Assembly (NCBI GenBank): GCA_020831635.1
Contig: JAFIGC010000029.1
Location: 1-45,241, forward strand
Length of the DNA: 45,241 nt
DNA from: Verrucomicrobiota bacterium
GTDB taxonomy: Bacteria > Verrucomicrobiota > Kiritimatiellia > SS1-B-03-39 > UBA6053
Direction: 5' to 3'
Positions within the stretch are counted from its first letter, which is position 1. Each line of letters opens with the position of its first letter. Both the position numbers and the translations under genes were made by a program. Below, piece after piece: positions 1 to 45,241 of the stretch. The notes below the pieces were generated by a model, which was not told the DNA's origin, ran no database searches, and saw only the letters and a program-made list of their open reading frames with translations.

Positions 1-50
1 TTGAACAGAAATTCGGCATGTTTTTCTCCGTTTTCAGGGTTTTTGGGCAC

Positions 51-76
51 AAAAAAGCCCGTCAAAATCGACGGGC
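51..76 (-). terminator. Rho-independent terminator read on the minus strand
   Basis: A perfect 7-bp stem, GCCCGTC/GACGGGC with a 6-nt loop at 57-76, is preceded on the + strand by six A residues at 51-56. Read on the minus strand this is a GC stem followed by a T run. It would end a transcript coming from the right, yet no convincing minus-strand protein gene lies in 77-418. Confidence 0.6.
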
Positions 77-418
77 GACAGTAAGCGGTTCCACTCAAGT
101 GTTTATAACGGCTTTTCGCCGGTTATTTCGCGTAATCCGGGGCTATTTCATGCCGCATCGGGAGTGCCCTTTGTGTAGTCGCCAGTGCCACTGATCTGGG
201 CACCGACGACTGATTACAGCTATGGTTGACCTGGGGGGTCCGCTGCACATTTCAATTTCAAAAAACCCTGTAAAACTTGGATTTTGTGCGAGTTGTTTTG
301 CGCAGACCCCCTTTTCTCGCTGTAATTGGGGCTCGCTGTATCTGTGTCGGGTCCCTCGAGAATCACTATACAAAAAACGAAAACAACCACATGAAGCGGT
401 CGTGATGGTGGTGCGACC
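77..418. other. Intergenic stretch without a supported protein gene
   Basis: Open frames here (for example minus-strand 143-508 and plus-strand 222-422) have no recognisable domains or good ribosome-binding sites and look like chance frames. A TATAGT box on the minus strand near 366-371, together with the minus-strand terminator at 51-76, leaves room for a non-coding RNA of roughly 300 nt. A -35 box is not convincing. Confidence 0.3.
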
Positions 419-968
419 ATGAAAACGACGCTGAATGAGATACGACGGCACAGCCCCTGCTACTCGGGCTGGGGCAATCTGTTGAAGCACCTGGGCAAAA
501 CGAAGCACGCCGATGAGCCGGTATACCTGCTGACCCTACTGGAGAGCAACGGACTTTTTAGACACCGTATGGTGTTTCCGGGCCGTCGAGGGCTACGAAC
601 GGACGATCATTCGCTACGTATTGTGGTGCGTCAGACGTATGAAAGACCCCGGAGACCTGCATTTGCTGGACATGGTCGAACGATACGCCGACTCCGTGGC
701 CACGGGCGCGGACGTGAAACATGCCCTGGAAGTGGCCAGGCAGGACGGACGGAGCACGACCGCCGCGTAATCCCTGTACGAAGCTTGCGTGGCCACCCGT
801 CCGGGGACCTTAGTTTATCACGCGATCCGGGACTGCCTGGCGGAGCTGTTAGTCGCGGTACGCGGGTCGACCGAAGACGTACGCGAAGCCCTGGTCCGGG
901 AATTCCGACGGGTCTGCAAGGTTGTGGACGCGAATCAAGACCCTTACCCGAACAAGGATCCGTCATGA
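419..968 (+). pseudogene. Broken phage/plasmid-type hypothetical gene (frameshift plus in-frame TAA)
   Basis: The start at 419 gives an N-terminus of the type seen in small phage/plasmid proteins (MKTTLNEIR...HSPC...LLKHLGKTK). After about codon 46, at the CTTTTTA stretch 554-560, sensible coding continues only in the +1 frame (DTVWCFRAVEGYERTIIRYV from 561), which then meets TAA at 768-770. Beyond that stop the same frame again reads like protein (YEACVATRPGTLVYHAIRDC ... NQDPYPNKDPS) to TGA at 966-968. One ancestral protein of roughly 180 aa, now carrying one indel and one nonsense codon, explains all three pieces. The final TGA overlaps the next ATG by 4 bp, which supports this as the original gene end. 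The ORF that stays open in frame from 419 to 1765 is an artefact of the decay. Function is unknown; programmed +1 shifting at the AGA codon is possible but would not explain the TAA. Confidence 0.6.
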
Positions 969-1765
969 TCGCCATAAGGGGACTGGCGGCACTGGTGCCT
1001 ACCAACTGCGTGCTCGGCGACATCCGAGGCGACAAAGACGCGCTGTGGCTCACGCTGTGGCCCGACTGGACCGCGACGGTGACGTCCCATGAGATGCAGC
1101 TACGGACCTTCTACGACGTCGAGGGCTTCACACGCGAGGACCAAGAGCCCTATAGCTCCGAGCTGCTGCCCTCGGATCCCGAGGAGCGGATGGCCCACAT
1201 ACGGCTTGTAAACGAGCGGATGGGCCGCCCGCAAGCGGATCAGACGACCCTGACGCCCAAGGCATTGGAACAGTCTCGAAGAATCCTGCGCCGTTGGACG
1301 GGCACGGATGATCCTGCCGACCACCTGGAGCTCCTGCTGGAGATAGGACGCAGGCTCGGCAATGCTCCCGAAGACACCGACGAACTGAGGGGCCGCGCAC
1401 ACGAGCTGGGACGCAGGATCTCACGCATGCCCGACAACCAGGGCTGGTACCTGCTGTACCAACAGCGGGAGGAGCTCGACGGCCTGACCCTGAAGCAATG
1501 GCTCGACTCCGGTCATCCCATTGAGCGAGCGGAACAGGTGGTGGCTAGTGCCGAGAGACGTAGCGGGAGCACGGCCCCAGTGCCGCCGCTATTGCGCCCA
1601 GAGCACGGCAACGAAGCTGGCGAGCCGTGCGCCGGGTGCATGCACCTGAACAACTCCCCCACGGCCTGGTGGTGTGGCAAGGCCGGGTGCACGTGTGATC
1701 GCACGGCGCACGCGAACCAAGCGGACTGCCGTGAGGTCGATGCCGCGGACGAGGACTCGGTATGA
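965..1765 (+). CDS. Hypothetical protein with C-terminal Cys-rich motif
   Basis: This 266-aa protein begins MIAIRGLAALVPTNC at an ATG that overlaps the TGA of the preceding broken gene (ATGA), a normal coupling junction. The N-terminal ~90 residues look folded (LTLWPDWTATVTSHEM...FYDVEGF). The middle is Arg/Glu-rich and probably helical. Near residues 220-255 lies CAGC...WWC...CTC...C, which could bind zinc. I recognise no family. It ends in an ATGA overlap with the gene at 1762, so the small genes here were one co-translated series. Decay on both sides makes it uncertain that this gene is still functional, although the frame itself is open throughout. Confidence 0.5.
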   Translation: MIAIRGLAALVPTNCVLGDIRGDKDALWLTLWPDWTATVTSHEMQLRTFYDVEGFTREDQEPYSSELLPSDPEERMAHIRLVNERMGRPQADQTTLTPKALEQSRRILRRWTGTDDPADHLELLLEIGRRLGNAPEDTDELRGRAHELGRRISRMPDNQGWYLLYQQREELDGLTLKQWLDSGHPIERAEQVVASAERRSGSTAPVPPLLRPEHGNEAGEPCAGCMHLNNSPTAWWCGKAGCTCDRTAHANQADCREVDAADEDSV

Positions 1766-2264
1766 AAAAAGAAAAAGCCACGGGAAACTTACAGTGGGAA
1801 GGCGATCAGCTGATGCAAGAGTGGCGTGTGAAGGAAGAGGTTCCAGCCACCGACGCAAGAGGCATCCGGTTTACAAGGTACTCCGAGTATAAAGAGTGGA
1901 GAGCTGTGGCCCGAGTCAACGCAAAGGGGCAGCGGACGGTAACGAGGGCAGACAACACCCAGAACGAGATAGCGACACGCCCTTCGCCCCAAGAGTGGGA
2001 GCGGGCCAAGAGCAAGCTGAACCTCTCGGCAATGCTTGAGCGGGTGGTGCGGGATCATGAGGCGTTCGCGGAGTCATTCAAGACAACGCCGCTGCTGTCG
2101 GACGAAGTTCCGCCGAGTCGGATGGTAGTCACAAAACTAAGGAGCGATGTCCCGCCTGTCGCGGGATTGGAGGCACAGGCCCTCATATGTGCGGCATGTG
2201 CGAAGGATCTGGAGTCAAAAGCGCGTGTTCGGGGACCGCCGACAAGGAGGTGTCCGATGAGTAG
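1762..2264 (+). pseudogene. Hypothetical gene with probable frameshift; zinc-type CxxCxGxG tail in another frame
   Basis: ATG at 1762 overlaps the previous stop by 4 bp. The frame reads MKKEKATGNLQWEGDQLMQE... and stays open into the next gene without its own stop. From about 2133 a second frame carries CPACRGIGGTGPHMCGMC followed by EGSGVKSACSGTADKEVSDE and a TAG at 2262-2264. That is a DnaJ-like pair of CxxCxGxG motifs and a far better C-terminus. It also ends in the same overlap with a downstream GGTGTCCGATG start that recurs at other junctions here. The simplest reading is a one-base indel near the AAAA at 2133-2136. If so the gene would be about 167 codons and is now frameshifted. Function unknown; probably a small metal-binding phage/plasmid accessory protein. 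Confidence 0.45.
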
Positions 2265-2460
2265 TGAACCCGACCTGGAACTCACGCTCTGCCCCGATTG
2301 CGGTTTCGCCGCTGTGGTCTACCTCGATGAGCCCGAGGGCTTTTGGGCGGACTGCCAGTGCATTGACGCGCCTATATGGGGGGAGACCGAAGAGGAGTGT
2401 ATCCGCAACTGGAACGACGTGATGCTCGACACGGATGCTATGGAGGTGCCCGATGAATAA
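2257..2460 (+). CDS. Lar-like (restriction alleviation family) zinc protein
   Basis: This 67-aa protein starts at the ATG after an excellent ribosome-binding site (AAGGAGGTG, 5 nt upstream). That decides the start against the longer open frame from 1762. Its core is LCPDCGF...GFWADCQC...TEEECIRNWNDVM. This matches the layout of the Lar restriction-alleviation family: CPxCG, a central Trp and CxxC-like pair, then a WN motif after an E(E)xxIxxW helix. Proteins of this family in phages and plasmids modulate host type I restriction or serve simply as small zinc proteins. It is the first of three related starts in this region (also near 2453 and 3340). The stop overlaps the next ATG by 8 bp. Confidence 0.6.
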   Translation: MSSEPDLELTLCPDCGFAAVVYLDEPEGFWADCQCIDAPIWGETEEECIRNWNDVMLDTDAMEVPDE

Positions 2461-2719
2461 GGAATCGGACCTGGAGCTCCCGTGCGCCTACCGTAGGATG
2501 GAGCTGATCCTTGAGCGCTATCACGTGGCGCTGACGTGGCTGTACGCTCCTTACCCTCCGGAGGCGGCAAAAAACTATACAGACACGATGCTGGAGTGGT
2601 GCGGGCCCGCTGTGGACATGGACGACCCGCCCCCTCCTGAAGCTGGAAAGCCTGCGTATGTCTGGGTGGCGGCAGCAACCGAACTCGCTGTTCCGGCCCA
2701 TGCCCGGGGACGGGACTGA
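2453..2719 (+). CDS. Small hypothetical protein, downstream of Lar-like gene
   Basis: This 88-aa frame starts at ATG 2453 behind GGAGGTG (4-nt spacing) and overlaps the previous stop by 8 bp. The N-terminus MNKESDLELPC resembles that of the preceding Lar-like protein (MSSEPDLEL). After it the sequence is different: a helix around residues 20-35 and YPPEAAKNYTDTMLEWCGP. No family recognised. The Ala/Pro-rich C-terminal ~25 residues overlap sequence that reads into the portal fragment in another frame, so the true end may have been altered. The strong Shine-Dalgarno sequence is the main argument that it is, or was, a gene. Confidence 0.45.
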   Translation: MNKESDLELPCAYRRMELILERYHVALTWLYAPYPPEAAKNYTDTMLEWCGPAVDMDDPPPPEAGKPAYVWVAAATELAVPAHARGRD

Positions 2720-2754
2720 AAATTAATCGTCAAACCCTGGCCCGGAAAGAGCTG

Positions 2755-3159
2755 TTGGACTCCATGGGATTCCCGGCCGAACTCTACAGGGCCACCCTGA
2801 GCATCCAGGCATTCCCGGTGGCCCTGCGGCTGTTCGAGAAGTCCCACGCCGGGCTCTATTCGGACTACAACCAGTATCTCCGTTGGTTCACCGACGGGGT
2901 GTCCCGTTATTACAACATGTCGGACATGAACGTGAAGCTCCGCTCGGTGACATTGGCCGACGATCTGGAGAACAAGCATCTGTTGATGGAGGCCGCGGCC
3001 GGCATGGACATTTCCAAGGGCACGGCCTACCGCCAGGTCGGAATCGATTACATGAGCGAGCAGCAGAAGGTGCTCGAAGAACAACGCGAGGTCATGCGGC
3101 TCCAGGAAGAGGCGATGGCCGAGGACCAGCAGGAGGAAGAGGTGTCCGATGGCCGGTAA
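2755..3159 (+). pseudogene. C-terminal fragment of a phage portal protein
   Basis: The frame is open from upstream of 2755 (TTG 2755 and ATG 2764 are possible starts, but neither need be real). It reads ...QTLARKELLDSMGFPAEL, then a segment with ALRLFEKSHAGLYSDYNQYL, then LRSVTLADDLENK...ISKGTAYRQVGIDY and a Glu/Gln-rich coiled tail. This is the layout of the C-terminal part of phage portal proteins: a clip/stem region followed by a helical crown. Full portal proteins are usually 400-600 aa, so only about the last quarter remains and the N-terminal three quarters are absent. It ends GAGGTGTCCGATGGCC with the next ATG inside, as at other junctions here. It is a relic and shows that the left part of the island came from a phage or phage-plasmid. 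Confidence 0.55.
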
Positions 3160-3347
3160 ACGCTACCTTGAACTGGAGGGCATCCTGCACCACATCACCA
3201 ACATACCGCTGTCGGAGCTGCTGGGTGCCGAGTCGACGGACAAGGTCCCCGGACTGAAACGGTGCGATCACTGCGACGGGGGGGGTAACGACGCTCCCCT
3301 GTACCTGCGCCCGGCATGCCGCTGGCAAGGGGGTGTCCGATGGGTAG
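3149..3347 (+). pseudogene. Small Cys-rich hypothetical gene, frameshifted at a G8 run
   Basis: ATG 3149 lies inside the end of the portal fragment, behind GAGGTGTCCG. The frame reads MAGKRYLELEGILHHITNIP then ...VPGLKRCDHCDGG and reaches a run of eight G at 3278-3285. In frame 0 it then continues with low-information Arg/Ser-rich sequence to 3637. One frame over it becomes VTTLPCTCARHAAGKGVSDG with TAG at 3345-3347, which supplies the second Cys pair of a CxxC...CxxC motif and the standard GGTGTCCGATG overlap with the following start. A one-base change in the G run therefore likely broke a gene of about 65 codons. Phase variation through the G run is formally possible. Confidence 0.45.
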
Positions 3348-3495
3348 GGAACCCGACATGGAACTCATGTGCTGACCGCACTGTGGTGACGCGCGCTGCG
3401 CGTGGGACGTCGGTCGCCCGCTGTCGATCCCCTCGGAGCTGGAGTACGGCCCCCGGTGCTGCTGCCCGACTGGGCTCACTGGTAACCAACTCTGA
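3340..3495 (+). pseudogene. Third Lar-like copy, interrupted by TGA
   Basis: ATG 3340 follows GGGTGTCCG and begins MGREPDMELMC, very like the Lar-like gene at 2257. An in-frame TGA at 3373-3375 interrupts it. The same frame continues PHCGDARCAWDVGRPLSIPS ... CCCPTGLTGNQL to TGA 3493-3495, keeping the CxxC-type zinc motifs. It is a degenerate paralogue. Between 3496 and 3690 I see no gene. Confidence 0.4.
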
Positions 3496-3690
3496 TATGG
3501 AAGAGCTGCCGTGGCTTGGGCCGAGTTTCACATTGTGGCGGAAATCGGCAAGGGGGGTCGGTCCGGGGGCTTTTTGTCATGGTTGCCATGATCCCTGGAT
3601 GAGGCGTTGCCAGATAACGGTCAATGGCTTTTTTTAGGTGTCAAGTTTTTTCTTCTGACGCTTGTCGGATGCACCGTCATATTGGAACCT

Positions 3691-3720
3691 TTGATATGGG
3701 GTGGGCATCCGAGCTAAAAT
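3691..3720 (+). promoter_or_regulatory. Sigma-70-type promoter for the HTH/RepA module
   Basis: TTGATA at 3691-3696 and TAAAAT at 3715-3720 are separated by 18 bp. It lies 73 bp upstream of the HTH gene start and directly before a palindromic operator. Both boxes match the consensus at most positions. Confidence 0.55.
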
Positions 3721-3730
3721 GTGAGTCGAA

Positions 3731-3746
3731 AAGGACACATGTCCTT
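3731..3746. promoter_or_regulatory. Palindromic operator candidate AAGGACA-CA-TGTCCTT
   Basis: Perfect 7-bp arms with a 2-nt centre begin 10 bp downstream of the -10 box, where a bound repressor would block transcription start or early elongation. The likely binder is the HTH protein encoded just downstream (autoregulation) or another island regulator. Confidence 0.45.
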
Positions 3747-3792
3747 CCCTCAATAAGCCAATGGCTCACCACAAACCCTACGGAGAACACCC

Positions 3793-4125
3793 ATGAGAAT
3801 ACCGAACGAAAAAACTCACACCAACACAAAGTTGTCGCCCGCACAGCAACGACTTATAGCCCTCGCGCAGGCTGAGCCGGAAACGCTGGCCATCTTCGAC
3901 CGCGTGCTCGCCGGCGAAAGTATCGACTCATTCGAACAGCATTCCCTGAAGCTGCTTACATTCAAAGAGGCGGCTGAAAAACTAAATCTGGCCCGATCAA
4001 CAGTCGAGCGTATGGTCGCCGATGGCATCATACAGGCGATTGTACTTCGGAGGGGGCGCCGTCGGATTCGTGAAGCGGATCTGTATAAACTGGTATTCGA
4101 GACTGAGGATGCTCCACAATCGTGA
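3793..4125 (+). CDS. Excisionase-family / MerR-like HTH DNA-binding protein
   Basis: This 110-aa protein has an N-terminal ~50-residue helical segment (SPAQQRLIALAQ...), then a winged-helix motif at about residues 55-105: LTFKEAAEKLNLARSTVERM, a VADGIIQAIVLRRGRRRI wing, and a closing READLYKLV helix. This is the HTH_17/excisionase fold used by Xis proteins and small plasmid regulators. GGAGA lies 9 nt before ATG 3793. It is the first gene of the RepA-primase module and sits behind its own promoter and operator. Likely roles are directionality factor for the island integrase or regulator of replication; the sequence cannot separate these. No decay is visible, in contrast to the genes to its left. 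Confidence 0.7.
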   Translation: MRIPNEKTHTNTKLSPAQQRLIALAQAEPETLAIFDRVLAGESIDSFEQHSLKLLTFKEAAEKLNLARSTVERMVADGIIQAIVLRRGRRRIREADLYKLVFETEDAPQS

Positions 4126-4131
4126 CCAAAA

Positions 4132-4177
4132 AACACCCCTTGCTCGGAATTATCAAGACTCAGAGCAAGGGGTTGTT
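4132..4177 (+). promoter_or_regulatory. Stem-loop enclosing the RepA ribosome-binding site
   Basis: AACACCCCTTGCTC (4132-4145) pairs with GAGCAAGGGG plus TTGTT (4163-4177), 12-14 bp, across a 17-nt loop. The AAGGGG that could serve as Shine-Dalgarno for ATG 4184 (11 nt downstream) is buried in the 3' arm. It could also be a weak terminator after the HTH gene, but the T run is interrupted. Confidence 0.5.
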
Positions 4178-4183
4178 TGGACC

Positions 4184-5470
4184 ATGTCAAACCCCATAAT
4201 AACAGATTACAGGTCTATCATGAATACGCTGGATATATTACCAAATCAAGTTTCCCAGGTCAATCCCCAAGAACCGCAGCAACAAGAAAACCATCCGAAC
4301 GATCCGACGGATTGGATGGATGGTCTCAGCGACGGTGAGGCACCTAAAACCAAGTTGAAATTAAAGTCACTCGCGGAGCTCTCCCATGACTGCGAACCCC
4401 CGAAAACGCTCGTGCGTGGGTTGCTACCCCTTCCCGGCATTGTGTGGTTCTATGGCATGTGGTCTAGTTTCAAAAGCTTCGTGGCGCTTAATTTGGCCGT
4501 CTGCGTTGCCTCCGGCCTGCCTTGGTGTGGTCGTGACACTCGAAAAAGCGGCGTTGTTTACCTTGCCGGAGAAGGGCACCGGTCCGTTACGCATCGGCTG
4601 ATGGCATTAAAGCTGAAAAACAATCTTTCGCCCGATCTGCCGCTCTGGGTGTCTGACAAGGGTGGTCAATTGGACGAGGAAGGTGTGGAGGAGGTGACGT
4701 CGGTCATAAAAGCGCTTGGTAAGGAAATTGGACTTATCATTATCGACACGCAGGCCCGATGGCAGGTGGGGGAAGAAAACTCCAACTCCGAATCCCGTTT
4801 ATTTGTGGATTGTATCACGCGTTTGGCTGAAGAGCACAACGCCACCGTGGTCGTGGTCCACCATACCGACAAGAACGGTAATGGTCTGCGGGGTGCCGGC
4901 AACTATGCGGGGTCCGCTGACGCGATATTGAGGGTCGATAAAAAGGTCGAGGATGGCGAGCGTTGGGCTGTGCTGAAGGTCGAGAAAATGAAAGACGGGA
5001 AAGACGATCAGCTTTTCGGTTTACTCGGTGAGGAATATACCCTTCCGCCACCATGGCGCGACGAGTGCGGCGACCCGATTTCCACTCTGGTCTTCCACCA
5101 CGAGGATTACCAAAACCGTGAACGTGTGAAGTTGGAGCAGGAGGTTCTGGACATTGTCAGGGAGCACCCGGGTGGATCTCAAACCATGCTGAAGAAAGAG
5201 ATGAAAAATCTTTTGGGTATCGGTGTCAACAAAGCCGTTAAAGTGCTGGACGACTTGGTGGACCAAGGGAAGCTGAAGTGTGAATCCGAAGGGGCGGGGC
5301 GGCCAAAGTGCTATACCGTTTCCCCAGGGCATACCGCCCGGGAGCCTCACGGCAGGACAGATCGGCCGGAGATGGGTCGTGGAGCCTCGGGGGAGGACGT
5401 TACCTTCACAGCCCTCCCCGTGACACCCAATCCGTTTAAACGCACTCCGAAGGCCTATTCACGGGCATAA
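4184..5470 (+). CDS. RepA-like AAA_25 replicative ATPase/helicase
   Basis: The protein is 428 aa from ATG 4184; ATG 4220 is an alternative, and the open frame upstream of 4184 overlaps the HTH gene and is not used. A RecA-like core spans about residues 75-290. It has a P-loop variant GMWSSFKS (the Lys-Ser pair kept, the preceding Gly replaced by Phe), AGEGH, Walker B LIIIDTQARW and the VVVVHHTDKNGNGLRGAGNY motif. These mark the AAA_25/RepA group (RSF1010 RepA-like hexameric helicases common in plasmids and satellite elements). A C-terminal winged helix (about 310-380: QEVLDIVREHPGGSQ...VNKAVKVLDDLVDQGKLKCE) probably binds DNA. Together with the downstream primase-like gene it forms a minimal replication module. 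Translation may be controlled by the hairpin at 4132-4177. Confidence 0.75.
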   Translation: MSNPIITDYRSIMNTLDILPNQVSQVNPQEPQQQENHPNDPTDWMDGLSDGEAPKTKLKLKSLAELSHDCEPPKTLVRGLLPLPGIVWFYGMWSSFKSFVALNLAVCVASGLPWCGRDTRKSGVVYLAGEGHRSVTHRLMALKLKNNLSPDLPLWVSDKGGQLDEEGVEEVTSVIKALGKEIGLIIIDTQARWQVGEENSNSESRLFVDCITRLAEEHNATVVVVHHTDKNGNGLRGAGNYAGSADAILRVDKKVEDGERWAVLKVEKMKDGKDDQLFGLLGEEYTLPPPWRDECGDPISTLVFHHEDYQNRERVKLEQEVLDIVREHPGGSQTMLKKEMKNLLGIGVNKAVKVLDDLVDQGKLKCESEGAGRPKCYTVSPGHTAREPHGRTDRPEMGRGASGEDVTFTALPVTPNPFKRTPKAYSRA

Positions 5471-5476
5471 TTGACC

Positions 5477-5515
5477 CTCACGCCCGCCCGCATCAAGCAC
5501 GGTGACGGGCGTGAG
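5477..5515 (+). terminator. Hairpin after RepA gene, possible terminator
   Basis: CTCACGCCCG (5477-5486) pairs perfectly with CGGGCGTGAG (5506-5515), starting 6 bp after the RepA stop. There is no T run, so termination would be weak or factor-assisted. A second GC hairpin, TCCCCCC-TTTA-GGGGGGA, lies at 5561-5578. Confidence 0.4.
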
Positions 5516-5624
5516 ACCTTCACTTCCTATAATCCTGACCGTCCGGCTTCACGCCTCTCCTCCCCCCTTTAGGGGGGAGAGGGCGGGCAGGTTAGATTGA
5601 ACCAGAACACAAAGGACAGAAATC

Positions 5625-6599
5625 ATGAAACCGAACAACTTCGACACCACACTCCGAAACTTCCCCGAGCCCGGCCAGGGTGTCCATGCCCACATCCTCC
5701 GTGCGGTCCATGCCGGTTTGCGGCAACATCTGACCGATAGGGTGATTGCCGAGCGTATCACCCGGGCGATGCCGCGTCCCCCGAGATCGAATGAGATCGA
5801 GGAGGCCCTTGCTGCCGCGAAATTTTCAAGGAAGAAAAAGAACACGGTCTCCCGCAACACCTCACTAAGCAGGTATCCAGGCATCGCCACTCGGCCAAAG
5901 TCGACTGCGCAGCCCGACAAAAGTAAAATCCTCGAAAACATTTGGGAGCTTGAGAAAAAAGCTGGAGGACAACTGCCGCTAAATCAACTCCGAAAGCGCT
6001 CTCCGATTCCTTTGGGTGATTTGAATGATCCACATGAGCAGCGGGCAAACGCAATGAACATCTTGGAGACACTTCACGGACCCGAGGCGAAACTTTATAT
6101 CGGAAGCAAGTATGACACCGGCCCCGATTACGTGGGATCGCGAGATGCCTGTATTGACGCGTTGAACTTGGTCCCCCGCCCACTATGGATCCCCAACCCG
6201 TTGACCGGCGGATTCGCCTTGAATAAACAAGGAAAACTCTCCAATCGCTGTGACAATACCGTGGCTTTGTATCCCTACCTTTTGTTTGAGATCGACCACA
6301 AGGAGATCCGTATCGAAACACAGGCTGCCCTTCTCCTGCAATTCATCCGAGTCGGCGTGCCCATCCGCTCCATCACGTATTCGGGCGGAAAGAGCCTGCA
6401 CGCACTGATCGAGGTCGGCCTGAAAACCCGGGCCGACTGGGACAAGATTGTCATCCATAAGCTCAAACCGAGGCTTGTTCGATATGGGGCTGACAACGCG
6501 ACCTTCAATCCCGCCAGACTCAGCAGGCTCCCGGGCTGGAATCGCGACGGAAACTTGCAGAGCCTCGTGTGGCTTGCACCGAAGGGCTGGAGGCCGTGA
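5625..6599 (+). CDS. AEP-type primase/polymerase domain protein
   Basis: This 324-aa protein has ATG 5625 behind AAAGGA. The N-terminal ~110 residues are basic and helical. The C-terminal ~190 residues have the motifs of archaeo-eukaryotic primase (Prim-Pol) domains found in mobile elements: motif I YPYLLFEIDHK, motif II TYSGGKSLHALIEV, and the closing NPARLSRLPGWNRD typical where the Prim-Pol core ends before a helicase part. No helicase domain is attached; the RepA-like ATPase upstream may supply that activity. The gene ends only 2 bp from the end of the convergent brxL, so this is a block junction. The primase C-terminus may have been trimmed there, though the core motifs are complete. Confidence 0.65.
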   Translation: MKPNNFDTTLRNFPEPGQGVHAHILRAVHAGLRQHLTDRVIAERITRAMPRPPRSNEIEEALAAAKFSRKKKNTVSRNTSLSRYPGIATRPKSTAQPDKSKILENIWELEKKAGGQLPLNQLRKRSPIPLGDLNDPHEQRANAMNILETLHGPEAKLYIGSKYDTGPDYVGSRDACIDALNLVPRPLWIPNPLTGGFALNKQGKLSNRCDNTVALYPYLLFEIDHKEIRIETQAALLLQFIRVGVPIRSITYSGGKSLHALIEVGLKTRADWDKIVIHKLKPRLVRYGADNATFNPARLSRLPGWNRDGNLQSLVWLAPKGWRP

Positions 6600-6601
6600 C
6601 G

Positions 6602-8653
6602 CTACTCCGCAAACGCCTTGAAGACCGCGTCCTGGACATCGGAGTAGAACTCGATGCTCAGTTTGGTCCAAACCTCATCCGGCAGGTCCATGAGCTGTCG
6701 GCGGGTGTTGACGGGCAGCAGGAGCGTCTGCGCTTTCTTTTCCAGCGCGATTTCCGCCATGGCCACCGGGTTGGGCACCAGTTCCACGGAACCGCCCAGA
6801 TTGAGCTGACCCACCACGATCAGTCCGCCCCGGGTATTGCGCTCCAGCAGACTGCCGGTCAGCGCCACCAGCACGCCCACACCCAACCCGATGCCGCTGC
6901 GATCATTGTCGAAGGCCCGCATCTGCACCGAGAACTCGTGCCCGCGCGGATCCCGGTCGCCAACCAACGGCTTGGCGCGGGTGTAGAGATTCTGCTCTCC
7001 CAGCTTGACGCTTTCCCGAAAACCCGGCGGAGTCGGACTGTTCAGGATCTTCACCCCGCTGCCCGGACCGGAGGTCACCTCCACGCGGTACAGGCCCGCT
7101 CCGGTACCTTCGCCCCCCGGTCCAAGGGTCCACACCTGCCCGGGGGGCAGTGGGTCGCTGTCGATGGCGTCATCGCTGTGCAGTTCCGGAGTGGAGACAA
7201 ACGTTTCCGGTCCGTCCTCCCCCAGGTGGAAACTGAAATGCGTGTTTCGGAATTCGCTCTTCAGGCATTTCCGCTGTTGTTCTTTGACCCGTCTCCGGCT
7301 CTCCAATGCCACGCGCACCATGGCCTCCAGATCCGCGTCGGGCACCAACATCGAGGGATTGGGGTAGAGCAGCTTCAGGAGGCCGCTGACGGTCTTGTGG
7401 ACGGCCTCGATGTCCCGACCGCTCAGAGCGCCGCCCCAGCGCACACGGTTCTGCAAGGCGGGAATACGGCTTGTCGGACGCAGGCGTGTCCAGCACTCGC
7501 TCAGGAAGTCGCTGACCAGGCCAAAGTGGTCCGTCAGGTTCTCCTTCGGGTTCACCTTGGGGAAATCCCAGCCCGGAACGAAGGCGTGCAAACGGTCGTG
7601 AAACGCGGTGTCATCCCGCATCTCCGGGGGCAGGGGACTCAACAGGTGCCCGACCCGCTGCTGCTGCTCGATATCCACGTCGTAGTTGCCAACCATCACC
7701 AGACTGCCCTGGGCCCGGATACTGTCCTTGCCCCGGCTGAACTCACCGGAGGCCATGTAACCCTTCATGATGTTGACCCCGTCCTTCTGGTCGAAGGATA
7801 CGCCGGAAATCTCATCGAAACACACCACGTCGTAATGACAGACCAGCCCGCGCTGGCCGCTCGCGTTGTTCACGAACATCTTGGCCACGGTGGCCTTGCC
7901 CCCGGAGATCAGATGGGAGTAGGGCGAGATCTGCTGAAACAGGTGGCTCTTCCCGGTGCCACGCGGGCCCAGTTCCACCATGTTGAAATTCGGCTCCACG
8001 AACGGCACCATCCGCAGCAGCGCCACCCACTTCGCCCGCTCCGACAGCGTCGCGGGCTCCAAGCCGATGGAGCGGATGAGGAAATCAATCCACTGCGTCA
8101 TGCTGAAGACCTCCCGTCCCGTGTACAGGGTCTCCAGCGCGTCGGCACTGGAGAGCTGGATCGGGCGCAGGGCCTCGATGTAAAAGGGACGACCGTTCTT
8201 CTCCTGTGCGATCACCGGATCGTAGCCCAGACTGACCTCCGCGTAGAAACCGTCGGTCAGCATCCGCTCATGGTCTTTCACCAGCCGGTCGGCCACCTGC
8301 ACGTCACGCAGGGCCAGGCTGGGCAGCTCCGCCACATAGCAGTCATTCTTCACGTCAAGCCGCGCCTTGACGATGTCGATCAGCTTCACACTGCCCTCGT
8401 CCCGCGCCTTGGCCTTGAACAGCTCCTCCCGTCCTGTGCGAACGGTACGGTTGTCCAATTGCTGTTCGACCACCAAAAGCCCCTCCCGAATCTCCTCCTC
8501 GTCGGTGGAGGCGCAATAGCGTCCCAGCAGAAACTCCACCACATAGGTCGGGATGGGGTAGGCTCGGGCATATTTGCGCACCAGATCCTTGCGGACCAGG
8601 AAGCCGTCAAACGGCGGGGCGGCGAGTGTATCCAGTTGATCCAGTTCCATCAT
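6602..8653 (-). CDS. brxL: BREX type 1 protein BrxL
   Basis: This 683-aa protein has the usual length for BrxL. The N-terminal ~200 residues match the family's DNA-binding region (PFDGFLVRKDLVRKY...FLLGRY). The AAA+ core has Walker A GPRGTGKSH (229-237) and Walker B YDVVCFDEI (274-282), with GPGGEGTGAG later as a linker. The C-terminal ~100 residues resemble the Lon protease fold (SGIGLGVGVLVALTGSLLE...LNLGGSVELVPN), but a canonical Lon Ser-Lys dyad is not evident. Published BrxL work describes an AAA+ ring acting on DNA rather than a proven protease. Presence of BrxL, rather than PglW or BrxHII, places the locus in BREX type 1. It is last in the operon; its ATGA start overlaps the pglZ stop by 4 bp. 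Intact. Confidence 0.92.
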   Translation of the reverse strand: MMELDQLDTLAAPPFDGFLVRKDLVRKYARAYPIPTYVVEFLLGRYCASTDEEEIREGLLVVEQQLDNRTVRTGREELFKAKARDEGSVKLIDIVKARLDVKNDCYVAELPSLALRDVQVADRLVKDHERMLTDGFYAEVSLGYDPVIAQEKNGRPFYIEALRPIQLSSADALETLYTGREVFSMTQWIDFLIRSIGLEPATLSERAKWVALLRMVPFVEPNFNMVELGPRGTGKSHLFQQISPYSHLISGGKATVAKMFVNNASGQRGLVCHYDVVCFDEISGVSFDQKDGVNIMKGYMASGEFSRGKDSIRAQGSLVMVGNYDVDIEQQQRVGHLLSPLPPEMRDDTAFHDRLHAFVPGWDFPKVNPKENLTDHFGLVSDFLSECWTRLRPTSRIPALQNRVRWGGALSGRDIEAVHKTVSGLLKLLYPNPSMLVPDADLEAMVRVALESRRRVKEQQRKCLKSEFRNTHFSFHLGEDGPETFVSTPELHSDDAIDSDPLPPGQVWTLGPGGEGTGAGLYRVEVTSGPGSGVKILNSPTPPGFRESVKLGEQNLYTRAKPLVGDRDPRGHEFSVQMRAFDNDRSGIGLGVGVLVALTGSLLERNTRGGLIVVGQLNLGGSVELVPNPVAMAEIALEKKAQTLLLPVNTRRQLMDLPDEVWTKLSIEFYSDVQDAVFKAFAE

Positions 8654-10986
8654 TCAACTCCTTGTTTCCCACCCACATGGGTGTCATATTTTGAAATCAC
8701 TCCGCCATCCGCAGAGAGCAGGGTCACGACCACCTTGCGGCCCTCCATGGACTCGTCCGGCACCAGCAACGAAACCTGACCGTCCGCTTCCACCTCTTTC
8801 ACGCCGGCCAGTACCGAGGTCTCGGCATCGCCGACCTCCCGCCGCAGATCCACACACAGCCCCGGCCCCGGATGCAGCACCGTCACATGACAGCGCAGAC
8901 GCCTCCACTTCACCGAATCGATGCGAGCGCCACCCGTGGGCAGACTGCCCGCCACGACATCCACCCGGATCACCGGCAGCACACACTCCTGGGGACTCAC
9001 CCCGCCATGCGCGTATTCCATGCCCGCCTTGAAGCAACATGCCCCGGGCGCGACCGCCACGGACTCCTTTGGATTCCAATGCCAGGGGACCACCGGCACA
9101 TCCGGCACGCTTTGCCCCTTGATGGCCGCGCAACGACTCCAGCGACTCTCCACCAGGAATCCCGGCAACTCCCGCTTGGGCAGCCCTCCCGGCATCCAGA
9201 GCCATCCGTGATCCGTGATCAGCGTCACCCGACGCCACCCCGCCTCCGCCAAACGGCGGACAACTCCCGCCACCTGCTCCAGCTCCCCCGGAAGCTGCTT
9301 GGCCAGATCGGCCTCAAGCTTGTGCCCCCTGGAATCGATGCGCCCGGTCTCCGCCCAGCCCCGCGCCGAAGGCGTGGAGGGGGAGGGGGACTCCAGATTC
9401 ACGACCTCAATCCCCTCCCGCCCCAAAAGTTTTAGAAAGCGCGGCTGGTTCATCGACTTGCCGTCCGGACTGAGCGGAGCAAAGTCAGCGGGCACGACAT
9501 CCCCGCTCAGCATGCCGAACACCGGCGAAACCGCAGGCTTCGCGGTCGCGGTTACGGTGGGCAAGGCGGCAAACCGGGTTTCCAGCGTTGGAGAGAAGTT
9601 CCAGGCCTCCAGATGCAGCACCAGTTCCCGCGCCACATCCAGCCGCAGACCGTCCACGAAAAGCAGACACTCTCCCTCCCGGGGGCGAAATCCCTCGGGC
9701 TTGTGGCTTGAATCCGGAAACAAAACCTGAAACTTGCTGCAAAGCTCTTCCAGCCACGGCAGGTACACCGAACGAATGGCCGCGCGGACAGCCGACTCCG
9801 AGTTCATGTTCGCATGACGAAACGCAGCCAGCGCTGCGGAGTCCGCCAGACAGCCCGACTCCGCATACCAGTCGGCAAAAGCGGCCAGCCCCGTGAAAGA
9901 GGGGATGGAGCGGGTCGCCTCCGCCAGACGGGCCAAATGCTCCAACGCCTCCGCCAACGGCGCGTCGCCCTGTTTTGCCCACACCCAGCCGCGCCGTTCT
10001 CCGTGCTCCTGCTCCAACTCCGCGATCCGCTGACGGGCGTGGTGTGCGGCCACATCGCGAAGTTTCTCCAACTCCGCCCCCAGACGCTGCTCTCGCAGCG
10101 CGTTTTCCCGGGGCCAGGCCTGCGCGTCCAAGGCCAGGCGGTCGGCGGGCTGTGCCTGGTCCAAGCGCTCGCGAATGCCGCCATATGCCTCAGGAGCCTC
10201 GCAATAGCGTTCCCAGACCAGTTGCCAGGACGACTCTTCCCGCAGCCCCAGTTTTTCCGCCGCGTAGAGAGGCGGCTTGGATTCAGGGTCAAAGCCGTAT
10301 TCATCCCGGCAGCGCGAACGAAAGGCGTGCCAGCGCTCCGAGCCCCACTCCGATTTCACCGCGTCCCCGTGTTCGATCCAAAGCAACAAATCGCGGGGCG
10401 TGTCGCCCACCACCAGCAAATCAAAATCCGAGGCCTCCAGACGTTTTCCTTGCAGACGGGACAGCGGGGTCTGCGCCACCACCGCGAGCGAGCTGTGCAG
10501 GGAAAGGCGGGTTTTGTCGTCTTTGGCCAAGTCCAATGCGGGGCCCTCCTCGGAGACCAAAAACCCCTCCACCGTCCAATCCTTGCCATTGCGATGCGCC
10601 CAGACCGTGCCCCGGTACAGCAATTCCACCAGCGGTTGCCATTCCCAGGGACACTGGTCCGCGTTTCGCAAGACATGCCGGGCCACACCCGGCAAATAAA
10701 GAATCGGGGTCTGCCCGGGAGGCAGCGGCACGTCCGGAATCTTTCCCGCCATCGCGGTTTTCAGCCAGATCACCGGACCCTGCCGTTCCTCCGGCGCGTA
10801 CTCCCCCAAGACCAACAACTCCGGCAAACGCTGTTTCAGCATCGGAATCACCGCCCCCCAGGCCCGCTCCGGGTCTGTCCACAACACCGCGCAGGGAGCT
10901 TCCTCCACCCCCGGGAAAAAGGAGCTGGCCGCCTCGCGGAGGCGTTCGATAAGTAGGTCGAGAAGGGTTACAGGGGTACTATTCAT
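8650..10986 (-). CDS. pglZ: BREX protein PglZ (alkaline-phosphatase superfamily)
   Basis: The protein is 778 aa from ATG 10986, with GAGGA about 8 nt upstream. The longer open frame to 11211 lies inside the upstream gene and is rejected. The N-terminal half is helical. The PglZ domain contains LFVDGLRLDVARELVLHLEA (about 440-460), a Thr/Ser-rich ALPTVTATAKPA stretch, and ITDHGWLWMPGGLPK near 587. These are the metal-binding aspartate and Asp-His motifs of the alkaline phosphatase-like superfamily. PglZ is an essential BREX core component. Its ATG lies within the end of the STAND NTPase gene (ATGAATAG, 8-bp overlap), so the two are translationally coupled even though the upstream gene is not a BREX core gene. 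Intact. Confidence 0.9.
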   Translation of the reverse strand: MNSTPVTLLDLLIERLREAASSFFPGVEEAPCAVLWTDPERAWGAVIPMLKQRLPELLVLGEYAPEERQGPVIWLKTAMAGKIPDVPLPPGQTPILYLPGVARHVLRNADQCPWEWQPLVELLYRGTVWAHRNGKDWTVEGFLVSEEGPALDLAKDDKTRLSLHSSLAVVAQTPLSRLQGKRLEASDFDLLVVGDTPRDLLLWIEHGDAVKSEWGSERWHAFRSRCRDEYGFDPESKPPLYAAEKLGLREESSWQLVWERYCEAPEAYGGIRERLDQAQPADRLALDAQAWPRENALREQRLGAELEKLRDVAAHHARQRIAELEQEHGERRGWVWAKQGDAPLAEALEHLARLAEATRSIPSFTGLAAFADWYAESGCLADSAALAAFRHANMNSESAVRAAIRSVYLPWLEELCSKFQVLFPDSSHKPEGFRPREGECLLFVDGLRLDVARELVLHLEAWNFSPTLETRFAALPTVTATAKPAVSPVFGMLSGDVVPADFAPLSPDGKSMNQPRFLKLLGREGIEVVNLESPSPSTPSARGWAETGRIDSRGHKLEADLAKQLPGELEQVAGVVRRLAEAGWRRVTLITDHGWLWMPGGLPKRELPGFLVESRWSRCAAIKGQSVPDVPVVPWHWNPKESVAVAPGACCFKAGMEYAHGGVSPQECVLPVIRVDVVAGSLPTGGARIDSVKWRRLRCHVTVLHPGPGLCVDLRREVGDAETSVLAGVKEVEADGQVSLLVPDESMEGRKVVVTLLSADGGVISKYDTHVGGKQGVE

Positions 10987-13900
10987 TTTCATCCTCATCT
11001 TCCATGTCATCAACTTGAAACTCGTAATTCTTGGTGTGTGTATCGATGCATTCCAACTCGGTTTCATCATCTGCGGGAAGCATGTGCATGAAGTGTTTGG
11101 AAAAGCCCCGAATCTCACCGTCGATCCAAGCGTAGGCACCTGAGATCTGCACTTCGGGTATTGAACCCTTGGGAGCCCTTCCCAAGCCCGGCGGATACAC
11201 GCGCTTCTCACCCCAGACGATCCAGCAAACCGTCAAACCGTTCTTGTCCAAGTAATCTTGGAAAAGACGTTGGTTGATCAACAGCGTATCTGGACCCGCC
11301 TCATGTGCGGAAGGATCAAACATGAATTTTTCTCCCTCTGCATTTAAGAAATCCGCGAATTTTCCAGACCACCTCAAATCCAGATCTCGAATCAAACCGC
11401 CTGTTGGCACATGTAATTCGTAGCTGTCTTCCGTAGCGCAATCGTAACCGCCTACTTCTCGCGAGTAGATTGAGGCAAGTGTCTTTATTGGGAATGGAAT
11501 TCGGGAATAATCAGGGTCCATCCATCCGTCTTCTCCAAAATACGAATCTTCATGGTAAAGTGCGGCAGGAGACCATCCGCATTCTCCGAGAAAACAACTG
11601 GCACCGCGACCGGGATTTAGTCGATCATGCCCGTAGAAATCTTTCTGTTCAGCCCATTGAAGAAAGGACTCCGCATCAGAATCTTTAATAAGGCCACCCA
11701 GCACAAAGATCACTTCGTCCCGACGCTCAACGTCCTCATATTCGTAACCCGCACCGGTTTCAGACCGTTCAGAAATGAATGAGTATCCTGTGAGCCACGT
11801 ATCGCCATCTTTGGTAACTGAGCATAGTTCATCTAGATTCCGTGTATGTGAGACATCCCTCGCCCAATCAATTGGGTCAACGGGGTAACTCAAATCGACA
11901 TTAAACCTGCACCACCAGTTGCCCTTTTTCATATCTACTGATTCTATGGGTTTCTTGAGCAGTGTGTTGGTCGGGTCGATGTCTCGGCTGAAGCCCTGCC
12001 AAGGGCCGTCAAACCGAACATCGGCTTCCTCAGTGCCAGGTCGGTTCCAGTAACGGTAATGGTCGGATACGTACCCAAGAAACTCCTGATATGCGATCCA
12101 TTGGTATTTTTTTCCGATCCGTTCCGGTTTCCTGGCATCACGACCGTGGTATCCCACTTGGTTCTGATCAAAATCCCCATGCAGATCTGGAGACCAACCC
12201 AAATCCAAAACCCGCTTCAGAATATAGTTTTGGGCCTTTTCAATGGGTAACATTTCTGGCTGTGCCACAGAAGGAGGTTGACCCGCACCACCAAGATTTG
12301 GATTTAAGGCTGGAGGCCAGGAATCATCACTCGAAAGGGGCACATCATACCACCCATTTGTTGAGATGACATATCGACAGAAGTCATCTCCCCGCACAGA
12401 AAAATCAATCCGATCCAGGGCGCTTTTCCCGGCACCATCCGAGCCCACTGCAGCCTCGCGGTATATTTCGTCTAGTTCCTCCTTCGTGGGAATAGCGGGC
12501 ATGGCGCTGCCGTAGGGAGGACGTATAAGCGCTGGGTCAAGGCCCTCCTTCGCACCTAGGCCAAGCGCCCGTTCCACAACACCACGGGCGTAGTCCCGCA
12601 TTAGCATGTGCGGGTAGGGTTCACCACTGGAGAAAAAGAGTTCGAATACGGAAGAGGCTACTTTTCCGACACCGACTGCATCATGGCTCCTCGATACGAC
12701 CCCATAGGCGACCGCATATAGTCTCTCTTTCAGATAGGGATCATCTACATCATGGAATTTGTGGATCAAGCCGTCCAAGATCTCTAACCTGCCCGTCAAC
12801 AGACTCACCAACGCTGTTGTCGCATGATCTCTTATGAAACGGTGTGGTGTGGTGAGCATCCACAGCAGAGTCGTTGAGCAAAGGCGAACAGATTCATCGT
12901 CTAAACGCGAATCTGGTGTCTGTACTTTCGCCCAGTCAATTATCCGTTCTATAGGCCCACGCTCCCCCCAGGCATGATGTAAATAGACGCTCCACCAAGC
13001 GTCCCGGTCTGGCATAGAACATGCACGTAACCGCCCATTCAAATAGTCTGCATTAAGAGGGTGCTGGGGGAGTGATGATAATGTCATTAAGACATCAAGC
13101 GTAAGCTCTTGTGTCTCAACATCGATTACCATCTCTCTCATGACTTTAATCGTGTCTTTTGTGAAAGATTCAGGTGCTCGCCAAATGAGACTATGGCGGA
13201 ACGGCTTACCCCACTTAAGTGCATCTAACCCACCGGGCTCTAAACGAGGTAACTCAACACCTGTCTTTTCCGGAAACATAACACATAATGCTTCCATCAA
13301 ACCTGGGTCGCGCCAGAATCTATTAGATTTTAGTAACCACTCCGATTGCGGTCCAGAAGATAAAATATCTCCTTCTGACCCGGCCTGTTTGGCACCTCTA
13401 AATGTGTTGAATATCGATAAGGGAATACCCTTGCGCCCCGTTTTTCCTCCTGGTTCTAAGATTTCTTCGGCCATCAAATGATGGAGCAATCTTTCATAAC
13501 AAACTCTGACAACTTCATCCTTATGCCCCCATTGGTCATAATCGACTTCGAGCAACCCTTCTGAGACCATATCGTCAAATAGCGGGGCCTGAAGCCCAAC
13601 TCCTGGGATAATTTTTCGGCAAACCTCTACAGCCTCCAGGATTGATAACCACGGCCTTTCTTCAGCACACATAGCCCGTACCACGATTTTCAAGGCCTGT
13701 TCGACCGGTCTAAGTGCTAGTTGATGATTTTGTTTTGTTGCTATCCTAGCCTCTATCCCCTGAATATAGTGACGGAATACTTCACTCACACCTTGCCGTC
13801 CCCGGGGCAACTGACTTTGGCCTGCATTTTTGAGCCCCTCACAAAGCGTCTTTAAAAATAGCGGATTTCGAAATTCTGGGTCCAGCTGTGGGGTAGATGG

Positions 13901-15436
13901 TAACTCCAACCCGTAATTTTTGAAAAACATTTTCAGGGCATCATACTCGACACCTTCAAACCCCTCATGCACCACGCGATGTTCCTTTGGGTATCTGTGA
14001 TGCGGAACCAGAATCGACTCGTAGGAGCTACGTACGGACAACACGACCCCAATCCAGGGCGATCGGTGAAGACGAGCCAACAGAGATGGCAATTCACTAT
14101 CCCACAGCCTTATCCCGTCGCCTTCATTGATCGCATCGATCATGAAAAGTGCGCGTGCATTGGCCGATTGGGCAGCAGCCTCCAACGCACCAACAAATGC
14201 TTCGGCAGAGAAGTGGCCCATATCCAACATTTCCAGACCCTGTATTAATGCATCACCAGTCCTTCGAAACTTCTGGCCCATCAGTATAATGGTTGGCAGT
14301 TTTTGGTCGATTCGTGATTTTGCGATATCACAGAGCAGGTGGGTTTTACCCGTACCGGCGTCTCCGCATAAAATTAGCAAAGTGGCATTGGCAGTCTCTT
14401 GGGCCCGTTTAAGAAATCTTATCCCGTCGCCCAGACAAACTTCAAGGTTTATAGAGCTCACCTCAGTATTCCGCAGAGGCTCCATGTAGCGTGCTGCATA
14501 GTTTTCGGTGGGTGCACGCCGCTGGGAATTAAGCTCCCGTTTACGGTCCCGTAAATCGGATTGAAAAGCATTTAACTTTTCCTGAAGGCTTTTAATCTCA
14601 TTGAACAACCCTGAAAAATCAATTTGATCAGATGGATGCAGTACAACCCCACGAAAAAGGCGAATTAGGCCATGTACTTCCTCCGCAATCGATTCGCCCT
14701 CGGTTGTAAGCTCCTCACCCAACTGCTCTCTATCACTAAGTCCCAGAACGTACTGATGACGCCGAAGCTCCCTGGCATAGTTACGCAAGCGAACCTCTTC
14801 TTCCCTTAACCGCCCGAATCGCTGAAACTCCTCCACGATCGGTAATCCAACATGAAGTTGAGGGGTGTACCGATTTCCTGCTGTAGCCCGAGACTCTTCC
14901 CATCTTGCGTGGAACCATGCATGATCAAACCCACATTCGTCGAACCAGAACCGGACACGACTAGTATGCTCAGGCTTTTGAAGGCGCTCCAAAAGTTCAG
15001 ATGAATCCCACGGGATGAACTCGACATCCATTCCTTTCGCTGCTGCCCACCGTTTCCATTTTGTAACTCGGCGGTTCCATTTTTGAAGTGCGGATGTCTG
15101 ACGTGGAAGCCGCGCATCAGGCCGATCACACGGGAAGCAAAGAAAATAGCGTTTGAGGTTGGGATGCGAATCGAGGGCTTTATTTACAGATCCGTCAGCT
15201 TGACCAAGGCTTTGGTTGTCGATCGAAAACACGTACTTCGCCTGCCATCCCCATTCAGATCCATCGGGAAACTGACAGAAACACTCCACACCCGCGTCCG
15301 GCGTGCCTTTACGAACGAACTTTGCTGCAGGGGGCGTCTCGCAACGGGCCAATTGGGCACACAACTCCTCAAATCCTGCGTGACGGTTGCCATTCAGCGG
15401 GCGGATCGAACGCCAGTCCAAGGTGAAATCAGCCAT
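10979..15436 (-). CDS. PD-(D/E)XK nuclease-STAND NTPase, Avs4-like antiphage sensor
   Basis: This 1485-aa protein has an N-terminal nuclease-like domain (about 1-150): FEEL at 22-25, GTPDAGVE with D47/E51, then WGWQAKY with Q65-x-K67. This is the Mrr/Cap4-type PD-(D/E)XK pattern with Gln in place of the usual acidic residue. A coiled-coil segment follows (about 280-320). The STAND/NACHT-like NTPase has Walker A CGDAGTGKTH (about 356-365) and Walker B ALFMIDAINEGDG (about 430-440). The hhhhDAxNE form is typical of AVAST proteins. Then come winged-helix-type helices and a ~700-residue C-terminal sensor-like region. Avs proteins recognise phage terminase or portal proteins and cleave DNA; assignment to Avs4 rests on the nuclease type, architecture and size. 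It lies between pglX (9-bp gap) and pglZ (8-bp overlap), where other BREX loci carry accessory restriction enzymes. Confidence 0.7.
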   Translation of the reverse strand: MADFTLDWRSIRPLNGNRHAGFEELCAQLARCETPPAAKFVRKGTPDAGVECFCQFPDGSEWGWQAKYVFSIDNQSLGQADGSVNKALDSHPNLKRYFLCFPCDRPDARLPRQTSALQKWNRRVTKWKRWAAAKGMDVEFIPWDSSELLERLQKPEHTSRVRFWFDECGFDHAWFHARWEESRATAGNRYTPQLHVGLPIVEEFQRFGRLREEEVRLRNYARELRRHQYVLGLSDREQLGEELTTEGESIAEEVHGLIRLFRGVVLHPSDQIDFSGLFNEIKSLQEKLNAFQSDLRDRKRELNSQRRAPTENYAARYMEPLRNTEVSSINLEVCLGDGIRFLKRAQETANATLLILCGDAGTGKTHLLCDIAKSRIDQKLPTIILMGQKFRRTGDALIQGLEMLDMGHFSAEAFVGALEAAAQSANARALFMIDAINEGDGIRLWDSELPSLLARLHRSPWIGVVLSVRSSYESILVPHHRYPKEHRVVHEGFEGVEYDALKMFFKNYGLELPSTPQLDPEFRNPLFLKTLCEGLKNAGQSQLPRGRQGVSEVFRHYIQGIEARIATKQNHQLALRPVEQALKIVVRAMCAEERPWLSILEAVEVCRKIIPGVGLQAPLFDDMVSEGLLEVDYDQWGHKDEVVRVCYERLLHHLMAEEILEPGGKTGRKGIPLSIFNTFRGAKQAGSEGDILSSGPQSEWLLKSNRFWRDPGLMEALCVMFPEKTGVELPRLEPGGLDALKWGKPFRHSLIWRAPESFTKDTIKVMREMVIDVETQELTLDVLMTLSSLPQHPLNADYLNGRLRACSMPDRDAWWSVYLHHAWGERGPIERIIDWAKVQTPDSRLDDESVRLCSTTLLWMLTTPHRFIRDHATTALVSLLTGRLEILDGLIHKFHDVDDPYLKERLYAVAYGVVSRSHDAVGVGKVASSVFELFFSSGEPYPHMLMRDYARGVVERALGLGAKEGLDPALIRPPYGSAMPAIPTKEELDEIYREAAVGSDGAGKSALDRIDFSVRGDDFCRYVISTNGWYDVPLSSDDSWPPALNPNLGGAGQPPSVAQPEMLPIEKAQNYILKRVLDLGWSPDLHGDFDQNQVGYHGRDARKPERIGKKYQWIAYQEFLGYVSDHYRYWNRPGTEEADVRFDGPWQGFSRDIDPTNTLLKKPIESVDMKKGNWWCRFNVDLSYPVDPIDWARDVSHTRNLDELCSVTKDGDTWLTGYSFISERSETGAGYEYEDVERRDEVIFVLGGLIKDSDAESFLQWAEQKDFYGHDRLNPGRGASCFLGECGWSPAALYHEDSYFGEDGWMDPDYSRIPFPIKTLASIYSREVGGYDCATEDSYELHVPTGGLIRDLDLRWSGKFADFLNAEGEKFMFDPSAHEAGPDTLLINQRLFQDYLDKNGLTVCWIVWGEKRVYPPGLGRAPKGSIPEVQISGAYAWIDGEIRGFSKHFMHMLPADDETELECIDTHTKNYEFQVDDMEDEDENE

Positions 15437-15445
15437 GACGAATCT

Positions 15446-18400
15446 TCAGCGCTTTCGCGCCGCCTCCTTCACTGCGTTGCTGTAATGCAAATCGTTCCAG
15501 CGGTTACCGTCGAAGTGGGGGCCGCCTTGGAAGTCGGTTGTGTTTTCGTCCCAGCCCCAGAACCAAGGGAAGTCGGTTTTGTCGCGGTGGGGTTCGTTGC
15601 CTCTGTCTTTGGTCCATTTGATGTTGGGCTTGGCACGGAGGATGCCCGCGCCCTTTTTGTTTACATCCCTGGCGTTGAGGAAGGGGCGGATGTTGAGACG
15701 CACACCGTCGTTGATATCGGGATTCCAGCCGATGGGCTGTTGGTGCAGGGGTTTCCAGCGGATGAAGAGATCGTAAGGCGGCTTTCCGGCCTGGATGCGC
15801 TGGAGTTCGGTGTGCAGGGCTTCGGCGGCGATGAGGCGGTCCCGCGCGCCCGGCACCTCGTTTTGGGCATCGTCTTTCTGACGTCGGATCCAGTCGCCAA
15901 GGTAGGCGAAGGTGAGGGTTTCCAGGAGCTTCGCCCCCGCGCCGTCGGGCGCGGCGAGTTTGTGGTAGTTGACGAGGGCGTGAAAGCCGTCGGGGCGACC
16001 GTCCCAGATATGCCAGACAAAGGGACGGTTATGGAACAGCCTGCAGTGCTGCTCAAAAAACTCATCCCGCAGCCAGTCCTCCAGATTCCGCTTGTTCGAT
16101 CCGGTGGCCGCAATCAGATCGCGCTCGTTCCATGTCGTCCCCGCCGCATCCAACAACTTCCGCAGCCGTTCGGCGGCTTTGCCCTCCGTACGCAGCGGAG
16201 TGAGGCAGACAATGCCGTTTTGATCGGCGCAGGGGAGCAGGGCCTCGCAGCGTTTGACCCATTCGCGCTGCTCCGCCGCCAGTTCCATGTCGGGATCCAG
16301 TTCGGCGGGCCAGCGGTAGCCCAGCAGACGCGCCACCGCGACCTGCAGGACGGTCGCGTCCGCGCGGGGCGGACCGTGTGCCGTCCACTTGGCTGCTTCG
16401 TCCCACACCACCGACCCAAAGGGATGTCCGTGGAATATCCATTGAGTGGGATCGTCGCTGTAGGGCTCCGGCAGACCGTGGGGATATTTTTCCTCGGCGA
16501 CCTTCTGCCAGTGGTCGAGGTCGAAGGGGACTTTGACCAGGGTGGCGTTGGTGACATTCAGCTTTTGGTCGATACGGCGAACGGCTTCGTTGTATTCTGG
16601 AGATGAGCAATAGCACCAGATTGAGGAAAGATTCTTTACGTCATGTGGTACGATTACTGCGATATTAGAGTCAAATTTATTGCCAACATAAAGAGTGCCA
16701 GGAAGAATATTCATTTGACTAATTGCAACACCCCATTTTCCCCAAGCTGAGTTTCCTCTCTGATCGGAGTCATGCAAGCGCTCGCGTCGAAAATCAGCGG
16801 GCAGTCGCATATGTCCGTTTATTTCATCGTATTCAATAACCTTGTCCATTCCTCCAAAATGTGCACAAGATTTCACAGTACCTTGTTGGTAAACATACTC
16901 GTTTTGCATCACTTCAAACTCCCAAAATTGCCTTTGGAATTTCGGGGAGTCTCCGTTTAATATACCTGCTAAACCATCGGAACATTCGCGAAGTCTTGAT
17001 AGAATTGATCTCGATTCGAGAATCACTGTTGCATCTGGATTCTCCAACTGCTGCGCTTGAATCACCGATTTAACTTCCTCAGTTACCAATAATCTGGCTT
17101 TTTCGACAACCGACCTGGGCTCGGAAACATCCAATCCCCGGATGAGATTCTCGCATCCCATCTCGGCGAACAGCTCTTCTCTTGCCCCTGGTGATTTTCC
17201 ACGGCTCAAGCTTATTAAGATAGCCTTCACGACTTCGCCGCTGATGGTATCGAAGGCACCCGGACCCAACCTCGCAATCAAATGCCAAGTTTCTTTCTTC
17301 AGTAGTTTTTCTCTAAACTTCTGATACGTAGTTAGAAATAGCCAATTTTGAGGCAGAACCACACTTGTTGATCCACCGTTTCTGCAAAGTTCTAGACACC
17401 TATCCAAGAAGACGGTAGCTAAATCTTTCTTTGCTGCATCGTAATGTTCTTCGCAGAAGCGTTTTAGCACCGGTCCCTGATTGTTGCTTACCAGATACGG
17501 TACATTGGTAATCACCCATTGATACAGCCCGCCCAGAAGGGCGGTGGCTTTGGCGAGTCCCTGAGCCACTACCGCGCTTTCGTGGAGGGCTTCATCGGTT
17601 TCGCGGGCCAGGGCCTGATCGAGGGCGCGCATCAGCTCACCGCCGGTCACCAGTTTGCCGACATCGCCGCGTTTGGGGTTGATGAGGCTGCCCAGTTCCG
17701 GGGCCTTGCTGAAGCTGTCGTGCAGCCAGTCGAGGGCGAGGGCCAGGTTGTGTTTTTCGATGCCGAGCTGTTTCCACTCCTCTTTGCTGGCGTTCAGGGC
17801 CAGACCGGAGCAGGCGATGTGCAGAGGAGGCAGTTGCTGGTATCCGCCCAGCTTCCAGGCGGCGAGGGCGAGGTTGAAGGCTCCGATCTGACAGCAGCGC
17901 TCGTCGATTTCAAGACCGTGGAGGTTGTCGCGCAGCACGACGGTGACGGCATCGGCGGCGGAGAGGTCCTCCTCCTCCATGCGCAGCCGCGCCAGCACCG
18001 GCAGCAGAAACACCAGAAAATGCCCGGAGCCCATGCAGGGGTCCATGACGGTGATGTCGTGGACGTGCTCGGGCCAGTTCTCGAACGTCCCCGCCGCCGG
18101 AAGCCATTCGAGTGCGGAATGCGGAGTGCGGAGTGCGGAGTCCGTGGTTTTCCGAGCTTCGGAAAGGGGGACTTGGGTGTCTTCCGAGGTTCGGAAGTCG
18201 TCCTGTACGAAGCGCAGGTAGGTCCAGTCGATACCAGGGAGGCCATTTTTGGGAGGCAGCGACAGTTGGCGGCGTGCCGCATCCTCATCCTGAGCTCCGA
18301 CCTCTGAACTCTGACCTCTGGCCGCTTGTCGGCCCGCCCACCACGCTCCCAGGGTATTGTGGATGAGGAACTCGACCATGTAGTCTTCGGTGAAGAGCTG

Positions 18401-19039
18401 AGTGACAGGGGAGATTTCGTCGGCCCCGATTTTGACCCCGGATTCGTTGACCTCTTTTTTACGGCGGGTCTGCCAGAACTGGTAGGTCCAGCCGAGGGAG
18501 TCGTCGGCGGTGAAAACGGCGGCATCGAGGTAGGCGAGGAGGCTTTCGAGTTTGTGACGGTCCTCGCGGGCGAGGGTCACTTCCAAGGCGGCATCGTCAT
18601 TGCGGAAAACGCCGGGGAGCATTCGCTGGGCGTAGGTCCCGGCGAGATCCCACACGTCTTTCTTTTCCTCCCGGGCCAGCTCCCGCACATCGTTCAGAGA
18701 GAGAGCGACATGATACTGCGGTTCCAGCAGCAGGCTGTTCTCCGCCAGAAAACGGGCAAAGAGCATACGGTGCCAGTGTTCGTAGGCCACCAGCTGGGTC
18801 AGGTGATCGATGGATTGCCGTTTGTCCGCGCCGCGCACATCCCCCGCCGCGCGTCCGCGCTCCCGCAGCCGCACCCTGAGATCGATGGAGACCTCGTCTT
18901 TTTTCATATGCTCAAAGGCCTTGGGCTGATCGACCGCCAGCGCCTGCAAGGCCGCCCGCGCCGCCGCCTCCGCCACCTCGCGGGCTTCCACGATGGTGCG
19001 TTCCAGTTGGTTTCGGAGAGGTTTGGGTAGAGAGGGCAT
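15446..19039 (-). CDS. pglX: BREX-1 adenine-specific DNA methyltransferase PglX
   Basis: This 1197-aa protein carries gamma-class N6-adenine methyltransferase motifs. Motif I is MDPCMGSGHFLVF near residue 332. The catalytic motif is TNVPYL near 507, a variant of NPPY that is normal for type 1 PglX. A target-recognition and C-terminal domain follows. It methylates host DNA so that BREX distinguishes self from phage. ATG 19039 follows AGGA, 8 bp after the TIR stop. Oddity: between about residues 238 and 310, before motif I, are two runs of host-type simple repeats. One encodes SSEVGAQDED (18292-18323) and one TDSALRTPHSALE (18115-18145). The frame is preserved, so the insertions probably sit in a tolerant linker. 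Otherwise full length. Confidence 0.92.
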   Translation of the reverse strand: MPSLPKPLRNQLERTIVEAREVAEAAARAALQALAVDQPKAFEHMKKDEVSIDLRVRLRERGRAAGDVRGADKRQSIDHLTQLVAYEHWHRMLFARFLAENSLLLEPQYHVALSLNDVRELAREEKKDVWDLAGTYAQRMLPGVFRNDDAALEVTLAREDRHKLESLLAYLDAAVFTADDSLGWTYQFWQTRRKKEVNESGVKIGADEISPVTQLFTEDYMVEFLIHNTLGAWWAGRQAARGQSSEVGAQDEDAARRQLSLPPKNGLPGIDWTYLRFVQDDFRTSEDTQVPLSEARKTTDSALRTPHSALEWLPAAGTFENWPEHVHDITVMDPCMGSGHFLVFLLPVLARLRMEEEDLSAADAVTVVLRDNLHGLEIDERCCQIGAFNLALAAWKLGGYQQLPPLHIACSGLALNASKEEWKQLGIEKHNLALALDWLHDSFSKAPELGSLINPKRGDVGKLVTGGELMRALDQALARETDEALHESAVVAQGLAKATALLGGLYQWVITNVPYLVSNNQGPVLKRFCEEHYDAAKKDLATVFLDRCLELCRNGGSTSVVLPQNWLFLTTYQKFREKLLKKETWHLIARLGPGAFDTISGEVVKAILISLSRGKSPGAREELFAEMGCENLIRGLDVSEPRSVVEKARLLVTEEVKSVIQAQQLENPDATVILESRSILSRLRECSDGLAGILNGDSPKFQRQFWEFEVMQNEYVYQQGTVKSCAHFGGMDKVIEYDEINGHMRLPADFRRERLHDSDQRGNSAWGKWGVAISQMNILPGTLYVGNKFDSNIAVIVPHDVKNLSSIWCYCSSPEYNEAVRRIDQKLNVTNATLVKVPFDLDHWQKVAEEKYPHGLPEPYSDDPTQWIFHGHPFGSVVWDEAAKWTAHGPPRADATVLQVAVARLLGYRWPAELDPDMELAAEQREWVKRCEALLPCADQNGIVCLTPLRTEGKAAERLRKLLDAAGTTWNERDLIAATGSNKRNLEDWLRDEFFEQHCRLFHNRPFVWHIWDGRPDGFHALVNYHKLAAPDGAGAKLLETLTFAYLGDWIRRQKDDAQNEVPGARDRLIAAEALHTELQRIQAGKPPYDLFIRWKPLHQQPIGWNPDINDGVRLNIRPFLNARDVNKKGAGILRAKPNIKWTKDRGNEPHRDKTDFPWFWGWDENTTDFQGGPHFDGNRWNDLHYSNAVKEAARKR
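18112..18145. repeat. GCGGAGT-type simple repeat inside pglX
   Basis: GAGTGCGGAATGCGGAGTGCGGAGTGCGGAGT-like reiteration; the same motif recurs between genes at about 36867-36900 and 45113-45167. In pglX it is read on the minus strand as DSALRTPHSALE. Confidence 0.7.
18290..18325. repeat. GACCTCTGAACTCTGACCTCTG repeat inside pglX
   Basis: Two to three imprecise copies of a (T/G)GA(C/A)CTCTG(A/G) unit, read on the minus strand as GQSSEVGAQDE. It lies about 150 bp from the other repeat in the same gene. Confidence 0.6.
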
Positions 19040-19047
19040 GGGTTATC

Positions 19048-20091
19048 CTATTGAAAAAGCGCGTTCCAGAAATCGCGGTTCGATAAATCTATCGGGAAAT
19101 CATATTTGTCACTCATATGGTCAAGCACTGGATCAGCTTCACTTTCTTCAAGGAAAGTGGATAGATCTGAAATACCCTTCTTGGCTCTCGCTACTTTAGG
19201 ATGATCTTCATTTGCAACCAAGTGGCCGAACCCGCTTTCCACTAAGTATTTACCTTCAACATCGGGTGTGATGTCGTCAGGCTCAAAATCCGAAAAGCGT
19301 TTCACTGTCAGATTGCGCCCCGCATTTTCCTGGTACAATGCTTCGCAAGTTGGGCATGGTATTGGTTTTAGGGCTTTTTTCACCTCTTCCACCATCACTT
19401 GAAATTTTTCCAGTGCAGTAGAACTTGTAGATAAAATCTCCTGAACCTCTTCCGCATCCTTACAGGCCTTAAGTTGTTCACACATTTCTTTCAGTTCGCG
19501 GACCTTCTGCTCCCTGTCAGCGATCTCTTCCATTGCCGCCTGGTACTTATCCTGCTCTAATTTCAGCTCTTCGCGATCAACCATATTCGGAATCGTTAGC
19601 TGTTGTAGTATGGGAGAAAGGGCAACCAAAAAACCATCTCGTTTCGCTGTCCACCGTGCCGTCGGGAGTTCACGGTTCATGACGCGTTTAATCGCATCCC
19701 GCAGGTTATCCAGACCAGAGGAGTCGTCGACTTTCTCGATTTGAATGCCTGTCAAAACCCCCTTCATTTTGTCCCGTTTTGCAGGAGGGACGATCAATGG
19801 AAAAAACTCGTGTTCCATGGCCCAAGTTGCACCCAACTCACAAAGGCAGAATTCACTAGCCAGATAACTGGGGGTGATCAGCGCGATCACCAATGCCGGA
19901 TTTTTTATTTTCTCACGAATGAAGTCGGGAAAAGATTTTCCAGCGGGAATCCCCATCCCTTCGAGCGATGTACAGAAAATCTGATCCGCCGAGAGGTTGC
20001 ACCCCGTCTGCAACAGATCCGTCAGTTTGTCAGCCAGTTCCTTGTCGGCGGCGGCATGGCTTAGAAAAATGTGTGGAGGGGAATCGCTCAT
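19048..20091 (-). CDS. TIR-domain effector with coiled coil and unknown C-terminus
   Basis: The protein is 347 aa. The TIR domain (about 5-130) begins HIFLSHAAADKELADKL and has FCTSLEGMGIPAGKSF (BB-loop region) and ITPSYLASEFCLCELG. Glu85 is in the position of the catalytic Glu of NAD-cleaving TIRs. Residues about 175-250 form a Glu/Lys-rich coiled coil. A CPTC pair follows near 257-260, then a ~85-residue C-terminal domain (KYLVESGFGHLV...) that I do not recognise. Bacterial TIR proteins with an intact Glu usually deplete NAD or make a cADPR-type signal upon infection. The TIR is N-terminal and no partner sensor domain is fused, so sensing may lie in the C-terminus or in another protein of the locus. 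It is preceded by a 185-bp gap with inverted repeats and followed 8 bp later by pglX. Confidence 0.8.
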   Translation of the reverse strand: MSDSPPHIFLSHAAADKELADKLTDLLQTGCNLSADQIFCTSLEGMGIPAGKSFPDFIREKIKNPALVIALITPSYLASEFCLCELGATWAMEHEFFPLIVPPAKRDKMKGVLTGIQIEKVDDSSGLDNLRDAIKRVMNRELPTARWTAKRDGFLVALSPILQQLTIPNMVDREELKLEQDKYQAAMEEIADREQKVRELKEMCEQLKACKDAEEVQEILSTSSTALEKFQVMVEEVKKALKPIPCPTCEALYQENAGRNLTVKRFSDFEPDDITPDVEGKYLVESGFGHLVANEDHPKVARAKKGISDLSTFLEESEADPVLDHMSDKYDFPIDLSNRDFWNALFQ

Positions 20092-20276
20092 TGGAACCTC
20101 CCCTTGACTGCAATTGGCCCGGTGCCAAATCCAGCGCCGAGCCTTGAGCCGTATGTTTGCAAGGTTGGCGCCTCAATCGATAAACAGGGTCCAATGACGT
20201 GGCCAATGTTTGAAAACATTGAATGCGTCATTAAAAGCGTTTCAATGTATGGTTTAATGTTTTGAATCATTGGAGG
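20092..20276 (-). promoter_or_regulatory. Internal operon gap with nested inverted repeats upstream of TIR gene
   Basis: This is the only substantial gap in the defence operon, AT-rich compared with its flanks. A perfect palindrome, CAATGTTT-GA-AAACATTG, lies at 20204-20221. CCAATGA at 20191-20197 and TCATTGG at 20267-20273 form an outer pair. Further CAATG/AATG cores lie between. On the minus strand TTGGCC-17-TTATCG is the best but weak promoter match. The arrangement suggests an operator array and a separate promoter for tir-pglX-avs-pglZ-brxL. Confidence 0.45.
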
Positions 20277-21998
20277 CTACATTGAGTCAGGTGATTGGTA
20301 CTGGTAACGGCCATACCGACCTGGGCCGGCTGGTTGAACTTGTGGGTTTTCCCGGACGAGTTCCTTCATAAGTTTGACCACTTTTTGGCGGTCAAACCGC
20401 GTAATTTGACGAATGTCACGGTTACCCAGGCCTGGTTCTCCGCGTTTCTCCCGTTCCATGAGCACACTGAGCACGCGGGTTTTTGCCGCCTCCCAGTCGA
20501 TACGGCGGTCCCGTTCGGGATGGCCGTCCTCGCGGAGGCGGTGATGGATTTCCGGGCGCAGGGTCCAGTAGGCCCCCCTGCCGCTGCCTCCGTGCTCCAG
20601 ATAACCCGCCTGTTCCATTTTCGAGAGAATCTCCCGCATGTGAGCATCTGGACGCTGGCATAAGTGCGCCAGAGTGGTGGTTTCTGCCTCGGGGTGGTTG
20701 ATCAAATGGCGCAAAACGAGTAGGGCATCCAGGCCCAGCTCCCTCTCGTTACGGCTTTCTTCGGCTACGAAGGTCCGAAATGCCGGGGACAACTCGCTCT
20801 TGGGAAAGGTAACGGTGACAGAGTCCCCGATTTCCTGGATGCGAGGCGGCTCTTTGCCTTCCATCAGCATGGCCGTGTACATGCGGCTGATCCCGAGATT
20901 GCTCCGGTTCACCAGTCGCAACTTGGTCAATGCATCCACGAGAAGGGGGTTGCGCGGCACGGGTTGGTGATGAAGGATGTTGTCAGGACGGATCCCGCCA
21001 ATGAACCCGCCGTTGTTGCTGAGTTCGAGACGGTCTTTGTAGAGCTTCAGCATCACAGGTCCGGCAACACGGTAATCGGGGTGACAGAAGGCGTTCATCA
21101 ACGCCTCGCGCAAAGCGATTTCTGGCCAAACCCGATATTCAAAATGAAATAGCCCTTGTTCCAGGGTGGTTAAGGGGTTGTACGGAACGAGAAGAGTTTC
21201 CAAACGGTTGACCGACAGGGGCAACGCGGTGATATCGTCTGCACGGTTGTCGTAGGCCGTGTCGGATTTCATTTTCAAAAACGTCCAGTTGTGGCCCGGG
21301 ATGTGTGTTTGGATGGCCGCTTCCGTCCCCGCAAGGAGAATGGCGGCCCGCAGCAGCTTACCGTGACGAACGACCTCCAACGCTTCTAAAAGCTCCCGGT
21401 CATTCAGGCGGAGCAAATCCTGTGGCGCCTTTTCCGCCGCCGCCATGTTCCGCAGGGCTTCCAGGGCCGTAGGCGAAAACACGTCAGGTGTAAATCTGCC
21501 CACGGGTTCCGCGGTAAAGTCCGTTTCTCCGGTCTCCACACCGATCTTACGGCGCATCGTGCCCGTAAGTGGCTGGCAGTCTTTTCCAACCCGGATGGTG
21601 CCGGTCCCGGCGGTATCCGTGTGGGGCGGCATGCCGGGGTGTACCTGCATCACGATCAGACGTCCCGTTCCCTCCGCCACATGCAGTTCCTCGAACACAG
21701 GAGTGATTTTGGGGTCCGTTTGATCATAAACCGCCTGCTTCAACCGGTTGACATCGATTTCGGGAGGGACACCCTCCAGGGCGGTGGATCGCCCCAGGAC
21801 CTTGTCCGCCACGCCGAACACCACCGTTCCGCCCCCGCCATTGGCCATGCAAATCGCCATGCGGACCAAGGTCTTTACCGCCTTGTCGCGGCTCTGGGTA
21901 TCCCAGGACTTGAAGTCGAGGTCCTGATCTTCCATCTCGTCGGCGATGCGTTGGTCCAGTTCGGGCAGCAACGCCCGGATTTGTTCCAAGGTTTTCAC
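20277..21998 (-). CDS. AlbA_2 (Schlafen-type) domain ATP-binding protein with winged helix
   Basis: The protein is 573 aa from GTG 21998, which overlaps the brxC stop as GTGA; an ATG at 22058 would overlap brxC by 64 bp and is less likely. The AlbA_2 domain (about 10-140) has DLDFKSWD and MAICMANGGGGTVVFGVAD. Next is a GHKL-type ATPase-like region (about 290-400) with IALREALMNAFCHPDYR (N-box), LYKDRLELSNNGGFIGGI and RLVNRSNLGISRMYTAML. The C-terminus has two winged-helix segments (about 420-490 and 520-565). This is the RecG-like/AlbA_2 ATP-binding family often seen beside BREX and other defence genes. It is thought to act as a DNA-binding regulator or effector, without a settled function. 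Coupling to brxC implies co-expression with BrxABC. Confidence 0.75.
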   Translation of the reverse strand: MKTLEQIRALLPELDQRIADEMEDQDLDFKSWDTQSRDKAVKTLVRMAICMANGGGGTVVFGVADKVLGRSTALEGVPPEIDVNRLKQAVYDQTDPKITPVFEELHVAEGTGRLIVMQVHPGMPPHTDTAGTGTIRVGKDCQPLTGTMRRKIGVETGETDFTAEPVGRFTPDVFSPTALEALRNMAAAEKAPQDLLRLNDRELLEALEVVRHGKLLRAAILLAGTEAAIQTHIPGHNWTFLKMKSDTAYDNRADDITALPLSVNRLETLLVPYNPLTTLEQGLFHFEYRVWPEIALREALMNAFCHPDYRVAGPVMLKLYKDRLELSNNGGFIGGIRPDNILHHQPVPRNPLLVDALTKLRLVNRSNLGISRMYTAMLMEGKEPPRIQEIGDSVTVTFPKSELSPAFRTFVAEESRNERELGLDALLVLRHLINHPEAETTTLAHLCQRPDAHMREILSKMEQAGYLEHGGSGRGAYWTLRPEIHHRLREDGHPERDRRIDWEAAKTRVLSVLMEREKRGEPGLGNRDIRQITRFDRQKVVKLMKELVRENPQVQPAGPGRYGRYQYQSPDSM

Positions 21999-24900
21999 AG
22001 AATCACCGGTCCTTTCTGAAGTTCTTCGGCCACGCGGGAACGGACCTGGGTCAGCCATGCGTCCAAATCCGCTTCGGTTTTGAGGGTCGCGCCGGGCAAG
22101 CTGACTTTGCGGGCCTTGGGTTCCAGCAGCCGGGCGGCGGCGGCGAGGATGCTGTCCACACGTCCGGAAAGGGCGTCGGTGCGGTCGCGCCAGTGGGGCA
22201 GGGGGATTTTGTCGAGGGCCTGAATGAGTTCCTCTTCGGTGGCAATTGGGGCGGTGTCGGGTTCCGGCAGCGGGGATTGGGCAAGCAATTCCGCCTGCTG
22301 GCGTTCATCCAGCCGTACCCAGATGTCGGAGGCGTTCAGCCGGTCAATTTGGGTCTTCCGGGCGGCGGCATAAGCTTCCCGGAGGGCTGTCCACTCTCCA
22401 CGCAGCACTTCCGAGGCTTTTTTGACCAGCGGGGCGGCGTGGTCGGTGGGGGCGAGAAGAAGACGGTCTTTGAGGATGGCGTCCCGGGAGGCCTGCACGG
22501 AGGCGAGCGCTTCGAGTCCGCGTCCGGCGGTCAGCAGGGCGTCCAACTTGCGCCAGACGGGGAGTCGTTTTTCAGTCAACTCGCCCAATTGTTTCCAGTC
22601 GCCCGCCTCTTGCCGCAGGGTGGAGGCGTGGCCGAGGATTTCCGCCAACTGTTCGTTCCCAGACTGTCCGCGCAAATCTTGCAAACGGGTGCGGGAGGGT
22701 TTTTCCGGAAGCGGGGGCTCTCCTCCGGCGCTGGCCGCGAGTTCTTCCAGGCGGTTGAGAAAATCCGTGGCCTTGACGGAGAGATCGTCCTCTGGCTTCA
22801 CCGCCAAGCCGACCGTCTGGAAGAGTCCTTTCAGGGCGATGCGCTCCTTGGTGCCCAGGGTAACCTGCTCGGCGCGGAAGTTGGCTTTGGCGATACGGTT
22901 CTGGTCCAGGTGACGTGGGGCGATGGGTTCGTTTGTTCTTCCGTCCACCGCCAGGAGATTCCCGGCGGCGTGCAGGGAAATCAGGGCGCCGTCGATGGCG
23001 TCCTGCGGCCACCCGTAGGGGGCTTGGGAGAAGAAGGCCCGCACGTGACGGCCTTCTTTTCCGGCACCCACCTCGCGTTCGATTTCCCGGCACACGGGGT
23101 GTTCGGGGGTGGCACCTTTCCAGCCCAGCACGGTGAGGGGGCTGTCGTCGCCTTTGCGGGCGCGTTCGATGACCACGGACCAGGCCTTGTGGTCGGCCTC
23201 GGCGAAGCGTGAAAACATGCGGGTCAGCGCGTCGCGGATGCCTTCATCCACTTTGTCGATCAGTTCAAGGGCATGGAGTTCGGTCCCGCCGCCTTTGTAG
23301 GCTTTGGCGGAGCCGATGACATCCCGCAGAATGAGATCCACGTTCCGCTCCGCGTCCTTGCGCCGGGTGTCCATCATTTCCCGGGCCTCTTCGGCCTCGC
23401 GGCTGGTGGGCACGCCTTTGAGGTCCAGCACGGCTTGGGCGGCTTTCATGCGGATCAGGTTGTCTTGGAAGTTGTCTCTGCGGCTTGGAGGAAGAAAAAC
23501 GAAGATGGTTGGGCTGTCCGTGCCTGCGGCCCGAGCGGCGGAAATGACATCGTTCTCGGTGCATTCCCAGCCGTCGCGGACCCAGACGGGGACTTCACCG
23601 GTGCCGGTGTCCGGTTCGGAGGCTCCGAAGTGCAGGGAGAAGCTGCGGGGGGTGAGGCTGACTCCCTGGCGGGGGCGAAGGGTTTTGAGGGCATCCTCGA
23701 CGCTCGCGTGCAGGCGGCGTTTGCGTTCGTGGTTGAGTCCGGGGGCATCTTGGCGGGCTTTGGCCAACTCGACTTTGAATTTGTCGTCCCATTCGGCGGA
23801 CTCTCGGGTCTGGAGGTTGTATTCGTTGCCGTCAAATAGCAAAACGCTATCTTCGACGAGCTTTTGCAGGATAGCGGGCAGTTCCTTTCGAATTCTGGAA
23901 CCCGCTTCGGCCAGGTCGTCCACCAGGAGGTCAGCCAGCATGTCTTCGGTGGCGCGCACGCCGGTGTCCACCGCTTTTTCCCGGGGGAGCTTGCGGATGA
24001 GGAACACCAGGCCGCAGGTACGGGCCATCAGGATACCAAGCGGGGATCCGTCGTTGAGGCGCAGGATGCGGTCACTGATTTCCCGGGGGAGTACGCCTTG
24101 CTGGACCAGCGGGGTCTGCTGCTGGAAAAACATGAAATCCCCGGGGATGGTGTGGCCAACCGGTGATTCGGCCACCTCTCGGAGTGCTTCGTGGGTAATG
24201 CGCAGTTGGGTGCGCAGCAGGGAACTGCTGCCGGTGGGGTCCACCGAGCGCAACGCCGCTTCCCAAAACCGTCGCCGGGTGGGCAGAATGGGATAATCGG
24301 GGACAAGGAAATCCTGGTCTTTGGTGGTGGGACCGATGGCACTTTTGACCAAGTGGCGTTCGATTTCCCCGGCATGGGTTTCCAGGGAGGACTCCAGCGG
24401 AGAAACCGCCTCGGGCTTTTTGGCCAGCAGTACTTTTCGGGTGACGGTTTCCACGTCGGCATCGGACAGTTCGACGGGGATGGTGAAGCGGTCCCGAAGC
24501 CAGGCGAATTGGGGGGTATCGGTGCTGAGCGCGTTCTGACCGGCCATGACCACCAATACCCGGGAATCCATTTGCTTGTTGAGCGCCTCTGTCAGTTCCG
24601 TGATTTCGCGGGAGCGATCCTTGTCGTCACCGATATAGTGCTGCACCTCGTCGAGAATCAGGGCGGTCAGGGGAATGGCCCCTTGCCCTTGGATCTCCAA
24701 GACCTCGCGGGTGATGCGAATGAATTCGGAGGTGTTGATGTCGGTGCGGTTGGGGAACTGCTCGCGCAACAACTGGCGGACCTCCTTCTCATCACCGAGT
24801 CCCGTGTCCACGGTGAGCAGGGCCTTGCGGATATGGGGGCTGACATAGAGATCGGCCAGTTCCCGCTCAAAATTCCGCCCCGTGGACTCCACCTCGGCGC

Positions 24901-25459
24901 GGACCTTTTCGTAGAAGCCTTCGTTGCGAAGGTAGAGGCAAAACATGGCCTGGTTGAAAAGGCCGGGAAGGCCGCAGCTTTTGAACAGGATGCCAAGTAC
25001 GGTGAGGCGGGCGCTGATGGAGGAACCTTCGGGCATGGTGCCGGAAACCGCAAAGACGCCCCCTCCGAATTTCCGGCCCGCCGTGTCCAGTTCCCGCAGG
25101 GAAGCCAGAATGTCCGGGGTGAGGTCCGGGGTCAGGGAACGCGCGTCGACGCCGTCGGGAAAGCGAGTGTTATCCCAAAGATGGCTGAGCATCTTCAGCA
25201 AATGACTTTTGCCGGAGCCATAGAATCCGCTGACCCAGGAAGCGCGCTGGGCGTTGGCGGACAGGTTGGTCAGGTAGGAGTCCAGAATTCGTTGCAGTCC
25301 TTTGGCGTACTGACCCTCGCAAACAAAATGCTCCAGTTCGTAGCGGAGCATTTCCATGGCCTTCTCGCTTTCCGTGGCGGCGATGAGGCGGGCCTGTCCG
25401 TCGTTGGCCAGGTTGGCACTGCGGGGATCCCGGCGGAACAATTCAAAATTGCGGTTCAT
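21995..25459 (-). CDS. brxC: BREX P-loop protein BrxC
   Basis: This 1154-aa protein has the N-terminal MNRNFELFRRDPRSANLAND region followed by GFYGSGKSH (Walker A, 78-86) and, near residue 270, TALILDEVQHYIGDD (Walker B). Both are characteristic of BrxC/PglY, the large ATPase of BREX. The remainder is long and mostly helical, with the usual alternating coiled-coil and wHTH segments. Length is within the family range (about 1100-1250). ATG 25459 overlaps the brxB stop by 4 bp. BrxC is a core component thought to power assembly with BrxB, PglX and PglZ. Intact. Confidence 0.92.
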   Translation of the reverse strand: MNRNFELFRRDPRSANLANDGQARLIAATESEKAMEMLRYELEHFVCEGQYAKGLQRILDSYLTNLSANAQRASWVSGFYGSGKSHLLKMLSHLWDNTRFPDGVDARSLTPDLTPDILASLRELDTAGRKFGGGVFAVSGTMPEGSSISARLTVLGILFKSCGLPGLFNQAMFCLYLRNEGFYEKVRAEVESTGRNFERELADLYVSPHIRKALLTVDTGLGDEKEVRQLLREQFPNRTDINTSEFIRITREVLEIQGQGAIPLTALILDEVQHYIGDDKDRSREITELTEALNKQMDSRVLVVMAGQNALSTDTPQFAWLRDRFTIPVELSDADVETVTRKVLLAKKPEAVSPLESSLETHAGEIERHLVKSAIGPTTKDQDFLVPDYPILPTRRRFWEAALRSVDPTGSSSLLRTQLRITHEALREVAESPVGHTIPGDFMFFQQQTPLVQQGVLPREISDRILRLNDGSPLGILMARTCGLVFLIRKLPREKAVDTGVRATEDMLADLLVDDLAEAGSRIRKELPAILQKLVEDSVLLFDGNEYNLQTRESAEWDDKFKVELAKARQDAPGLNHERKRRLHASVEDALKTLRPRQGVSLTPRSFSLHFGASEPDTGTGEVPVWVRDGWECTENDVISAARAAGTDSPTIFVFLPPSRRDNFQDNLIRMKAAQAVLDLKGVPTSREAEEAREMMDTRRKDAERNVDLILRDVIGSAKAYKGGGTELHALELIDKVDEGIRDALTRMFSRFAEADHKAWSVVIERARKGDDSPLTVLGWKGATPEHPVCREIEREVGAGKEGRHVRAFFSQAPYGWPQDAIDGALISLHAAGNLLAVDGRTNEPIAPRHLDQNRIAKANFRAEQVTLGTKERIALKGLFQTVGLAVKPEDDLSVKATDFLNRLEELAASAGGEPPLPEKPSRTRLQDLRGQSGNEQLAEILGHASTLRQEAGDWKQLGELTEKRLPVWRKLDALLTAGRGLEALASVQASRDAILKDRLLLAPTDHAAPLVKKASEVLRGEWTALREAYAAARKTQIDRLNASDIWVRLDERQQAELLAQSPLPEPDTAPIATEEELIQALDKIPLPHWRDRTDALSGRVDSILAAAARLLEPKARKVSLPGATLKTEADLDAWLTQVRSRVAEELQKGPVIL

Positions 25460-26010
25460 AGATAGGATTCCTCCGTTAAGGTGATGGGGGAGGCCAGGTA
25501 TCCCCAGCCGTCCCTGGCATCCAAAAGATGGTAGACGTTTCGTTCATGGCTTCCGGGAAAAAATACCACCAGTCTGCCATTCACGGAACCATGCAATGAC
25601 TCCAGAATGGCGGAAACGTGACAGTGTCCGAAAAGGGTGCCGACTCCGAATACGGCCAGGACCGCGTCGGCGCCCATTGAGGCCAACTTGTCACGGAGCC
25701 GAGCGGCCACGGCGTCGCGGAATTCGGTTTCAAGCTTTTGCCGGACATCGGACGGGTACTCGAAGTAGTCGTAGGCGTACTCCTGTTCGGCCATCCAATC
25801 CGGGAACATATCATCCAGACAGATTTCCTCCCAAGGGTGTCCGGCGCTCTGCGATGACTGTCGGAAAAGATCTTTTTGCGCCCGCAGACGTCTCTCCTCC
25901 TCCTTGGGATACACTAGGAAGATAGTTTTTTCCGTGTCGGTCAGCTGCTGCTGCCAGGGGAGGGAAATGTGCTGGTCGAACTTCTTCGCCAATGTCTCAA
26001 TCCGATTCAT
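25456..26010 (-). CDS. brxB: BREX protein BrxB (DUF1788)
   Basis: This 184-aa protein has the DUF1788 end motif VVFFPGSHERN followed by VYHLLDARDGWGYLASPI, nearly identical in layout to known BrxB proteins. The N-terminus is MNRIETLAKKFDQHISLPWQ. It is small and cytoplasmic, needed in type 1 BREX and partner of BrxC. The start overlaps the brxA stop by 14 bp; the ending overlaps brxC by 4 bp. Confidence 0.9.
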   Translation of the reverse strand: MNRIETLAKKFDQHISLPWQQQLTDTEKTIFLVYPKEEERRLRAQKDLFRQSSQSAGHPWEEICLDDMFPDWMAEQEYAYDYFEYPSDVRQKLETEFRDAVAARLRDKLASMGADAVLAVFGVGTLFGHCHVSAILESLHGSVNGRLVVFFPGSHERNVYHLLDARDGWGYLASPITLTEESYL

Positions 26011-26815
26011 GCAACCGCTCCTGTTCCGCCTGGCTTAACATATCGGGAAACCCAATGTCCAACACATCCCCGGCGGAACGAAAGCGAATCAGACCGGAAA
26101 GCGATGCGGTGGAGGCCATGTTCTTGACGCGGTCAACGGGGCAGTCGAGAACCCGGGTCCAAAACGTGTCAATCACGCCCGGACCTCTCCGCCCTTGCAG
26201 GTAACCGAGAAAAAGAGCCATGATGAGTGGGCCGGTCGTCGCCCTCACTCTGCGCCGCCGTTTAAAGGTGCGCCCTTCCAAATGACCGGATTGGGTCCAA
26301 CTGGAGGAAGCGTTGCGAACCACTTTGTCCCGGGTATTTTCGTTTTGGCGCTCTCCAACCAGATCGGTCACCGCGCGGGTGACGCGGCCTCGGTCCAGCA
26401 TGGCGCCTTCTGACAGACTCAAAACCGGCTCAGCCGTACAACGCAGAAGGGGGTCTCGCGCCATAGCGACCAGCAATGCCGACAGTGCCTGGCCTTCGGG
26501 ATCCAAATCCCAGACCCTTCGGAGCATCCGAAAAACCGGTACAGAGCGGTCGAGGGCATACAACTCCCTCAGTTTTTGGGCTGTGGATTTTCGAACCGAG
26601 GTCGTCGATTTGCCAAGGATGTTCTGCGCCACAATCGCCTCCAGAAAGTCGGGCCAATTCGCTTCGGGTTCACAGCAGGACAGGAGCGCGGAAAGCTCCG
26701 CCAGCATCATGGTGCGGCTGCTGTGACTGCCAATCGGCCCCTTGCGGAAACCCAGGCTCTCTGGATATAGCTCTGATGTCATGATACCGGCAAGTTTGCC
26801 GGTCAAAGTCCGCAT
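25997..26815 (-). CDS. brxA: BREX protein BrxA (DUF1819-like)
   Basis: This 272-aa protein has conserved-looking segments SHSSRTMMLAELSALLSCC, NILGKSTTSVRKSTAQKL and ALLVAMARDPLLRCTAEPVL. These match the BrxA/DUF1819 pattern: a two-part all-helical DNA-binding protein with an early helix bundle, a KST...R motif, a DPLLR motif and a basic C-terminal half. It is longer than the ~200 aa of E. coli BrxA. The start is uncertain: ATG 26815 gives the full frame. ATG 26782 (Met12) would place the palindrome at 26786-26803 immediately upstream of the start. Neither has a strong Shine-Dalgarno. It is first gene of the BREX operon, consistent with brxA position in type 1 loci. Confidence 0.75.
   Translation of the reverse strand: MRTLTGKLAGIMTSELYPESLGFRKGPIGSHSSRTMMLAELSALLSCCEPEANWPDFLEAIVAQNILGKSTTSVRKSTAQKLRELYALDRSVPVFRMLRRVWDLDPEGQALSALLVAMARDPLLRCTAEPVLSLSEGAMLDRGRVTRAVTDLVGERQNENTRDKVVRNASSSWTQSGHLEGRTFKRRRRVRATTGPLIMALFLGYLQGRRGPGVIDTFWTRVLDCPVDRVKNMASTASLSGLIRFRSAGDVLDIGFPDMLSQAEQERLHESD
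26786..26803. promoter_or_regulatory. Perfect palindrome ACCGGCAA-GT-TTGCCGGT at brxA start
   Basis: 8-bp arms, 2-nt centre, 4 bp upstream of the alternative brxA start (Met12, 26782). If that start is used the palindrome is a leader operator or a hairpin covering the initiation region. If 26815 is used it is coding. Confidence 0.4.
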
Positions 26816-26966
26816 GTCAAGTCATTATGACGTAGAAAGACAAGAAATGGGAACTTTCTGACTTAATCAGTTTGCTTTTCCATTCATATGGGTAAAAAAT
26901 GGTACCGTCACCTATATCCGCCAAAAACCTACTTATGTATAGTAACCCCCAACGTGAAGGCAGCTT

Positions 26967-27359
26967 ATGACCACCACAATTAAATATCCAAAGAGTTTCA
27001 TTTGCGACATCTGCGGCAGACCGATCGAAAAACCAGATCCTGGGTTGGTCTGGTGGCGAGAAAAAGATCATATATTCAGTGATTTCAAAATCATCCATAA
27101 CCTAGGATCCTGCCATAAAAAAAGTGATTCAATGCTTGGAGATGGCGAATCTGCGAAAGATAATAAATTAGATGAGTTACAGAATGATATTGGATTATCA
27201 TATTTTCTCTCTTTGCCCACGAAAGAGGATGCTAACGGGGTGCGGCAATACCGAGTTTCACCTGAATCAATGTACCTGCTAAATCGTATGATTTGCAGGA
27301 TGTTTATTCCCGGCTTTGAAGAAAATCCAAGTAAATTTTTCAACGACCGATTGCCGTAA
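26967..27359 (+). CDS. Small zinc-binding-like hypothetical protein
   Basis: This 130-aa protein runs opposite to the BREX operon, in the space between brxA and the integrase block. It has CDICGRPIEKPDPGLVWW near residues 13-30, then FKIIHNLGSCHK near 45-56. The C-x2-C ... H-x5-C spacing suggests a single zinc site, of a kind seen in small proteins from defence islands and phage clusters. GAAGG precedes ATG 26967 by about 6 nt. The C-terminal ~60 residues are helical. Base composition is AT-richer than brxA. It converges on the 363-aa gene with a 3-bp gap. Role unknown. Confidence 0.6.
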   Translation: MTTTIKYPKSFICDICGRPIEKPDPGLVWWREKDHIFSDFKIIHNLGSCHKKSDSMLGDGESAKDNKLDELQNDIGLSYFLSLPTKEDANGVRQYRVSPESMYLLNRMICRMFIPGFEENPSKFFNDRLP

Positions 27360-27362
27360 CAT

Positions 27363-28454
27363 TTAACGGACACAGAATGAATTCCTGGATTGTATATGGT
27401 TGAGACTGATCCGGATTTCAGCTTGTTGGTTCAACCTTTTTGCCTCAATTTTCCGTAGGCGCCTAAGGACGTCATGTACGTCGTTTTCAAAAAGTGACCC
27501 TTTTTCAACCAGCCTTTGCGACTCCAATGCCGAGACCAGGACGTTTGCCTGGCCTAAAAATGCTTGAAGAATATTATTACGGGCCTGTCCATATTTCTCG
27601 CATGATAGGTGGTCAAAAAGCTCAAGTGGACTGGGGTCGTAATTGGCTTGTAATTTAATGTTCTTGTGGGTCAGTTCCTCACGAAGATTCAGTCCGGCAC
27701 GTGTCGCCTCCAACTTTACAAAACGAATGAAATCAGGATCAAGTTCTTTTTGACTCAGCTCGGCTCGGAGAACCAACCCATGCCATCTGTTCAGAAAAAG
27801 AACGCGGAGAAATGACCGCGCGTCCAGATTGCCAACTGGGGGAGACCATTCAAAATTCTTTTTTAAACGGTAATGCGACCAAAAATCCTGTTTCATTTCC
27901 ACTAGTGACAACTCTAAAAGTCGTTCGGCCTTCATGTGCTCGGGTAAGCTTGTATCCGGCCTTCGGTTCAAGCTCAATTGATCAATTTCTTCCAGTAGCT
28001 CGTATTTTGACTCATTATGATCGCTGCTAAATCGAGAATGCCGCAGATAGAAGTGCTCTAGAGGTAACTGTTTGAATTCTGACGAATGCCAGACATGCTT
28101 ACAGACTTCTACCAGATAAAAGGGATGTTTGTTTTTGAACCTTATCAGCTCTTCTTTACCGACCGCCACAGATATTGGTTTCTCGTTTTGTTCAGTTTCG
28201 GATGCCTTGGCAAGTTGAAAAACTCGATCCACCGCGAAGCCTTTGTTTCGGGGTTCCACCAAGGCATGTGTCAGTGCAAGAAGTGTCGCGTAAGCTTTGA
28301 AAAGATCATCGCCCTCAGGATTGCCATTCGTTTCGCGGGGAAACCAAGCTTCACCTTTTTTGTTGTAGTGTTTTAACACAAAACTTTGTGCCAGCACTTC
28401 AACCAAGGCATCCACGCCATTTAAAAATCCATCGCCAAGCAAAGCTCCTTTCAT
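27363..28454 (-). CDS. Unknown 363-aa protein coupled to the integrase
   Basis: Its ATG overlaps the integrase stop (ATGA, 4 bp), so it is co-translated with the integrase. The sequence is mostly helical, with no membrane segment or signal peptide. Recognisable stretches are MKGALLGDGFLNGVDALVEV at the N-terminus, KHPFYLVEVCKHVWHSS near 110, LLELSLVEMKQDFWSHYRLK near 180 and a basic coiled C-terminus (VLRRLRKIEAKRLNQQ). I cannot place it in a family. Conservation with the integrase suggests an accessory recombination or island-maintenance factor, or an orphan defence gene placed at the integration hot end. Confidence 0.65.
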   Translation of the reverse strand: MKGALLGDGFLNGVDALVEVLAQSFVLKHYNKKGEAWFPRETNGNPEGDDLFKAYATLLALTHALVEPRNKGFAVDRVFQLAKASETEQNEKPISVAVGKEELIRFKNKHPFYLVEVCKHVWHSSEFKQLPLEHFYLRHSRFSSDHNESKYELLEEIDQLSLNRRPDTSLPEHMKAERLLELSLVEMKQDFWSHYRLKKNFEWSPPVGNLDARSFLRVLFLNRWHGLVLRAELSQKELDPDFIRFVKLEATRAGLNLREELTHKNIKLQANYDPSPLELFDHLSCEKYGQARNNILQAFLGQANVLVSALESQRLVEKGSLFENDVHDVLRRLRKIEAKRLNQQAEIRISLNHIQSRNSFCVR

Positions 28455-30064
28455 GATTCACGCATATATTGGTTTGAACTGACGAGTCGTGAAATCTTCG
28501 CGATATTACGTTCCAAATCTCTACCATCTGCAATCTCAGCTGCGATACGTTTTATTTCATCCATCCCGCAATCTTCTCTGGCCCTTTCCCCGGTAAGTAC
28601 TCCCGGCATTTTTTGGATCATGACCGATTTGAAATGCTCGCGGTCGGGGCGGAAATAGTGCTTGAGCACGATGTCGACCGTTTTGTGGCCGGTAATGCGA
28701 CGTACCAGTTCCATGGGCACCCCGGCAGAGAGCGCAATCGTCACAAAGGTAACCCGAAGGGCGTGCCAGTCTCGTACGGAGGCCGCGTTCTTGCGGCCCT
28801 CCACTTGAACGTTGGTGGCTTTGCGGACCGCCAGGCGTGGTGTGGCGGATTCTTTTCGGCGGATTCGCCCCCCGAGCTTGTTTTCGATGGCCTGAAGGTC
28901 ACCACTGATCTGACCCCGGCTGTATCCGTGGCGTTCATGGATGACGCGATAACTGGCACCGGCAAGATATTCTTTCAAAACGGTTTCAAGCCGTTTTCGT
29001 CGTGCGCTTCCGGGCTTCGTCAGTTCCTCAATGGCGGCCATGCCGTCGGCTTCTGCCCGATGAGCAGGATACAAGGGTTCGATTTTTTGAGGGCCGATCC
29101 CGGTGAGCGCCTGGGTGACGATGTATTTGAACCCCCAGGAAATCCGGCTCTGCCCGGTCCGGGTTTCGATCAAGTCAGCAGCCTCGGAAAACACAAACGG
29201 CCCGTCATGGGGCTGCTTTTCCAGGACAGCGTGTAACGGTCCGAAAATCGGGATTTCGAGCCGTTCACGGGTTTTGCCTGTTTTGCAGTTGATGATGCCC
29301 GCCTGTAAGTCCACATCCACCCAGCGAAGGCGGCACACATCCCCCCGCCGCATTCCCGTGCAGGCGGCACAGACAATGAGCGGATGGAGCAGGGTGTCGG
29401 ATGCAGACACATCAAAAATCTTTTGAAGCTCATCGGAAGTGAAGGGGATCCTGTGGATGGTCTCCTTGTCCGTCGACCCTCTGAGCACGATGCGCCGGAA
29501 TGGATTCGACATCCCCACAGGTAAAAACCGTGTGAAGGCGCTGCGCAGCAGATTGATCGCCTGCCGAACCGACTCGTCCGTGAGTTCCTCTTGAAGGCAT
29601 TCCAGATAGGCCCCCGCATCCGATTCGCTTACTTCGTGCAGGTATCCCGCTTTTCGTGGCGGGGTGTTCATGAAATCGATGAAACGCTGAAATTTGCTGT
29701 CACAGGCGGCCAAGTGCTTTTCCGTCACCTTGCGTCCCCGGGGCATCCCTCGCCAGAGACTCGCAAGATCCGTCAATTTGGCGTATTCGACCTTTCGCCC
29801 CGTCTTGCTCTCGATCAGTCTTTCCGTCAGATGGTCCGCCCGGCCCTTTTGCCCCGCCTCAGCTTGAAGGGCCGCCAGTTTTTCGGTGGCCCGATCACGG
29901 CTGTTCTCAAAATCCGAATCACCTTCTCCCCGGAGATCCTCCGGCGGGGTTCCTTCCCACTCCAAACCAAGGTTGACTTCCATGGTTTTTCCGTCCACCA
30001 TGTACCTGCCATAAAAATAGGGCCTTAAGTGGCCGTTCCTGTCTTTTTTCAGCCGTAATCCCAT
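28451..30064 (-). CDS. Tyrosine recombinase (island integrase) with HTH insertion
   Basis: The protein is 537 aa from ATG 30064 (MGLRLKKDRNGHLRPYF), rejecting the longer frame to 30151. The arm/core-binding domains are N-terminal (about 1-200). The catalytic domain has box-I Arg in TGMRRGDVCRLRW (about 239), HALRVTF (about 431), ITGHKTVDIVLKHYFRP with Tyr near 470, and an acidic C-terminal tail. Between box I and the HxxR motif there are about 190 residues, far more than usual. They include YPAHRAEADGMAAIEEL and a helix-turn-helix-like stretch, YLAGASYRVIHERHGYSRGQ with ISGDLQAIENKL (about 360-400). It sits next to the tRNA-Gly fragment, facing inward, so it is the enzyme that inserted the island. 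Confidence 0.88.
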   Translation of the reverse strand: MGLRLKKDRNGHLRPYFYGRYMVDGKTMEVNLGLEWEGTPPEDLRGEGDSDFENSRDRATEKLAALQAEAGQKGRADHLTERLIESKTGRKVEYAKLTDLASLWRGMPRGRKVTEKHLAACDSKFQRFIDFMNTPPRKAGYLHEVSESDAGAYLECLQEELTDESVRQAINLLRSAFTRFLPVGMSNPFRRIVLRGSTDKETIHRIPFTSDELQKIFDVSASDTLLHPLIVCAACTGMRRGDVCRLRWVDVDLQAGIINCKTGKTRERLEIPIFGPLHAVLEKQPHDGPFVFSEAADLIETRTGQSRISWGFKYIVTQALTGIGPQKIEPLYPAHRAEADGMAAIEELTKPGSARRKRLETVLKEYLAGASYRVIHERHGYSRGQISGDLQAIENKLGGRIRRKESATPRLAVRKATNVQVEGRKNAASVRDWHALRVTFVTIALSAGVPMELVRRITGHKTVDIVLKHYFRPDREHFKSVMIQKMPGVLTGERAREDCGMDEIKRIAAEIADGRDLERNIAKISRLVSSNQYMRES

Positions 30065-30130
30065 GAAAAAACCGTCCTTTGTTTTCGTTTGAAGCACTAT
30101 GACGCAAAATGGGAAAACGCGCAAGCCAAA

Positions 30131-30180
30131 AGGGGACAAAGTAGGGGACACCAGCTTTTATTTTCACAAAAACACCTTAA
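30131..30180. repeat. Short direct repeats between integrase and attachment site
   Basis: AGGGGACA occurs at 30131-30138 and 30143-30150 (12-bp period), and AAACAC occurs twice near 30166-30187. The position between integrase and core site fits arm-type integrase binding sites. Confidence 0.35.
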
Positions 30181-30210
30181 AACACTAATGTTTTTGCAGG
30201 TAAGAGTTTG

Positions 30211-30256
30211 GTCTCCCACGCAGGACACGCGAGTTCGATTCTCGCTGGCCGCTCCA
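30211..30256 (+). other. 3' part of tRNA-Gly(CCC): right attachment site (attR)
   Basis: From 30213 the sequence reads anticodon loop CTCCCAC (anticodon CCC 30215-30217), stem GCAGG, a 4-nt variable loop, T-arm GCGAG-TTCGATT-CTCGC, acceptor strand TGGCCGC, T and encoded CCA (30254-30256). The sequence 5' of it does not pair (no GCGGCCA acceptor, no D-arm, anticodon stem 5' side mismatched). The gene is therefore a fragment starting near the anticodon loop, the usual crossover zone for tRNA-specific integrases. The intact tRNA is expected at the other end of the island. Confidence 0.75.
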
Positions 30257-30260
30257 TCTT

Positions 30261-30302
30261 CAAACACCCCGTAAACATTGGTTTTGCGGGGTTTTCTTTT
30301 TG
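30261..30302 (+). terminator. Terminator of the original tRNA-Gly gene
   Basis: CCCCGTAAA pairs with TTTTGCGGGG around a short loop, followed by TTTTCTTTTT. It directly follows the tRNA CCA and now marks the first host sequence after the island. Confidence 0.65.
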
Positions 30303-30332
30303 GCCTGAGGCAAACCTGGATGTGAAAAGGGA

Positions 30333-30360
30333 TTGCATCCCCCTTGCTTTGCTTTATCTT
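30333..30360 (+). promoter_or_regulatory. Promoter candidate for the C39-like peptidase
   Basis: TTGCAT (30333-30338), 16-bp spacer, TATCTT (30355-30360). ATG 30370 is only about 10 nt later and has no Shine-Dalgarno, so the mRNA would be nearly leaderless. Confidence 0.35.
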
Positions 30361-30369
30361 GATTCCATC

Positions 30370-31722
30370 ATGAAAAACATTGCCATCAAACGGGTTCGGT
30401 TGTTGATTCTGAGTCTGCTCGTGCCCCTGTGCGCGCTGAGGGCAAACGAAAGTGAGCTTGGATTCGAAAATTGGCTGGGACCCGCTTCTCCTTTCTGGAA
30501 TTGGGACCAGGAGGCGTTTCTCCGCGAGACTCGCGCCAATGGGTTTCGATGGATGGATGCCGGTGGCGCCCAATCAGCCAACAGAGCCGCAAGGGCCGCC
30601 CCCTTGCGTGGCCAGGTTTTCGGCAAGCCGGTGCTTGAGGCCGTGGTGCGCTTCGTGGATGGCGCGCCCGATCAATTCATGGCTTCCTATTACAACCGCG
30701 GGGATGTGGAGACCGAAATTTCGGAAGCGGAATTTCAGTCGCTGGTGCGCGAACTTTCCGCCACCATCAGCAGCCGCGTCCGACAACAGCCCATGCCCGG
30801 CAATACCGGTTCCCGACAGTCCTCGGTTCGGGACGACAGCCTCGTCTGGCAATTGCCCCGACATCGTTTTGAGCTGACGTATTCCTACTCGCCCCCGCGC
30901 CGCGATCGCGGGGGAAACGTGCCCTTCCGTGCCGAATATGTGCGGCTGACGGTGCGGAAATTTCAGCCCGGTGACATTCCCGCCAGCGCGAACACCCGGG
31001 TGAACGTCTATGAAATCCGCGCGAACATCCAACGCAACCCTGAGACCGGTGACGTGTGGATCGGCAACGTCCCCATGGTCGATCAAGGCCCCAAGGGATA
31101 CTGCGCCGCCGCCACCGCCGAACGCACCATGCGATATTTCGGGCAAGACGTGGACCAGCATCAAATCGCGCAGATCGCCAACACCACCGCCGATGGCGGC
31201 ACCAGTTTCGATCAGTTCCGCAGCGCCCTGCAAGCCATCGGACGTCAATACCAGTACAGTTTCAATGCCCACATCGATTGGAGTTTTCGCGATTTCCAAC
31301 AAATGCTGGAGCACTACAACCGGGTGGCCAAAAGCAACAACCAACGGGAAATCCATTTACCGCGGGGGGGCGTGATCAACATTGCCGAGGTGTACAAAGC
31401 CATGGACATGGAGACCCTGGTCGCCAGCCGTCAACGACGCCGCGCCGATTTCAACCGATTTGAAGAGCGGGTGAAACGCTACGTGAACGGCGGGGCGCCG
31501 CTGATTTGGGGCGTGATGCTGGGGGTGGTGCCCGAAAAGGAAATCCCGCAGGCCTCGGGCGGACACTTGCGACTGATCATCGGATACAACGAAACCACCC
31601 GCGAATTGCTCTACTCGGATTCCTGGGGCCGGGGCCACGAACTCAAACGCATGAGCCTGGAACACGCCTTCGCCATCACCACCGCGTTATACAGCCTCGA
31701 ACCGCGCGGATTGCGTTTGTAA
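30370..31722 (+). CDS. Exported C39-like cysteine peptidase domain protein
   Basis: The protein is 450 aa from ATG 30370. It has a signal peptide (KNIAIKRV basic start, hydrophobic LLILSLLVPLCAL core, cleavage near ALRANES). The catalytic C-terminal half has VDQGPKGYCAAATAERTMRY with the nucleophilic Cys near residue 244. A His in ASGGHLRLIIGYNE and the Asp of YSDSWG complete a papain-like triad in C39 order. The region before it (about 40-230) lacks recognisable domains. C39-like domains of this kind occur in exported proteins that cleave or bind peptides outside the cytoplasm, and no ABC exporter is fused. It is the first host gene right of the island. The next gene is about 290 bp away. 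Confidence 0.7.
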   Translation: MKNIAIKRVRLLILSLLVPLCALRANESELGFENWLGPASPFWNWDQEAFLRETRANGFRWMDAGGAQSANRAARAAPLRGQVFGKPVLEAVVRFVDGAPDQFMASYYNRGDVETEISEAEFQSLVRELSATISSRVRQQPMPGNTGSRQSSVRDDSLVWQLPRHRFELTYSYSPPRRDRGGNVPFRAEYVRLTVRKFQPGDIPASANTRVNVYEIRANIQRNPETGDVWIGNVPMVDQGPKGYCAAATAERTMRYFGQDVDQHQIAQIANTTADGGTSFDQFRSALQAIGRQYQYSFNAHIDWSFRDFQQMLEHYNRVAKSNNQREIHLPRGGVINIAEVYKAMDMETLVASRQRRRADFNRFEERVKRYVNGGAPLIWGVMLGVVPEKEIPQASGGHLRLIIGYNETTRELLYSDSWGRGHELKRMSLEHAFAITTALYSLEPRGLRL

Positions 31723-32015
31723 GTGGATGAAACCCCTGCCGCCGGGTTCGGGGCGATGACTTGCGCCTCCCTTCACGCGCCTTTGGCGACTCTTGGCTTC
31801 TTCTCGCAATCCGCATCCAATCGCATGCGGAGGATGCATGACGAAAGATTCGCGTGAGGCCAAAGTCATGCGCGGGTCAAAACAACCGGAAGATCCGTTG
31901 TCCGGCGAAGCCATCCGTTGGCCCCACCCTGAGCGTGAGATGCCGGCCGATCATTCGTGGACGGGTATTGGCGGTTGATCCTTGCAGTTTGCGGTTTTCC
32001 CCCCATACTGTATTC
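31723..32015. other. Intergenic region, no gene seen
   Basis: I see no supported ORF, RNA or repeat. Near its end TTGCAG (31985-31990 region) and TACTGT just before ATG 32016 could be a promoter for msrB with almost no leader; weak. Confidence 0.3.
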
Positions 32016-32435
32016 ATGACAAATCACTCTCCCCGCATCGACCCCTTGGATCCCGAAAGCCGTGCTTATTGGAAAGCACGGCTGACACCGGAGCAGTTTC
32101 GCGTCTGTGTGGAGAAGGGGACGGAATATCCTTTCACCGGTGCCTACATGGACACGGAAACGGAGGGAGTTTACCGTTGTGTGTGTTGTGACGCGCCTTT
32201 GTTTCGCTCCGATGCCAAATTCCATTCCGGCTGCGGCTGGCCGAGTTATTTCGAACCGGTGTCGGAGGATGCGCTAGAGGAGAGCGAGGATCGTTTGCTG
32301 GGGTATCGCCGGGAGGAAATTTGTTGTGCCACCTGCGGGGCGCATTTGGGTCATGTTTTTCCGGATGGCCCGCCACCGACAAACCTTCGCTATTGCATTA
32401 ATTCCGTGAGTATCAGATTGGAGCCGTCGTCATGA
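32016..32435 (+). CDS. msrB: Peptide-methionine (R)-S-oxide reductase MsrB
   Basis: This 139-aa protein is standard length for MsrB. It has the YPFTGAY motif, two zinc Cys pairs (CVCC and CATC), [26 protein letters not shown] and the catalytic RYCINSVSI. It reduces methionine-R-sulfoxide in proteins using thioredoxin. No signal peptide. ATG 32016 is preferred over the longer frame because family homology starts just after it. The stop overlaps the next ATG by 4 bp, so it is co-translated with the cytochrome c/sugar dehydrogenase fusion. Confidence 0.92.
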
Positions 32436-33814
32436 AGAATTTTTTCTGGATTTGCATCCTGGTGTTGGGACTGCGCGTGGAGGGTCAAATCAATGTGGGC
32501 CGAGGCAACGCAAGAGATCTGTTTGTCGAACATTGCGCGGTGTGTCACGGTGAACGCGGGGAAGGGGGGCTGGGCGGACCTTTGGCGCACGGGGAATGGA
32601 AACATACCCAAACCGATGAGGACCGGACCCGGGTGATTCGCGAGGGCTTGCCGGATTTCAACAAGGAGGGTTTTGAAGAGAAGCTCAATGAACGGGAAAT
32701 CCGGGCTTTGGTGATTTATATACGGGAACTGCGGGAAATGGCCAAAGACGAGCCGCCGCCGCGTCCGGTGGAGGGCGTGGTGCGCACCCAACATCGGGAC
32801 TTTCGCTTGGAAACGGTGGCCGAATCGCGTGGAAACATGTGGGGCATGGATTTCCTGCCGGATGGACGCATGATCGTCACGGAAATCAATGGTCCGGTAC
32901 GGATTTTGGACCCGGAACATGGTTTGGGAGATCCCATTCGAGATACGCCGGAGATTGTTCGGCACGGTCAGGGCGGCATGTTGGATGTGGCCGTTCATCC
33001 CGATTATGCCGAAAACGGGTGGATCTATCTCAGTTTCGCGGACGGATCGGGTCGAAATTCCATGACGGCGGTGGTGCGGGGACGGATTCGGGACGGGGCC
33101 TGGGTGGACGAGGAGGAGATTTTCCGGGCCGAACCCGAGCATCGGCGCAATGCAGGCGTGCATTTCGGATCGCGTATCGTTTTTCAGGACGGATATGTGT
33201 TTTTCGCCATTGGGGATCGCGGGGCGCAACAGCATGCCCAGCGATTGGACTTGCCCAATGGAAAGATTTTCCGATTGCATGACGATGGGCGGGTGCCGGA
33301 GGATAATCCTTTCGTGGACACATCCGCCTATCCGGCCATTTGGTCCTATGGTCACCGCAATCCGCAAGCACTGGCGATTCGGCCTGAGAACGGGGAGATC
33401 TGGTCCACGGAGCACGGTCCACGTGGCGGGGACGAGCTGAACCACATTGTACGGGGCGAAAACTACGGGTGGCCGGTGGTGACTCACGGGATGAATTACA
33501 ATGGAACGCCGATTACCGAAGAGACCGAACGCGAGGACATGAAATCGCCGCATTGGCATTGGACCCCATCCATTGCCGTGTGCGGCATGGCGTTTGTGAG
33601 CGGCGATCAGTTCCCTGAATGGGAGGGCGATTTGTTGGTGGGCGGTTTGCGTTCGGAGGTCGTGGAGCGTCTGCGTCTGGGAGAGGATGGATTGGAGGAG
33701 CGGGAGGTGATTCTGCAAGGGCAGGGGCGGGTACGGGACGTGCGGTGCGGACCGGATGGCAGTTTGTACCTTATCCTGGAAGGGCGCGGCAGTCGCGTGG
33801 TGCGGTTGCGGTAA
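32432..33814 (+). CDS. Cytochrome c - PQQ-dependent sugar dehydrogenase fusion
   Basis: This 460-aa protein has a signal peptide (about 1-18). A class I cytochrome c domain (about 25-105) contains [12 protein letters not shown] (heme CxxCH) and the Met-side region. A six-bladed GSDH-type beta-propeller follows (about 115-460) with [53 protein letters not shown] and NYGWP. These are the hallmarks of soluble PQQ glucose/aldose dehydrogenase-like proteins. The cytochrome would pass electrons from sugar oxidation to the periplasmic chain. PQQ dependence is family inference. ATGA overlap with msrB. Confidence 0.85.
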
Positions 33815-33817
33815 GGC

Positions 33818-34010
33818 CGACCCTGCGCGGCGAAGCCGCTTTGGAGTGCGTGTAGCGAGCTCCGCGAAGCTACCGCTTTACCCACTGCCAACCCAAAAGG
33901 CCTGACATACGGCAAAGGCTTTGCAAATCGGTAGCTTCGTTGCACTCGCTACGCGCACTCCAAAGACGCTTCGCGTCGCAAATTACTCCGCACCATGCAC
34001 TCTCCCACTC
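33818..34010. repeat. REP-like structured repeat, inverted doublet (copy A)
   Basis: The left arm (about 33828-33880) reads GCGAAGCCGCTTTGGAGTGC, G, TGTAGCGAG..., CGAAGCTACCGCTTT. The right arm (about 33932-33985) is the same unit in inverse orientation (CGGTAGCTTCG...CGCACTCCAAAGACGCTTCGC). Each unit holds a GCGGTAGC/GCTACCGC-type stem and a smaller GACGC/GCGTC stem. Related single copies occur at about 36965-37035 and 45160-45235. Confidence 0.7.
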
Positions 34011-34050
34011 TTCATTCTTTTCACTCGTCACTCTCTCTCCTTCTCTCCTT

Positions 34051-34935
34051 CTAATCTGCTGCGCGCAAGGTCAGCAACTCCTCCAAAAGATTGCATTCGA
34101 TGTCGTCGATGGCTTGGAAAAATTCTTGGGGCGTGAGTTGGATGATTTTGCCGTTTTTGAGGAATTCCCCTTTTTGTTTGGGGTTTGCGCCGCGTTCCAG
34201 CAGGAAGGCGAGCATCTCTTTGGCATATCCGCGGGCGTGAAAGAGCGGGGATTGTTTGCCGAGGGGCACGAGGGTGGTGGGCCAAATGGGTTCCGTGTCC
34301 ACGGTGCCGGGGATTTCGCCGGCAGGGGTGTTGACGTCGAGGCCGCGGTCAATCAATTCTTGCGCGATGTTCGGCAGGTTGTATTCCACGGCCAAGTGCA
34401 GCAAGGTGGCGTTTCTGAGGGGATAGAGTCCGTAGTCCACCTCCAGGGGACGGGTCATGGCTTCGGGATCTTTGTCCAATGCGGCCTTCAGGCGAGGCAG
34501 GGACTCCCGGTGAATGGCCATGACCGCGTCATCGGGGTCCGCCGCCTGGGCGCGAAGCAGAATGGAGATGCAGCGGACTTTGAGGGGGGATCGGTGGGGA
34601 CTGTGCAGCAAATGGGTGAGGGCGTCGCGGGGGCCGTCGAAGCGGGTGACCACGGTGGTGGCGTCGGCACCGAGTTTCAAGAGGAACTCGATGCCTTCGG
34701 GGTTGAGCAGCTCGCAAGAGGGAAAGAGGACGGTGCCGTAATTTTCGTCGTATAGACCCTTGGGGTCGGCGCCGAATTCCAGCAGCAGGTCGGCGGCCTC
34801 GAAGTGACTCAGGGACGCGGCTTCGGCCAGGGCCTGGTTGAGGTCGGTGGGATCCGCATGCGGACCTTCTTCCCGGATACGTTCGAGGTCACCGGCGGCG
34901 GCGGCATAAAAAATGGGGGGATAATCTTCAGTCAT
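34051..34935 (-). CDS. Ankyrin-repeat protein
   Basis: This 294-aa protein has several ankyrin-type repeats: IFYAAAAGDLERIREEG, LAEAASLSHFEAADLLLEFG, ATLLHLAVEYNLPNIAQELI with DRGLDVNTP, SPLFHARGYAKEMLAFLLER with GANPKQKG. No signal peptide or membrane segment. These mediate protein-protein contacts; partner unknown. It is divergent from the release-factor-like gene, with an 83-bp shared upstream region. ATG 34935 gives a good repeat-phase start. Confidence 0.8.
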   Translation of the reverse strand: MTEDYPPIFYAAAAGDLERIREEGPHADPTDLNQALAEAASLSHFEAADLLLEFGADPKGLYDENYGTVLFPSCELLNPEGIEFLLKLGADATTVVTRFDGPRDALTHLLHSPHRSPLKVRCISILLRAQAADPDDAVMAIHRESLPRLKAALDKDPEAMTRPLEVDYGLYPLRNATLLHLAVEYNLPNIAQELIDRGLDVNTPAGEIPGTVDTEPIWPTTLVPLGKQSPLFHARGYAKEMLAFLLERGANPKQKGEFLKNGKIIQLTPQEFFQAIDDIECNLLEELLTLRAAD

Positions 34936-35018
34936 GGGGAACTCTTTGAAAAAGATTTCACGGATTTAGGTATAAGTTGGGGTTGCAATTTGTGCGTACA
35001 TAAGAGACGGATACAGGA

Positions 35019-35423
35019 ATGCAAGCACCGGAATCCAGTTGGGACATCTTGATGAAGCGCATGGACTCCCTGGGTCTGCACGAGGCGGATCTGGAGGAGA
35101 GTTTTGTGCTGGGTTCGGGCAAAGGGGGACAAAAAGTGAACCGCACCGCCAACGCGGTGCAGTTGTTGCACGTGCCCACGGGCCGCACGGTGAAAGTGGG
35201 CGAGGAGCGCTCGCAGCATCTGAATCGCGTTCGGGCCCGGGAGCGGCTGTGTGAAATGGTGGAAAACGAGCGCAAGGAAAAGCGACGTGAACGGGATGCC
35301 AAGCGGGCCTTGGCCCGTTATCGACGCCGCAAACCCAGTCCGGCCCAGAAAGCCAAGCGTCTGGAGTCCAAACGCAGGCGGGGGGATGTGAAAAAGAAAC
35401 GGGGAAGGCCGACGCCGGATTGA
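35019..35423 (+). CDS. Release-factor-like GGQ protein (ArfB/RF-like)
   Basis: This 134-aa protein carries only the peptidyl-tRNA hydrolase domain of class I release factors: EESFVLGSGKGGQKVNRTAN (about residues 27-46, with GGQ). A basic Lys/Arg-rich tail follows (about 90-134), of the kind that anchors ArfB-type rescue factors in the empty mRNA channel. It lacks the codon-recognition domain. Likely role is release of peptides from stalled ribosomes. The GSGKGGQ form and the CEMVENERKEKRRERDAKR helix resemble the RF-H/C12orf65-like group rather than E. coli ArfB, so I give no symbol. ATG 35019 follows ACAGGA. Confidence 0.85.
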   Translation: MQAPESSWDILMKRMDSLGLHEADLEESFVLGSGKGGQKVNRTANAVQLLHVPTGRTVKVGEERSQHLNRVRARERLCEMVENERKEKRRERDAKRALARYRRRKPSPAQKAKRLESKRRRGDVKKKRGRPTPD

Positions 35424-36203
35424 TCATGAATTGACACTGTAGACGCCCTCTTCGCTGAAGATGCGCCAGGCCATGACCACGTCCATGTCGCTGGCTTGGG
35501 GGGTGTCCTTCAGTTCGTATTTCAATTTCAACTGCTCGTATTTGTACCCGGCGAGCTGATGAAAGGGGAGGATTTCCACGCGGTGGACGTTGGGGATGCC
35601 GGAAATGATGGTCGCGACTTGGCGGATGTTTTCTTCGGCGTCGGTCAGGCCGGGGACCAAAACGAAGCGAATCCACATGGTTTTTTTCATGCGGGTCATG
35701 CGGTCCGCGAAATCGAGGGTGGGCTGCAGGGGTTTGCCGGTGACTTTGCGGTGGGTGGCGTCGTTGCCGGCTTTGATGTCGAGGAGCACCAGATCGATCT
35801 GATCAAACAGGGAGTCGGGCGAGAGATGGTGGAGGTGTCCGCTGGTGTCCAGGGTGGTGTGCAGGCCCATGTCCTTGCATCCCTTGAAGAGGGTTTCCAA
35901 AAAGGCGGGTTGCATGAGGGGTTCGCCGCCGCTGATGGTGACCCCGCCCTTGGCGCGGATGAGAAACTCCTTGTACCCGGAGATCTCCTCCAGGATGTCC
36001 CGGGCATGGCGGAGGGTGCCGCGTTTGAGTTGCCAAGTGTCGGGGTTGTGGCAATATTTGCATCTCAGGGGGCAGCCGTTGAGAAAGAGCACGAAACGAA
36101 TGCCGGGTCCGTCCACGGTGCCGCCCGTTTCCACGGAATGGACGTACCCTTGCTTCGCGGTGCAGATTTCCCGGAGGCCTTCCGGGGGGGCGGGCTCGGT
36201 CAT
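35424..36203 (-). CDS. pflA: Pyruvate formate-lyase activating enzyme
   Basis: This 259-aa radical-SAM enzyme has GYVHSVETGGTVDGPGIRFV, the 4Fe-4S motif CPLRCKYC (CxxxCxxC), GVTISGGEPLMQ and LLDIKAGNDATHRKVTG. All are diagnostic of PflA, which installs the glycyl radical on pyruvate formate-lyase in anaerobiosis. The pfl gene itself is not in the window. The start overlaps the stop of the cNMP-domain gene by 4 bp, so expression is linked to that putative regulator. Confidence 0.9.
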   Translation of the reverse strand: MTEPAPPEGLREICTAKQGYVHSVETGGTVDGPGIRFVLFLNGCPLRCKYCHNPDTWQLKRGTLRHARDILEEISGYKEFLIRAKGGVTISGGEPLMQPAFLETLFKGCKDMGLHTTLDTSGHLHHLSPDSLFDQIDLVLLDIKAGNDATHRKVTGKPLQPTLDFADRMTRMKKTMWIRFVLVPGLTDAEENIRQVATIISGIPNVHRVEILPFHQLAGYKYEQLKLKYELKDTPQASDMDVVMAWRIFSEEGVYSVNS

Positions 36204-36679
36204 TTCTTCTTTTCGAGGTCTCGCACCCGTTGACCCATTTGGGCGCGTACGGTGTGCAGACGTTCCAGCATCAGGGCGCAGATTTGCTTCATGGTGCCAT
36301 ATCCGAAGGCGGGATCGCGGTCACACAAATTGCGGATGGCTTCCGCCTCGAAACGCATGAGGATGGCGCCGTCCCGGGAGCGGGCGCTGAAGGCCCAGCG
36401 ATAAGGGGGCACCAGCCAGGACCAGCCGATGACTTCGCCGACGTCGATGAGTTGAATCCACTGTTCGTCGTCGCCCTCCAAGTGGGCGTAGAGATCGACG
36501 GTGCCTTCCATGACGATGAAGAAACTGTCGGCGGAATCCCCTTCATGGAAAAGGGTTTCGCCCGCGAGTACGGTCAAGAGTTCCATGTGCGCGGAAAGTT
36601 CTTCCAGATACACTTCGCTCAAACGCTGGAACACGGGGTGTTCTCTCAGGAATTGCACATTTTCATTTTTATGGGTCAT
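36200..36679 (-). CDS. Cyclic-nucleotide-binding domain protein lacking HTH
   Basis: This 159-aa protein has a CRP-type beta-roll (about 15-125): VFQRLSEVYLEELSAHMELL, AGETLFHEGDSADSFFIVME, GTVDLYA. It ends in a basic helix (MLERLHTVRAQMGQRVRDLEKKK) with no DNA-binding wing. The phosphate-binding cassette of cAMP receptors (RTA sequence) is not kept; ARSRDGAILMRF occupies that region. It might sense another ligand or redox signal, or act as a stand-alone module. Good Shine-Dalgarno AAGGAG before ATG 36679. Co-translated with pflA. Confidence 0.75.
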   Translation of the reverse strand: MTHKNENVQFLREHPVFQRLSEVYLEELSAHMELLTVLAGETLFHEGDSADSFFIVMEGTVDLYAHLEGDDEQWIQLIDVGEVIGWSWLVPPYRWAFSARSRDGAILMRFEAEAIRNLCDRDPAFGYGTMKQICALMLERLHTVRAQMGQRVRDLEKKK

Positions 36680-36698
36680 AAGGGCTCCTTGGAACTGT

Positions 36699-36727
36699 AT
36701 CTTATGGTCTTTGGCGCGGCTTGTGAA
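36699..36727 (-). promoter_or_regulatory. Promoter for cNMP-pflA operon
   Basis: On the minus strand TTCACA (36722-36727), 17-bp spacer, TAAGAT (36699-36704), about 20 bp upstream of ATG 36679 with the Shine-Dalgarno between. Confidence 0.5.
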
Positions 36728-36811
36728 GAATTATGAGATGATTTCAGCGGTTTTTTTCCAGCGGGCAGTCGGATTTGGGAAAATTCAACTGCTGGACTGG
36801 TTTTTTGGGGG

Positions 36812-36855
36812 GCGAAGGGGGACAGGAGCGCCGATCTCCGCATCGGCAGGGGCGA
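36812..36855. repeat. GC-rich hairpin repeat, family 2 (copy 1)
   Basis: GGGGGACAGGAGCG then hairpin GCCGAT-CTCCGC-ATCGGC (36830-36847) then AGGGGCGAAGGGGG. The inverse-oriented relative at 38368-38411 has GCCAAT/ATTGGC: compensatory changes that keep the stem. Confidence 0.65.
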
Positions 36856-36859
36856 AGGG

Positions 36860-37040
36860 GGCATTTGAGTGCGGAGTGACGAATGCGGAGTGCGGAGTTT
36901 TGGAAGCGAACTTTGAACATCGAACGTCCAACTTCGAACAATGAACGCCCGGCTGGCCCCCCAGCCCCAAAAGCGGTAGCTTCGTTGCACTCGCTACCGC
37001 ACTCCAAAGACGCTTCGCGTCGCAAATTACTCCACACTCC
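36860..37040. repeat. Simple repeat plus REP-like structured repeat (copy B)
   Basis: A GAGTGCGGAGTGACGAATGCGGAGT-type stretch (36867-36900), a 40-bp stretch with GAACTTTGAACATCGAACGT-like reiteration, then AAAGCGGTAGCTTCGTTGCA, CTCGCTACCGC, ACTCCAAAGACGCTTCGCGTC at about 36965-37030. The stem GCGGTAGC/GCTACCGC is perfect here. Confidence 0.7.
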
Positions 37041-37056
37041 GCACTCCTCCCTCCCT

Positions 37057-38235
37057 TCACCGTCCGGCCCGATACAGCAGAATTTCCAACCATTCGTTTC
37101 CCCAGGTGGTGAGGGTCCAGTTGTTACCCGAGCGGGCGATTTTTCGGCGTCCGTTGCGTCCGAGGGCCTCGTGGGTTTCGAGGACTTTCGGATTTCGCGA
37201 GGTGACCCCGCGGGCTTCGTCTTCGGTGGCGGATCTGCCTGAAAGCGGGGTGCCCGCTTGACAGAAATCGACGACCATGACCCCGCCGGTGAAGGGTTCA
37301 TCTTCCCAGAGCATGGGGTGTCGGCGGAAATAATCCAGTTGACCGGGGGCCTGAAAGGCGAGGCTGTAGGCGACGGGCAGTTCGCCAATGGCGTCCAACA
37401 TGCTGAAGCGGGTTTCTTTTTCGGGGTCGAGTCGGAGCAACAGCAGCAAGGGATCGATGCCGGTGAGGTTGTGGCCGTGCCAGTTGCCGTGATTGGGCGT
37501 GCGTTGTTTGCCGCGATACCAGACGTCAAAATGGGCATTGTTGATGACCCCGATTTCAAAGTGAAGGTGGGCCCGCTGTACGGGAATGCCAAAGGAAGAG
37601 GTGTGCCCCATGACCCCCAAGGGTTCGCCCTTGAGGATGACTTGGCCGGGTTGCAAACCGGAGGCGACCGAGGACAAATGCGAATAAAGCGTGTAGAATA
37701 CGCCGAATTCGTCTTCGTGGGTGAGCACCACGTAGATGCCGTAGGTGGAATTTCCGGCGATGCGGTTGGCGTAGGCCACGATGCCGTCGGCGACGGCAAA
37801 AATAGGGTCCAGGGCGTTTTGGGCGCGGTCGCGGCGGGTGGGGGCGATGTCCACGCCTTCGTGGAATACCGCCCGTCCGGCGCTGTTGGTGCGGGTTGAG
37901 CCATAATGTGCGGAAATGACTCGTCCCGAGGCCGTGGGCATGTAGACGGCGGGATTTTCAAGATCCTGCAAATTGGTTTGGGGGGTGGGGAAGGTGTAGC
38001 GCAAGCCGCGGGGGGCATCGGGAATGTCCACGGTGACGGCCCATTCCGTGGCCCGGCCGGGTTCGGCGGATTGAGCCTCCGCTTGGAATTGGGTCCGGAT
38101 GGCGGAGCCGGAGGGCTGCGGGCTTTGCCGGTGATGTTGGCGGAGCGCGAAAAGGATGATCAGGGAAAGTGAAATGAAGGCAGCGCGGAGCGCGACGGGG
38201 CGGGTGAAAGTCATAAAATTCGGAAGATCGGTCAT
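37057..38235 (-). CDS. Exported M23 (LytM) peptidase-domain protein
   Basis: The protein is 392 aa from ATG 38235 (alternatives: ATG 38214, GTG 38295; none has a clear Shine-Dalgarno). It has an N-terminal membrane/signal segment (RAAFISLSLIILFAL). The LytM core (about 105-250) has FHEGVDIAP (HxxxD), a Val/Ala-rich beta core VVLTHEDEFGVFYTLYSHLS, GVMGHTSS and AHLHFEIG (HxH). Zinc ligands are complete, so it may be an active peptidoglycan endopeptidase. The C-terminal ~140 residues are unassigned, ending in a short winged segment (LGRNGRRKIARSGNNWTLTT). Periplasmic. Confidence 0.8.
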   Translation of the reverse strand: MTDLPNFMTFTRPVALRAAFISLSLIILFALRQHHRQSPQPSGSAIRTQFQAEAQSAEPGRATEWAVTVDIPDAPRGLRYTFPTPQTNLQDLENPAVYMPTASGRVISAHYGSTRTNSAGRAVFHEGVDIAPTRRDRAQNALDPIFAVADGIVAYANRIAGNSTYGIYVVLTHEDEFGVFYTLYSHLSSVASGLQPGQVILKGEPLGVMGHTSSFGIPVQRAHLHFEIGVINNAHFDVWYRGKQRTPNHGNWHGHNLTGIDPLLLLLRLDPEKETRFSMLDAIGELPVAYSLAFQAPGQLDYFRRHPMLWEDEPFTGGVMVVDFCQAGTPLSGRSATEDEARGVTSRNPKVLETHEALGRNGRRKIARSGNNWTLTTWGNEWLEILLYRAGR

Positions 38236-38332
38236 GAAACGTATTGCGGGAGGTGGGATGGTGCGTCGGGAGCGGACGGCTGAATACCCTGCCACACTCT
38301 TGGGGTACTGTCCAATGAAAATTGTCCATCAT

Positions 38333-38431
38333 CATGCACTTGAATGGAATTTCAACCCGAATTCCCTCCCCCTCGCCCTGCCAATGCGGAGATTGGCGCT
38401 CCTGTCCCCCGAAATTCCTTTCAAGTGCATG
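38333..38431. repeat. 99-bp intergenic element with 21-bp terminal inverted repeats
   Basis: CATGCACTTGAATGGAATTTC (38333-38353) and its inverse GAAATTCCTTTCAAGTGCATG (38411-38431) match at 20 of 21 positions. Inside lies family-2 hairpin copy GCCAAT-GCGGAG-ATTGGC (38380-38397). The whole forms a long cruciform or hairpin; as RNA it could also terminate transcription. Confidence 0.7.
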
Positions 38432-38503
38432 AATATGGAAAATTGAATGTTGTTGAATGTTTGCAGTTGATTTGTTTTGTCAGAAAAGCGATAAGGGAAA
38501 CCT

Positions 38504-39214
38504 ATGAGTTTTTTAGATCCATATGTTACGGAAAACGCGCAAGGGTTTTCATTCACCCGCCTTCAGGCGAGTCTTTTTGCCAAACAGGTCGCGGATGATT
38601 ATAATCCGATTCACGATGTGGAGGCAAAACGTTTTTGTGTGCCGGGCGATCTTCTTTTCGCTTTGTTGTTGGTGCAAAAGGGTTTGTATCCCCGAATGCA
38701 CTTTCATTTTTCCGGCATGGTGGGGGACGGCGTGCCCCTGCACATCGAGGATTCCGGAAATGGGGACTGGAAAATCAAAGACGAGCGCGACAAGGAATAT
38801 CTTTCGGCCACCCACGCGGGCACCGGCACCCGGGATCCGGAACTGATCGAACAGGTGATTCGCGGGTATGTGCGCTTTTCCGGGCACAATTTTCCCCATA
38901 TCCTGCGCCCTTTGATGGCCGAAAACAATGTCATGATCAATATCGACCGTCCTTTGGTGATTTACGAAAGCATGTCCATCGATTTGGCCAAGGACAAAAT
39001 GCATGTCCCGGAATTGGAATTGACGGGTGCGGCTTTGGATGTGGTGGGCAAGCGTGGAAACGCGACCCTGTCGTTCAATTTCATGGAACATGGCGAGGTG
39101 GTGGGCACCGGGGAAAAGAAAATGGTGTTGAGCGGGCTACGCGAATATGACGCGGAAATGGTGGATCGCATGGTGGCGTTGTACGATGAGCGAAAACGCA
39201 ACAAAGTGGTCTGA
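38504..39214 (+). CDS. DUF3581 family protein
   Basis: This 236-aa protein has SFTRLQASLFAKQVADDYNP, IHDVEAKRFCVPGDLLFALL near the N-terminus and LSFNFMEHGEVVGTGEKKMV near the C-terminus. The pattern matches DUF3581, with hot-dog/MaoC-like character (NPIHD as in MaoC hydratases). The function of the family is not established. ATG 38504 has AAGGGA 6 nt upstream. It overlaps the next gene by 29 bp. Confidence 0.75.
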   Translation: MSFLDPYVTENAQGFSFTRLQASLFAKQVADDYNPIHDVEAKRFCVPGDLLFALLLVQKGLYPRMHFHFSGMVGDGVPLHIEDSGNGDWKIKDERDKEYLSATHAGTGTRDPELIEQVIRGYVRFSGHNFPHILRPLMAENNVMINIDRPLVIYESMSIDLAKDKMHVPELELTGAALDVVGKRGNATLSFNFMEHGEVVGTGEKKMVLSGLREYDAEMVDRMVALYDERKRNKVV

Positions 39215-39776
39215 GCAAGGTCTGCCCGATCCCGGGGTTTTGGCCGGGGAAGAGGTCCGGATGTGGCGGGCCTATTATCAAAAGCGATGGTTGCGGCTCG
39301 GATGGCGGCTGGTCCGGCTTTTGAGACGGCAATTCAGGCTTTCGACTTCTCATGCGATTTGTGCGGGCTGGGCGTTTGGGTCGGCGGCGATGCGGTTTGC
39401 CCGCTCCAATCCGGCCCCGCGTGAAGCGGTCTTGCGGGATTTGAAGCGCGGGTATCGTCGGGTGGCCCGGGCGTCGGGGATGAAATTTGATCCGGAGGCG
39501 GTTGCGAACGCGGAATGGGCGTGGTGGGAGGCCCGCCGGGATCCCAAGCAGGACACCCCGGAACTGGTGGGACGAAAAATCGGTGATTTGTATGCAAACT
39601 TGTACGGGGGACGAAATGACGCCTTGTCGGAAGCGGGTTACCTGCGGGCCCGGGCGGCGAAATTGCGGGATGACGCGGGTGCGCGGGCGGATTGGGCGCG
39701 GATTGAAGCCATGCTTTTGACCTCGTATGCGCGCTTGCGGGAGGGCGTGGCGGCGATTCGGGCTAGTACACTGTAA
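39186..39776 (+). CDS. Hypothetical protein paired with DUF3581 gene
   Basis: The protein is 196 aa from ATG 39186, inside the end of the DUF3581 gene. It is Trp/Arg-rich and helical: EEVRMWRAYYQKRWLRLGWR, AICAGWAFGSAAMRFARSNP, ANAEWAWWEARRD, RKIGDLYANLYGGRNDALSE. There is one weakly hydrophobic stretch, perhaps membrane-associated. No family recognised. The overlap suggests a joint function with DUF3581. Confidence 0.6.
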   Translation: MSENATKWSEQGLPDPGVLAGEEVRMWRAYYQKRWLRLGWRLVRLLRRQFRLSTSHAICAGWAFGSAAMRFARSNPAPREAVLRDLKRGYRRVARASGMKFDPEAVANAEWAWWEARRDPKQDTPELVGRKIGDLYANLYGGRNDALSEAGYLRARAAKLRDDAGARADWARIEAMLLTSYARLREGVAAIRASTL

Positions 39777-39826
39777 TCCACTCGGAATCTCACGGTGCTA
39801 TGCGAAGTTTTAAGCTTTACAGTGTA

Positions 39827-40501
39827 CTAGGTAACCTTCAAAATCAGGCGGTGGATCAAAAACCAGACGAAACCGCCGAACACGTAGGCCGCGGCAAGGA
39901 TGAGCAAGAATGGCTTTTCCATGATGTAGAGCCAGGACCCGAAAATCCCGCCAATGAAAAAGAACAGTATCACGACCGCAGGGACCCAAATTTTCCAAAG
40001 CGCGATGCGGTGACCGCGAAACAACATGCCCAAATGGCTGCCCACGTCGGTCATCAGACCGGTAATGTGGGTGGTGCGCAGGACGATGCCCCGGTAATGG
40101 GTGGCGATGGCGTTTTGAAACCCCGAGGCGAAGCCCCCGAACGCCAATGCGACCCGGGGGAGGATCTCCAAGGTGTAATGCGCGCTCAGCAGGCATCCGC
40201 CAATGAACATCATGCAACGACCGTAAGGCAGGGTTTTGTCCAGGGTAGGATGATGAATGGTAAAGCCGGCGATCGCGGAGCCCATGAGAAAGGCGCTGAT
40301 GGTGAGGAAGACATTGATCCCCAGACCGTTGATGTCCGGACGAATCATATTTTGGGCCATGCGGGAAATCTCACCACTCATTTGCGCGACGGAGTTGCCC
40401 AAGGTCAAAAACAGGCCGGCGTTCACGGAAGCGCTGAGAAATGCGAGAATACATCCGCCGAGGAGCACCCAATATGGTTGGGGGGAATGCTGGTTTTTCA
40501 T
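39827..40501 (-). CDS. DUF1275 (YoaK-like) membrane protein
   Basis: This 224-aa protein has six likely membrane segments: WVLLGGCILAFLSASVNAGL, GINVFLTISAFLMGSAIAGF, CMMFIGGCLLSAHYTLEILP, the ALAFGGFASGFQNAIATHY region, VVILFFFIGGIFGSWLYI and FLLILAAAYVFGGFVWFLI. The VLRTTHITGLMTDVGSHLG motif is typical of the YoaK/DUF1275 inner-membrane family. Substrate unknown. Confidence 0.8.
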   Translation of the reverse strand: MKNQHSPQPYWVLLGGCILAFLSASVNAGLFLTLGNSVAQMSGEISRMAQNMIRPDINGLGINVFLTISAFLMGSAIAGFTIHHPTLDKTLPYGRCMMFIGGCLLSAHYTLEILPRVALAFGGFASGFQNAIATHYRGIVLRTTHITGLMTDVGSHLGMLFRGHRIALWKIWVPAVVILFFFIGGIFGSWLYIMEKPFLLILAAAYVFGGFVWFLIHRLILKVT

Positions 40502-40518
40502 GTCCGAGAAAGGTGGGG

Positions 40519-40842
40519 TTACCTCGGGGTCGGCGCTTTGGGGATCATGCGGACCAAGATGCGGTGTCCTTCATTTCGGCCCAGAATGATGTGCAGCCCA
40601 TCGACCTGCACCACCAGCCGGCCTTTGAAATCGTTGTGAATCAGCGTGAGCACGCGACCTTCGATCAGACCCCGGCGATAGAGCATGTCGCGCTCCCCGG
40701 CGGCCAGTTGCATGGACATGATCCGATAAGAAACCCGGGGCTTGCCTTCATGCAGGGGATGGGGCCTGCGATTTTTCTGGGTTCGTCCCGTGCCGACCTG
40801 GGGGGACGGGGTGCGGGGCAGGATGTGCAAGGAGGGGGGCAT
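40519..40842 (-). CDS. FeoA-like domain protein
   Basis: 107 aa. From about residue 42 (MSMQLAAGERDMLYRRGLI) it fits an SH3-like FeoA fold: GRVLTLIHNDFKGRLVVQVD, GLHIILGRNEGHRILVRM. The first ~40 residues are Pro/Arg-rich and may be leader or a mis-chosen start. The TGATG junction shows coupling to lemA. No feoB is nearby, so a role in iron transport is not implied. Medium confidence in the family. Confidence 0.6.
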   Translation of the reverse strand: MPPSLHILPRTPSPQVGTGRTQKNRRPHPLHEGKPRVSYRIMSMQLAAGERDMLYRRGLIEGRVLTLIHNDFKGRLVVQVDGLHIILGRNEGHRILVRMIPKAPTPR

Positions 40843-41441
40843 CAGGAAAAGGAAACTTTGGGGGCTTCCTTCTCCGCGCTGTCGGTGATTTCGAACAAGG
40901 TTGCGGGTCCAAAATTGAACATGTTGGCCACGATCACGGAGGGAAACACTTCGCGACGAGTGTTGTAGGTCATGACGCTGTCGTTGTAGTGTTGCCGTGC
41001 GAACGCGATTTTGTTTTCGGTGGAGGTGAGTTCTTCGCTGAGTTGCCGCATGTTTTTATCGGCCTTGAGGTCGGGATAGGACTCGACCACCGCGAACAGA
41101 CGCCCCATGGCGCCGGTGAGCCCGGCTTCGGCGCCGAGCAGGGATTTCATGGCCATGGCATTGGTGGGGTCGGCCGCCGCCGCTTTTTCCGCGGTCTGGG
41201 CCTGGTTGCGGGCCGCGACCACGGCTTCCAAGGTTTCGCTCTCGTGTTTCATGTAGGCCTTGGCGGTTTCCACGAGATTGGGAATCAAGTCATAGCGGCG
41301 CTTCAACTGCACGTCGATCTGGGCGAATGCGTTTTTAAAACGGTTCCGCAGGGTGACCAGTTTATTGTAAGCGCCCACGCCCCAGAAAAACGGGATGAGC
41401 AAAATGACGAGGATGACGGCAAGGGTAATGATGATCTGCAT
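40842..41441 (-). CDS. lemA: LemA family protein
   Basis: This 199-aa protein has an N-terminal membrane anchor (IIITLAVILVILLIPFFW). The LemA four-helix domain contains YNKLVTLRNRFKNAFAQIDV, QLKRRYDLIPNLVETAKAYM, SYPDLKADKNMRQLSEELTS and ENKIAFARQHYNDSVMTYN, ending in VFPSVIVANMF. It is a membrane protein of unclear role, with most of the protein on one side of the membrane. ATG 41441 follows GGAG. Confidence 0.9.
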   Translation of the reverse strand: MQIIITLAVILVILLIPFFWGVGAYNKLVTLRNRFKNAFAQIDVQLKRRYDLIPNLVETAKAYMKHESETLEAVVAARNQAQTAEKAAAADPTNAMAMKSLLGAEAGLTGAMGRLFAVVESYPDLKADKNMRQLSEELTSTENKIAFARQHYNDSVMTYNTRREVFPSVIVANMFNFGPATLFEITDSAEKEAPKVSFS

Positions 41442-41599
41442 GTTGGTTCTCCAAGAGAAGGGATCGAGAGGGGATCGAAGTTTCAGGCAATGATACGCTG
41501 TAGATACTCATTATTCGGGGGAACGAAAAGGAAAAGTTCTGAAAAGATCGGATTTTTTTCATCGATTGGGCTTGTTCTGATTTGGCAAAAGCCTATACG

Positions 41600-41790
41600 T
41601 GGTATTGCAACCAATCGAAAAAGCATCTGTTAAACGGAAGGTCGTGAAAATCGACTGCGGACGCGCCGCTGTAACCGGATACAATGTTTCCATGCCACGC
41701 TCATCACTCTCCATTGTATGTGGGCGGAAGGGGAAACAAAGGTCAAGCCGGGAGCCAGAAGACGTAACAGGTGTCTTCAACGGTGTCTCA
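41600..41790 (+). promoter_or_regulatory. Cobalamin (B12) riboswitch
   Basis: Closing stem P1 pairs CATCTGTTA (41624-41632) with TAACAGGTG (41765-41773). Conserved core elements appear in order: ACGGAAGGTCGTGAAAATCG, GCGGACGCGCCGCTGTAACC (the B12-box CCRCTGTAA) and the 3' AGCCGGGAGCCAGAAGAC. A variable stem pairs ATACAATG with CATTGTAT (41680-41719). Downstream GGTGTCT/AGGACATC segments can form an alternative hairpin before the PEP-CTERM gene ATG at 41850. It should repress the downstream operon when cobalamin is plentiful. Confidence 0.85.
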
Positions 41791-41849
41791 CGAGGACATC
41801 AAGACCCAAACCCAAACGCCTCCGCGAATGAGGCAGAACAGGAATACAT

Positions 41850-42449
41850 ATGCAGACGTCCTTACGTCAACGCGCGGTTTTCACCGCGATCGCCGCCTTG
41901 GCTTTTGCCGGGGTGAGCGCACCCGCCCAAGCCAATCCCATTGTCTCCAACATTGATGCCACCTTCGGCTCGGGGGCGGAAAACATTTTTTTCGTCGTGG
42001 ACTGGAATGACGGTCAGAATCCCGATTCCAGAACCTGGCAGTTGAATTTTGACTCCGGGGCCTACGGTTCGGTCTATGAGGCCATGGTGAATCTGGAATC
42101 CTTGGATTTTGATTTGAGCTTTATGTTTAACACCGACTGGGGCGATCCTTTCCTTGAGGCCATTGCCTTCGACGACGGGATTCACATGCATAACCGGGAC
42201 ACCACCAATGGCGAAAACCCCAGGGACTGGTGGTCGTTTTGGTCGGGTGACGCCACGGGATCCACTTGGGAAATGTCTGGGGCGGGGGTTTCGACCACCT
42301 CAGTCGTTTCTGGAAAAGCATATGGGTTTACGTATGAGGCGGATTGGAATCATGCTCCATCCGCACCCAATGCCATTCCCGAGCCGGATATGATCGCTTT
42401 GTTTGTCATCGGATTGGGGGTCTTCACATGGCTTCGCCGGCGTTCTTGA
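41850..42449 (+). CDS. PEP-CTERM sorting-domain exported protein
   Basis: This 199-aa protein has a signal peptide (AVFTAIAALAFAGVSAPAQA). The mature Gly/Asp-rich domain includes NIFFVVDWNDGQNP and WNHAPSAPN. The C-terminal tripartite anchor is IPEPDM (PEP), a hydrophobic IALFVIGLGVFTWL helix and RRRS. PEP-CTERM proteins are processed by an exosortase and reach the cell surface or matrix. Position directly after a B12 riboswitch suggests a part in cobalamin uptake or response. The Gly/Trp repeats could bind a ligand; inference. AGGA precedes ATG. Confidence 0.8.
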   Translation: MQTSLRQRAVFTAIAALAFAGVSAPAQANPIVSNIDATFGSGAENIFFVVDWNDGQNPDSRTWQLNFDSGAYGSVYEAMVNLESLDFDLSFMFNTDWGDPFLEAIAFDDGIHMHNRDTTNGENPRDWWSFWSGDATGSTWEMSGAGVSTTSVVSGKAYGFTYEADWNHAPSAPNAIPEPDMIALFVIGLGVFTWLRRRS

Positions 42450-43591
42450 ACAAAGCGGCAGGGGTATCGGCAAGGGACTGCCGATCTACGGTAGCGCGAC
42501 AGTCCCTGTCGCGAACGTTAAGGTTATCGGCAAGGGACTGCCGATCTACGATCCTTTTTCTCGCCCTGATCACCTCCATGGTTCGAGGGGACTCCCCTTG
42601 GGCCGTGGAGGTGACCTCCTACGGCGCGGGCGAGGGGTTCTATGCCGGATATACGCTGAAAAATTCGGCCCTGGGCCGTCCCACGGTGGACACCTATGAG
42701 GATGCATTTGTGCAAAACCCTTCTGTCACCGTGGTGCCCGCATTTCCGCCTTGGGACCCGACCGAATTGGTTTCCATTGGCGGGGGCGGGCATCTGGTGC
42801 TGAAAATGGGGAGGGCGATTGTGAACCATCCCGACAACCCGTACGGCGTCGATTTCCTGATCTTTGGCAACAGTTTTTTCCAAGGTTCCGGTCTCTACAA
42901 TCAGAATGCGAATGATCCCCGAACCTACACGTTGGCCGGTCAGGATAAAATCGGCATCAACACCAAGAATGGCGTGGTTTCCGTGAGTGTCGATGGAATA
43001 CATTGGTTCTATTTTCAAAATCAGCCCCGCCTGGGCATGTTGCCCACCTTGGGCCGGGTTTGGCTGGAAGAGGAAGGCGAATGGGGCGACCCCACCGACC
43101 CGACGGTGCCACCCGATCCGGCTCTCCATGTGAAAGATCTGGCCAACATGCCCTTGGTGAAGTTGATCGAACATTACCGTGGCGGCGCGGGCGGAACGGG
43201 TTTCGACCTGTCCGACTTGATTGTTCCGCCAGGGAAATCCCTGCCGAAGAAATTCCACTATGTGCGGATTGAAGTGCCCGTCGGACAATTCCGCACCGAA
43301 ATCGATGCGGTGTCCGTGGTACGGCCCGCCAGCGAGCGCCGTCGCTGGGAAATTCGGCATTTTCCTTGGGTCCAGGACCCCGCCGTGGAAAAAAATGCCG
43401 TCGGGATGAAACTGAATTCAAGCGGGGCACCCGCGCTTCTGCATCCGGATGCCGGGGAACTACCGGGCTGGGTGCTGGAATGGTCGCCTTCCTTGCGGCA
43501 ACCCGATTGGCGGGATGTCGAAGCAGAAACCCCGACCGGAGCCCATGTCTTTTTCCGGGGCCGGCGTATCGAGGAGGAGGCTTCGCCATGA
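42428..43591 (+). CDS. Exported cell-surface protein in B12-regulated operon
   Basis: 387 aa from ATG 42428, overlapping the previous stop by 22 bp. The start is uncertain: the first ~45 codons read through two copies of a hairpin repeat (twice SARDCRST). The hydrophobic signal-like stretch ILFLALITS begins right after it. ATG 42578 would lack that stretch. The mature part has VEVTSYGAGEGFYAGYTL, ELVSIGGGGHLVLKMGRAIV, NPYGVDFLIFGNSFF and LGMLPTLGRVWLEEEGEW. This is a type of cell-surface protein I recall from PVC bacteria beside cobalamin riboswitches, but I know no named domain. The end overlaps the pseudopilin gene by 4 bp. Confidence 0.65.
   Translation: MASPAFLNKAAGVSARDCRSTVARQSLSRTLRLSARDCRSTILFLALITSMVRGDSPWAVEVTSYGAGEGFYAGYTLKNSALGRPTVDTYEDAFVQNPSVTVVPAFPPWDPTELVSIGGGGHLVLKMGRAIVNHPDNPYGVDFLIFGNSFFQGSGLYNQNANDPRTYTLAGQDKIGINTKNGVVSVSVDGIHWFYFQNQPRLGMLPTLGRVWLEEEGEWGDPTDPTVPPDPALHVKDLANMPLVKLIEHYRGGAGGTGFDLSDLIVPPGKSLPKKFHYVRIEVPVGQFRTEIDAVSVVRPASERRRWEIRHFPWVQDPAVEKNAVGMKLNSSGAPALLHPDAGELPGWVLEWSPSLRQPDWRDVEAETPTGAHVFFRGRRIEEEASP
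42463..42550. repeat. Duplicated hairpin repeat, 60-bp period
   Basis: TATCGGCAAGGGACTGCCGA, TCTACG occurs at about 42464-42490 and 42525-42550, each forming ATCGGCA-AGGGAC-TGCCGAT. Between them GCGACAG-TCC-CTGTCGC forms a third hairpin. They sit at the 5' end of the surface-protein gene. Confidence 0.75.
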
Positions 43592-44331
43592 AACGCGGTG
43601 GGTTTACCCTGATTGAGATGCTGGTGGTTATCGCCGTGATTCTGCTGCTGGGTGCGATGACCGTTCCTATGGTTGGAAGGGCGCTTGAACGCGGAAAAAC
43701 CACCCAATGTTTGGCCAACCTGCGGGCCATGAGTCAGGGCGTGGGCGTGTTTCTGGTCGAAAACCAAGGGCAGTTCCCGCCCGCATTGGTCTCGGGCGGC
43801 GGCAACCAAAAAGGCTGGGACTTTTTCATCAGCGAAACCGGCAAAGTCGAGCCCGGCTGGATTTGGCAGGAATACGGTGCCAACAACATTCTGCAATGTC
43901 CCTCCTTCCGAGGCGCGGACAACTGGCAGGAAGTGCCATATACCGGATACAACTACAACGCCAGTTATCTGGGGGGCATGTTCATCGAGCTTCGGGGGCA
44001 GGTGATTCGGGATGTGCCTTCCGCCAATATTGCCCATGTGCAACACCCAGGACGCACGGCCATGTTTGGCGATGGCGAGTACGTCGGCGGCACCAATAAA
44101 TTCATGCGCGCGCCCTTGCCCGGCCCCCTGGACGCGGATTTTTCCGGTCGGGAAGGCGGCACCCAGGGCTATCGACACGGCGGACATACCCACGTCGCCT
44201 TTGTGGACGGCCGCGTGGACCGACTTCGTCCCGTAAGCCCGCCCTCTGGTTTTCAGGGCTCGATCGGGGAGGGGACCGGATTTTTGTCGTCGGACAATTC
44301 CCTCTATGGCGCCGCCCCAAACCCCGAATGA
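43588..44331 (+). CDS. Pseudopilin / H-X9-DG processing-associated protein
   Basis: This 247-aa protein has a type IV-like prepilin leader, GGFTLIEMLVVIAVILLLGA (Phe after Gly, Glu at +5), followed by the long N-terminal helix. The C-terminal HGGHTHVAFVDG fits the H-X9-DG motif of the large PVC/planctomycete prepilin-processing-associated family. Cys is in LQCPSF. It is exported and membrane-anchored, then likely processed by a prepilin peptidase. Strong GAGGAGGAGG precedes ATG 43588, which overlaps the surface-protein stop. Likely assembles or displays the B12-responsive surface proteins; inference. Confidence 0.85.
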   Translation: MKRGGFTLIEMLVVIAVILLLGAMTVPMVGRALERGKTTQCLANLRAMSQGVGVFLVENQGQFPPALVSGGGNQKGWDFFISETGKVEPGWIWQEYGANNILQCPSFRGADNWQEVPYTGYNYNASYLGGMFIELRGQVIRDVPSANIAHVQHPGRTAMFGDGEYVGGTNKFMRAPLPGPLDADFSGREGGTQGYRHGGHTHVAFVDGRVDRLRPVSPPSGFQGSIGEGTGFLSSDNSLYGAAPNPE

Positions 44332-44360
44332 TCACACTTGCAAAATTACCGCTTTTTCTA

Positions 44361-44388
44361 TTGCAACCGCAAGCGGAATGCGTATAAG
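44361..44388 (+). promoter_or_regulatory. Promoter of rpsD
   Basis: TTGCAA (44361-44366), 16-bp spacer, TATAAG (44383-44388), about 60 bp upstream of ATG 44448. The remaining leader is short, with no clear S4 autoregulatory fold. Confidence 0.55.
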
Positions 44389-44447
44389 AGCGGACCCGTT
44401 TACCGCATGTCGCGGAATCAATTTTGATACTATCTTCAGGAGATTTC

Positions 44448-45050
44448 ATGAGTTATCGTGGACCGAAAGCAAAAAAATCACGTCGGCTGGGTGTAGCCAT
44501 TACCCCCAAGTCGCAGAGGTATTTGGAAACCCGCCCGCAACCGCCCGGACAACACGGACGCGGTCGCCGTCCTTCCAAGCTGTCCGACTATGGTCGTCAG
44601 TTGATGGAAAAACAGCGGATTCGTTTCCAGTACAACATGAGCGAAAAACAACTGCGTCTGGCCTATGAAAAAGCCGCCCGCAGCCAGGATCCGACCCCGG
44701 AAGTGCTCATCCAATTGCTCGAATCCCGTTTGGACACGGTCGTGTTGCGCGCCGGGTTTGCCCGTTCCATTTTCGCCGCCCGTCAATACGTGAACCACGG
44801 CCATTTCCTCGTGAATGGCAAAAAAGTGGACATCCCCAGCTACCACGTCAAAGTGGGCGATGTGATCACCACCCGTGAAAAAAGCAAAAACCTCGATTGC
44901 TTCAAAAGCGCCCTCGCCGTTTCCACCAAGACCCCGTATGTGGCCGTGGACGAAGCGGAAATGAGCGCCCGCCTCACCTACGTGCCCGGACGCGAAGAAA
45001 TCCCCGTGATTGGCGACGTCGCCACCGTGGTGGAATTCTACTCCCGCTAA
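44448..45050 (+). CDS. rpsD: 30S ribosomal protein S4
   Basis: This 200-aa protein binds 16S rRNA and helps start small-subunit assembly. The N-terminal MSYRGPKAKKSRRLG...PPGQHG lacks the zinc Cys of C+ S4 proteins. The S4 RNA-binding domain has LESRLDTVVLRAGFARSIFA, ARQYVNHGHFLVNGKKVDIP. ATG 44448 follows AGGAG. It is transcribed alone from its own promoter and ends in a terminator, not in the alpha operon arrangement. Confidence 0.95.
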   Translation: MSYRGPKAKKSRRLGVAITPKSQRYLETRPQPPGQHGRGRRPSKLSDYGRQLMEKQRIRFQYNMSEKQLRLAYEKAARSQDPTPEVLIQLLESRLDTVVLRAGFARSIFAARQYVNHGHFLVNGKKVDIPSYHVKVGDVITTREKSKNLDCFKSALAVSTKTPYVAVDEAEMSARLTYVPGREEIPVIGDVATVVEFYSR

Positions 45051-45071
45051 TCCGGTCCCATGCCGGCTTGC

Positions 45072-45103
45072 AAAACACCCCGTGAAAACGGGGTGTTTTT
45101 TTT
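45072..45103 (+). terminator. Rho-independent terminator of rpsD
   Basis: AACACCCCG-TGAAAA-CGGGGTGTT with a run of T after it, 20 bp beyond the rpsD stop. Confidence 0.9.
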
Positions 45104-45109
45104 AGTGCG

Positions 45110-45241
45110 AAGTTCGGAGTGATTGGGGAGTGACGAATTTTGAATGACGAGTGACGAATGCGGAGTAATTTGCGACGCGAAGCGTCTTTGGAGTGCGGTA
45201 GCGTCGGGAGGAACGACCAGAGCTGCCGCTTTGGGGCCATG
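45110..45241. repeat. Simple repeat plus REP-like structured repeat (copy C, inverse orientation)
   Basis: GGAGTGACGAATTTTGAATG then GACGAGTGACGAATGCGGAG, followed by GACGCGAAGCGTCTTTGGAG, TGCGGTAGC and GCTGCCGCTTTGGGGCC. The loop of the large stem differs from the other copies (GTCGGGAGGAACGACCAGA), but stem GCGGTAGC/GCTGCCGC is kept with a G-U pair. Runs to the window edge. Confidence 0.65.

Follow-up and report, generated by a model that had tools for sequence, protein, structure and literature searches.

A probable corrinoid-scavenging operon with a PEP-CTERM protein and a pseudopilin behind a cobalamin riboswitch in Kiritimatiellota

Introduction

Among the B12 scavengers, Bacteroides combines cobalamin riboswitches with a set of exported corrinoid-binding proteins, as in the BtuG, BtuH, BtuJ (DUF4465), BtuK and BtuL system. 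B12 binding has been shown for the DUF4465 proteins BtuJ1/2 (PMC12751083), and eight distantly related DUF4465 proteins, D5EK51 of Coraliomargarita among them, also bind B12 (PMC13398666). Another described group is the transcobalamin-like SLBB clade, to which belong animal transcobalamin and intrinsic factor as well as the bacterial DUF4430 proteins. The mark of this clade is a hairpin insert after the helix, through which it contacts B12 (PMC1796856), and its bacterial members have been predicted to scavenge B12 (Burroughs et al. 2007, PMC1796856).

Here we analyze a stretch of 45,241 nucleotides, hereafter the window, in which a cobalamin riboswitch heads three overlapping genes: A, encoding a PEP-CTERM protein, B, encoding an exported protein, and C, encoding a pseudopilin (Table 1). 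In our view the operon highly probably serves to scavenge corrinoid, with intracellular cobalamin repressing it and A and B acting in surface capture together with a dedicated pseudopilin. A literature search, with subscription literature and preprints outside its coverage, found no paper in which a cobalamin riboswitch is connected with a PEP-CTERM operon or a pseudopilin.

Table 1. Features of the riboswitch-headed operon, in window coordinates
Feature	Coordinates	Strand	Evidence
Cobalamin riboswitch aptamer (RF00174)	41583..41785	+	cmscan 55.8 bits, E 2.6e-11, full-length match
Leader, aptamer to gene A	41786..41849	+	AGGA Shine-Dalgarno-like stretch just 5' of ATG
Gene A, exported PEP-CTERM protein, 199 aa	41850..42449	+	PEP-CTERM signal, AlphaFold2, Foldseek
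Gene B, exported protein, 387 aa	42428..43591	+	ATG common to close relative; family alignment
Gene C, class III prepilin-like protein (pseudopilin), 247 aa	43588..44331	+	N_methyl motif, pilin structures matched

Riboswitch and operon organization

The aptamer covers positions 1-189 of the RF00174 model and, at 55.8 bits, exceeds the gathering threshold of 31.5, so the well-formed cobalamin riboswitch of the initial annotation is a complete one. It belongs to the sole Rfam RNA family detected in the window and is the single RF00174 copy genome-wide (6.0 Mb Kiritimatiellota assembly, a 96.5% complete MAG). Repression by corrinoid is usual for this riboswitch class. A scan of the leader returned no terminator-like site on the + strand, suggesting that the riboswitch may act at the level of translation. 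ViennaRNA folding assigns the leader an ordinary stability (z -0.24) and no clear expression platform, and no sigma-70-like promoter was detected.

Genes A and B overlap by 22 bp, and B and C by 4 bp (ATGA). Both values had been given exactly in the initial annotation, and similar overlaps are kept in five relatives (22-34 bp for A-B, 4 bp for B-C). The assignment of a PEP-CTERM gene, an unclassified exported gene and an H-X9-DG pseudopilin gene behind the riboswitch likewise holds for all three. The next + strand gene, from 44448, encodes a ribosomal S4-family protein and lies outside the A-B-C set; no transporter gene is found within the window operon. Elsewhere in the window, a BREX-type defence cluster (BrxL, PglZ, PglX, BrxC, BrxA) occupies positions 6602-26815 of the minus strand. 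Interspersed with its genes are those for an Avs2-like STAND protein (10979-15436) and a TIR protein (19048-20091), and a gene that reads as integrase-like lies at 28451-30151.

Association of the riboswitch with the operon in other genomes

Within the family, the riboswitch is present in nine of 11 genomes, at ten loci altogether, Kiritimatiellota bacterium B12222 (complete chromosome CP120722.1) possessing two riboswitches and two such operons. At all ten loci, the window included, the riboswitch is followed by genes for a surface protein, a protein of type B and a pseudopilin of type C, an architecture that argues against a chance association. Three surveys extend this finding. A search of 84,980 species genomes for the B family returned 43 loci, of which 36 carry RF00174 upstream on the same strand; two of the seven others (L040, L041) have B near a contig start. 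The A family is matched in 28 of 289 genomes of the phylum, and at 20 of these 28 loci the 1.5 kb searched upstream contains a cobalamin-class riboswitch in the same orientation, a count that includes four already known family loci. The C family returns a strong match in 54 of 193 genomes of the class, one per genome except for the two of B12222. The upstream DNA of 40 C loci, all outside the family, contains a riboswitch in 29 cases, every one on the same strand and 1.2-4.1 kb upstream of C. This amounts to 29/31 when nine loci with less than 2.4 kb of upstream sequence are left out, and the two loci truly devoid of a riboswitch are L166 and L169. The query profiles of the A, B and C surveys include riboswitch-linked sequences, and the surveys therefore test extension to new genomes and are not blind samples. 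Genomes with one or two riboswitches each would, by our estimate, show the association by chance at a rate of about one in a thousand. The association, whose presence in other genomes the initial annotation had left to be checked, is thus found from the side of each of the three genes. Found repeatedly, across dozens of related bacteria, and with a first gene whose product is predicted to fold like the B12-carrying part of transcobalamin (see below), the riboswitch-controlled set very probably serves to scavenge B12. As a separate observation, in Desulfobulbus and Desulfosarcina (L047, L061) the A and B genes lie near c-di-GMP riboswitches, L061 having a cobalamin riboswitch as well.

A predicted transcobalamin-like fold for protein A

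The C-terminus of A (IPEP...LRRRS) comprises the PEP motif, the hydrophobic stretch and the basic tail, and its PEP-CTERM scores are narrowly above the cut-offs (TIGR02595, 18.9 vs 16 bits; Pfam, 20.8 vs 20.7 bits). The A family has 22 members with a mean column identity of about 27%, for which Pfam reports sorting signals only, plus a dockerin domain in one member. PDB searches with the A and B sequences, single or as profiles, returned no useful match. The DUF4430 profile (PF14478) matches none of the 22 members, and hhalign of A against two DUF4430 proteins gives a probability of 3. Some members weakly match the SCO2322 family (NF040672; best, 1.9e-5), and the assignment of the window A as a DUF4465 protein was ruled out, PF14717 giving no match.

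The AlphaFold2 model computed from the family alignment (pLDDT 83) exhibits a strand-strand-helix topology followed by a strand pair and then by further strands. When it was submitted to Foldseek against 350,542 PDB chains, ranks 1-15 were taken entirely by transcobalamin and intrinsic factor chains, with probabilities of 0.99-1.00 and E values between 1e-3 and 3e-2, while rank 16, an unrelated structure, fell to 0.12. The TM score is 0.68 to the transcobalamin beta domain taken alone (5np4), and the gene B model returned no transcobalamin-type match with the same pipeline. The predicted transcobalamin-beta-like domain, an SLBB-type beta-grasp, would cover residues ~37-165. In our reading of the model, its strand pair may represent the hairpin insert of the clade, so that a beta-grasp fold, a strand pair after the helix and transcobalamin/intrinsic factor neighbours occur together in the prediction. 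We infer from this model that A may bind corrinoid through its transcobalamin-like beta-grasp domain. SLBB domains bind various ligands (PMC1796856), and A could instead be an SLBB-type domain for another soluble ligand, corrinoid being contacted by B or by neither protein. Such a role would suit the divergence of A in the window, which together with the G003 copy is among the most diverged and misses several aromatic/Arg positions conserved in the family, and also the Phycisphaerales and other loci where B lies behind the riboswitch and no A was detected. Nevertheless, the model selects the transcobalamin clade specifically among the solved beta-grasp folds, and we regard a different ligand as unlikely.

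Elsewhere in the phylum, at L108 (1225-2555), a pseudopilin gene directly follows one for a DUF4430 (transcobalamin-like) lipoprotein, a second pairing of transcobalamin-like and pseudopilin proteins. This pair adjoins a gene that, by reading, resembles UroD/corrinoid methyltransferases.

Exchange of A for DUF4465 proteins

In three relatives (L012, L013 and L014), the first gene of the operon encodes a DUF4465 protein with a PEP-CTERM tail (E 9e-53, 3e-55 and 7e-50, respectively). The A slot is hence occupied there by a proven B12-binding family, which makes inaccurate the earlier description of the operon as genes with no known B12 role. DUF4465 is also found upstream of C in eight of nine further C loci run against Pfam; these eight had been preselected by a match to our own two-sequence profile, and the Pfam result therefore confirms their DUF4465 identity and gives no frequency. 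In the second operon of B12222, the A slot is filled by a different PEP-CTERM protein devoid of any Pfam domain. This 359-residue protein (L019, 4844-5923) contains repeats that read like those of a beta-propeller, and it is possibly BtuG-like.

Proteins B and C

Protein B belongs to no Pfam or NCBIfam family. The alignment of its own family reveals a conserved NPYGIDLLVFGN motif, and hhalign indicates that B is homologous to the B protein of the DUF4465-type operons (98.9% probability, E 1.8e-17). Its match with the LIC_13355 family (NF033170) is weak, 12.4 bits against a cut-off of 120, and B may be a distant relative of these surface proteins. The B model returns F5/8C or CBM-like hits in Foldseek, and this identity was set aside as the matches are weak, with a probability of 0.84 at best. 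A and B are fused into a single polypeptide at three loci (L057, L063 and L066), which argues for a joint function. In the window, a short repeat at 42458-42545, with GGCAAGGGACTGCCGATCTACG occurring twice around CGCGACAGTCCCTGTCGCG, lies within the region coding for the B signal peptide and makes it longer than in relatives.

Protein C carries the N-terminal class III prepilin motif (PF07963, 26.5 vs 21.2 bits) and an H-X9-DG motif, HGGHTHVAFVDG. Its family is characterized by the motifs TGYNYN, GANKFMR (GTNKFMR in the window copy) and GFLSxDN, and, over longer conserved stretches of the family alignment, by FGDGxYxxGANKFMR, GTQGFRH and GFLSxDNxxYDL. At first look there are ~75 candidate C-like loci per genome, and C represents a specific subfamily among these dozens of pilin-like candidates, present as a rule once per genome and located behind the cobalamin riboswitch. 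It is the truly odd part of the system and its constant component.

PEP-CTERM proteins and pseudopilins often relate to surface structures. As both are common in these genomes, the pseudopilins with the ~75 C-like candidates, the riboswitch might drive a surface or pilus programme, such as attachment or biofilm formation, at low B12, with proteins that do not bind corrinoid. The transcobalamin fold of the A model and the operons in which proven B12 binders of the DUF4465 family stand in for A speak against it, as do the BtuF/D/C-like and cobO genes found in some operons (see below) and the usual confinement of the C family to one member per genome behind a cobalamin riboswitch. We judge a programme of this kind very improbable.

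Links to B12 genes, need and supply

At L066, the riboswitch is followed by the A-B fusion, C, a Peripla_BP_2 protein, an ABC ATPase and a FecCD protein; the solute-binding protein and the permease score well with the BtuF and BtuC models, below the equivalog cut-offs. At L044 and L045, the riboswitch is followed by B and then by cobO/btuR (checked with Pfam on L044). Together with the riboswitch association, the predicted fold of A and the DUF4465 exchange, these co-operons strongly support the surface capture of cobalamin suggested by the initial annotation. The operon product could also be a corrinoid trap or store, secreted or carried on vesicles, instead of a cell-bound uptake device. A function of this kind has been proposed for BtuJ/BtuL of Bacteroides: BtuJ proteins are active on vesicles, whose release is promoted by BtuL, a protein that does not itself bind B12 (PMC12751083). 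B is likewise a non-DUF4465 companion, and the window operon has no transporter. However, A possesses a membrane-sorting tail, C is a membrane-inserted prepilin, and the BtuF/D/C-like genes belong to the same run as the operon at L066, making a trap or store a doubtful alternative to the cell-bound device.

B12-dependent MetH is encoded in all 11 family genomes and CbiC, of the corrin-ring synthesis, in none, indicating a need for B12 without its synthesis. EcfT/CbiQ was found in none of the 11, and ECF transport was consequently rejected as the missing importer. BtuF (PF01497) together with full FecCD matches occurs only in four family genomes (G005, G007, G008 and G009); neither BtuF nor BtuC was found across the four draft genomes of the window's genus, and in the 96.5% complete MAG of the window itself PF01497 is absent and FecCD returns only weak partial matches (<=35 bits). 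Such absences in draft genomes are not proof, though the four genomes of the genus agree. With MetH present and CbiC, BtuF, BtuC and ECF components not detected, the organism looks like a corrinoid-dependent auxotroph devoid of the usual inner-membrane importer. One may ask whether C assembles into a short pilus or pseudopilus by which corrinoid-loaded A/B would be conveyed through the envelope, a B12 import route that would replace BtuFCD and ECF transport; we hold this to be improbable.

As for the outer membrane, the window genome encodes six proteins with a TonB-dependent receptor plug domain, none of them riboswitch-linked or identified as BtuB, and neither of two receptor candidates compared with NCBIfam scores above a BtuB cut-off. 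Given these six receptors, and BtuF/BtuC in other family members, the earlier proposal of a system distinct from BtuB-type uptake is unproven. At L027 (525-8883), a 596-residue TonB-dependent receptor conserved in the family is located near genes that resemble those for methylmalonyl-CoA mutase subunits and, by reading, is a candidate BtuB.

Proposed function

In the corrinoid-scavenging operon that we favor, scarcity of corrinoid would lead the riboswitch to permit production of A, B and C. Protein A would be exported, anchored through exosortase sorting, and would hold corrinoid by its transcobalamin-like beta-grasp domain, with B as its partner surface protein. C would be a pseudopilin dedicated to the system, probably holding or positioning the capture proteins in the envelope, and the bound corrinoid would be passed to an envelope transporter encoded elsewhere.

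Riboswitch-controlled surface scavenging of B12 would accordingly extend from Bacteroides to Kiritimatiellota, Verrucomicrobiota, Planctomycetota and others, drawing in two families, A and B, without assigned function. If C acts as proposed, a first specific function would be assigned within the pseudopilin families of PVC bacteria, which are very large and unexplained. The analysis also exposes a gap, namely B12-needing organisms with no detected corrin-ring synthesis gene, BtuF/BtuC or ECF-type importers, and the transcobalamin-like fold predicted for A, a protein of Gram-negative bacteria, is relevant to the origin of the animal B12 carriers.

Comparison with known systems

The H-X9-DG / DUF1559-type pseudopilins of PVC bacteria share with C the prepilin N-terminus and the H-X9-DG motif, but C differs from them by its own motifs, its normally single copy per genome and its tie to a cobalamin riboswitch. 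The LIC_13355-family surface lipoproteins are approached by B only through a match far below the cut-off of their model. The transcobalamin-like SLBB clade shares the predicted fold of A (PMC1796856), and A resembles it further in being exported, in a B12-scavenging context, in bacteria without synthesis; in contrast with that clade, A is missed by the DUF4430 profile, no alpha/alpha toroid partner was seen with it, and it has no CbiO/CbiQ neighbours. Lastly, the Bacteroides system likewise associates a cobalamin riboswitch with exported proteins, and its BtuJ family, DUF4465, fills the A slot in related operons. However, the window operon is devoid of BtuB, uses PEP-CTERM sorting in place of lipoprotein anchoring, and possesses a predicted transcobalamin-like A, a B from an unrelated family and the constant pseudopilin C. 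The best reading by analogy is that this operon would work like the BtuG/H/J layer of Bacteroides without being a member of that system.
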